DNA of 42,057 nucleotides from Rhodothermia bacterium (GTDB taxonomy: Bacteria; Bacteroidota; Rhodothermia; Rhodothermales; UBA2364), in the NCBI GenBank assembly GCA_017303715.1, contig JAFLBZ010000037.1, forward strand, positions 1 to 42,057, read 5' to 3'. Both the position numbers and the translations under genes were made by a program. The notes under the pieces were generated by a model, which ran no database searches, was not told the DNA's origin, and saw only the letters and a program-made list of their open reading frames with translations. Every line of letters begins with the position of its first letter. The first letter of the stretch is position 1. Positions 1 to 42,057 of this stretch are shown here, one piece after another.

Positions 1-115
1 ATTCTATTTGCTCAAATTCACAAAGAAGCATTAGAAAATCTGTCTTATTTACACCTGTTGACGCTAAGAAGTCACGATCTGTTTTGACATTTGAATATAT
101 CGAAAAATCCTTCAT
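1..115 (-). CDS. IS5/HARBI1-like transposase, N-terminal fragment (runs off left edge)
   Basis: Thirty-eight codons are open on the minus strand from an ATG at 115 to the window edge, so only the N-terminus is visible. The start MKDFSIYSNVKTD, followed by a Thr-Gly-Val-Asn-Lys-x-x-Phe stretch, resembles the helix-turn-helix leader of DDE transposases of the IS5/IS1031 (DDE_Tnp_4, HARBI1-like) group, which typically read 'Y-S-x-V-K-x-D-R-x-F-x-x-x-T-G-L'. The catalytic DDE residues lie outside the window, so activity cannot be judged. The 28-bp tandem repeat at 173-228, upstream of the start, fits an insertion-sequence terminus. The family call rests on a short stretch and on memory of homologues; this could also be a dead fragment. 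Confidence 0.6.
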   Translation of the reverse strand, partial: MKDFSIYSNVKTDRDFLASTGVNKTDFLMLLCEFEQIE

Positions 116-172
116 CGTTTTATATAGATTAATATTGAGAGGAATACACGTTTAAACTAATGTAAACATTAT

Positions 173-228
173 ACTTATCCCAATGCAACAAGTCTATTGT
201 ACTTATCCCAATGCAACAAGTCTATTGT
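173..228. repeat. 28-bp tandem direct repeat (two perfect copies), probable IS terminus
   Basis: Two identical 28-bp units abut at 173-200 and 201-228. Read on the minus strand each contains TAGACTTGTTGCATTGGG, which looks like the terminal inverted repeat of an IS5-type element whose transposase begins at 115. A single IS end should appear once, so the doubling suggests a local duplication or two nested ends. The other end of the element is outside the window. Confidence 0.7.
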
Positions 229-300
229 ATTTTAGCAGTCTAAAAATCGTTGTTGTTATAGCGTTCTTTTAGAAAGACCATCTGAAAAAGAAGAGTAGGT

Positions 301-1023
301 TTAGACCACTTCAAAAACCGTTTGGTAATAATTGTTGACCGCAGCAATGGGTTTTAAGTTGCAATAAAAAGCCCGCTGAAAATCCCTTAGTGCGGCAAAT
401 TCGTGCGTAGGAACATTATACTCATCAAAAATCAGTACATCCCCTTTTTGCAAATGAGGGTGGAGGGTAACCAAAACAAAAAGTGTGGCGCTGTATAAGT
501 CCGCATCAAGGTGAATGATTTTGGGCTTATTTAGCGAGTTTTTTTGTAGAAAATCCGGTAGTGTTTTTTGGAATAAGCCTTGAAAAAATAAGGCCCTGTC
601 ATCTTCTAATTCTGGTGGTTTGTTGCCATTAGACATATCGCCCGCTTTGAACGGCCCCCAGTCTTCTGGCAGGCCATTAAAGGTGTCGAAGCCATAAAAT
701 CGTGTGTCGGGGTGTTTCAGATGTTTCACCCACCATGAAAAGGAACGTCCAGCGGCTACACCAAACTCTAAGTAATCCAATGCCTCGTCTTGGATGCGGT
801 TTTGGAGCAACCATTCATAAAGCCGATAACGGTTGTTGTAGTCAAATTTCCGTTGGGGAAAGTCATTAAAAGCGAGTTTCCGGTTCTGGGCAATCCATGC
901 GGAGAGCTGTGAGATGGCCGCTGTCCACTCTAATAGGTACGCAAATATTCCGGTGATGCGGTGGAGTTTCCATGTAAAAAAAAGCCGTTTTACAAGGCGC
1001 GGGAGGTTGCGTTTAAAAGACAT
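301..1023 (-). CDS. TylF/MycF-like SAM-dependent O-methyltransferase
   Basis: A 240-residue class I methyltransferase fold. Motif I is LEFGVAAGRSF (about residues 85-95), followed by YGFDTFNGLPEDW (about 110-122), HLDADLYSAT (171-180) and a strand GDVLIFDEY (194-202). In the TylF/macrocin O-methyltransferase family the acidic residues equivalent to D173, D175 and D200 bind the metal and substrate hydroxyl; that is family knowledge, and here they are simply present. The N-terminal 60 residues are basic and aromatic and could be an amphipathic or membrane-associated helix. The ATG lies one base after the ung stop, so it is probably the last gene of the 5348-301 run. The acceptor substrate (sugar, glycan or small molecule) cannot be inferred. 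Confidence 0.8.
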   Translation of the reverse strand: MSFKRNLPRLVKRLFFTWKLHRITGIFAYLLEWTAAISQLSAWIAQNRKLAFNDFPQRKFDYNNRYRLYEWLLQNRIQDEALDYLEFGVAAGRSFSWWVKHLKHPDTRFYGFDTFNGLPEDWGPFKAGDMSNGNKPPELEDDRALFFQGLFQKTLPDFLQKNSLNKPKIIHLDADLYSATLFVLVTLHPHLQKGDVLIFDEYNVPTHEFAALRDFQRAFYCNLKPIAAVNNYYQTVFEVV

Positions 1024-1024
1024 A

Positions 1025-1705
1025 TTAGGGAGCGATTCGCCAGTCTATGGCGGTATGGCCATGTTCTTGTAAATACTTGTTTGCTTTAGAGAAGTGCGCA
1101 CACCCGCTAAAGGCATTTCCAGCCAATGGGGAGGGGTGTGCGGCCTCTAAAATGAGGTGTTTTTCAGGATGAATCAGGTTTTTTTTCTGTTTGGCAAAAT
1201 TCCCCCAGAGCATAAAAACCACGTTGTTTCTTTTGTCGGACAGGGTGTGGATAACGGCATTGGTGAAGTCTTGCCATCCGATGGCTGCATGTGAACCCGC
1301 TGCCCCTTTTTCCACCGAAAGCATGGCATTGAGCAAAAAAACACCTTGTTCGGCCCAAGTAGAGAGGTCGCCATGCGACGGGATCGTAAATCCGGAAATA
1401 TCGCGGTAAAGTTCCTTGTAGATGTTCACCAAAGAGGGCGGGGTTCTGACACCTTTGGGAACGGAGAACGAAAGCCCCATCGCTTGTCCGGGCTGGTGGT
1501 AGGGGTCTTGACCGAGGATGACCACCTTTACTGCCTCAAAAGGCACTTTATCAAAGGCATTGAACATCAGGGAGCCGGGCGGATAAAGGGTTTTGCCGGC
1601 GGCTTTGGCTTCGTGAAGGACTTTGCGGATGTTTTGGAAATAGGGTTTTTCAAACTCCGATGCCAAAACTGCTTTCCAAGAGGATGCAATTTTTACGTCT
1701 GCCAT
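1025..1705 (-). CDS. ung: Uracil-DNA glycosylase, family 1
   Basis: This 226-residue protein removes uracil from DNA as the first step of base-excision repair. It shows the family-1 signatures: the water-activating motif GQDPYH (residues 65-70, catalytic D67), the uracil-binding stretch around LLNAMLSVEKG (124-134), and the HPSPLAG loop with H190. Length matches the usual 220-230 residues. It sits between a secreted GATase1-like protein (62 bp upstream) and a methyltransferase (start one base after the ung stop), so it is probably cotranscribed although the neighbours have no evident repair role. Confidence 0.97.
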   Translation of the reverse strand: MADVKIASSWKAVLASEFEKPYFQNIRKVLHEAKAAGKTLYPPGSLMFNAFDKVPFEAVKVVILGQDPYHQPGQAMGLSFSVPKGVRTPPSLVNIYKELYRDISGFTIPSHGDLSTWAEQGVFLLNAMLSVEKGAAGSHAAIGWQDFTNAVIHTLSDKRNNVVFMLWGNFAKQKKNLIHPEKHLILEAAHPSPLAGNAFSGCAHFSKANKYLQEHGHTAIDWRIAP

Positions 1706-1767
1706 ACCGTTTTTTTGGCCATAAGGTACGTCTTCAAGGAAATAAAACCATACCCAGACGGTGAAAA

Positions 1768-3036
1768 TCAGGTTTTATGCGGTTTTTTCTTGGCTGCCGG
1801 AAAGAGGACATTGTTCAAAATGAGGCGGTATCCGGGAGAACTTTTGTGCAGGGCTAAGTCGGTGGGCGGATCCCCCACATAGTGCCGATAATCTTCTGGA
1901 TCGTGGCCGCCATAGAACGTAAAAAACCCTTTTCCAACGGGGCCATAAAGATAGCGCACGGTTTCGCGTCCGGGTGATTCGCCAAGAATGGTGACGGTCG
2001 GTTTTATTTTTTCCTTTCGATACTGTGTTGCTTGTCCCATAAATCCACGCAAGGTGGCCACATGGTTCTGGGTTAACATTGTTGGGACGGGATCCCATTT
2101 GGCGCTAAACTCAAAAAGCGTAAAGAAATCGGTAGAAGGGTCTTGTAAATGGGGCGGCGGCATGACGTCTATATCGGAATGTTCGTACTCCATTGGATTC
2201 ATGCTTACTTGGAAGTTCTGGAAAGCCATGGTCACATCAAAATCCAACTCGTTTTGTGCATTGGGCGAGAGGGCATCGCCATCAAAAACGGCGGCGGCGA
2301 TATCGGTTTTATGTGCAGCAAGGGCGATATCGAAGGTGTCGGATCCTGAACACATGGCAAACATAAAGCCGCCATTTAGGACATATTGCCGGATGGTTTG
2401 CGCTACGGCAAGTTTAAGTTGGCTCACTTTCCGGAAGCCCAAATTGCGGGCCTCAGCCTCGGCGGTGCGTTGTTGTTCGATGTACCAAGGGGCATTTCGG
2501 TACTGCGCATAAAATTTGCCGTATTGCCCGGTAAAGTCTTCGTGGTGGAGGTGTAGCCAATCGTAGTTTTGTAGTTCTCCCGATACGATTTCTTTGTCAT
2601 AAATCTGGGTATAGGGTACTTCTGCATATGTTAGCGCCATCAAAACGGCATCGTCCCAAGGCAATACTTGTTTCGGTGCATAAACGGCAATTCTGGGTTG
2701 TTTTTCCAATTTCACCACATCCATATTGTTAGAAGGACTTTGTACCTCATTCAGGATAGATTGCGCGGTTCCATCGCCGATGCGTTCAAACAGAATCCCT
2801 CGGATGAGCAACTCCTTTTCTACAGCGGTGTTATAAGCCGCCATAAAGGAGCCGCCTCGGTAATTAAGCAGCCAATCCACATCCATACCTTGTGCCAATG
2901 TCCAATAGACCAAACCATAAGCCTTTAGATGGTCGGTTTGGGTTTCGTCCATAGGAATTAGAATGCTTTGTGCACGGCTGTTGATGTTGCCGAAGAGTAA
3001 TAAGGCCCAAAAAAGGGAGAAAAACTTTTTTTGCAT
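1768..3036 (-). CDS. Secreted conserved protein with GATase1-like core (homologues often labelled 'asparagine synthetase B')
   Basis: Start chosen at 3036: the Met there begins a classical signal peptide (MQKKFFSLFWALLLFGNINSRAQS), whereas the longer frame overlaps the upstream gene. The mature part begins with LIPMD and contains LLNYRGGSF (about 57-64), an LHLHHEDF segment (161-168) with three histidines, and FAMCSGSDT (226-234), in which C229 sits where a nucleophile elbow of a class I glutamine-amidotransferase or DJ-1-like fold would be. As I recall, Bacteroidota homologues of about 420 residues carry the name asparagine synthetase B, but I see neither an N-terminal Ntn Cys nor a synthetase ATP-binding motif, so that label looks like misannotation. 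Function unknown; probably periplasmic. Confidence 0.75.
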   Translation of the reverse strand: MQKKFFSLFWALLLFGNINSRAQSILIPMDETQTDHLKAYGLVYWTLAQGMDVDWLLNYRGGSFMAAYNTAVEKELLIRGILFERIGDGTAQSILNEVQSPSNNMDVVKLEKQPRIAVYAPKQVLPWDDAVLMALTYAEVPYTQIYDKEIVSGELQNYDWLHLHHEDFTGQYGKFYAQYRNAPWYIEQQRTAEAEARNLGFRKVSQLKLAVAQTIRQYVLNGGFMFAMCSGSDTFDIALAAHKTDIAAAVFDGDALSPNAQNELDFDVTMAFQNFQVSMNPMEYEHSDIDVMPPPHLQDPSTDFFTLFEFSAKWDPVPTMLTQNHVATLRGFMGQATQYRKEKIKPTVTILGESPGRETVRYLYGPVGKGFFTFYGGHDPEDYRHYVGDPPTDLALHKSSPGYRLILNNVLFPAAKKKPHKT

Positions 3037-3061
3037 GGTTGTGGGGTCATTGAGAAAGGGT

Positions 3062-3472
3062 TCACAGAAACTGCTCCGAGGCGAATTGGATTTTTTGGCG
3101 GAGCGGCAAAGAAAGAATTTTCGGGTTTGTTCTTTCCGCCAATACATACAAGGCATGGGCATTTTGGTAACACCTGAATGCCATTTGGTGTTGGTTTGCC
3201 GCCTCTGCAACCTCGGCACGGGCCATAAAAACATCGCCCACTGTTTCAAGGCGTTCGGTATCAAACTGTTGGTCTTCTTGTAACCACGTTGCAAGGTTTT
3301 CGGGCACTGTTGTTAGCCATTTTTCCATGGGCAGGCTCGTCAGGGTTAGTAATGCGTCCTCCAAGGTTTGTTCGGCCTCCGATAGTTTGTTTTCCCGCGC
3401 CAGTCCCAAAGCCTGTGCAATAACACGTGCGTATTGCTCGATGAGCCGTAAAACGGTGTCGCGGGTGTACAT
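3062..3472 (-). CDS. Small all-helical protein of unknown function (TPR-like, possibly DUF6483-type)
   Basis: This 136-residue protein has no signal peptide. It opens with MYTRDTVLRLIEQYARVIAQALGLA and is predicted mostly helical, with a C-terminal helix pair (AEAANQHQMAFRCYQNAHALYVLAE) that looks like a TPR hairpin. The opening resembles DUF6483 proteins, which begin with a conserved 'D-x-x-x-R-x-I-E-x-x-x-x-x-x-A' helix; that match is from memory. It starts 19 bp after the TPR-protein stop and ends 25 bp before the start of the secreted GATase1-like gene, so it is part of the same transcription unit. A scaffold role alongside the TPR protein is possible but unproven. Confidence 0.6.
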   Translation of the reverse strand: MYTRDTVLRLIEQYARVIAQALGLARENKLSEAEQTLEDALLTLTSLPMEKWLTTVPENLATWLQEDQQFDTERLETVGDVFMARAEVAEAANQHQMAFRCYQNAHALYVLAERTNPKILSLPLRQKIQFASEQFL

Positions 3473-3491
3473 GGCATCTGGAGTTTGTTGG

Positions 3492-5348
3492 TTAGGAAGA
3501 TATTTTGTCGCCTCGGAGTTTTCGGATGCGTGCCCGGACCTCAGGGGCGAGCAACGATCCGGGATATTTCAGGAGGACATCGGCATATTGGTCAATGGCT
3601 TTTCGTTTGTCTGGTTCACTTTGCTCCAGAATTTCGGCGATGGCAAACAAGGAGCGGTCGGCCAAATAACTTTTTGCATAGTCTTTTTGGATGCTTTTAT
3701 AGGCTTCTATTGCCTCCGGAAAACGCCCCAAAGCGCTTAAAATGCCGGCGCGTGCAAACCGTGCTTCGTCCAATAAGGTGTGGTCTTTGAAGTTCGCCGT
3801 CAAGGAATCCAACTTGAGCAAGGCATCATCAAACCTCCGCTGGCGTTCAAAAAGGCGGGCCTTTGCAAAAAGGTTCATGGGGATAAACACGGAATCTTGC
3901 TCGGTATTTTCGCGGATGATGACCTTAAGCTCAATGGCGTCATTGGTAACATCGGTTGTAGTGTTTTGGTTAATCACCTCGGTGGTGGATTTTGCCATTT
4001 CAAAGTGCCCTTGATAGAACTCCATTAAGGCTTTCTGGAATTGGGCTTGCTCGGCCAATTCGCCTGTTCGTAGTGAGACATGGACTTTGTTGTAAAAGGA
4101 TTTTGCCTGCTCCAGATCGTTATTCAAAACGGAGAGTTGTCCTAATTCATATTGCGATTTCCAATAATATTCTGTCCCGAAAAACTGTTTTTCGATCCGT
4201 CGGTGTGTTTCTTCAGCTTTTCTGAGGTCAAAAAACACGGTTTGGTAAAGTTCTGCCAGTTCAAAAAGCATTTGTGGCGTTAGAGGATGAGTGGGGTAAG
4301 CATCGGCAAATTGTTGGTAGGCACGTTTTGCGGCTTCATAGTTGGGTGCGGAAATGGGCAAGCCTTCGGGCGAGAGGGCTTTTTCCATGAGTGTTTCCGC
4401 ACGTTTTCTTAGCATGGTGGCCAATGCCAGTTGTGCATTGGGGGCCATTGGTGAGGTTGCATATTGCTCCAAAATCATCTTGTAGGCTTCTTCTGCCACA
4501 TCATAAAAACCCGCATCGGCAGCCGTTTGCGCAAAGGAGAAAATATTGGCACCGTTCATGTTCTCTAAACGGTCTAAGGCCACATTTGCCTGAAGTGCTT
4601 TTTGGTAATCGCCTGCCTCCAAGTACAGCCATGCGGCCAATTCGCGATAGGTTTTATTGAGGGGTTCTAAGCGAATGGCGCGATCTACCGCCACCGTAAA
4701 GGCCGGAAGCGCTCCTTCTTGCTCGTGCATTTGCGCCAATTGTGCCTTTACAAACGAGATCATGGCCGGATTTTCTAAGATCAATGTCAAATATTCGGTA
4801 ATGGCCTTGTCAAACTTGCCCGCAAACCCATAGCCATAGGCCATTTCCATGTTGAAGAGCTTTGGTGCATTAAACTTAATCCTTGCCTTTTCTAAGAAAC
4901 CCGTTGCTTGCTCAAACAAGCGCTCGCGATACAGCGAATAAAACACCATCCGATACGTATTTTGGTCGTTTGGAGCACGTTCGATCGCTTGTTCCCAAGT
5001 ACTCATCGCCAAAAGTTCCTTGCCTTGCTTAAATAAAATGGCTGCTTTATCCGCCATAATGTTAGGGCTTGGATCCCATTCTAAACGCTGGTCAATAATG
5101 CGGAGGGCATCCTCGAACCGCTTTGAGGTGGCGTATGCTTCCCGTAGTCGGTCGTAAAAAGCGTATTCCCTTGGACTGGAAGCCAAAATGTCCTCCAAAA
5201 GTGGAATGGCTTTATCCGTCTGATTGGTGCGTAGATAGCTATCCGCCAGTTGGTATTTCTCGATATTGCCTTGTGCGTTCGTTATTTGGGCAACAAGGAC
5301 GGCGAAAAAAAGCCCCCAAAAGGGTTTTATAATGGTGCGCGTTGCCAT
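3492..5348 (-). CDS. Secreted/periplasmic tetratricopeptide-repeat protein
   Basis: Start placed at 5348 because the Met there begins a clean signal peptide (MATRTIIKPFWGLFFAVLVAQITNAQG); the frame runs 15 codons further upstream without a better start. The mature 590 residues are almost entirely degenerate TPR hairpins with alternating small and aromatic positions, for example ADSYLRTNQTDKAIPLLEDIL near the N-terminus and FERQRRFDDALLKLDSL and ALGRFPEAIEAYKSIQKDY near the C-terminus. No catalytic domain is visible. It is the first gene of the tight five-gene minus-strand run and is divergent from the caspase-like gene at 5539, with 190 bp between them. A role as a periplasmic protein-protein scaffold is inferred only from the repeats. 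Confidence 0.85.
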   Translation of the reverse strand: MATRTIIKPFWGLFFAVLVAQITNAQGNIEKYQLADSYLRTNQTDKAIPLLEDILASSPREYAFYDRLREAYATSKRFEDALRIIDQRLEWDPSPNIMADKAAILFKQGKELLAMSTWEQAIERAPNDQNTYRMVFYSLYRERLFEQATGFLEKARIKFNAPKLFNMEMAYGYGFAGKFDKAITEYLTLILENPAMISFVKAQLAQMHEQEGALPAFTVAVDRAIRLEPLNKTYRELAAWLYLEAGDYQKALQANVALDRLENMNGANIFSFAQTAADAGFYDVAEEAYKMILEQYATSPMAPNAQLALATMLRKRAETLMEKALSPEGLPISAPNYEAAKRAYQQFADAYPTHPLTPQMLFELAELYQTVFFDLRKAEETHRRIEKQFFGTEYYWKSQYELGQLSVLNNDLEQAKSFYNKVHVSLRTGELAEQAQFQKALMEFYQGHFEMAKSTTEVINQNTTTDVTNDAIELKVIIRENTEQDSVFIPMNLFAKARLFERQRRFDDALLKLDSLTANFKDHTLLDEARFARAGILSALGRFPEAIEAYKSIQKDYAKSYLADRSLFAIAEILEQSEPDKRKAIDQYADVLLKYPGSLLAPEVRARIRKLRGDKISS

Positions 5349-5538
5349 AGGACAAAAGCTGGATTTCGTTTTGGGAATACAAAAAAAGTTCATTAGATTT
5401 CAACCTGACTGTCGGACGATGTAAAAAGTTTCCGAATGAACGAAAGGAGGACTGCTTTTCGTTTATGATGAAGGTCTTCTTTGTACCGTTCAATACCTTT
5501 CATACAACCTTTTTCGCAAACATCAAACCAAATCCACC

Positions 5539-7455
5539 ATGCGTTTCCTTTTTTTATGCAGTTTTTTGTGGCTGGGCGCTGTGTCCACCACACTTGCACA
5601 AAGCGAAGAACCGGAAGAATTTCGGGGAATGCTCCAAACGGGCGATAAAAAGCTGAAAACCGGAGAATTTTATGACGAATATGTCTTACAAGTTACTGCG
5701 GGACAAACCTTGGTTCTCGATCTTTTTTCGCGGGAATTTGATCCTTATTTAATAGCTTTACCCGAAGGTGCCCAACAGCAGGACAATAACGACCACGACG
5801 GGAGCAATACAAAATCTCAAATTATTTTGTCTGTGCAAAAGTCTGGGAAACTTACCGTTCGTATCACCTCCTCACGTCCTAACCAAAAAGGGCGGTACTT
5901 GCTCACCGTTACCAACCGGAGTGAGGCATTGGCCGAGGCCACAAACCAAACGCTCTCCGGAACCCTTGCAACCTCCGATACCAAACTGACTACAGGCGAA
6001 TTTTTTGACACTTACACGGTAGAGGGGATTCCGGGGCAAAACCTGACCGTCTCGCTGAAGTCCACTGACTTTGACCCGTATCTCATCATTAAAACCCCAA
6101 GTGGCAAACAACACGAGAACGACGATGCCGGCGAAGATAAAGACCGCGCCGCGATAGACCTTAACCTGACGGAAAACGGAACCTATAAAATTTATGTGAC
6201 CGCCTATGGAAAAGGAGAAACAGGCGCATATTCCGTGCGGATTTCGACCTCAAACGATGGAACCAGTGCTGCGCAACAAGTGCAACGAGATGTTATTGTG
6301 ATGACCTTAGGGCAAACCAAACAAGGGAAATTAGAGGATGGGGACGCCACTGCGGATGATGGGGCTTACTGCGATTATTACGCTTTTGAAGGTCGGAAAG
6401 GGGATAATATCGTCCTTGAGCTATCCACAACAGCATTTGACCCTTTCCTTGAACTCATTTTGCCGGATGGAAGCGATATCACCAATGACGATTGGGAAGG
6501 GAGTAACCGTAAAAGCCGTATCGAGCTAACCTTGCCCGGAACCGGACGCTACCGCGTTACGGCTACTGCATATTCTAAAAAAGATGTGGGCGCATATAGT
6601 ATTAAGTTGCTAAGAGGCTCCAGCACACCCATTACCCGTCCAGAGCCGACGCGCCCAAATCCGCAACAACGCCCCAATACCCAACAACGTGGCGCCAATA
6701 CCAGTCCAACGGTTTATGGCCTGTTTGTAGGAATCAGCGATTATAATGGGCGGCAGTCTAATTTGCGTTATACGGCTCAGGATGCCCGAACCGCCAAAGA
6801 GGCTTTGGTTCGTGGAGCAGGGATGCCCGTAGCCAATGGCGTGGTTCTAACGGATGCGCAAGCAACAGTGGCTAATTTTAAAGCAGAATTGCGCCGCCTC
6901 GCCGCCAAGGTAACCCCACAAGACATGTTCGTCATTTTTTATTCGGGACATGGTGGACGTTATCCTCGCGAAAATTGGCAATCCAGCGACCCAGACCAGC
7001 GCGATGAGTCTATTGAATTGTATGACGCCGAAATTTTGGATGACGAAATGAGCCAGTTGTTAGACCAAGTGAAGGCAAAAACCACACTCCTCATTTTGGA
7101 TTCTTGTTTTAGTGGCGGCTTCTCGAAAGACGTCATTTCTAAACCCGGACGGATGGGCTTGTTCTCTTCGGAGGAGGACGTGACATCGGGTGTGGCCTTT
7201 AAATTCCAAGCCGGTGGCTTCTTGGCCAAGTTCTTTGCGGATGCGCTGTTGCAACCTAATGCCGATGAAGATGGCGATGGAAGCGTGTCTTCCTTCGAAC
7301 TTAGCCAGTATTTATATGAGCGTTATCGGGGAGATGTAAAGAGCAGTACAGACGATGATGACATTATCATGAGTAGCCGGAGTATGGGCTATCAAAAATT
7401 GGTGGTGGATCGGGGCAGTATTCGCCCAAACGATGTCTTGTTCAAAAAACGATGA
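5539..7455 (+). CDS. Secreted caspase-like (peptidase C14) protein with three PPC-like domains
   Basis: A signal peptide (about residues 1-20) is followed by three repeated beta domains (about 25-127, 135-240 and 250-355). Each has a 'G-x-x-x-x-G-x-x-x-D-x-Y/Y-x-x-x-G' opening and a 'FDPYL/FDPFL' strand, typical of bacterial pre-peptidase C-terminal (PPC) domains. A Pro/Gln/Arg-rich linker (360-388) leads to a p20 caspase fold starting at YGLFVGISDY. The catalytic dyad is visible: H471 in YSGHGG and C523 in DSCFSGG. An acidic loop DEDGDGSVSSFE (nt 7268-7303) looks like an EF-hand calcium site. Known orthocaspases cleave after Arg/Lys and are often calcium dependent; specificity here is unknown. 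A small secreted protein follows 30 bp downstream. Confidence 0.88.
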   Translation: MRFLFLCSFLWLGAVSTTLAQSEEPEEFRGMLQTGDKKLKTGEFYDEYVLQVTAGQTLVLDLFSREFDPYLIALPEGAQQQDNNDHDGSNTKSQIILSVQKSGKLTVRITSSRPNQKGRYLLTVTNRSEALAEATNQTLSGTLATSDTKLTTGEFFDTYTVEGIPGQNLTVSLKSTDFDPYLIIKTPSGKQHENDDAGEDKDRAAIDLNLTENGTYKIYVTAYGKGETGAYSVRISTSNDGTSAAQQVQRDVIVMTLGQTKQGKLEDGDATADDGAYCDYYAFEGRKGDNIVLELSTTAFDPFLELILPDGSDITNDDWEGSNRKSRIELTLPGTGRYRVTATAYSKKDVGAYSIKLLRGSSTPITRPEPTRPNPQQRPNTQQRGANTSPTVYGLFVGISDYNGRQSNLRYTAQDARTAKEALVRGAGMPVANGVVLTDAQATVANFKAELRRLAAKVTPQDMFVIFYSGHGGRYPRENWQSSDPDQRDESIELYDAEILDDEMSQLLDQVKAKTTLLILDSCFSGGFSKDVISKPGRMGLFSSEEDVTSGVAFKFQAGGFLAKFFADALLQPNADEDGDGSVSSFELSQYLYERYRGDVKSSTDDDDIIMSSRSMGYQKLVVDRGSIRPNDVLFKKR

Positions 7456-7485
7456 TTCACTTAAACACTTTAAAAAAATAAAGAT

Positions 7486-7935
7486 ATGAAAAAAGATTTT
7501 GCGTTTCTTTTGGTGTTTTTATTGCTGATACCCGCTATGACAACAGCGCAAAAAACCGTGGGAAGCACGGTAAATAAGGCTAAATTATTGGGGACCAGGA
7601 AGGTTTCTTTGCAATGGGTGAGCCATCAATATTTTGGAGCGGCCAAAGTAACCAACGAAAACGGAACCCTCATGATTCGTGGCGAACAACGCAGCCGAAC
7701 CACCGAGGATTATGTCACGATTAATGGTGCAGTCTTGAAAATGGTGAATGCGCGGGAATTTAAATTTAAGGGCCAAATCGTAACCAAGGTGAGCTATATC
7801 AATGGTGGCGAGCCGTGTGTACGCGATGGTGTTTATACCTTTAAAGCCACTGGAACGCGAAAATATTGGCGGCTTCAGGAAATGGAAAACTGTGAAGGGA
7901 ATAATGTCGTGGATTACGTGGACATCTATTTCTGA
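7486..7935 (+). CDS. Small secreted protein of unknown function
   Basis: A 149-residue protein with a signal peptide (MKKDFAFLLVFLLLIPAMTTAQ) and a mature domain rich in beta strands, with charged surface positions and two cysteines (in GEPCVRDG and MENCEGN) near the C-terminus that could form a disulfide. I do not recognise the family. It starts 30 bp after the caspase-like gene on the same strand and is followed by a strong terminator at 7985-8023, so the two form a two-gene unit. It could be a substrate, inhibitor or partner of the caspase-like protein; this rests only on position. Confidence 0.75.
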   Translation: MKKDFAFLLVFLLLIPAMTTAQKTVGSTVNKAKLLGTRKVSLQWVSHQYFGAAKVTNENGTLMIRGEQRSRTTEDYVTINGAVLKMVNAREFKFKGQIVTKVSYINGGEPCVRDGVYTFKATGTRKYWRLQEMENCEGNNVVDYVDIYF

Positions 7936-7984
7936 GGAAACGCCGATATATCGCCTATCGGGTTTACAACCTTGTCATAATTCA

Positions 7985-8023
7985 AAAAATGGAGACTTGT
8001 TCGCTCAACAAGTCTCCATTTTT
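7985..8023. terminator. Bidirectional intrinsic terminator (17-bp perfect stem)
   Basis: A perfect 17-bp inverted repeat (7985-8001 and 8007-8023) around a 5-nt loop begins with a run of A and ends with a run of T, so it works as a hairpin plus U-tract on both strands. It lies between the convergent genes ending at 7935 (+) and 8042 (-). Confidence 0.9.
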
Positions 8024-8041
8024 GTTTACATCTGATTTATC

Positions 8042-8791
8042 CTATGCTGCATACGCAAAAGGCGTTGCTGCAAGGTTGCCTTCTAATGGTGATAAGTCCA
8101 ATAAATTATAATGCTTAGCCTGAAAACGTTCCTTGGCTGAGTTGCCTGTTTTTGCGTTTTGGTTAAGCCCAAATAATTTAAGAATCTCCACGACAGAATG
8201 AACCTCGGTGATCAATTCTTGTTGTAAGATAATCGGTGTTTGGGTCTCGGCAATGGCTCTTGCAAATCCGGCCAAGAGGTCTTCTCGGAGATCCATCTCA
8301 TGTAAGCCAATTTGTCCAATCAGGTGAAAAGGTTCAGCCAAAACAATGTTTGGGTATTTCCACATTGCCCCAATCATGGCACGGAAAAGGTGTCTAAAGA
8401 TTACCTCTGGCGTTGTAAGTTCATCCAACCACAGCAACCGTATTTGGCGCGGTGTATAAACGCTATTTCCATACGGAACCAATGTGGGACGGACAATGAG
8501 GTGGTCTGGAATTAGGTCTAAACACGGTAAATCTAACTGACCAGCAGCATCCCTAAAGCCCACTTCAAGCGCACTTTCAATCTCAATTTGGGTGCCATAT
8601 TTCATCTTTAGGCTATCAATCGCCTCTATGAAGTTGTTGGCCCAAGTGGTCGTTTGGGTCACACGAATCGAAGCAATGAACTTTGGTTCGTTACTGCGAA
8701 TAGCGCGTTTAATGTCTTGTTCCAGCATAAAACTGGAAGAAAAAGGCTTTACATCGGGGAGGAGGTAAAAGGAGGTAGCAGGTTTTAGCAT
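8042..8791 (-). CDS. PHP-superfamily-like protein lacking the N-terminal HxH motif
   Basis: A 249-residue cytosolic protein. The pattern WANNFIEAIDSLKMKYGTQIEIESALEVGF followed by GQLDLP (about 50-87), then KYPNIVLAEPFHLIGQ (about 143-158) and a final 'A-x-x-x-x-T-P-I-I-L' strand, follows the layout of histidinol-phosphatase-type PHP barrels, where Glu in 'LEV' and later His/Asp residues bind metals. The first strand here (FYLLPDVKPFSSSF) has no HxH pair, so the classical trinuclear metal site is incomplete and the enzyme may be inactive or use another chemistry. The PHP assignment is a by-eye inference. A near-perfect 16-bp inverted repeat ends one base before the ATG (8793-8850). Confidence 0.6.
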   Translation of the reverse strand: MLKPATSFYLLPDVKPFSSSFMLEQDIKRAIRSNEPKFIASIRVTQTTTWANNFIEAIDSLKMKYGTQIEIESALEVGFRDAAGQLDLPCLDLIPDHLIVRPTLVPYGNSVYTPRQIRLLWLDELTTPEVIFRHLFRAMIGAMWKYPNIVLAEPFHLIGQIGLHEMDLREDLLAGFARAIAETQTPIILQQELITEVHSVVEILKLFGLNQNAKTGNSAKERFQAKHYNLLDLSPLEGNLAATPFAYAA

Positions 8792-8792
8792 G

Positions 8793-8850
8793 GTTGTCTC
8801 CGAGCGAAAAGTAGAGGCGAAAGAGGAACTTGGATTCGCTCGGAAACAAC
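8793..8850 (-). promoter_or_regulatory. Imperfect 16-bp inverted repeat abutting the start codon
   Basis: The arms 8793-8808 and 8835-8850 are complementary at 15 of 16 positions, separated by 26 nt. On the minus strand the right arm of the hairpin ends one nucleotide before the ATG at 8791. As RNA this would bury the initiation region; as DNA it could be a dimeric operator. It is not followed by a U-tract, so it is not a simple terminator. Confidence 0.6.
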
Positions 8851-9071
8851 GAAATTTTAGAAATATGGCGACCTAAGATTAGGTAAAACAGCCTTTTCCT
8901 TCGACAAAACCTGATGATACGACGATGGAAGCTTTAAGCAGATGATAAATGAGCCAGAATGGGCCATCGTGTTTGGAGGTTGTAAAGGTGTTTTTGAGGT
9001 ACTCTTTATGGGTTTCGGTGTTCTGATATCCGAATGTGTACACTGGTCAAGGCAATATATACTTCAAGTGC
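8851..9071. other. Intergenic stretch, no gene recognised
   Basis: Together with the inverted repeat this makes 280 bp between two minus-strand genes. It includes a short palindrome at 8871-8884 (ACCTAAGATTAGGT) without a T-tract. I see no RNA gene or convincing open frame; the promoter of the PHP-like gene should lie here. Confidence 0.4.
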
Positions 9072-9695
9072 TTATCGTGGAAATTTATACCGCATCAAGA
9101 TACCAAAGGTGGTGAAATTACCGCCACCTTCCCTATTGGAATGGATGGCCAATTCTGGAATGAACCGGAGACGTCCACGGCCTAATTCCCCACCAATAAA
9201 TACACCCGGTCCCAAATCTGCCACCTCGACATCGGTCGAGTTTCCGGCAAAAAAACCAAACCCGCGCAAGCCGCCCCAAATACGTGGCGTTCCAACCGAT
9301 ACATAAGGAATAGCCGATCCTACTACAAACACCTCTTCTTCAGATTCGCTAAAGGTAAGACCACCGAGGGCAAGTGTACCTGTTCCGCCAATGGCTACAC
9401 CCAGCTTTTCACCAGAAACAACCCGATAACGGGCATCTAAGCCTAATGTACCCAAGCCAAGACGTGCGCCCACTTGAAAACGATCCGAGACGCCGTGCTG
9501 AAGTTGTACTTCTGGTAAGCCAAAACCACCTGTACTTTCTTCGTCGGTAGTAGAAACACCTAGGCCAGATACCCCGATGCCAAATGCCGTTTCGCCTTGG
9601 TTTAGACCATAAGGCCCTTGGAAGGTACTGAGGAGCACACAGCCCGAAAGCAAACTGCCCATCAGGAAGATTGCGAATGTGTTAACGTATTTCAT
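9072..9695 (-). CDS. Lipoprotein with outer-membrane beta-barrel-like repeats
   Basis: Start set at 9695, giving a lipoprotein signal MKYVNTFAIFLMGSLLSGC with the lipobox Cys at residue 19; the longer frame adds 28 residues that break the signal. The mature part (about 188 residues) alternates short Gly-rich strands such as VGARLGLGTLGLDARYRV and GVAIGGTGTLALGGL and ends in Phe-Pro-Arg after FGILMRYKF, the look of a small beta-barrel. No family is recognised. It lies 138 bp downstream of the LPP20-type gene on the same strand. It may be a lipid-anchored barrel or porin-like surface protein. Confidence 0.75.
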   Translation of the reverse strand: MKYVNTFAIFLMGSLLSGCVLLSTFQGPYGLNQGETAFGIGVSGLGVSTTDEESTGGFGLPEVQLQHGVSDRFQVGARLGLGTLGLDARYRVVSGEKLGVAIGGTGTLALGGLTFSESEEEVFVVGSAIPYVSVGTPRIWGGLRGFGFFAGNSTDVEVADLGPGVFIGGELGRGRLRFIPELAIHSNREGGGNFTTFGILMRYKFPR

Positions 9696-9833
9696 TTGTT
9701 TTGATAGGTTTATGTGAATGAAAGTTTCTAAGATGTGAAATTCCCTTACGGCATCAGAACTAAAGGCACGATAATCCAATGCGTAAAACTAAGGTAATCA
9801 TTTTTTGTACTAAACTTGATTGCCTATCACCAC

Positions 9834-10541
9834 TTATTTAGAAGGGAGTTTGAGGTCGCTGATCCGAATCCCGTCCACTTCCATCACAATTCGTTTAATG
9901 GTTGGGGATTTGCGAATCTGGTTGAGCGAAGAAGCCCGTTTAGAAGGCCCACTAATGTTGCGCTGGTTGGGTTTCACCCGCGTTACGTTGGGTTCCCGCA
10001 CTTGGTAAAGAGGACGGGTTACAGCCGGTGGCTCGGTTCGGGGAAGTGGGCGCTCTACTTGTAATTGGTTCCACAAGTCTTGGTCGTTCCGCTCCACTTT
10101 GTAGCCTAAGTCCTTGAGAAAATTGATTTTATGAGGATATGCAACCAAAGCATACACCCGATAATGCGCACCTATGGTGCAAGGGAGAGTGGCTTTTAGA
10201 ATTTGTGTCTCGTTGAGGGCGGTAGAAGTATATTGCTCCGAAACTGACTTAAACACGCTCCGTGTCTCGTTGTTTTTGGGATCGTCGGTGAACACATCAC
10301 GTTCTACGGCCTCTACCCAAAGGTTCACGGTTTGGGCAATTTCGGTACGTGCACGTCCCACGGCACGGTCTTTGGCCCAATGTGGTTCTTTGGATTCGCC
10401 CATCCCCGGCTCAATCAGCCATCCTTCCATTTTCGGTGGTGTCCGGAACCATTCCGGCTCAGTACAGTCCTGTGCCCTTAAAAAAGACGGAAGAACGAGA
10501 AGTAAAAACAAATACTTATACATGGCCTTTGCAAAATTCAT
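9834..10541 (-). CDS. Secreted LPP20-family protein
   Basis: A signal peptide is present with either start: ATG at 10541 (MNFAKAMYKYLF...) or ATG at 10523 (MYKYLFLLLVLPSFLRAQD). The second gives a more typical leader, and I cannot decide between them. The mature protein opens with PEWFRTPP, then shows the LPP20-type block: AKDRAVGRARTEIAQTVNLWVEAVERDV, a SVSEQYTSTALNETQILKATLPC segment and YRVYALVAYP. LPP20 domains occur in envelope lipoproteins of unknown biochemical function; here the mature N-terminus is not a lipobox. The C-terminal 90 residues are Pro/Arg/Asn rich and probably disordered. The protein at 27852-29360 carries the same domain. Confidence 0.72.
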   Translation of the reverse strand: MNFAKAMYKYLFLLLVLPSFLRAQDCTEPEWFRTPPKMEGWLIEPGMGESKEPHWAKDRAVGRARTEIAQTVNLWVEAVERDVFTDDPKNNETRSVFKSVSEQYTSTALNETQILKATLPCTIGAHYRVYALVAYPHKINFLKDLGYKVERNDQDLWNQLQVERPLPRTEPPAVTRPLYQVREPNVTRVKPNQRNISGPSKRASSLNQIRKSPTIKRIVMEVDGIRISDLKLPSK

Positions 10542-10622
10542 GGAAACATGCTTTTACATGTTTATACCCAATATACAAAAAAAAGTGCCGCCGACGAAAG
10601 GGTGGGGAACTGACATAAACAC

Positions 10623-10651
10623 AAAACCTGCCTTCCGACGGAAAACAGGTT
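10623..10651 (-). terminator. Intrinsic terminator of ssrA
   Basis: On the minus strand, 14 nt after the tmRNA 3' end, a 12-bp stem (including two G-U pairs) with a 3-nt loop is followed by TTTTGTGTTT. Stem limits are 10625 and 10651. Confidence 0.75.
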
Positions 10652-10664
10652 CATTGAAGTGTTG

Positions 10665-11045
10665 TGGAGATGCCGGGAGTTGAACCCGGGTCCGAATGAG
10701 CTAACAATCCAAGCCTCTACATGTGTATTCGGCTGATTTAGGTCTCGCTTCTGGTCTTAGCCAGCCGACTAAAGCCGGACCGGAAGCCAGATCGGTTGGT
10801 ACGTGTGTCGCAGGTTCGATCAGCACCCTTGCACACGACTCATCATGTGATGATGCCGGTTCGGTTCACCGATGAGTAGGCAAACCGACCGACAGATGGA
10901 ACTAAGCTAACAACTAAGGTTAGGCAGCCATCGCGTAAGAATAATCGTTGGCGATTATTGTTTCCCGACGTTTTTAACGTAGGCCGTTGGGCAACTCGAC
11001 ACGCAGCTTGTTGTTTTTCTCACCCGTCGAAACCAAGTCATCCCC
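10665..11045 (-). ncRNA. ssrA: Transfer-messenger RNA (tmRNA), one-piece
   Basis: The minus strand starts GGGGATGACTTGGTTTCGACGG at 11045, the usual tmRNA 5' end, and finishes with a T-arm GACCCGGGTTCAACTCCCGG and acceptor strand CATCTCCA at 10665. GGGGAUG and CAUCUCC form the 7-bp acceptor stem with one G-U pair. The terminal CCA is not encoded, because the genome continues CAAC. After CAATAATC the resume codon GCC opens the tag ANDYSYAMAA followed by TAA (about 10922-10954). tmRNA with SmpB rescues stalled ribosomes and tags the products for proteolysis; the Ala-Ala end matches this. The tag resembles those of Salinibacter relatives. Confidence 0.97.
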
Positions 11046-11072
11046 ATATTTTAAAAGAACATTTGGAGCCAC

Positions 11073-11101
11073 ATAACGTCTGGGAATAGATTTTGTTTCA
11101 A
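11073..11101 (-). promoter_or_regulatory. ssrA: Candidate ssrA promoter
   Basis: On the minus strand TTGAAA (11096-11101) is followed after exactly 17 nt by CGTTAT (11073-11078), a sigma-70-like spacing that would start transcription about 20 nt before the mature 5' end, leaving a short leader for RNase P. The -10 match is weak. Confidence 0.3.
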
Positions 11102-11263
11102 AAACGGCCATTTTCCTGTGTCATCCCTGTTTCTTCAAGATTTCTACACAGGTGTTGTTTGGTTATTTAGGAGGAGGAGGCGTTTTATCTTTTCTTTAAA
11201 GGCTTGTTTTTGCTATGTAAGGGCTTTGTAAAGTTGTATCTTCATCAAAAAAACAAAATACCA

Positions 11264-12454
11264 ATGGCGCTCTTGGGAAAATCAGTGGAGTCTTTGACCG
11301 AATCCGACTTATTAGACCTAATTCGGGATGGTGTTCGGGAAAGCCGTGAATTGGACTTTAAGCAAGACCTCCATTTGATGACAGATGGGGAGAAGAAGGA
11401 GTTTTTGGCCGATGTCGTGTCATTTGCCAATGCGTCGGGCGGGTACTTGGTTTTTGGTATGGCCGAGGAAGGTGGAATTGCCAAAGAATTGATTGGGATG
11501 AACATTGCAGATGTGGAACTTTGGATAAATGGACTTGAAAGCATGATTCGTGATGCGATCCAACCGCGCATAACGGGTATTCGTTGTCACCCGATTCCGC
11601 TGGCGAATGGTAGAGTAGCGGCGTTGATCCAGATTCCCCGCAGTTGGGCATTGCCACATGCCGTTACTCATAGCGGCTCATTCCGGTTTTATGCCCGAAA
11701 CGCCTCCGGCAAATACCCGTTAGACGTTACCGATTTACGGGCACTTTTTGCACTTTCGGAAGGCTTTACCCATCAACTACGGCGGTTTAGGATGGAACGC
11801 ATCAGCCGGATCATGGCAAATGAAACCCCTGTTCGGCTTTACGATACACCCAAAGTGGTGCTTCATTTGTTGCCGCTAAACGCTTTTGATCCAGCGGCAC
11901 AAGTGGATCTTGGTCAACATTCAAGTTTGGTGCGGGACAAACTGGATCTTTTAGTGGAGGGTGACCCAAAATATCGGTACAATTTTGATGGTTTTTTGGT
12001 CTATGCTCCTCGGAATGCCGATCTGCAAACGGCGTCTTATACCCAATTTTTCAGGAATGGAGCGATTGAATATGCGGTTGCCGATTTGCTCTGCCGAACG
12101 TTGAACGAAAAGCCTTTTTTAGACACACACGTCTTCGAAACTTCTGTCATTCGTGCCGTTAGCAAGGGGATAGAACTTTATGAAGGGCTAAATGCTGCGC
12201 CACCATTTGTAGTGATGCTCTCTTTGTTGGGGGTACGGGGACATTATATCGCCCTAAATAGAAGTAAAATCTTGCCCGGCCATACCATAGATCGTGATGT
12301 TTTGATGGTTCAGGAGGTCTTGATAGAGGGATTTGAGGAAAAAATTATTCAAATCCTTAAGCCTTGCTTCGATGCTATTTGGCAAGCGGGTGGGTATCCT
12401 TATTCCATGCACTATAATGCAGAGGGCGAACGTCGAGAGGGTCTTGTGAAATGA
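11264..12454 (+). CDS. AlbA_2/Schlafen-type ATP- or nucleic-acid-binding domain protein
   Basis: Start chosen at 11264 (MALLGKSVESLTESDLL), just before the domain; the longer frame adds 20 residues of low plausibility. Residues about 10-150 carry the AlbA_2 pattern: ESRELDFKQDL (the E-x-x-x-x-D/E-F-K motif), then EFLADVVSFANASGGYLVFGMAEEGG, and later a VAALIQIPRSW strand and a SFRFYARNASGKYPLD strand. Such domains are found in transcription regulators and Schlafen-like proteins. The C-terminal 220 residues are a separate domain (SLVRDKLDLLVEGDPKYRYNFDGF onwards) that I do not recognise. It is divergent from ssrA. Confidence 0.8.
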   Translation: MALLGKSVESLTESDLLDLIRDGVRESRELDFKQDLHLMTDGEKKEFLADVVSFANASGGYLVFGMAEEGGIAKELIGMNIADVELWINGLESMIRDAIQPRITGIRCHPIPLANGRVAALIQIPRSWALPHAVTHSGSFRFYARNASGKYPLDVTDLRALFALSEGFTHQLRRFRMERISRIMANETPVRLYDTPKVVLHLLPLNAFDPAAQVDLGQHSSLVRDKLDLLVEGDPKYRYNFDGFLVYAPRNADLQTASYTQFFRNGAIEYAVADLLCRTLNEKPFLDTHVFETSVIRAVSKGIELYEGLNAAPPFVVMLSLLGVRGHYIALNRSKILPGHTIDRDVLMVQEVLIEGFEEKIIQILKPCFDAIWQAGGYPYSMHYNAEGERREGLVK

Positions 12455-12714
12455 TTTTGACGATAACGTGTGAACGGAAATTCTCGGTGATGTGTTAACA
12501 TAAGTTCGGTGAAAATCAGACTATCGCAACCATGATGGACGGGTAACTTTTAAACAGTGGACAAGCATACAGAATGACGTCCGTGCCGTTCGAGGATAGT
12601 GAAGGAAACTTCGAGACCTTTGTACCTGTAAGAAGCGAAGCCAATTTGAAGTTGTTAACTTGCTTAATAACAATAGCTTGAAGTCCATAATTCACATTTT
12701 AAATAAATAAAATT
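12455..12714. other. 260-bp intergenic region, no gene recognised
   Basis: No open frame or tRNA. The stretch from about 12569 to 12633 contains AGAATGACG ... GTGAAGGAAACTTCGAGACC, reminiscent of degenerate dispersed bacterial repeats of the 'CGTCATTCTG' type. This is an impression from memory, and there is no second copy in the window. The last 20 bases before the VOC gene are very A/T rich, as usual for Bacteroidota initiation regions. Confidence 0.3.
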
Positions 12715-13086
12715 ATGCGTTTAGGTGCTTTTTCTTTAAGCTTGAGTGTGAACGACTTGGGTGTTTCTAAGACGTTTTATGAGCATCTCGGCTTTACGGT
12801 TCTGGTTGGTAGTTTGGATCGTAAATACCTGATTATGAAAAATGAAAACGCCTTGATTGGCCTGTTCGAGGGTATGTTTGAAGGCAATGTGCTGACGTTT
12901 ACACCCGGATGGGACGAGTCGGGGCGCGTGGTTAGCCCCTTTGACGATGTGCGTAGCATCCAAAAACACCTAAAACACCACGGAATTGCGCTGGAATCGG
13001 AGGCGGATGAATCGGGAAGCGGTCCGGCAAGTTTTGTGGTGAGGGATCCTGATGGAAATGTGATCCTGATAGACCAACATATTTGA
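12715..13086 (+). CDS. VOC-superfamily (glyoxalase/bleomycin-resistance-like) protein
   Basis: A 123-residue single-domain protein with the beta-alpha-beta-beta-beta pattern in two halves: LGAFSLSLSVNDLGVSKTFYEHLGF at the N-terminus and GSGPASFVVRDPDGNVILIDQHI at the C-terminus. Length matches small VOC proteins, which act as dimers and bind a divalent metal or a drug; substrate cannot be predicted. It faces the GNAT gene of the parC run convergently, with 43 bp between stops. Confidence 0.88.
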   Translation: MRLGAFSLSLSVNDLGVSKTFYEHLGFTVLVGSLDRKYLIMKNENALIGLFEGMFEGNVLTFTPGWDESGRVVSPFDDVRSIQKHLKHHGIALESEADESGSGPASFVVRDPDGNVILIDQHI

Positions 13087-13129
13087 GGCAGATGGCGTGC
13101 AAGGCGAGTTGGCAACCCTGCAATTCGCT

Positions 13130-13567
13130 TTATAAAATCTTTTGGAACCGTAGGTTATAATCGTTAAATGTTTTGTTGTGCTGTGCATTGATTACGGTAA
13201 AACCCTCGGATAATGCCAGAATGGTCATGCCCGGATGCTTGTTGGGGAATGTGTCAAAAACAAACGCCCGATAGCCGCGACTGCGTGCAATTTCCATCAT
13301 CTGGTGGAGCATGGCGCGTGCTAGGCCATTCCGGCGATAGGCGGGTAAAACGCCTCCTTTTGCGCTATAAAACACTTTTTCGTTTCCCATATAACCTACT
13401 TTAAAGCCAACCGGAAGGTTCTCCGCATAGGCCATGAGGATGGTCAGATCTTCGCGGTCTAAACGTGCGATGATGTGCCGATCTCCAAAAATAACCTCAT
13501 TCATCCGCTCAATGATGGGCAGGGATTCCCTTCCGGTCAGTTGTATTGTGAAAGACACGGCGTTCAT
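13130..13567 (-). CDS. GNAT-family N-acetyltransferase
   Basis: Start chosen at 13567, 11 bp after the helicase stop (MNAVSFTIQLTGRESLP); the longer frame overlaps the helicase. The 145-residue protein has the acetyl-CoA motif A, AKGGVLPAYRRNGLARAMLHQMMEIARSRGY (about residues 84-114), with the R-x-x-G-x-A turn, and a downstream strand AFVFDTFPNKHPGMTILALSEGF that is the usual motif B region. Acceptor substrate unknown. It is the last gene of the parC-parE-helicase run, and no terminator stands out after it. Confidence 0.85.
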   Translation of the reverse strand: MNAVSFTIQLTGRESLPIIERMNEVIFGDRHIIARLDREDLTILMAYAENLPVGFKVGYMGNEKVFYSAKGGVLPAYRRNGLARAMLHQMMEIARSRGYRAFVFDTFPNKHPGMTILALSEGFTVINAQHNKTFNDYNLRFQKIL

Positions 13568-13578
13568 AAGGGGAGGAT

Positions 13579-15618
13579 TTAGAAGGGTAAGGACAAGTCG
13601 GGGTTGCCGGAGGGAAGTTCTTGGCGAGGTATGGCAGCCTCCTCCACCAATTGCCAAGCCTCCGCCAATGTTTCGGGAAGGTCTTGGATAAACCGCGATG
13701 GCTTGGTAAAGTATTCACCACCAAAACTACGTTGATAGCCCAAAACCGGATGCGAGACGAAGAGATAATCTTTTGCACGGGTTAGTGCCACGTACATCAA
13801 TCGCCGTTCTTCGTCTAATGCCGATTGGCTATTGAGTGCATAACCAGATGGTAGAACGCCCTCCAAAGCCTGGATGACGAAAACGGCTTTGTACTCCAAA
13901 CCTTTTGCTGAATGGATGGTGGAAAGCACCAAGGGTGTCTCGTCCTTTTGCTCTGCCACCACCTCTACAGTACTCCGCTCTATGGGGTCTAAGGCCAAGG
14001 CATTTAAAAGTTCGGTTCGTGTTGCAAAATTGGCTGCAATACCAACAAAGTGTTCCAAGTCTTGTCGGCGTTTTTCGGTGTCGTCTGGGTGAATCCGCTC
14101 CAGAACAGGGCTATAAAAGTGAATGATTTCGCCCACTTGAACGGCAACGGGGCGATCGCCTTTGCGTAAATCTTGGAGGAGAAGCGCCAATTGCTGTAGT
14201 TCGGGAGCATGTTTTTTATAGCGTTGGATGTCATCAAAATTGTACGGTTTTTCCGACGTTAGAATCCATTCAATAATTTCTTGTGCCGTTTTGGGGCCAA
14301 TACCTTTTAACAGGCGCAAAGCACGCTGCCATGCTACGGCATCTAAGGGATTTTCTGCAATTTTCAAATGGGCCAAGACATCTTTAATATGGGCGGCATC
14401 GTTCAACTTTAGGCCACCAAATTTGATGAATGGGATGTTGCGTCGGGATAATTCTAATTCTACATCATACGAATCGCGGCCATTGCGGAATAAAATCGCC
14501 ATTTCGTTCAATGGAATACCTTCTTCCCGAAGTTGTAACACCATTTGGCAAACAAAACGGCTCTGGAAGCGGTCGTCGGGGGCCTGTACAATAGCAGGTA
14601 ATTCACCGCCTGTTTTACGGGTAAACAAGTCTTTTTCGTACCGTTGGTGTGCTAACGCCAGTACATAATTGGCCAAATTCAAAATGGGTGTTGTAGAACG
14701 GTAGTTTTCTTCTAAAATGAAAAGGGTCGTTTTGGGGAAGCGGTTTGGAAACCCCATAATATTTTCAAAATTAGCACCTCGAAACGCATAAATACTCTGT
14801 GCATCGTCGCCCACGGCCATCACATTGCCATGTACGGAAGAAAATGCCGCCACCAAATCGGCTTGAATCCGGTTTGTGTCTTGGTATTCATCCACCAAAA
14901 TATGCCGGATTCGGGCACAGACCTCGTATCGGACATTGGGATGCACTTCAAACAACTTTAAGGTGAGCACCAGCAAATCGTCGTAGTCCATAAGACCGTG
15001 TTGCAACTTGTAGCGACCATAGGCTTCGTACAATGCCAGAATTTCGGTTTCGTGTTTGGTGTGTTGTGGATATTCTTGTGCGAGCAGGTGCGCAAGTTGT
15101 TTTTGGCGGTTTACACTTGCGGAAAAGAGGTGATATAACGTGTCTTTTTTGGGGAAGCGTGTTTTGGACTGATGCAAGCCTTTTTGGGTGCGGAGCAAGT
15201 CTATCACGTCGGCAGCATCGGAGGCGTCTAATACGTTAAAACGTGGAGGATAGCCCAGTTTTTCGGCATGTCTTTGCAGGATGCTTAAGCAATAACTGTG
15301 GAAGGTTCCGCCTTTGATGCCTTCACATCGGCCATCCAAGAGTGCCGTAGCGCGGTTCAGCATCTCGCGTGCGGCTCTTCGGGTAAAGGTCAATAAAACG
15401 ATTTCCTCCGGTGGCACGCCGCTTTCCACTAAACGAGCCAAACGATAAATCAAGGTTCTGGTTTTCCCTGTTCCAGCACCGGCAATAACCAAAGCAGGGC
15501 CACTTCCGGCCTCAACCACGGCTAATTGCTGTGGATTAAGTTGCTCGGCATACGGAATCCTGTAGTGTGCAGGCCGGACGACAACCTGATCTGGTTTTAA
15601 GATGAAGGAGCGTGTCAT
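13579..15618 (-). CDS. UvrD/PcrA/Rep-type superfamily 1A DNA helicase
   Basis: Start placed at 15618 (MTRSFILKPDQ), 65 bp after the parE stop. The 679-residue protein carries, in order: a Q-motif region (LNPQQLAVVEAG, 27-38), Walker A GAGTGKT (47-53), motif II VDEYQDTN, motif III VGDDAQSIYAFRGAN, motif IV ENYRSTTPIL, motif V LSTIHSAKGLEYKAVFV and motif VI EERRLMYVALTRAKD. It uses ATP to unwind DNA 3'-5' in repair or to clear replication blocks. Length is close to Rep (about 670) and shorter than UvrD, and the PcrA-type C-terminal tail is not visible, so the exact ortholog is left open. Cotranscription with topoisomerase IV is likely. Confidence 0.93.
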   Translation of the reverse strand: MTRSFILKPDQVVVRPAHYRIPYAEQLNPQQLAVVEAGSGPALVIAGAGTGKTRTLIYRLARLVESGVPPEEIVLLTFTRRAAREMLNRATALLDGRCEGIKGGTFHSYCLSILQRHAEKLGYPPRFNVLDASDAADVIDLLRTQKGLHQSKTRFPKKDTLYHLFSASVNRQKQLAHLLAQEYPQHTKHETEILALYEAYGRYKLQHGLMDYDDLLVLTLKLFEVHPNVRYEVCARIRHILVDEYQDTNRIQADLVAAFSSVHGNVMAVGDDAQSIYAFRGANFENIMGFPNRFPKTTLFILEENYRSTTPILNLANYVLALAHQRYEKDLFTRKTGGELPAIVQAPDDRFQSRFVCQMVLQLREEGIPLNEMAILFRNGRDSYDVELELSRRNIPFIKFGGLKLNDAAHIKDVLAHLKIAENPLDAVAWQRALRLLKGIGPKTAQEIIEWILTSEKPYNFDDIQRYKKHAPELQQLALLLQDLRKGDRPVAVQVGEIIHFYSPVLERIHPDDTEKRRQDLEHFVGIAANFATRTELLNALALDPIERSTVEVVAEQKDETPLVLSTIHSAKGLEYKAVFVIQALEGVLPSGYALNSQSALDEERRLMYVALTRAKDYLFVSHPVLGYQRSFGGEYFTKPSRFIQDLPETLAEAWQLVEEAAIPRQELPSGNPDLSLPF

Positions 15619-15683
15619 GCGGTTCGGATGGCATTTTGTGTAATATACGCCACCCATTCGGTAGATAAACTGTTGGGCAAGCG

Positions 15684-17612
15684 TTAAACATCCAATTCTT
15701 CGGCTTCTTCGGCGTTTTCCATAATAAAACGATACCGCGCCGAGGCATCTTTTCCCATGAGGTCGGTAATAACTTGCTCGGTGCGCAGACGCTCGGTGTC
15801 TGGAATAGAAACCCTAAGTAAACGCCGCTTGTCTGGATCAAGAGTGGTTTCTTTCAAGGTTTGTGGCATCATTTCGCCCAAGCCCTTAAAGCGCTGAATT
15901 TCGGGATTTGCACGTGGTTTAGCCTTTTTTTGTTCGCGAAGAATGCGCTCACGGTCGGTATCGTCCAATGCCCAGAAGGTTTCTTTGCCCACATCCACAC
16001 GGTAGAGTGGCGGCTGTGCTATATAAACGTACCCGCCATCAATCAATGCACGCATATGCCGATAGAAAAAGGTAAGTAATAAGGTGGCGATGTGGTGTCC
16101 GTCTGAGTCGGCGTCCATCAACAGAATAATTTTATGGTATCGGAGGTTGGATAAATCCATTTTATCGCCAATTCCGCAGCCGAGGGCCAATAAAATATTG
16201 TTTAGTTCCTTATTGTCCGTTAGTTTTTTTGCATTGGCTTGCTCGGTGTTGAGGACCTTCCCACGAAGCGGTAAAATTGCCTGAAACTTCCGGTCGCGCC
16301 CTTGTTTCGCCGAGCCTCCCGCCGAGTCCCCCTCGACAATAAACAATTCGCACTCGTCTGGTTTTTTGGAAGAGCAATCTGCGAGTTTGCCCGGAAGTGC
16401 CAAACGAGAACTCCCCACCGATTTTGCCCGCACGGCTTGCACGGCAGTACGACTCGCCAATCGGGCTTTTGCGGCCTGAACCACCCGCGCTGCAATCGCA
16501 TCACCAAACGAGGGGTGTGCATTTAGCCATTGCTCTAATTCTAAGCGAAAAGCATTGTTAACAAGCGATCGCGCTTCGGGATTGTTTAGTTTATCCTTGG
16601 TTTGCCCCTGAAACTGTGGATCGGTCATAAAGACATTTAAGATGGCAAAAAGTCCTTCTCGAATGTCATCTGCCGAAATTTCTAGCCTTTTGTCTGTAAG
16701 ATTATGTGTTTCCATATACGCCCGTACCGCTTTCACCACACCATCTTTCAAGCCCGCTTCATGCGTTCCACCATCGGAAGTGGGGATTCCGTTTACATAC
16801 GATTTGATGGATTCCCGTGGCGACTCCGTCCACTGTAACACCAATTCTGCCCGTAGCCCTGACACAAGGTCGGATTGTGCCAACGCAAATTGCTCCGTAT
16901 GTACCGGACGTGCCTTGTCCTTCCCAATGGTATGCGTCAAAAATTCCCGTATGCCACCTTCGTGGTGAAATTCGTGGCGTTTCCCATTGACCTCATCCTT
17001 AAAAAGGATTTTTAGCGTCTTGTTGAGATAGGTTTTCGTCTCTAAATTCTCGGCAATCAAGGCCGCATCAAACGTTGTTGTCTCGAAGATGTCTTCATCG
17101 GGTCGGAATTGGATGGTGGTTCCAGAGCCGCGTGAGTTGGGATTAATGACCTTGAGTTTTGTGATCGGAACCCCTTTGGTGAAGATCTGCTGGTATGTTT
17201 TTCCGTCCCGTTTGATGGTGGCGATCAACTCTTCCGAGAGGGCATTCACCACCGACGAACCAACACCATGCAAGCCACCAGAAGTAATGTAGTTGGAACC
17301 ATCAAATTTACCACCGGCATGGAGGGTTGTAAGGATAAGTTCTAAGGTTGGGACTTTTTTAATGGGGTGTATGTCCACTGGAATACCGCGTCCGTTATCG
17401 CTTACGGAGCAGGATTTACCATCTTTGTGCAGCGTCACCTCGATCTGCGTAGCGTAGCCGTTTGTTGCCTCGTCCACAGCATTGTCCACAATTTCCCAGA
17501 GCAAATGGTGAAGCCCCGCCTTTCCCGTCCCGCCGATGTACATGCCCGGACGTTTGCGAACAGGTTCTAAACCTTCCAGTACCTGTATATTTTCGCCTGT
17601 ATAGTTATTCAT
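15684..17612 (-). CDS. parE: DNA topoisomerase IV subunit B (ParE)
   Basis: A 642-residue type IIA topoisomerase ATPase subunit. The GHKL ATP site shows E40 and N44 (WEIVDNAVDEA) and D71 (SDNGRGIPVD); the ATP lid is GGLHGVGSSVVNAL. The TOPRIM domain has EGDSAGGSAKQGRDR and DADSDGHHIATLLLTFF. The form DADSDG...HIATLL, with LYRVDVGKETFWALDD after it, is ParE-like rather than GyrB-like (GyrB usually has DADVDGxHI), and the partner at 18433 is ParC-like. With ParC it decatenates replicated chromosomes. A wholly gyrase-like role is not excluded. It starts 31 bp after the unknown membrane-protein gene. Confidence 0.85.
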   Translation of the reverse strand: MNNYTGENIQVLEGLEPVRKRPGMYIGGTGKAGLHHLLWEIVDNAVDEATNGYATQIEVTLHKDGKSCSVSDNGRGIPVDIHPIKKVPTLELILTTLHAGGKFDGSNYITSGGLHGVGSSVVNALSEELIATIKRDGKTYQQIFTKGVPITKLKVINPNSRGSGTTIQFRPDEDIFETTTFDAALIAENLETKTYLNKTLKILFKDEVNGKRHEFHHEGGIREFLTHTIGKDKARPVHTEQFALAQSDLVSGLRAELVLQWTESPRESIKSYVNGIPTSDGGTHEAGLKDGVVKAVRAYMETHNLTDKRLEISADDIREGLFAILNVFMTDPQFQGQTKDKLNNPEARSLVNNAFRLELEQWLNAHPSFGDAIAARVVQAAKARLASRTAVQAVRAKSVGSSRLALPGKLADCSSKKPDECELFIVEGDSAGGSAKQGRDRKFQAILPLRGKVLNTEQANAKKLTDNKELNNILLALGCGIGDKMDLSNLRYHKIILLMDADSDGHHIATLLLTFFYRHMRALIDGGYVYIAQPPLYRVDVGKETFWALDDTDRERILREQKKAKPRANPEIQRFKGLGEMMPQTLKETTLDPDKRRLLRVSIPDTERLRTEQVITDLMGKDASARYRFIMENAEEAEELDV

Positions 17613-17643
17613 CTAAACGAATTTTAGTTACGAATCTTTGACC

Positions 17644-18408
17644 TTAACGGTTTAAAAAAGTGGTCTTTTTGGTAAACAAGTCCTCTTCAGCCTCGGCTTC
17701 CTCCAGATGTAGGTCTCGGATCAGGTTTGCTTGTAAGGAGATGGCGGACTCTGGCAAGTCGTATCCAGTTTTGAGCAGTTCACGCAGTTGCTTCTCTAAT
17801 GACGTTGGACTTATACTATTCGGATAAGTATGTACTTCCGAGAAAAACTGCGCTAACATCGCCTCCGCCACATCCGAGACCAAAATCTTCTGATATGCGG
17901 CTTTCTTCTGCTGGTCTGTCTTCCAAAATCCATACCCCAAAACCGCGATAAAGGCCGCCATACCCACGCCCAATGTCTGGAGTGGAGGTTGCTCGGTAAA
18001 CAAAATCCCAAGAACCATAATGAGTAAGATGAAAAACGCCATTCCTCCTTGTTCTACGCGGATTTTACCCATGGCGGGTTCTTTAGTCAACGGCATAAAA
18101 TCTACATTACCCGCCATTCGGATCAATGACAAGTCGTTTTCATCTGGCGTTCTTTGCAAGACATGGGCCAACGAATCGGAAATGTGGACTTTTTCCAACG
18201 GAACTTCGCCACAATCTGCAACGGCACGTATAGCACGTTCTTGGAAAATCTTTTGGGCAACGGATTCGAGTGGTATCCTCCCAATTTTGCTCTGAATCAG
18301 GTGTAATAAGTCGCCAAAAGTTTGGGTACGACGTTGCTCTTCGGGCGTTATTAGAATCCCAAATTCATCCTCCAAATCATACCAAAAATAGCGGCTAATG
18401 GTCTTCAT
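17644..18408 (-). CDS. Unknown membrane protein with acyl-carrier-like segments, between parC and parE
   Basis: This 254-residue protein is not recognised. Two hydrophobic segments (about 122-140 GGMAFFILLIMVLGILF and 147-163 GVGMAAFIAVLGYGFW) form a likely hairpin in the inner membrane. The N-terminus DLEDEFGILITPEEQRRTQTFGDLLHLI reads like the second half of an acyl carrier protein. The C-terminus LEKQLRELLKTGYDLPESAISLQANLIRDLHLEE reads like the first half, with 'N-L-I-R-D-L-H-L' in place of 'x-F-x-x-D-L-G-L-D-S'. No phosphopantetheine Ser is visible, so these are probably degenerate carrier folds or dimerisation elements. Spacing of 24 bp to parC and 31 bp to parE shows cotranscription. 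Confidence 0.65.
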   Translation of the reverse strand: MKTISRYFWYDLEDEFGILITPEEQRRTQTFGDLLHLIQSKIGRIPLESVAQKIFQERAIRAVADCGEVPLEKVHISDSLAHVLQRTPDENDLSLIRMAGNVDFMPLTKEPAMGKIRVEQGGMAFFILLIMVLGILFTEQPPLQTLGVGMAAFIAVLGYGFWKTDQQKKAAYQKILVSDVAEAMLAQFFSEVHTYPNSISPTSLEKQLRELLKTGYDLPESAISLQANLIRDLHLEEAEAEEDLFTKKTTFLNR

Positions 18409-18432
18409 GTTGTTCCTTTTGGGCGAATTTCG

Positions 18433-20772
18433 TTATTCACCATTTGTATGTAGTCGGATTTCCATGGTTTCATAAATAGCTTTAACCAGTGTTCCGCGCT
18501 CAATAATGCTTTTGCCTTTATTGGCACGTTTAGAGACCTCGAACTTGGTGGGACGAACAATTTCTTGCCTTCCGCGATTGGTTTCCACCGTCAGTCCTTG
18601 CCGGATTGCGGAAGAGAGGGCAAATCCCATCAGGCGATCTTTAGGTTCCAAACGCATGGCAATCACCCCGCGTGCAGCCCCTTTTACGATCGAAATCTGG
18701 TTGAGGGGGAAAATCAAGCCGCGCCCTTGTTGCGAAGCGATGCACACATTTTCGTCGCCTCGCGCCATATAAACCGCCAAGGCTTCGTCGCCCGGAGGGA
18801 CTTTCATGAAGGTTCTACCGGATTTGGTGGAAGGTTCCACAAATGCCTCGCACGTCAGTCGGACGGCCATAGCCGCCGCCGTAATGCCGACCAAAAAGGG
18901 GCCGGAAACCTCTTCTTCTACTTCGCCGAAAAGTTCCGTAGAGGATTTTTTCTCTTTTAGAGATTCTGGCATCACACGCGGATCGAAAGACGCCACGCCG
19001 ATGACACGCTCTTTGTCGGAAAAACTGAAGTATTTCTGGATCGGATCGCCGTAGCCTGTGGTTTGGTTCAGTTCGTCTATTCGGATAGTATAGGCTTTCC
19101 CCAAACTGGTAAAGAAGCAAACGGAGTCGCGGGTTGAGCCGGGCAAGACCCAGCCCACTTGATCGCCCTCCCGAATACGGATGGATTCTAAGTTTGTATA
19201 AGACCGTTGTCGTTTGAGCCAGCCGTCGCGGGTGACAATAACAAATACGTCCTCTTTTATGATGTATGCTTCCTCGGTATAGGCCAATTTGGCATCTGGC
19301 CCTGCAATCACGGATCGGCGCTCATCAGCATATTTCTTCCGAATATTTCGCAACTCGCCTCGTACCATCTTCCACAACGCCTGTTCGTCTCCGAGAATAG
19401 TGCGAATTTCAGCGGCACGGGCTTCTTTTTCGGCCAATTCTCGCAGAATGTCCTCAATTTCGAGTTGTGCAAGGCGATAAAGTTTCGTTTCTAAGACGGC
19501 ATCGGCTTGGATGTCGTCTATACCAAAGCGGTTAATCAAACCTTTGGCGGCATCGGCTTTGTCGCGGGAGGAACGGATAATGCGAATGGCTTCGTCTAAG
19601 GCGTCGAAAATGATCGCAAAACCTTTAAGGATGTGGATGCGCTTTTCTAACATCTCCAATTCGTGGCGCAAGCGCTTTACCACCACTTCGTACCGGAAAT
19701 CAAGAAAGTGCTGTAAGGCTTCCTTTAAATTAACCTTCTTGGGCGTGGATATTTCTGGATTATCGGTCGGAACCAAACACGTCATGTTGACATGGAATCG
19801 GGTTTGGAGTGGTGTATGCTTAAAGAGGTAGGCCATTGCGGCATCGGCATCGGCTCCTTTTTTAAGTTCCAGCACCACCCGAATTTCGGTAGTGGATTCA
19901 TCCCATACATCTACCACTTGTGGTAATTTCCCAGCACGAACGATATCGGCAATTTTTTCCACCAAATCTGCCTTTGAATGGCCAAAGGGTACGGAAGTTA
20001 GGATAATGGCTTGTTTATGACCGTCCATTTTCTCGGTGATGTACTCGCCCCGTAGTTCAATAGCGCCTTCCCCGGTCTCATATACCTTTATCAACTCCTC
20101 GCGTGTGTTCAAAATCCGTCCATATGTCGGGAAGTCCGGCCCTAAAAACACTTCCATCAGGTCTTTGACCAAAGACGCAGGTTTTTTCGCCAACATAATG
20201 GCGGCGTCTAAGGTCTCGCCCAAGTTGTGTGGTGGAATGTTGGTGGCCATCCCGACAGCAATCCCTGTAGTCCCATTCACCAAAAGGTTTGGGACTTGGG
20301 CGGGCAATACGATCGGTTCGGAAAGGGTTCCATCGTAGTTTGGGCGAAAAGGAACGGTTTGTTGCCGGATTTCCTCGATCAGGGACACGGCCATCGGGCG
20401 GAGTTTGGCCTCGGTATAACGCATAGCTGCGGGGCTGTCGCCATCTATCGAGCCAAAATTGCCTTGTCCGTCCACGAGCATGTACCGCATGGAGAAATCT
20501 TGCGCCATCCGCACCATCGCATCATAGACCGCCGTATCGCCATGTGGGTGAAACTTACCGATGACTTCGCCTACTACTTGCGCACTTTTGCGGTGGCGAC
20601 CCTCCGGCATGAGGCGCAAATTGTTATACATGGCGTACAAAATCCGGCGATGTACGGGCTTAAGGCCATCTCGTACATCTGGTAATGCACGGCTGGTAAT
20701 CACCGAAAGCGCATAATTCAGGTACTTTTGTTTTGCGGTATCCTGTAAAGAAATTACATCTACTATTGGCAT
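18433..20772 (-). CDS. parC: DNA topoisomerase IV subunit A (ParC)
   Basis: A 779-residue DNA cleavage subunit. The winged-helix/tower region opens with [31 protein letters not shown] (18-48). The catalytic Tyr is Y119 in [10 protein letters not shown], preceded by [20 protein letters not shown], the quinolone-contact helix, with Thr80 at the position usually Ser, and D84. The beta-pinwheel at the C-terminus lacks a QRRGGKG GyrA-box, and the N-terminal pattern matches alphaproteobacterial-type ParC better than GyrA. It probably heads the run parC, membrane protein, parE, helicase, GNAT. Confidence 0.85.
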
Positions 20773-20821
20773 TGTGGTCCGTTCTGGTCTGTCTGCTAAA
20801 AAGCGATTTAAGCGCCCGCCT

Positions 20822-20843
20822 CATTCTTTGGTCTAAAAGAATG
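20822..20843 (-). promoter_or_regulatory. 8-bp hairpin/operator-like palindrome in the parC leader
   Basis: CATTCTTT (20822-20829) and AAAGAATG (20836-20843) form a perfect 8-bp inverted repeat around a 6-nt loop. It lies just downstream of the candidate -10 at 20849, so it could be an operator or a leader hairpin. No U-tract follows. Confidence 0.4.
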
Positions 20844-20848
20844 TGTGT

Positions 20849-20877
20849 AATATATGTAAATTGTTTTCGTAACGCAA
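20849..20877 (-). promoter_or_regulatory. parC: Candidate parC promoter
   Basis: On the minus strand TTGCGT (20872-20877) and TATATT (20849-20854) are separated by exactly 17 nt. The -10 matches the sigma-70 consensus at five of six positions; the -35 is only moderate. The parC ATG is at 20772. Confidence 0.35.
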
Positions 20878-20965
20878 TGATGTGCGAAGCGAACGCGGAA
20901 AATAATGGCGCATACACCGAGCCACAAGCGAAAGCTGTGTTCAAACAAGGGTTTTCACAACCGGC

Positions 20966-22087
20966 TCACAACTTTACAAACAGTTTTTTGCGATGCATCC
21001 ACCATAAGACAAACCAGAACCCCAAAACATGTGCTAAAGCAAACAGAAGTGAACCATTATAATCTCCGGCCAATGGCCTGAAAATAGTCTCAAAAAGGTA
21101 TTCGTATCCGCTTACATCCTTGCCGTTCTGGTCAAACTTTACTTTTAGTATGGTAACGACCCAAATACCAGAGATGAAATATGCAAAGATCGCATTCGTA
21201 CCATACACCACAAAGGGAAATGCAATTTTTTTCCAGTTTTTAATCTCCGTCATCCAAAGCCAAAAAGCCAAGAACCAAATGCCTAATCCCCCTGTCACGA
21301 GCACATACGAACTTGTCCAGATTTTTTTATTGATGGGGAAGGCCAAATGCCAAACTAAACCAACAACGATTAAAATTGCGCCATACGCCCAGAACCGGGA
21401 CAGCAACAGACCCCAAGATTCGCGTTTTCCGACCATTCGCCCCACCTCGTAACCGATTAAAAGCGTAACCAATGCTGGAAACGTGCTAAGGACGCCTTCT
21501 GGATCGAAAGGCAAACCCTCGCCTTTGTACATATGGTTTTCACCCAAAATCCAAAGGTCAACTTGTCGCTGAAAGTTGGTTTGCAAGCTAAAAACATCGG
21601 TTCCCGTTCCGCCAAAGGCCATCACCACCCAATACCCCAGCAGGATGAACGCAGAAAGCACCCAAAGTTTTTTCTGATCCAAATACAACACGGCCAACGA
21701 GCCAAAGAAATAACAAAGCGCTATGCGAGGCAACACACCCAGAACCCGAAAATGCGAATAGTCCCAGTTTTGCTTGATGAGGGGCCATGTGTGTAAGATC
21801 ACATACAGCACATAGATGCTTATTGTACGCCAAAAAATCTTTCGGATCAACTCCCAAGACGGCTTTTGTCCGTATTGACCAAAGGAGTACCACATGGAAA
21901 CCCCACCAATGAACAAGAAAAACGGAAACACCAAGTCGGTGGGGGTTAAACCGTGCCACGCCGCATGTTCGAGCGGAGGATAAACATATTTCCAACTTCC
22001 CGGATTGTTTACCAAAATCATTCCGGCGATGGTGAGACCCCGCAAGGCATCTAAAGCAATCAAGCGCTCTTTAAAGGCTACCGACAT
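20966..22087 (-). CDS. NagX/HGSNAT-like membrane acyltransferase (DUF5009 type)
   Basis: A 373-residue polytopic membrane protein with about ten hydrophobic helices. The N-terminus IALDALRGLTIAGMILVNNPGSW, followed by HAAWHGLTPTDLVFPFFLFIGG, is the signature of the heparan-alpha-glucosaminide N-acetyltransferase / bacterial NagX family, which moves acetyl groups across a membrane to amino-sugars; the His in 'WHG-x-T-x-x-D-L-V-F-P' is conserved. Bacterial members are often linked to chitin or N-acetylglucosamine use, but no such genes are nearby. It is upstream of parC on the same strand with 193 bp between, and downstream of a terminator at 22176. Confidence 0.85.
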   Translation of the reverse strand: MSVAFKERLIALDALRGLTIAGMILVNNPGSWKYVYPPLEHAAWHGLTPTDLVFPFFLFIGGVSMWYSFGQYGQKPSWELIRKIFWRTISIYVLYVILHTWPLIKQNWDYSHFRVLGVLPRIALCYFFGSLAVLYLDQKKLWVLSAFILLGYWVVMAFGGTGTDVFSLQTNFQRQVDLWILGENHMYKGEGLPFDPEGVLSTFPALVTLLIGYEVGRMVGKRESWGLLLSRFWAYGAILIVVGLVWHLAFPINKKIWTSSYVLVTGGLGIWFLAFWLWMTEIKNWKKIAFPFVVYGTNAIFAYFISGIWVVTILKVKFDQNGKDVSGYEYLFETIFRPLAGDYNGSLLFALAHVLGFWFVLWWMHRKKLFVKL

Positions 22088-22175
22088 TTTTTTACGGATT
22101 AGGATCCAAGTAAATGGAGAGGGTTATCACGCGAAAGGTACAACATTTGGGGAAGGATCGCACCCGAACGGCCAC

Positions 22176-22206
22176 AAAAAAAGGGGCGTTTGGTGAAAAG
22201 CCCCTT
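22176..22206 (-). terminator. Intrinsic terminator after the argS-pheA-ftsX-lipoprotein run
   Basis: On the minus strand AAGGGGC (22200-22206) and GCCCCTT (22181-22187) form a 7-bp stem with a 12-nt loop, followed by a run of seven T, 21 bp after the lipoprotein stop. Confidence 0.85.
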
Positions 22207-22227
22207 ATATATCCCATTGCTCTTGAA

Positions 22228-23094
22228 TTATTTGCCACCATTTTTAAGGTATTCGTCCCAGCTTTGAACCACCAGATTCCCTTTTTTCATCGTCATGCGG
22301 ATAGTTCCGCCCATGCGGTCAATCGTTCCTTGAAACACCTCGCCATTGCCGCGCTTCACAATTTGTCCAGAAAGAATGTCCAAGCCTTGAATTTTGATAC
22401 TCCCATCCTCGACCGTCAATTCCAACCGTCCTACCAAGTTCTTAGCTGGGTCTGTAGTCCGTGAAGGAACCAGCAAAGCGGTGCCTTTGTCCAAGATGAA
22501 ATTCGCATTATTGTCATCTTTGCAAGAGGTCTGGAAATAATTTAAGTCCCCTTCGTCTATTTTGGCATACACATCTGGCGCTGCGGAACGGATGGTGACC
22601 CATCCACGCCAAGTTTTTACCGAAACGGGTGCGTCCACATCATAAATCCCAAATTTTCCAGCCATTTGGTCAATGTTCACCCCATTATAGCGTGGCATCT
22701 TTATGGTTGTATTCACGTATTTGCCAAGGGGATTAACAGGATCAACACGAAAAAGGCGCGTTAGTGGAGACTCCTCATCGCGGATTTGGAGGTCGGCCAA
22801 ACGGGTTTTGGCCTGCGTATCGTCCTTACCAGAAGCGACTTTCTCGAAGGCAACTTCGGCAACATCAAGGTCTGCATAGCCGCGTATGTCCACATTAGAC
22901 TGGTCGGAGGCCAATGTATTGGCCAAGACCAAGGATTTATTGCCCAGCGTGACCAATTTTGTTTCGGACGATTTGGCGACGGCAAGGTCTCCTACCGGAA
23001 TTTCGGTGGTGGTTGTATCACATCCGGTAATACTCCATATCAAAATGAAACAAATCGTTAAGAAAGACTTACCAGATAAAAAGAGATTTTGCAT
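22228..23094 (-). CDS. Lipoprotein of unknown function
   Basis: Start at 23094, eight bases after the ftsX stop, giving a lipoprotein leader MQNLFLSGKSFLTICFILIW then SITGC with the lipobox Cys at residue 25; the longer frame would overlap ftsX. The mature 263 residues begin with a Thr/Ser-rich tether and include ESPLTRLFRVDPVNPLGKYVNTTIKMPRY and two C-terminal beta segments (GRLELTVEDGSIKIQGLDIL and GTIRMTMKKGNLVVQSWDEYL). A single extra Cys is in QTSCKDD. No family recognised. Its position directly after ftsX suggests an envelope role. Confidence 0.78.
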   Translation of the reverse strand: MQNLFLSGKSFLTICFILIWSITGCDTTTTEIPVGDLAVAKSSETKLVTLGNKSLVLANTLASDQSNVDIRGYADLDVAEVAFEKVASGKDDTQAKTRLADLQIRDEESPLTRLFRVDPVNPLGKYVNTTIKMPRYNGVNIDQMAGKFGIYDVDAPVSVKTWRGWVTIRSAAPDVYAKIDEGDLNYFQTSCKDDNNANFILDKGTALLVPSRTTDPAKNLVGRLELTVEDGSIKIQGLDILSGQIVKRGNGEVFQGTIDRMGGTIRMTMKKGNLVVQSWDEYLKNGGK

Positions 23095-23102
23095 GGCGAT
23101 TA

Positions 23103-23993
23103 TTAATTCAAGGTTACACTTCTTACAAATTTTCTGACGGCGAATAGCGAGCCAAGCCACCCAAGGACTAAGCCAAACCCTACCAAAGCAATCATCAAGA
23201 CAATCGGATGGCCACCCGGCCAAGGTTGATTCCGTAACTGCGGAATAATCCAGACCAAAGCAGCATTTAGGCCACTCATAAAGGCGGCACCCACCAATCC
23301 ACCAAGCAATCCTTGTACCAAACCTTCCACCAAAAAGGGTTTTCGGATAAAAGAATCGGTTGCGCCTACTAATTTCATGGTTTTAATCAACAACCGGCGA
23401 GCATAAATGGAGAGCCGGATGGTATTGGCAACCAAGAAAACCGCTGCCAATAAGATGATTAAGCCCAAAGAAATCCCAACCCATGTTAGGGTTTTTAGGT
23501 TTTGTTGTACCGCCGTAAGAGCACGGCTATTATACACGACATCATCTACATGTTGTTGTTTTCGCAAGGTTTTGATGATGCGGTTTAGACTTTCCGTGTT
23601 AATCATGTGTGACGTCACCTGTACCTTTACAGAGGCGGGCAGAAAGTCGCCCCCTTCGCCTAAAAACGTTTCTGCTCCTTCTCCAAACTCGCGACGAAAT
23701 GTGCGGATTGCTTCTTGTTTTGAAACATAGGTTGCACTTTCGACGCCGGGTAACGTCGCAATTTGGTCTCGAACCGTTCTCCCTAGGGGTTCTTCAATAT
23801 TTTCAAGGAAAACATCCACTTGCCCCACCCTTTTGGTAAGCCATTCGGAGAGTTGCTGAGCCTGAAAGCCCAATAAGAACAGTACTCCGATAAGTGCAAG
23901 GGCGACGGTCATGGCACTGACGGATGCAAAGAAGGCAAGTTTTGCCCGTGCAAAACCGGATAGCCCTTCTCGAACAACATAGGCGAGTGACAT
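23103..23993 (-). CDS. ftsX: FtsX-like cell-division ABC permease
   Basis: A 296-residue protein with the FtsX plan: one N-terminal transmembrane helix (about 22-45), a periplasmic domain (about 46-165) containing VDVFLENIEEPLGRTVRDQIATLPGVESATYVSKQEA, and three C-terminal helices with the cytoplasmic IYARRLLIKTMKLVGATDSFIRKPFLVEGLVQG coupling segment. FtsX with the ATPase FtsE controls septal peptidoglycan hydrolases. No ftsE is in the window, so the pair is split here. It lies 78 bp after pheA and 8 bp before the lipoprotein gene. Confidence 0.9.
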   Translation of the reverse strand: MSLAYVVREGLSGFARAKLAFFASVSAMTVALALIGVLFLLGFQAQQLSEWLTKRVGQVDVFLENIEEPLGRTVRDQIATLPGVESATYVSKQEAIRTFRREFGEGAETFLGEGGDFLPASVKVQVTSHMINTESLNRIIKTLRKQQHVDDVVYNSRALTAVQQNLKTLTWVGISLGLIILLAAVFLVANTIRLSIYARRLLIKTMKLVGATDSFIRKPFLVEGLVQGLLGGLVGAAFMSGLNAALVWIIPQLRNQPWPGGHPIVLMIALVGFGLVLGWLGSLFAVRKFVRSVTLN

Positions 23994-24031
23994 CGTTATT
24001 ATTGGATTAAACTGAAGGTCAAAGGTTGAAT

Positions 24032-24052
24032 GGCGCTGTTAAAGACAGCACC
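24032..24052 (-). other. Small intercistronic hairpin between pheA and ftsX
   Basis: An 8-bp stem (one G-U pair) with a 5-nt loop lies 20 bp downstream of the pheA stop. It has no U-tract, so it is more likely an RNA-stability element than a terminator, or chance. Confidence 0.3.
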
Positions 24053-24071
24053 ATATGGCAGTGGTGGGGTA

Positions 24072-24926
24072 TTATTCGATGGTGGTTCCAGCCGGATACG
24101 ATCCCAAAACCTTGAGGTAAGCGGTTAATTCAGACAGATGATCTAATGCTTTTTGGACAGGTTCATCGGTCTCTCGGCCTTGGATGTCCAAATAAAATAG
24201 ATAAACCCATGGGCTTCCTACAAGTGGACGGCTTTCAATTTTTAACAAGTCTATGTCGCGGAGTGCAAAAACGGCGAGGCTCTTAAACAACGCACCGGCC
24301 AAATCCTCTTTGTGGGCAAATACCACCGAGGTTTTCATGTGTGCATCTGGATCCCACTGTGGTACGGTGTGCGCTTCTGGCTGTAGTACCAAAAAACGGG
24401 TAAAGTTCTGGTGGTCACTTTCGATGCCCGACGCCAGAATTTCCAAGCCATAATGTTCTGCAGCACGCTTAGACGCAATGGCGGCACTGTATTCTGGTTT
24501 CGGATAGCCTCCTTCGGCAAGGACTTTTGCAGCCCCAGCGGTATCGTAGGCGTCAATGCGGTGGGCATTGGGTAGGTGGCTTCGTAGAAATGCTTGGCAC
24601 TGCCCCAATGCCTGCCAATGGGAATACACCTCTTGTATGTCTTGTATCTTTACGCCGGGAAGGGCTAATAAATTATGAACTACACGCAGTTTTACCTCTC
24701 CTACAATCCGGAAGGCGTGTTTTCGGAGGAGGTCATAATTTATGTGAACACTGCCAAATAAAGAATTCTCTATTGGCACGACTGCTTTTTCTACTTCTCC
24801 TTCCTCCAACGCCTTATACACCAATTCAAACGTGGGTTTGGGAACGGCCATCACATCATCTCCCAACAATTGGAAGGCCGCATATTCACTAAAAGCGCCG
24901 GGTTCTCCTTGATAGGCTATCCGCAT
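24072..24926 (-). CDS. pheA: Prephenate dehydratase (PDT + ACT)
   Basis: A 284-residue monofunctional enzyme that turns prephenate into phenylpyruvate in phenylalanine synthesis. The PDT domain (1-182) starts IAYQGEPGAFSEYAA and contains PIENSLFGSV (51-60), SHWQALGQC (102-110, usually SHPQALAQC, so Pro is Trp here) and the catalytic-loop motif NFTRF (174-178). The ACT domain (about 198-280) has GALFKSL (211-217) and the phenylalanine-binding ESRP motif (231-234), so feedback inhibition by Phe is expected. There is no chorismate-mutase domain. It starts 35 bp after argS. Confidence 0.95.
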   Translation of the reverse strand: MRIAYQGEPGAFSEYAAFQLLGDDVMAVPKPTFELVYKALEEGEVEKAVVPIENSLFGSVHINYDLLRKHAFRIVGEVKLRVVHNLLALPGVKIQDIQEVYSHWQALGQCQAFLRSHLPNAHRIDAYDTAGAAKVLAEGGYPKPEYSAAIASKRAAEHYGLEILASGIESDHQNFTRFLVLQPEAHTVPQWDPDAHMKTSVVFAHKEDLAGALFKSLAVFALRDIDLLKIESRPLVGSPWVYLFYLDIQGRETDEPVQKALDHLSELTAYLKVLGSYPAGTTIE

Positions 24927-24961
24927 AAGTCATGACCTTATTTATAAATTGCTTAGGCAGA

Positions 24962-26674
24962 TTACATTTTCTCCGGCGTGGAAAGTCCCAATATGTTAAG
25001 GCCATTCCGAACAACATGTTGGGCAGCGCAAGCAAGGTTAAAACGAGCCTGTGCCACATCGGGCGCTTCGCCAATGATGCGGCAGTCGTGGTAAAAAGCA
25101 TGGAACGCCTCGGCAACCTCTCGGAGGTAATTGATGAGGCGCTGCGGTTGTAGGCTCTTAACGGTTGCCAAAATCTCGTCCGGAAACTGCAACATCGTTT
25201 TGATGAGGGTACTTTCTCGGTCGTGTGTAAGTGCTGTAAGGTCGGACTCTGGCTGGATAGTTAGCCCGACTTCTGCTGCTTTACTGATGATCTGATGAAT
25301 GCGGGCATGGGCATATTGTAAATAAAAAGCAGGGTTTTTCTCGGCATCGGCCTTCGCCAAGTCCAAATCAAAATTGATGTGGGTATTGGGAGAAACCGCC
25401 AAAAAGAAATAACGGGTTACATCCTCTCCCACTTCGTCCATCAAATCGTCTAAGGTCACAAAATTTGCTTTTCTGGTGGACATTTTGACGGCCTCGCCCC
25501 CGCGCATCAGCGTGACAAACTGGTAAATAACCACTTGGATTTTCTGTGCATCATATCCCAGTACATTCAGTGCATTGAGGACATCGGGGTAGGTATCTAT
25601 ATGGTCTGCCCCAAAAAGGTCTATACAAAGGTCGTAGCCCCGCTTTAGTTTTTCAACGTGGTATGCCATATCTGGGAGTCGGTAGGTCGGTTCGCCAGAG
25701 GACTTCACCAAAACGGTTTCTTTGTCTTTTCCGAAGGTACTTGTTTTGAACCAGACGGCGCCATCGGCATCAAAAACCAAGCCTGTATCTCGCAGTGCCG
25801 TCAAGGTAGCTTCTACCTTCCCATCTGTATAGAGGGTGTGTTCATTAAAAAAGGTATCCATCTTCACCCCAATCCGACGCATGGTTTGGTCTATGTCTTT
25901 AAAAATGAGCGAGATGGCTTTTTCTTTAAAGGGGGCAAGTTCGGCCTCGGGCACTTCATCGGACAACCAGTCTCGGTCTTCAATCAGGCCATCGCCTTTT
26001 TCGTCAAGCAATGAGGCTGCAATATCAATGATATATGCCCCTTGATACCCGCCATCGGGGAATGATACGGGAACCCAAACGGCATCTTCGCCCGTGCCGA
26101 GTTTCTTCATCGGACATTCCGGCCAGATCAGTTCTAAGTAGCGTGCCCTCACAGACTGCGCCAAGACGCGCATTTGGCGTCCGGCATCATTAAAATAGTA
26201 TTCTCGCGTTACGTCATATCCGGCCCAATTTAATAAATTGGCCATTGTATCGCCCAATACCGCATTCCGGCCATGTCCCACCGTAAGAGGCCCTGTAGGA
26301 TTGGCACTTACGTATTCCACCATAGCTTTTTTTCCTGCGCCTTGTGCCGAGCGACCAAAGTTCGCGCCTTTCGCCAGAATCTCATACAAGCCTTTACGGA
26401 GGTAAACACTGGAAAAGCGGAAATTGATGAATCCCGGTCCCGCAATCTCCACGCCGGCAATTCGGTCTGGGTCTAATTGAACCTCCGAAAGTACCCGCTC
26501 GGCAAAAGCACGGGGATTGCTCCCCACCTTTTTGGCCAACTGCATGGCAAAATTAGAGGCCAAATCGCCTTGTTCGGGACGTGCCGGAGCCTGAAATTGC
26601 AGCTCAAAATCGGATGGAACACCTTCTATCGTCGAAAGTACGGCTTGGAGTTGGCGGGATAAGTATGCTTTCAT
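24962..26674 (-). CDS. argS: Arginyl-tRNA synthetase
   Basis: A 570-residue class Ia synthetase that charges tRNA-Arg. The N-terminal additional domain (1-100) carries GDLASNFAMQLAKK. The catalytic core has the family motif VSANPTGPLTVGHGRNAVLGD with the HIGH-equivalent VGHG (132-135), and the KMSK equivalent KMST at 397-400. The C-terminal DALR anticodon-binding domain has YAHARIHQI and ends in LGLSTPEKM. Length is normal (550-590). It heads the minus-strand run argS, pheA, ftsX, lipoprotein and is divergent from the methyltransferase at 26821 across 146 bp that should carry both promoters. Confidence 0.97.
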   Translation of the reverse strand: MKAYLSRQLQAVLSTIEGVPSDFELQFQAPARPEQGDLASNFAMQLAKKVGSNPRAFAERVLSEVQLDPDRIAGVEIAGPGFINFRFSSVYLRKGLYEILAKGANFGRSAQGAGKKAMVEYVSANPTGPLTVGHGRNAVLGDTMANLLNWAGYDVTREYYFNDAGRQMRVLAQSVRARYLELIWPECPMKKLGTGEDAVWVPVSFPDGGYQGAYIIDIAASLLDEKGDGLIEDRDWLSDEVPEAELAPFKEKAISLIFKDIDQTMRRIGVKMDTFFNEHTLYTDGKVEATLTALRDTGLVFDADGAVWFKTSTFGKDKETVLVKSSGEPTYRLPDMAYHVEKLKRGYDLCIDLFGADHIDTYPDVLNALNVLGYDAQKIQVVIYQFVTLMRGGEAVKMSTRKANFVTLDDLMDEVGEDVTRYFFLAVSPNTHINFDLDLAKADAEKNPAFYLQYAHARIHQIISKAAEVGLTIQPESDLTALTHDRESTLIKTMLQFPDEILATVKSLQPQRLINYLREVAEAFHAFYHDCRIIGEAPDVAQARFNLACAAQHVVRNGLNILGLSTPEKM

Positions 26675-26820
26675 GGTTTTGTATTGCGATCAAGTTCACC
26701 CAAAAATGGATGAAGCAATGTTCTAAGATGTTTAATGTGATAAATTAGCAATGGCCTTGGGTTTGGCCACCGATTATCTTGTGAATACTGAACAGAAAAA
26801 CCAATAAATAGGGAAAGATC

Positions 26821-27414
26821 ATGATGTGGGATGTCGAATACCAGCAAGAAGCCTTTGTTTTTGGAACTGCCCCCAATGATTTTCTGGCCGAGGCTTATGG
26901 CTTTTTTCCAAAAGGCAAAATTTTATCCATTGGAGAGGGGGAAGGCCGAAATGCCGTTTTTCTTGCACGTATGGGTTATGATGTCACAGGGTTAGATGCG
27001 GTTAGCTCTGGGTTTCCGAAAGGGCAAAAATTGGCCGAGTCCCACGATGTTTTCGTTGATTGGCAACACGCAGACCTCAATGATTTTCTCTGGGAACCAC
27101 GCCGATGGAATGGCATTTTGTCCATATTTTGTCATCTACCCTCTGAACTTAGGAAAAAGGTTCACACACAAGCCGCACAAGCCCTCTGCCCGAAAGGGGT
27201 CTTTCTGTTAGAAGCCTATGCACCTGAACAACTCCAGTACGGCACAGGAGGACCTCAATCTTTAGACATGTTACCCGATTTAGCTACGTTGTTGGCAGAT
27301 TTCCCGACCTTGAAAGTCCTTCATGCCTGCACGCTTGAACGGGAAGTGGTGGAGGGACATCGCCATACGGGTCTCGCCATGGTGAATCAAGTGGTTTTGC
27401 TGAAAGAGGTTTAA
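26821..27414 (+). CDS. TehB-like class I SAM-dependent methyltransferase
   Basis: A 197-residue single-domain methyltransferase. The N-terminus WDVEYQQEAFVFGTAPNDFLAE is typical of the TehB/thiopurine-methyltransferase-like group; SAM motif I is ILSIGEGEGRNAVFLARMGYDVTGLD (about residues 34-59), and motif IV is NGILSIFCHLP. Members detoxify tellurite or selenium compounds or have unknown targets. The start is one of two tandem ATG codons (26821 or 26824). It is convergent with the DUF3224 gene; a 22-bp tandem duplication begins within two bases of its stop codon. Confidence 0.85.
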   Translation: MMWDVEYQQEAFVFGTAPNDFLAEAYGFFPKGKILSIGEGEGRNAVFLARMGYDVTGLDAVSSGFPKGQKLAESHDVFVDWQHADLNDFLWEPRRWNGILSIFCHLPSELRKKVHTQAAQALCPKGVFLLEAYAPEQLQYGTGGPQSLDMLPDLATLLADFPTLKVLHACTLEREVVEGHRHTGLAMVNQVVLLKEV

Positions 27415-27454
27415 CAAACGCATTATCCCAAGTTAACAAACGCATTATCCCAAG
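27411..27454. repeat. 22-bp tandem direct repeat between convergent genes
   Basis: Two perfect 22-bp copies at 27411-27432 and 27433-27454, each containing AACAAACGCATTATCCCAAG. The first copy overlaps the stop codon of the methyltransferase (+), and the second carries the last codons and the stop of the DUF3224 gene (-). It has the appearance of a recent slippage duplication of a gene end. Confidence 0.85.
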
Positions 27455-27840
27455 TCGTATTCAAAACGGTAGTGGTGGACTTTCTCTACGATTTCAAGAA
27501 AAAAAGTGCCCCGAATCCCATGCCATTCGCCTTCTCCGGAATCTGGAACGACGGCAATAGTGAGGTGTTGTGCCCCCTTTTCCATGATGCCTTGATGGTG
27601 GAAAACCAATGATCCGGCTTTTCCGTGTAGGTTTCCTTCTACTTTTTCGATGGCGGTATAGACGGCAGAGCCTTTTGTGGCGGTCAGCGAGGTTAGCATT
27701 TTCCCGACGCCAGTGGCCTGTAAATCACCATGAAATGTTTTTTCGAGTTGTACAAGCCCAACGGTTCTACCGGAGACCTCTTTTTCTTGTTCAATTGGGG
27801 TCATTTTGACCTCGAACGTACCGATAGCTATTTGCGGCAT
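27445..27840 (-). CDS. DUF3224 family protein
   Basis: A 131-residue protein with the features I associate with DUF3224: a start IAIGTFEVKMTP, the LEKTFHGDLQATGVGKMLTS block (33-52), GSAVYTAIEKVEGNLHGKAGSLVFHHQG (57-84) and an end VVPDSGEGEWHGIRGTFFLEI with HHYRFEYDL. The family forms a small beta-barrel similar to allene-oxide-cyclase folds and has no assigned function. It starts 11 bp after the stop of the LPP20/DUF4384 gene on the same strand, so they may be cotranscribed. Confidence 0.85.
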   Translation of the reverse strand: MPQIAIGTFEVKMTPIEQEKEVSGRTVGLVQLEKTFHGDLQATGVGKMLTSLTATKGSAVYTAIEKVEGNLHGKAGSLVFHHQGIMEKGAQHLTIAVVPDSGEGEWHGIRGTFFLEIVEKVHHYRFEYDLG

Positions 27841-27851
27841 AGTATAAACGT

Positions 27852-29360
27852 TTATTTGGATAGCGTTGTAACGGGAATCAGCACCTCAGCAATGGCTTGG
27901 GGCTTCCCCGTCACAGGTTGTAGGAATGGAGTTACCTTGGCAGTAATAACCTCTAATCCCGCCATCAAGGTTGTTTGTGCGGGTAAAAAAGGCTCATTTG
28001 CGGCTAGAACCTGCAAGAACTCGGCACCAAATGGCGCATGAGCAATCAGGTCTTTCGGGATCTCGTAGGGCACGTTTACCTGATTCAAGCGGACGTAGTG
28101 GTTGTCTAAGAGCAGGATTTTCCGGCCATCGGCCATGTGATACACCAGACGTAGAAAAGCGGGCCGATTTACATTTGCCACCACGCGCATTTTTTCGCCA
28201 TTGCGGAGGGTAATGCCATGTTGCCCTTTTGTTGTCCAAGCGTCTAAATAAATCCCCATGTCTGGTTTGTGCGTTTCTTGTATGGGCAAACGTGTTTTCG
28301 GTGCATCCACGGCAAGTCCTGTTGCTTCAACCACCGAAAGCGGTAAAAGCACCTCGGCAGCCGCTACCCATTTGCGGTCGGTTTGTTGCAGAAACGTCAT
28401 TAAACGCACGTCTTTGCCCTCGATAGTCATTTTTCCAGAAAGGGTAAATCGTCCCGAAATCTCCAAAGAGTCGGTTTCTTCATCCGGCAGTAGGGGGCGC
28501 CATTGTACCAACGGGAGTGCTTTGTGGCGGAGAACATCCGCGAGATGGGCGGCAAACTCGGTGATTTGTTGCGTCTTGCCCATTCTAAGCGGCAAAATTT
28601 TTACACGGAGCAATGCGGAGCGGTTCAGCCCTTCGGTTTGTGCTTTGAGAGAACCAAGCAACTGGGTTGCGGCGGCGTCTAAGGACGATACCCGAAGGCT
28701 CTTAGGGGACAACTGAAGCCATAACTGCCGAAATTGATTGCTTGGGGTACGGTCGAGGAATTTTTGTCCATCGCTTGCTGCCGAAAATGCCGTGACCAAT
28801 GCGGCCTCTTGGTAACGCCGGAGCAGCGTTTGCCCTACAAAGTATGCGGCCAAAGCCTCCTCGGTTTTGCCACGTCGCAAAAAAGATCGGGAACGATTGT
28901 ACTGGGCCAATAGTTCATTTTTCAAAGACTGGGTCTTGAGGCGATAGCGGCTGAACAAATCGGCTTTGGCGAGACATCCCAATACATACCAAACATTTTG
29001 TGTGGCATCAAACCAAGTTTGTTCTGTTATACCGGGCAATTCCACTTCGGTGGTTCGTTCTGTAACCGATTGAAAAGACGTGAAAAAACCGCCGTCGTTT
29101 TCTACCACTTGTTCAATTTCTCGGTTGGTGACTTGCGTGCGGATGGCCTGTGCTAAGTGAGCTTGTGCCTGTGTTCGTGCTTGTTGTAGCGCACGTTCTT
29201 TTGGGGTACGTAATGTAACCTGTCCAACACCAAATCCGCGATAATGGAGTGGTGGTTGGCAAGTGTTTTCGCCGTATGTTTGTACCCATTCCGGCTTCTC
29301 TTGTGAGAATGCCCACAGAGGCAAAACAAGCCATAAACCGATGAGATATAGTTTGTACAT
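27852..29360 (-). CDS. Secreted LPP20-domain plus DUF4384-domain protein
   Basis: A 502-residue protein with a signal peptide (MYKLYLIGLWLVLPLWAFSQ). Residues about 22-135 are an LPP20-like module (PEWVQTYG, then ERALQQARTQAQAHLAQAI, SFQSVTERTTEVELPG and WYVLGCLAKADLFSRY). A helical middle (145-205) includes a TPR-like RGKTEEALAAYFVGQTLL. Residues about 380-470 look like DUF4384: IYLDAWTTKGQHGITLRNGEKMRVVANVNRPAFLRLVYHMADGRKILLLDN, ending before FGAEFLQVLAANEPF. DUF4384 is often fused to caspase-like peptidases in other bacteria (recalled, not checked), and the window has such a peptidase at 5539. It is divergent from the FN3 gene. Confidence 0.8.
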   Translation of the reverse strand: MYKLYLIGLWLVLPLWAFSQEKPEWVQTYGENTCQPPLHYRGFGVGQVTLRTPKERALQQARTQAQAHLAQAIRTQVTNREIEQVVENDGGFFTSFQSVTERTTEVELPGITEQTWFDATQNVWYVLGCLAKADLFSRYRLKTQSLKNELLAQYNRSRSFLRRGKTEEALAAYFVGQTLLRRYQEAALVTAFSAASDGQKFLDRTPSNQFRQLWLQLSPKSLRVSSLDAAATQLLGSLKAQTEGLNRSALLRVKILPLRMGKTQQITEFAAHLADVLRHKALPLVQWRPLLPDEETDSLEISGRFTLSGKMTIEGKDVRLMTFLQQTDRKWVAAAEVLLPLSVVEATGLAVDAPKTRLPIQETHKPDMGIYLDAWTTKGQHGITLRNGEKMRVVANVNRPAFLRLVYHMADGRKILLLDNHYVRLNQVNVPYEIPKDLIAHAPFGAEFLQVLAANEPFLPAQTTLMAGLEVITAKVTPFLQPVTGKPQAIAEVLIPVTTLSK

Positions 29361-29725
29361 GATTCTTCAATTCTGGGCAAGGCTGGGCTGTTGGTTGCTT
29401 TGATGTTTTGATACAGTGAACAACTTCAAGACATTCAACAATCCTTCACCATTTATGTTTGATTAAAATATACCACATAAGGGTACTAAAAACGAACACA
29501 ATAGCGTTAGCAGATCAAAGAGGAACAAGCAGAAATCCTTTTCGGAGTGTTTGATCCTTGCAAAGTAAACCGCTTGAAATCAAAAGAGTTCATAAAAGAC
29601 GTGTTTTATCTTGTAAATTCTGCTTATTTTGTCGAATACTTTGCCTGATACTATCCTCCGTACACGTTCTATTCGTTGTTGTTTGTATCCCATCTTTGAC
29701 CATAGCCTCCACCGATAAAAGCCCT
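29361..29725. promoter_or_regulatory. Divergent 365-bp intergenic region
   Basis: This stretch separates the start of the LPP20/DUF4384 gene (-) from the chosen start of the FN3 gene (+). It is A/T rich and holds TATGTTTG at 29454-29461, an exact match to the Bacteroidota -7 element TAnnTTTG, but no good -33 TTTG at the right distance. The frame of the FN3 gene is open through 29558-29725 without a plausible signal peptide, so this part is taken as leader. Confidence 0.4.
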
Positions 29726-32700
29726 ATGCGCTTCTGGAAAATAACACGGAACCTGATTTTGTTGACTTGGGTTGGCCTTTTGAGCCAAGCTAAGGCCCAG
29801 ACGTTACAGGCGCCTTTGTTGATTTTTCCGGAATTGGATGCCCAAAACCAGTCCACATTGCCCCTTTTGGATTGGTCGGATGTGTCCGAGGCGTTGCGTT
29901 ACGAAATACAAATCAGTACCCGCATAGATTTCCTTGCGGATGTGATCCCGTTCACCACAAGCGACGCCACATCGCGGCTTGCTCCAAAAGATCTCGCCCC
30001 AAAAGACCTCTTTTTAAAAACCAGCACCCTTTATTTTTGGCGTGTTCGTAGCATTGGTACAAATAACGTCGGAAGCAACTGGTCGGAAGTTCGTTCCTTT
30101 ACCACCACTTTTGCACAATTAATTACCCTTCAACAGGCCAAACCGTTAAACAATGCGGTGGATGTCCGGCCAGCGGACGATTTTTTGACTTGGAACAAGG
30201 CTTCGGGCGCAACACAATATTTAATTCAGTATGGGGAAACGAATGTCGCCGCATTTAGATGGGTTCATGAAGTTGGAAATACCGATCAGATTCGTTTGGG
30301 GGACTTGCCAAATATCAAAGGCAACCGAACGTATAAATGGCGGGTCATTGGTTATAGTAACCAGATTGCAGGTAATTGGTCGGATACATGGACGTTTTCG
30401 ACTGGGCCGGACAAACCGGATACGCCGTTGATGCTCTCTCCGGAAAATGAAGAAGATAATGTGATCTTAATTCCAGAGTTCAAGTGGTTTGTCTCTACGG
30501 GAGCCGAGCGTTATCAGCTCCAAGTCTCCCAATACCCCAATTTTCCCGATACCAGTTTAGCCGTAAACATCAGTACCACCTCGGATCGTTACAGGCCGAT
30601 TTTTGGATTAAAAAAAAATACCTTGTATTATTGGCGGATTTGGGCAAGCAACCAAAGTGGGGATAGTCCTGTTTCGGCGACGCGCTCATTCACAACGGGC
30701 AGTCTTTTGCCCGCACCCACCCAGCAGGCACAACTCTTGTTGCCTGCCGATAAGGCAAGTGACCAACTAGCAACGGTGGTTTTTTCGTGGCTACCTGTTC
30801 AATATGCCGAGGGCTATGTCTTGGAGATTGATGGCCCTGCTTTGGGGCAGGGGATCAGAGACACCTTTACAGAAACCTATGGCTCGCCTCGTGGACAAGT
30901 GCTGCCTTTGGGACAAGTCTTTACATGGCGGATCAAAGCCTTTAACCGTTCAGGATTCACCTATTCAGAAACAAGAAGTTTTAGTACAGGATCGGCACCG
31001 CTTTTGCCCGTTCTTCTAACGCCCGAATCTGGTTCCTTAACCAATTTAAATCCTATATTGGCATGGCAAACGCAAGGAAGTGGGGTGAGTTTTGAATTTC
31101 AATTGGGTTTGGATGTGGATTTTACAAGTCCCCTTCTTCCGATTACGCCCATGACCAATACCGCTTTCCCGCTAAATGCCTTGCCCTACGACAAAACCTA
31201 CTTCTGGCGCGTTCGGGCAATCAATGATTTTGGGAAGAGTAATTGGGTCGTGCGCAGTTTTACGACCATTCCGGAACGGCCTCCCAAACCCGAATTGGTG
31301 ACACCGGTCAATAACCATGCCCAAGAGTCAACATCACCAACGCTACAATGGAATGTCGCCCTCCGTGCAACGAGTTATGCCTTGATGTATGCACCCTCTT
31401 CGGATTTCTCGGAAGGCATACTTTTGCCAAGTACATCGCTTTTGTCCGCGACGCTACAAGGGCTTGAGGCTGGTCGGACGTATTTCTGGCGGGTAAAAGC
31501 GGCCAATTTAGGCGGCGAGGGCGAATGGTCGGATGTGTGGGCATTTACCGTCAAATTAGCCGCACCAATCCTCACAGCGCCGAAGACCTTAGAGGTTGTT
31601 AGGGGAACGGAAACAGATCTCATCTGGAATGTCGTTGCCAACACTACACGTTATCAATACCAAGTGTCTGAAGTGCAAGATTTTGCAAGCATCACCACAG
31701 AAGGCAGTACCCTTACCACGACCGTCAGGATAAGCAGCCTGAAGCCCCACACTGCGTACTATGTGCGCATAAAGGCGGAAAATCAAAAAACAGATAGCCC
31801 TTGGAGCGAAATCGTGCGGTTTTTTGCATATCCCAAAACCATTACTATTTCCGTTTCTAAGGACTTTCCGGAAATCCGGCGGTCAAAAGGGTATCGTTTG
31901 ATTGGGCTTCCAGGGCAGGGCATCGCAACGGCACAAAGTGGTTTTGGGGATTTAAAACCCACTCGTGAATGGAAGGTATTCCGAGACACTGGTGGCGATG
32001 GGACATACTCGGCCTTAAAACCAACCGATGTTTTGGAAACGGGCAAAGGCTACTGGGCAATTGGCCGAGAAAATTGGCAAATTGCTTCGGTTCAGACGGC
32101 GAGTGTGGTACTTTCGCCGGATCGGACGTATTCGCTTGCACTTGTTTCGGGCTGGAACTTAATCACCAATCCGTTCGATATTCCAGTGCAGTGGGTAAAG
32201 GTAAAAGCCGCCAATGGCCTTACCAAAGACCTTTTGCGCTTTGAAAATGGTAGTTTCTTGCCCGATGATACCTTGCAGCCGTATAGCGGATATTACTTCT
32301 TGAATGACCAAAACCTCACCTCGCTTCGGATTCCATACCCACCAGCAGCAGAAACGGTCTTGCCTTTAGAACCAAATGGCATTAACCTATCGTTTTCATC
32401 GGAGGCCGGAGAGCGTGCCTTTTTGCAGATTCAAGAGGGGAATACGCCGGAAAACAAAGATGCACAGCCTTTGCCCACCTCTTCCTTTGTTTTATTTGAA
32501 GCAGCTATTGTACGCCCCAATCAGCCCAAAGTCTGGAGCGAAACCCGAAAAATTGCAGAAGGGGCATTTTTCCCCATAGAAGTTCGTGCTGCCGCAGGCA
32601 CGATGCTTACCCTTCGGGCCACTTTTGGCAATGTGGGTGCGGTTTTGCGCAATCCCGCAACAGATGAACGCTGGACCTTAGCGACAAACCGCCCAATTCG

Positions 32701-33064
32701 GTTCCTTACGTCTAATGAAGTACAACGTCTTGAGTTATGGACGGGGAATACAAACTTTTTGGCAGAACAAGCCTTTTCGGAGACGCCAGCATCTTTTCGG
32801 GTTTTTGCGAACTTCCCCAATCCTTTTGAACACGAAACCCGTTTCGGTTTTACCCTGCCCACCCACTTGGCTGTTAGGGTAACGATCTCTAATGTACTGG
32901 GGCAAAAGATCCGTTTATTGGCGGAAAATGCCTACGAAGCAGGTTGGCACGAGGTATTCTGGGATGGGCGCGATGCCAATGGACATCGAATGCCCGGCGG
33001 CATCTATTTTGCGACCATAGAAGCGGGCGCGATGCGGAAAACCATCCAAATGACCAAATTATGA
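29726..33064 (+). CDS. Large secreted protein with seven fibronectin-III-like repeats and a T9SS C-terminal sorting domain
   Basis: Start set at 29726, giving a signal peptide (MRFWKITRNLILLTWVGLLSQAKAQ). Seven FN3-like repeats of 85-100 residues follow up to about residue 705; each ends in a 'T-Y/L-Y-F-W-R-V-R/K-A' strand and 'x-S-F-T-T'. A different beta region contains GYRLIGLPG, GKGYWAIG and SGWNLITNPFDIPVQW (about 715-890). The final 90 residues (VFANFPNPFEHETRFGFTLP through GIYFATIEAGAMRKTIQMTKL) are a type A T9SS sorting domain, so the protein should be exported through type IX secretion and anchored or released at the surface. It is followed after 6 bp by the HEPN-DUF3662-FHA gene. 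Confidence 0.9.
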   Translation: MRFWKITRNLILLTWVGLLSQAKAQTLQAPLLIFPELDAQNQSTLPLLDWSDVSEALRYEIQISTRIDFLADVIPFTTSDATSRLAPKDLAPKDLFLKTSTLYFWRVRSIGTNNVGSNWSEVRSFTTTFAQLITLQQAKPLNNAVDVRPADDFLTWNKASGATQYLIQYGETNVAAFRWVHEVGNTDQIRLGDLPNIKGNRTYKWRVIGYSNQIAGNWSDTWTFSTGPDKPDTPLMLSPENEEDNVILIPEFKWFVSTGAERYQLQVSQYPNFPDTSLAVNISTTSDRYRPIFGLKKNTLYYWRIWASNQSGDSPVSATRSFTTGSLLPAPTQQAQLLLPADKASDQLATVVFSWLPVQYAEGYVLEIDGPALGQGIRDTFTETYGSPRGQVLPLGQVFTWRIKAFNRSGFTYSETRSFSTGSAPLLPVLLTPESGSLTNLNPILAWQTQGSGVSFEFQLGLDVDFTSPLLPITPMTNTAFPLNALPYDKTYFWRVRAINDFGKSNWVVRSFTTIPERPPKPELVTPVNNHAQESTSPTLQWNVALRATSYALMYAPSSDFSEGILLPSTSLLSATLQGLEAGRTYFWRVKAANLGGEGEWSDVWAFTVKLAAPILTAPKTLEVVRGTETDLIWNVVANTTRYQYQVSEVQDFASITTEGSTLTTTVRISSLKPHTAYYVRIKAENQKTDSPWSEIVRFFAYPKTITISVSKDFPEIRRSKGYRLIGLPGQGIATAQSGFGDLKPTREWKVFRDTGGDGTYSALKPTDVLETGKGYWAIGRENWQIASVQTASVVLSPDRTYSLALVSGWNLITNPFDIPVQWVKVKAANGLTKDLLRFENGSFLPDDTLQPYSGYYFLNDQNLTSLRIPYPPAAETVLPLEPNGINLSFSSEAGERAFLQIQEGNTPENKDAQPLPTSSFVLFEAAIVRPNQPKVWSETRKIAEGAFFPIEVRAAAGTMLTLRATFGNVGAVLRNPATDERWTLATNRPIRFLTSNEVQRLELWTGNTNFLAEQAFSETPASFRVFANFPNPFEHETRFGFTLPTHLAVRVTISNVLGQKIRLLAENAYEAGWHEVFWDGRDANGHRMPGGIYFATIEAGAMRKTIQMTKL

Positions 33065-33070
33065 ACCAGC

Positions 33071-34372
33071 ATGTTATCGCCCGATAAACGCGCAATTCTC
33101 GCCGAGGCACTCCACTGCTTTATCGCCTCCCTTCGGCCATATATCGTCGAAAAGCTATCCTCCGTGCCCAATTCCACTTGGATTCGGCAGTACCGATCGG
33201 CACTTCCAGAACCACAACGGTCTCTTTTTGATGCGGAGGCGGAAAAGGCGGAATTGCCTGAAGAATTGATTGATTTTGGCCATTTAAAGAGTATTAGCCA
33301 ACAGCATCGCCCCTTATTTCGTGAAGATGCCGGCCCCAAAGCGGCTAATTTTCCGGTTTGGTTCGAGGAAATTAACGATGTCCGGACGCTTTGGGCACAC
33401 CATAGGCCCATAGAATTGGACGATGCCGACCATGCCTTCCGGTGTATGATCCGAATTGCCCACCTACTACACCTCGATGCCCACGAAAGCCTGATTCAGC
33501 TTCGGAGCGGTTTAGCCGCTTCTGCATCTCCCACAAACGAGGTTGCTCAACGTCCAACCGTCGAGATGATCTTAGAAATCTTAACGGCGGCATTGGAACA
33601 ACATACCGAAAAAATCTCGTCCGAAATAATGGTGGTTCCCGATCATTTTGTGGTGGAACTGCACCCCAATGCCTTTACCGCACTAACGCCACTCTTTGAA
33701 CGGATTCGTGAGGAGGCAAACAAAAGGCTGGATGATGCCGCATCGAATTTGGCAAAACCGAGTGGTCTAAAGTCGCGCATTTTGGGCTTTTTAGGGCGGG
33801 CAAATCGTCCGGCTGTCGAAAAAAGCTTAACTTGGCGGATTGAATTTGACGAGGCGGAAGATGCCGAAACCCAAGACTTTCTTTCGGTTGAGGCACGTTT
33901 TAGCCAGACCATGGCACATCAAACCGCAACCCACTTAACACGTCGGTTTACCGTTCGGTTACCCGATGGCCTGACCTCCGCAAAAGTCTTTAGCCGTCCC
34001 GATGCCTTGCCTCCAACCATCAGAAAGGCACCAGACGATTCCCCCTTTGCACGCCTAATTTCCCAAAACAACGAGGTATATGTGATGCAAAAGCCGGAAA
34101 TTTGCATTGGCCGCTTGGACGAGGAGGAACCCCTTCGAAGTGAAGTGGATTTTCGGTTAAAAACAGGTGCCTCGGTTTCTCGATTGCACTGCAAAATTCG
34201 CTACCAAGAAGGGTATTTTTATATTTGTGACCTGAGTAAATTTGGCACAACACTCGAAGGCAGGCCCTTGCCGAAGTCCCAAACCGAGGATCTTCAGTGG
34301 GATGTTTTGCCGCAAAAAGCCCGTTTAGCCCTTGGAGGCGATACGGTCTTGCGCTTCGAGGCGCTCCGTTAG
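33071..34372 (+). CDS. HEPN (Swt1-like)-DUF3662-FHA domain protein
   Basis: A 433-residue cytosolic protein of three modules. Residues 1-135 are helical and carry NDVRTLWAHH, with R105 and H110 forming the R-x4-H motif of Swt1-type HEPN domains, which are often RNases. Residues about 165-305 (ILTAALEQHTEKISSEIMVVPDHFVVELHPNAF) look like DUF3662, the FhaA N-terminal domain of Actinobacteria. Residues about 335-433 are a forkhead-associated domain: CIGRLDEEE, the SVSRLHCKI phosphothreonine-binding strand and DLSKFGTTLEG. FHA domains bind phosphothreonine peptides. No Ser/Thr kinase is in the window. Spacing of 6 bp to the FN3 gene indicates coupling. Confidence 0.8.
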   Translation: MLSPDKRAILAEALHCFIASLRPYIVEKLSSVPNSTWIRQYRSALPEPQRSLFDAEAEKAELPEELIDFGHLKSISQQHRPLFREDAGPKAANFPVWFEEINDVRTLWAHHRPIELDDADHAFRCMIRIAHLLHLDAHESLIQLRSGLAASASPTNEVAQRPTVEMILEILTAALEQHTEKISSEIMVVPDHFVVELHPNAFTALTPLFERIREEANKRLDDAASNLAKPSGLKSRILGFLGRANRPAVEKSLTWRIEFDEAEDAETQDFLSVEARFSQTMAHQTATHLTRRFTVRLPDGLTSAKVFSRPDALPPTIRKAPDDSPFARLISQNNEVYVMQKPEICIGRLDEEEPLRSEVDFRLKTGASVSRLHCKIRYQEGYFYICDLSKFGTTLEGRPLPKSQTEDLQWDVLPQKARLALGGDTVLRFEALR

Positions 34373-34478
34373 CCACAATTTTTTTCGTTGAATGCTTTTG
34401 GCGAATCTTGCATTTGAACAAGAAACTCCTTACTATTCATCTTCCTTTCATTTTTAACCCAGTATCCCCATATTTAGT

Positions 34479-35003
34479 ATGCGCAAAAACATCATGCCTT
34501 TTTTGCTGTTGCTCTTTCCGTTTGTAGCACACGCACAATCCATCACTTCCACCTATACCATAACCTCTGGAAAAACCTGCAAAGCAATTCCTCAAGAGGA
34601 CGAGCAAAGTGCGGTTTGGGTTTGTCCGGGCGCCGGAGGTATTAAAGTGGAATATGCCGAGGGAGACATTCGCCAGAACGCTACCTTGATTTTTCCCAAT
34701 AAGCAACGGGCAGATTTGGGCTTATGGAGCATTAAATCCGGCTTCTCGTCTATCGGCGACAAAATGGAGTGGCGCACGAAAAAAGTGGGGGGCAAAAACA
34801 CGCCCATCGCTTTTATTCTTCGTTACAAAGTGAGTGAAGATCCGGAAGATTCCTCAAAAATTACGTCCTACCTCATGGTGGGCAAGATTTCGGGGAGTGA
34901 GTCGTGTATCACGCACGTCGTAAAACCCCAGTCCAAACAAAACGAGAAGGCAAGAACATTCGCAGATAATGCCGCCAGTCAGCCGTGTTATAGTGGCGAA
35001 TAA
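34479..35003 (+). CDS. Small secreted protein of unknown function
   Basis: A 174-residue protein with a signal peptide (MRKNIMPFLLLLFPFVAHAQ; Met6 is an alternative start). The mature part reads ITSTYTITSGKTCKAI, VWVCPGAGGIKVEYAEGDIRQNATLIFP and KMEWRTKKVGGK, with four cysteines (in KTCKA, WVCPG, ESCIT and QPCYS) that could form two disulfides. The family is not recognised. It is 106 bp after the FHA gene and ends in a clear terminator at 35022-35049, so its transcript stops before the next methyltransferase. Confidence 0.75.
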   Translation: MRKNIMPFLLLLFPFVAHAQSITSTYTITSGKTCKAIPQEDEQSAVWVCPGAGGIKVEYAEGDIRQNATLIFPNKQRADLGLWSIKSGFSSIGDKMEWRTKKVGGKNTPIAFILRYKVSEDPEDSSKITSYLMVGKISGSESCITHVVKPQSKQNEKARTFADNAASQPCYSGE

Positions 35004-35021
35004 ATCCATTGGTGTCACAGT

Positions 35022-35049
35022 AAGGGCGGATGTACATTCGCCCTTTTTT
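35022..35049 (+). terminator. Intrinsic terminator after the small secreted protein
   Basis: AAGGGCG (35022-35028) and CGCCCTT (35039-35045) form a 7-bp stem around a self-complementary ATGTACAT, followed by six T (35044-35049). It is 19 bp after the stop codon. Confidence 0.88.
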
Positions 35050-35068
35050 ATGATAAAATGGTTTACAG

Positions 35069-35821
35069 ATGAATACGTTCGATTTATTAATTGACTTTCA
35101 TAAAGATGCCGACCGACAAGGCCCCGGCAGTCCTCAAGAAACACAAAAAGCCTTGTATTTATTGGGGATAAAAGACCGAAAAAACCTAAAGATTGTGGAT
35201 ATTGGTTGTGGTACTGGGGCGCAAACAATGGTGCTGGCCGAGGAACTGGATGGCCACATTACGGCAGTAGATTTGTCGCCCGTCTTTTTGGAAAAATTGC
35301 GTACAAAAGCCCAAGAAAAACATCTCCAAAACAAGATTCAACCCTTAGCCTGTGCGATGGATCGCTTGCCGTTTCATGAGGGGCAATTCGACCTCGTTTG
35401 GTCGGAAGGAGCCATTTACAATATGGGGTTTGAGCAAGGGATCCAGTACTTACGACCGTTTTTAAAGGAAGAAGGTTTTTTGGCTGTCTCAGAACTTTCG
35501 TGGTTTACGGAAACACGTCCCGATGAACTCACACAATTTTGGGAGGCTGCATATCCAGAAATCCAAACAATCTCGCGTAAAATCAAGGTCTTAGAAGAAA
35601 ATGGATATACGCCTTTAGCACATTTTGTATTGCCCGAATATTGTTGGTTGGAAATGTATTATACGCCCATGTTGTCGCGGTTTGAGGCATTTGCAACAAA
35701 ACACAACCACCAAGCCTTTGTAAAGCAGTTTATTGATTCGGAAAAAGAAGAGATTGCCCACTTCAACCAATACAAAGCGTATTATGGGTATGCTTTTTAT
35801 CTGGCTTCCAAGCGGGTTTAA
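35069..35821 (+). CDS. Class I SAM-dependent methyltransferase (UbiE/Methyltransf_11-like)
   Basis: A 250-residue methyltransferase. SAM motif I is KIVDIGCGTGAQTMVLAEEL (about residues 41-60), motif II is HITAVDLSPVFLEKL, and motif post-I/IV is FDLVWSEGAIYNMGFEQGI. The C-terminal 110 residues (TPLAHFVLPEYCWLEMYYTPMLSRFEAFA) are helical and probably form the substrate cap. Substrate is unknown. The ATG lies 19 bp after the terminator T-run, so it must have its own promoter in the short gap or depend on read-through. It has no clear link to its neighbours. Confidence 0.85.
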   Translation: MNTFDLLIDFHKDADRQGPGSPQETQKALYLLGIKDRKNLKIVDIGCGTGAQTMVLAEELDGHITAVDLSPVFLEKLRTKAQEKHLQNKIQPLACAMDRLPFHEGQFDLVWSEGAIYNMGFEQGIQYLRPFLKEEGFLAVSELSWFTETRPDELTQFWEAAYPEIQTISRKIKVLEENGYTPLAHFVLPEYCWLEMYYTPMLSRFEAFATKHNHQAFVKQFIDSEKEEIAHFNQYKAYYGYAFYLASKRV

Positions 35822-36002
35822 TGTCGCGCTGTTATAAGCCTAACCGCAACAATGTAAGAGAATCCGGCCATAAGGATGGTAATAACATAAAGTTAGGCAA
35901 GTATAGCCGATGCTTGGCAAAAAAACTGTGTTTGCGCAAAAAGAGAAGACCGGAAGCCCTTCCTCCATCAAGAATTATCGAAGTTCAGTCCTTCGTCCGT
36001 AG

Positions 36003-36010
36003 TATTTTTG
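36003..36010 (+). promoter_or_regulatory. pgi: Candidate -7 element of the pgi promoter
   Basis: TATTTTTG matches the Bacteroidota -7 element TAnnTTTG exactly, 39 bp before the chosen pgi ATG. The expected TTTG at about -33 is not clear (only TTCA near 35984), so this is a tentative call. Confidence 0.3.
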
Positions 36011-36049
36011 GCGTAAATTTTTCCTTGTTCACTCACCTTGTTCATTCTC

Positions 36050-37321
36050 ATGCTCACCCTTGATCTTTCTAATATCGTTCCGTTTTTGCCATCGGAACAG
36101 GCGCTTTCAGACTTGAAACCCGCATTGGAGGCGGCACACGCGGCATTGCTCACCAAAACGGGTGCCGGAAACGACTTTCTGGGATGGCGGGACTTGCTCA
36201 CCACGCCCAATTTGGCACTCATAGAAGAGGTCGCTACTTTGGCGAAGGAGATTCGCGAGCGGGCGGAGGTCTTGCTTTGTGTGGGCATTGGTGGCTCATA
36301 CTTAGGGGCAAAAGCCGTTATCGAAGCTCTTTCGCCCTATTTTAATCGTTCAGGCCCGGAAATCCTCTTTGCCGGACACCATATGAGTGGGGCCTATTTG
36401 CGCGAGTTGTTGCAATCCTTAGATGGAAAATCGGTTTATGTGAACGTTATTTCCAAATCCGGTACAACCCTTGAACCCGCTTTGGCCTTCCGCTTTTTGT
36501 TGGATTGGATGGATGCGCGTTTCGAAGATGCCAACTCTCGTATTATTGCCACTACCGATCCAGCCTCTGGTGCATTAAACCAACTTCGTAACAACCGAGG
36601 CTTCCGCAAATTTGTCATTCCACCGGATGTTGGCGGACGCTTCTCCGTCCTTACGCCTGTTGGACTTTTGCCCATTGCCGCCGCAGGAATAGACATCCAT
36701 GCGTTGTTCGAGGGCGCTCGTGCCGAGTGCGAACGCCTGACTGCGCCCGAAAATAATGCGGCACTACAATATGCCGCTGCCCGCTTCTTGTTGCATGAGG
36801 CAGGTTATAAAACCGATGTCCTTTCCGTTTTTGAGCCAAAACTTTATCCCATGGGTGCTTGGTGGCAACAGCTCTATGGCGAGAGTGAAGGCAAAAATGG
36901 AAAGGGACTTTTCCCTGTGGCCATGCAGTTTTCAACCGACCTACATTCCCTCGGGCAGTACATGCAAGACGGACAACGGGTGGTAGCCGAGACGTTTTTG
37001 ATGGCCAAAGAAGATAAGGGCAATATTGCCGCACCGATGTTGGCAGGAGACCTCGATAAACTGAACTACCTCGTCGGGAAGCCCTATACCGAGATCAACC
37101 AAAAGGCATACGAGGGCACGCGGCAGGCACATACCGATGGCGGTGTACCCAATATGACCCTCTGGATGGATGCCATTACCCCACACACGCTCGGAGAATT
37201 AATTTATTTCTTTGAACACGGGGTAGCGATTGGTGGATATTTGTTGGGGATTAATCCATTTGATCAACCCGGCGTTGAGGCGTATAAAAAGGAGATGTTC
37301 CGCCTTTTGGGGAAACCTTAA
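36050..37321 (+). CDS. pgi: Glucose-6-phosphate isomerase
   Basis: Start at ATG 36050; a TTG 12 bases upstream is also in frame. The 423-residue enzyme interconverts glucose-6-phosphate and fructose-6-phosphate in glycolysis and gluconeogenesis. It shows SIS-type sugar-phosphate motifs: LLCVGIGGSYLGAKAV (75-90), VISKSGTTLEPALAFR (133-148), VGGRFSVLTPVGLLP (194-208), and the catalytic-Glu stretch YGESEGKNGKGLFP (276-289). The short length matches the Bacillus/Thermotoga-type Pgi rather than the 550-residue enterobacterial form. A strong terminator follows at 37350. Confidence 0.95.
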   Translation: MLTLDLSNIVPFLPSEQALSDLKPALEAAHAALLTKTGAGNDFLGWRDLLTTPNLALIEEVATLAKEIRERAEVLLCVGIGGSYLGAKAVIEALSPYFNRSGPEILFAGHHMSGAYLRELLQSLDGKSVYVNVISKSGTTLEPALAFRFLLDWMDARFEDANSRIIATTDPASGALNQLRNNRGFRKFVIPPDVGGRFSVLTPVGLLPIAAAGIDIHALFEGARAECERLTAPENNAALQYAAARFLLHEAGYKTDVLSVFEPKLYPMGAWWQQLYGESEGKNGKGLFPVAMQFSTDLHSLGQYMQDGQRVVAETFLMAKEDKGNIAAPMLAGDLDKLNYLVGKPYTEINQKAYEGTRQAHTDGGVPNMTLWMDAITPHTLGELIYFFEHGVAIGGYLLGINPFDQPGVEAYKKEMFRLLGKP

Positions 37322-37349
37322 AAGCCTGTAAATATAGCGTTTATACCTT

Positions 37350-37381
37350 ATCCGCAGGGCATAATGCTTTGCGGATTTTTT
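37350..37381 (+). terminator. Intrinsic terminator of pgi
   Basis: An 11-bp stem with two G-U pairs (37350-37360 and 37366-37376) and a 5-nt loop is followed by a T-run (37376-37381). The T-run overlaps the stop codon of the convergent histidine-kinase gene. Confidence 0.85.
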
Positions 37382-38750
37382 ATGGGATGGGGAGGAGGAT
37401 GCGGAAAAGGGTTCCTTGACCTTGTTTACTTTCCACCTGAGCCGTTCCGCCATGTGCTTCCACGACTGACTTAACGATGGCAAGTCCCAATCCGGAAGAT
37501 TGATGGGCTTGTTGTCGTGCAGGATCTCCTCGGTAGAAGCGGTCAAACACAAAAGGCAACTGCGCTGCCGAGATGCCCTCACCATAATCTTGAACAGAGA
37601 ATACCATATTAAAGCCCTTGGTGTGGGCGGCAAGTTCGACCACTTGGTTTTCAGGGGAGTAGCGTAGTGCATTCCCGACCAAATTACCCAATACTTGTAT
37701 CATTCGGTCTTCATCCACCAAAACGGTGGGTAATTGGTGGTTGGCTTTGAGATGTATTCGGATATTGCGGCGGCGGGCTTGTTCTTCAAAAGTGTATAGT
37801 ATGCGCTCCAAAAGCTCGGTTGGCTTTTTAGGGACTTTATTCAAGGGCAACTCTCCGGCATCGGCCAAAGAAATCACCCGAAGATCTTCGAGGAGCCGCT
37901 GAAGGTGCTTTGCCTCGGAGTGCATGACCTCGAAGCGGGCTGGAGTCGGGGCCAAGTCGCCTTCTTTCAAGGCTTCGAGGTAGCCCGAAAGGACGGTGAG
38001 GGGCGTCCGGAGGTCGTGTGCAAGGTCGGCAGTCATCTGGTGTCGAAGTGCCCTTGCCTTTTCTAATTCGGTACTCATCCGGTTAAACGCCCGTGCCATT
38101 TCCCCAACCTCGTCATCGGAACGAATGGCCACTTGTGTGCCCAATTCTCCAGAAGAAAGTTGGCGGGTGGCTTGGGTTAATAAACGGAGCGGCTTGGTCA
38201 TACGTCCAGCCAAAATAGCGCCTAAGATCCAAGCGATGATAACGCTCAAGCCTGTGGCATAGAGCAAGGCATTCCGAATACGGGCCAAATAATCTCGGTC
38301 TTCTGGTCTTAGGGGAAGGATACTGCCTGTTGGGAGGGCTGTCCCCACAAAGGTTCCCCGTACTAAAATAGGCTTTCCTGTTGCAAGCAAAGCCGCCGGA
38401 ACCGTACTCCCTGCAGGGTATTTTGAGGTTGGAATCAGAACGACCCGCTTGGTGTCCACCAAAAAATAAGGTGGGTCGGGCGGTTTTGGATCCTTAGCTG
38501 GGGCTACATGGGGGTCTATCGGCCCAACGCCAAACTGCGCCGCTGCACCAATGCCGCGCCATCCTCCGGTAGATCGGTAAAAATCGGTGACATTGTTGAT
38601 AAAGCGGTTCTGGATATCCACTTGTGTAAACTGTTCAAAGGCTTTTTCGGTCTCGCGCTGGGTAAAAAAGGCCACAAGAAGCGCCTCTATGATGCCCAAA
38701 AAAAGGAGCAATAGCAAAAACCGGAGGGTAATGGAGCCGAACCATTTCAT
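37380..38750 (-). CDS. Sensor histidine kinase (HAMP-HisKA-HATPase)
   Basis: A 456-residue membrane kinase. One transmembrane helix (about 8-29), a periplasmic sensor region (30-160) with an unusual Pro-rich patch PAKDPKPPDPPYF (84-96), a second transmembrane helix (about 163-182), a HAMP linker (183-235), then HisKA with the phospho-accepting H245 in ADLAHDLRTPLT. The ATPase has N360 in GNLVGNALRYSP, the G1 box DYGEGI (388-393) and the G2 box GLGLA (420-424). It resembles BaeS/CreC-type EnvZ-like kinases that sense envelope or extracellular cues. No response regulator is adjacent in the window, so it is an orphan; the cognate regulator may be elsewhere. Confidence 0.92.
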   Translation of the reverse strand: MKWFGSITLRFLLLLLFLGIIEALLVAFFTQRETEKAFEQFTQVDIQNRFINNVTDFYRSTGGWRGIGAAAQFGVGPIDPHVAPAKDPKPPDPPYFLVDTKRVVLIPTSKYPAGSTVPAALLATGKPILVRGTFVGTALPTGSILPLRPEDRDYLARIRNALLYATGLSVIIAWILGAILAGRMTKPLRLLTQATRQLSSGELGTQVAIRSDDEVGEMARAFNRMSTELEKARALRHQMTADLAHDLRTPLTVLSGYLEALKEGDLAPTPARFEVMHSEAKHLQRLLEDLRVISLADAGELPLNKVPKKPTELLERILYTFEEQARRRNIRIHLKANHQLPTVLVDEDRMIQVLGNLVGNALRYSPENQVVELAAHTKGFNMVFSVQDYGEGISAAQLPFVFDRFYRGDPARQQAHQSSGLGLAIVKSVVEAHGGTAQVESKQGQGTLFRILLPIP

Positions 38751-38837
38751 GTTGTTTCAAATGCGTTGGCGATATGGTGCAGTTGTATGACATGATACGG
38801 ATTTACGCCCCAAAACGAAAGCCGATGGTAATCCCCA

Positions 38838-38868
38838 CAAAAAAAGGCCATCCCAAGAGACGGCCTTT
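38838..38868 (-). terminator. Intrinsic terminator of the outer-membrane receptor gene
   Basis: On the minus strand AAAGGCC and GGCCTTT (38862-38868 and 38843-38849) flank a 12-nt loop, followed by a T-run and TGTG. It is 19 bp after the receptor stop. Confidence 0.8.
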
Positions 38869-38887
38869 GCAAGAATTTATATGGTGT

Positions 38888-41416
38888 TTAGAACTGATCC
38901 CCACCCGCTGAACCATCTTCATTCAGGTTCTTTTTTCGGTTTTTGGGGTTGCCTTGGCGGTCATTCGAGCCAATGTTCCACGTTACGCCCAACGTTACAT
39001 TCCGGCTAATCATCCGACGATTAAAAGAGAAGGTGAAGTTCGGGTCGGTATTGTTCATCCCAAATCTACGTTGATCGAAGATGTCAGAACCTCGCAAACT
39101 AACCATGAGCGTATTGTTCAGGAAGTTTTTCCCGAACCCAACATCGGTATTTTGTTGGCTGAGCATGGTTCCTTGTGCGCTGGGTTGTGGGGCTTGGTAG
39201 TTCCATGAAACCTGCCCATTAACGCCATAGGGTAAGGTTAGGTTTGCATTTACGCGACCACTCCACGAGAAGCCACTATTGGTGTTTTGAGAAACGCCAC
39301 TCACTTCTCGGCGATACCCGTTCACGCTTGTGGTGAGGTTAATCGCCTTGGATAAACGGTTGGTGGCGATAAACTCCAGCCCAAACGAATCGGCAGATTT
39401 TAAGTTTTCGAAGGTGGTAATGCTGGTGCCATTTTCGCCTAAGCGGTTGATGCCCGATACCAAGTTAGACGTATGGCGATAGAAGATGGTGGACGTAATG
39501 GAGCCTTTTTTGAGGTTGAGCATGTGCCCCAATTCCACCGCATCCACAAATTCTGGCTTCAAGAGGGGGTTCCCCATTCGGATGTTCACGGGATCGCTGT
39601 AATCTGGAAACGGGTTCATGGCCCAGCGGTTAGGACGGTTTTGGCGGCGGCTGTATCCCAAAGTCACTTCGTTCTTAGACGCTAAGGTTTGACGAATGTT
39701 CAGTGTTGGGAAGAAGTTGAAATAGTTTTGGTTAAAGGTCTGATCCGTCGTTTTTTGGTTGCCACTTTGGTATGTCTGTACCCCACGAATCCCAACTTGA
39801 TAGGCAATTTTACCCAAAAGCCCTGTGTACATGACGTATGCAGCATGAATGTCCTCGTCTAAAACAAATTGATTGGTGCGAAGTGCATTGTTTTGCCATG
39901 TATTGTTGAGATAATCGGTGGCACGATAATCTTGATCGTTATGCCGTTGCGTAAATTTATAGCCCACTTCAAGTTTGCCTCCATTGCCAAGTGGACGGGT
40001 ATAGTCGGTTTGGGCAGTAAATAAGTGATCATTAGAAAGGGTATTGTCGCGTTGTAAGGCTACATTCGTTTGTGGGATGTTGTTCACGACGTCATATTCG
40101 GAATATGTTTGTAATTCGTCTTGTTCGCCACGATTAAAGCTCAGGTTTGCAGTCAGCTCATGACCACCTCCAGCAAGGACTTTGCGGAAATCTAAGGCAG
40201 TTTCCCAGCCATTATTCTGGTTGTCGCTATCGGTATCTCGGTTATAGCGGTCGGTTTGTACCCGTTGTCCATCCAGAAACGTATAAGCCGTACCACTTTC
40301 GCCGCCGCCATCACGGAGGTTATACCCACCGGAGAGGCTCAACGAGGTGCGGTTATCAAGGAAATAATCAAAACCCGTGCGGAAGTTGCCATTGTCAAAC
40401 TTGCGGAAGCCATTGCTCGCTTGGTCTATGATGGAAGCGGGTAAACCATTTGTGAGGTTGGTTCGTAGGGAAGAGCCTTGAAAACCCATTGCCATGCGGT
40501 TATACCCCAAATTGATAAAGGCATTGTACTTTGGAGCGCGGTAGTTTAGGGCAATATTGTTGGAAGTACGGAAGGTGTTTTCTTTGAATCCCGTTCCCAC
40601 ATTGCTCGAAATCGCGGCATTGTATCCGGCTTGGTTTGGGCGCTTTAAGACAATATTAATAATTCCGGCGGATGAATCGGAGTCGTATTTTGCAGATGGG
40701 TTGGTGATGATCTCGATACGGTCAATCTGAGAAGAGGGGGTTTGCTCAAGCAGCGTTGCAATTGGGAGGTTGGATGGCTTTCCGTCAATCAAGACTTGAA
40801 TATTACCACTGCCACGCATAGATACATTATTGTCCATATCTACCTGTACCGATGGGATGTTCCTCATTACATCAATACCATTCCCACCTGTAGCCGTAAG
40901 GTCTTTCCCAATGTTATAGACCTTACGATCTGGCGAAATTTGGATCAAATCCCGTTCGGCAGTAATGGTCACTTCCTTGGTGTTGTTCACCTCCTCTAAA
41001 GCAATTTTGCCCATTTCTAATTCTGCTTTGTTTGGACTAAGGGCAAGGTCTGTTTTAAAGGCAACCTTATAGCCAATAAAACTCACTTTTAGCTTATACA
41101 TGCCCATTGGAAGGTTTTCAAGGCTAAAACGTCCTTTGTCATCAGAGACCATACCGGCCACCACCGAGGTGTCAACGGGCGCATTGCGTATCCGGTCTTG
41201 TACTTCTTGTGGCATCGAGGCCAATCGGGCAGCAGAGGGTTTTGCTTTTTGAAGAACCACTGTTGCAAAAGGGATGGGTTGGTTGGAAGCGGCATCTACT
41301 ACAGACCCACTTACTTTTCCTATTCGTGGTGCAGTATTGTTGCCTGTCTGCCCTTGCGCAAACGATAGGCCAGCACATACAAAAATTAGCAATAAAATGG
41401 AGAAGGTGCGTTTCAT
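38888..41416 (-). CDS. TonB-dependent-receptor-like outer-membrane protein (CarboxypepD_reg-like plus plug plus OMP_b-brl_3)
   Basis: An 842-residue outer-membrane protein with signal peptide MKRTFSILLLIFVCAGLSFA. Residues about 33-150 form a carboxypeptidase-regulatory-like beta-sandwich (SGSVVDAASNQPIPFATVVL and GRFSLENLPMGMYKLKVSFIGYK). A plug domain (about 160-265) has GKDLTATGGNGIDVMRNIPSVQVDMDNNVSMRGSGNIQVLIDGKPSN. The rest is a barrel of the outer-membrane beta-barrel family 3 type (GYNLRDGG..., WSYQAPQPS-like and final NVTLGVTWNIGSNDR strands). Such proteins transport ligands or act in secretion; the substrate is unknown, and no SusD partner is adjacent. It is single and monocistronic, with its own terminator at 38838. 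Confidence 0.88.
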   Translation of the reverse strand: MKRTFSILLLIFVCAGLSFAQGQTGNNTAPRIGKVSGSVVDAASNQPIPFATVVLQKAKPSAARLASMPQEVQDRIRNAPVDTSVVAGMVSDDKGRFSLENLPMGMYKLKVSFIGYKVAFKTDLALSPNKAELEMGKIALEEVNNTKEVTITAERDLIQISPDRKVYNIGKDLTATGGNGIDVMRNIPSVQVDMDNNVSMRGSGNIQVLIDGKPSNLPIATLLEQTPSSQIDRIEIITNPSAKYDSDSSAGIINIVLKRPNQAGYNAAISSNVGTGFKENTFRTSNNIALNYRAPKYNAFINLGYNRMAMGFQGSSLRTNLTNGLPASIIDQASNGFRKFDNGNFRTGFDYFLDNRTSLSLSGGYNLRDGGGESGTAYTFLDGQRVQTDRYNRDTDSDNQNNGWETALDFRKVLAGGGHELTANLSFNRGEQDELQTYSEYDVVNNIPQTNVALQRDNTLSNDHLFTAQTDYTRPLGNGGKLEVGYKFTQRHNDQDYRATDYLNNTWQNNALRTNQFVLDEDIHAAYVMYTGLLGKIAYQVGIRGVQTYQSGNQKTTDQTFNQNYFNFFPTLNIRQTLASKNEVTLGYSRRQNRPNRWAMNPFPDYSDPVNIRMGNPLLKPEFVDAVELGHMLNLKKGSITSTIFYRHTSNLVSGINRLGENGTSITTFENLKSADSFGLEFIATNRLSKAINLTTSVNGYRREVSGVSQNTNSGFSWSGRVNANLTLPYGVNGQVSWNYQAPQPSAQGTMLSQQNTDVGFGKNFLNNTLMVSLRGSDIFDQRRFGMNNTDPNFTFSFNRRMISRNVTLGVTWNIGSNDRQGNPKNRKKNLNEDGSAGGDQF

Positions 41417-41617
41417 GATTCGTTATTTAGGTTTGGATTTAGGAACATGGACGGCGAACAGCGGTCTTAGGTTCATAAATGTTGTAAGATTTGAGACAAA
41501 GTGGCTGTTTGATGCGACCAAGCACACCATCAATGCGACTTAGGTAACGTAACAAGAAAATTGGATTCGTTAGACTAACACTCGATCCGGTGTTGCCACA
41601 TGTTTTCTGGATTGGTA
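41417..41617. other. Upstream region of the receptor gene, nothing recognised
   Basis: About 200 bp between the receptor start and the palindromic repeat cluster. No RNA gene, terminator or convincing open frame is visible; the receptor promoter should lie here. Confidence 0.4.
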
Positions 41618-42057
41618 TTAACCCCATGCTTCAGCGTGGGGTTTTGTGCAACGGATCCTGCCGTCGGCTTTAGCCCTGACTAAGCACAGCTCCAGCCCCG
41701 TAGGGGTGACATCTTCGTAGAAAACCATCATCAAACGAACAGCAAAGCCCCGTAGGGGTGGCATCTTCGTAGAAATCCGTTTCCGATGAACGGCATTCGC
41801 CTTTATCCATCTTTCAGGGCTGAAGCCCTCAGGTGCTTGCGTGCCGATCTCACCGCCCTAAAGGACGGCGTTAGTGTTCAGGGCTGAAGCCCTCAGGTGT
41901 TTGCGTGCCGATCTCACCGCCCTAAAGGGCGGCGTTAGTGTTTTGGGTTGCCTCTTCGCGCTCTTGCGTGACGTTGCGAGATGCCTTTTAACCCCATGCT
42001 TCAGCGTGGGGTTTTGTGCAACGGATCCTGCCGTCGGCTTTAGCCATGACTAAGCAC
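41618..42057. repeat. Palindromic intergenic repeat cluster, truncated by the right edge
   Basis: Three repeat types are interleaved. Type A (70 bp) occurs at 41618-41687 and 41988-42057 with one mismatch; it holds an ACCCCA/TGGGGT hairpin and GGCTTTAGCC. Type B (30 bp) occurs at 41694-41723 and 41746-41775 with one mismatch; it holds CCCCGTAGGGG. Type C (64 bp) occurs in tandem at 41815-41878 and 41879-41942 with two mismatches; it holds AGGGCTGAAGCCCT and CCGCCCTAAAGGGCGG. These resemble REP-like palindromic units common in Bacteroidota intergenes. No gene is seen inside, and the second type A copy ends at the last base of the window, so the cluster probably continues. Confidence 0.9.

Follow-up and report, generated by a model that had tools for sequence, protein, structure and literature searches.

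FhaA of Mycobacterium tuberculosis (Rv0020c/TB39.8) has a DUF3662-type N-terminal domain, a disordered linker of ~300 residues, and a C-terminal FHA domain. It is itself a non-enzymatic scaffold (PMC11898655), and in Mycobacteriales its gene belongs to the operon fhaA-fhaB-pstP-rodA-pbpA-pknA-pknB (PMC11898655). HEPN domains have a predicted active site consisting of an arginine, a histidine, an upstream acidic residue, and a polar residue after the arginine that is mostly N, D, or H (PMC3710099), and those of the DUF499 ATPases in Type-1 BREX-related (BR/Hma) systems have been proposed to act as last-resort suicide RNases (PMC12839542). An RNase has also been found paired with an FHA domain in conflict systems, where the PIN-FHA effectors of vWA-MoxR systems place an RNase and a phosphopeptide reader in one polypeptide (PMC7159879).

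The window analyzed here is a contig stretch of 42,057 nucleotides from a Rhodothermia bacterium in the genus of 'Bacteroidetes bacterium UBA2364' (Bacteroidota Order II per NCBI), for which three genomes were compared. On its forward strand, a gene at 33071..34372 encodes a protein of 433 amino acids from an ATG start that joins a Swt1-type HEPN, a DUF3662-type region, and an FHA domain. It resembles M. tuberculosis FhaA in its DUF3662-FHA architecture but differs in carrying a HEPN, in having an FHA domain without the usual Asn, and in being encoded outside the cell-wall gene cluster. It resembles the HEPN-DUF499 ATPases in its N-terminal Swt1-type HEPN (the nearest HEPN sequence found, from G223 at L059, is of this kind), but there the HEPN precedes an AAA+ ATPase rather than DUF3662-FHA; Pfam found no DUF499 ATPase domain in the fusion protein, and no methyltransferase-helicase partner genes of the BREX-related kind were recognized for its gene. 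The PIN-FHA effectors share with it the union of predicted RNase and phosphopeptide reader, although their RNase fold is unrelated and their gene context is different.

Profile searches agree with an earlier note, made from the sequence alone, for both terminal domains and in part for the region between them. HEPN_Swt1 (PF18731) scores 40.8 bits against a cut-off of 27.5 (E = 3e-10) over residues 13-130 (33107..33460), and FHA (PF00498) scores 38.8 bits against 20.7 (E = 1.2e-9) over residues 346-409 (34106..34297). The R105-x4-H110 motif that the note placed in the HEPN, a predicted RNase motif, is exact (RTLWAH, 33383..33400; R105 codon 33383-33385, H110 codon 33398-33400). A variable linker (residues 137-160, 33479..33550) leads to the DUF3662/FhaA N-terminal-type region, whose outer limits we infer as residues 161-318 (33551..34024). 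Here the FhaA_N profile (PF12401) reaches 21 bits, below its cut-off of 25 (E = 4.7e-4), over a core of residues 169-225 (33575-33745), so the FhaA assignment falls short on the protein's own Pfam score. It is supported indirectly by FhaA-type relatives that align with residues 161-433 at 26-33% identity (33% to those of G008 and G006 and 29% to the paralogue in the window genome, over the DUF3662-FHA length), because the G006 protein and that paralogue exceed the cut-off; the region thus appears to be a divergent DUF3662, as its relatives indicate. A PDB search with the fusion protein as sole query gave no match, and an AlphaFold model of the full protein, built from two sequences only, was left out of any fold search because its mean pLDDT was 39.7.

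The two remaining genomes of the genus, G001 and G002, each have an orthologue of the gene, 71-72% identical. Between these two, dN/dS is 0.039 for the HEPN, 0.121 for DUF3662, and 0.109 for the FHA domain, with dS of 0.63-0.72 in all segments; comparisons with G000 were limited to amino-acid identity because dS was near saturation. Identity between orthologues is 90-94% in the HEPN and 29-67% in the linker. A spurious open reading frame or chance similarity is ruled out by the orthologues and dN/dS. The gene is under strong purifying selection, with the HEPN as its most constrained segment.

Among 244 genomes of the class, HEPN_Swt1 and FHA occur in one protein in six (the three of the genus plus G008, from family f7, and G012 and G023, both from f11), and 394 genomes drawn from the phylum yielded no further HEPN_Swt1-FHA protein. 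The resulting sample of HEPN-FHA proteins is small, with seven proteins from six genomes, all Bacteroidota. FhaA_N was found in 7/244 class genomes and 5/394 phylum genomes, always within the host's order, and this confinement to one order justifies the surprise previously expressed at finding such a domain in Bacteroidota. When 84,980 species genomes were scanned for patterns of the fusion protein, by a method that reaches close relatives only, one relative came up, from the same genus. Each of the domains was already known, but for their HEPN-FHA combination we found no earlier description in literature naming both HEPN and FHA (a scope that leaves subscription papers largely outside), and the HEPN survey PMC3710099 does not mention FHA.

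The residues expected to hold phosphothreonine are kept in the FHA domain (R348, S370, and H373), but the Asn that contacts the peptide backbone is replaced by Glu (E396) in the window and G001 and by Gln in G002. Because of this replacement, the predicted affinity for phosphothreonine could be low or changed. Searched as a profile, the FhaA-type family matches 3po8 and 2lc1, structures of the FHA domain of M. tuberculosis FhaA (E about 2e-4). In the window genome, 17 Hanks-kinase matches pass the cut-off and there are 9 matches to FHA, so phosphothreonine ligands for the FHA domain should exist in this organism. A kinase/FHA pair was seen at L022 (G000:C14 17000-36900), where the stretch 5100-10030 on the + strand encodes, in this order, a kinase-FGE-sulfatase protein, bAvd-like and RVT_1 stretches, and a DUF3662-FHA-like protein; it looks like a diversity-generating retroelement beside the pair, with a reverse transcriptase apparently split over two open reading frames.

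In an alignment of 18 HEPN_Swt1 domains, which does not include the DUF499-linked domains L061-L063, the only invariant columns are D68, L72, R105, and H110. R105 and H110 are kept in all orthologues and in 7/7 FHA-linked HEPNs, whose lineages share about 20-25% identity. Three of the four predicted active-site features are matched (R105, H110, and the upstream acidic D68); at the fourth, the residue after the arginine, the fusion protein has T106, which is polar but not N, D, or H, the other FHA-linked lineage has Lys, and DUF499-linked relatives mostly have N. High constraint together with this fit makes an active RNase likely. HEPN domains often form pairs, and the main rival explanation is that this one is non-catalytic, serving as a dimerization or docking module that would make an FhaA-type phospho-reader bivalent and leave the whole protein a scaffold. 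We regard this as possible, with odds clearly against it. The propensity for pairing, the Thr at position 106, the non-enzymatic nature of FhaA, and a conservation that spans the whole HEPN and not its motif alone would all suit such a module. Against it stands the invariance of the arginine and histidine across separate, distant FHA-linked lineages, and the motif can decay when it is not needed: L061, L062, and L063, DUF499-type HEPNs of family f20, have lost R-x4-H (WLLKWDH, WHLKWEH, and WHAKWEH).

Relatives of the fusion protein within the order sit in an array of kinase, PP2C, FhaA, and FtsW-PBP genes that resembles the mycobacterial fhaA operon (PMC11898655). In G008 the array runs from a WD40 Hanks kinase through a LysM-transglycosylase, an FhaA-type DUF3662-FHA protein, and a PP2C-FtsW-transpeptidase fusion to a HEPN_Swt1-FHA protein, and in G012 and G023 the HEPN-FHA protein holds the same position, directly downstream of FtsW-PBP (HEPN matches of E = 7e-22 in G008 and 1.5e-25 in G012). 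FtsW/RodA and transpeptidase form one polypeptide at L017 (10262-14416, +), L021 (6335-10000, -), L018 (361-3699, -), and L019 (11558-15229, +), the G008 version also carrying an N-terminal PP2C, and at L017 (2604-5117, +) the cell-wall cluster starts with a protein that unites a Hanks kinase and a WD40 beta-propeller. The HEPN_Swt1-FHA proteins of these three genomes are like the fusion protein in their N-terminal HEPN_Swt1, C-terminal FHA, and kinase/FHA context, but they adjoin FtsW-PBP genes, whereas the fusion gene follows a gene for a fibronectin type III (FN3) protein and lies outside the kinase/PP2C/FtsW-PBP cluster. In the window genome that cluster is on another contig (C34), where FhaA and FtsW-PBP are accompanied by a second FHA protein, which is orthologous to the HEPN-FHA proteins but lacks the HEPN. 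Presence in the window's genus is complementary, with the HEPN on an FhaA-type paralogue, the fusion gene, and absent from the cluster's second FHA protein. G001 has an extra locus, L044 (G001:C44, 466-8017, +), in which a HEPN-FHA protein (HEPN at 26.8 bits, just below the Pfam cut-off), a DUF3662-FHA protein, and a PP2C lie between two caspase-like proteins that look exported.

The two kinds of HEPN-FHA protein appear to have arisen separately. Their FHA scaffolds split at 100/99 support, with the fusion protein in the FhaA-type clade and those from G008, G012, and G023 in a second-FHA clade; when the scaffolds were compared as profiles, the alignment was confined to the FHA domains (probability 80%), and we therefore do not claim the pre-FHA region of the second scaffold as DUF3662. 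Their HEPNs also come from different branches. In BLAST comparisons, the nearest relative of the window HEPN is that of the G223 HEPN-DUF499 protein (31% identity, 71.6 bits), and it lies far from the G012 HEPN (25%, 33 bits), which itself shows up to about 41% identity to HEPNs of other DUF499 proteins. A single clade of FHA-linked HEPNs was rejected by AU tests with six rows (p = 0.019) and seven rows (p = 0.0035), and again when six rows were set against more DUF499 outgroups (15 DUF499-linked domains, p = 0.008); a single origin of these domains is thereby rejected. As judged from an unrooted tree with long branches and one DUF499 sister, at least two independent events joined HEPN to two different FHA scaffolds in one order. 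The direction, from defense ATPase to FHA protein, is inferred from how broad the DUF499 family is, the tree itself being unrooted. Since related bacteria made the same join independently, the HEPN-FHA pairing is probably functional rather than accidental. Neither this recurrence nor the tie to the cell-wall kinase cluster was visible to the earlier note.

Our preferred reading, to which we give a probability of roughly 45%, is that the fusion protein is a phospho-directed adaptor that would place a predicted and probably active HEPN RNase on kinase-marked targets of envelope growth. It would act in the cytoplasm as an adaptor-effector of a Hanks-kinase/FHA network like those that control envelope growth. 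Its FHA domain would dock on phosphothreonine produced by a kinase encoded in this genome, and its DUF3662 region would keep the protein within an envelope-growth complex. The HEPN, as a metal-independent endoRNase, would be switched on or positioned by FHA docking, and its cleavage of cellular RNA could hold back growth under a disturbance of the envelope or of envelope synthesis, such as one caused by phage. More tentatively, and with the odds leaning against it, a HEPN suicide RNase of the BREX-related kind may have been captured at least twice by FhaA-like cell-wall phospho-signaling, giving a kinase-gated RNase through which the condition of the envelope, or its attack by phage, would lead to RNA cleavage and an arrest of growth. 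Provided that the HEPN is active, the fusion would be a bacterial case of an RNase directed by the reading of an envelope-growth phosphothreonine signal, and it would connect two fields that have been studied apart, kinase/FHA control of peptidoglycan and the HEPN RNases of phage defense. That these two domain types were united more than once, and independently, lends evolutionary support to a functional link, and R105, H110, and S370, along with the simpler relatives that adjoin FtsW-PBP genes, offer concrete objects for testing it.

The same HEPN kinship could instead point to a stand-alone anti-phage (abortive-infection) effector, with the FHA domain as its trigger and no part in envelope-growth control. 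The HEPN has its closest relatives at the N-termini of DUF499 ATPases, the PIN-FHA effectors set a precedent in conflict systems (PMC7159879), and caspase-like genes flank the extra HEPN-FHA/DUF3662-FHA/PP2C locus of G001. We nevertheless consider this improbable. No defense gene was recognized near the fusion gene, and, unlike typical defense islands, the gene is conserved together with its surroundings in 3/3 genus genomes. Plasmids gave no match to the fusion protein, a plasmid search with the G012 HEPN-FHA protein matched only the HEPN halves of other proteins, and viral contigs held no relatives of the window HEPN, the G223 HEPN, the G012 HEPN-FHA protein, or the Chlorohelix HEPN. The adjacency of HEPN-FHA relatives to FtsW-PBP genes also speaks against a stand-alone effector.

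Immediately upstream, at 29726..33064 (+), lies the FN3 gene, probably co-transcribed with the fusion gene, encoding an exported FN3-repeat protein with a FlgD-Ig/T9SS-like C-terminus. The earlier note had described a giant FN3/T9SS surface protein coupled to the fusion, and its length (1112 amino acids from the ATG at 29726) and the 6-bp gap between the FN3 stop and the fusion ATG (33065..33070, +) are both borne out, as are the FN3 repeats (Pfam fn3 over cut-off). The C-terminus exceeds the cut-off for FlgD_ig; the T9SS label fared less well, since the sorting domain models stay below cut-off (TIGR04183 at 19.4 versus 23 bits). G001 and G002 likewise have an FN3 orthologue in front of the fusion gene, each with the same 6-bp spacing, so that the neighbor, like R105 and H110, is conserved in 3/3 genomes of the genus; on these two points the note withstands, within the genus, the check that it had proposed against itself. 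A DUF4384 protein, the FN3 protein, the fusion, and a methyltransferase form a block conserved throughout the genus, and because the whole block is conserved, the FN3-fusion adjacency is a weak sign of functional pairing. The coupling is a genus-level feature and carries little weight for function; a general link to FN3 proteins is ruled out by the HEPN-FHA loci of other families, which adjoin FtsW-PBP, and the proposed tie to surface-protein production is not supported. That the fusion protein regulates production of the FN3 protein, for instance through cleavage of the FN3 mRNA, is thus a very improbable reading despite the gene order and gap kept across the genus, given the FN3-free loci elsewhere and the wider conserved block in which the pair sits. 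The 6-bp junction suggests co-expression of the two proteins, and no direct contact between them would be expected because the FN3 protein is exported. Its secretion signals look real, and T9SS export is plausible because the window genome encodes the T9SS sortase PorU (1032 bits).
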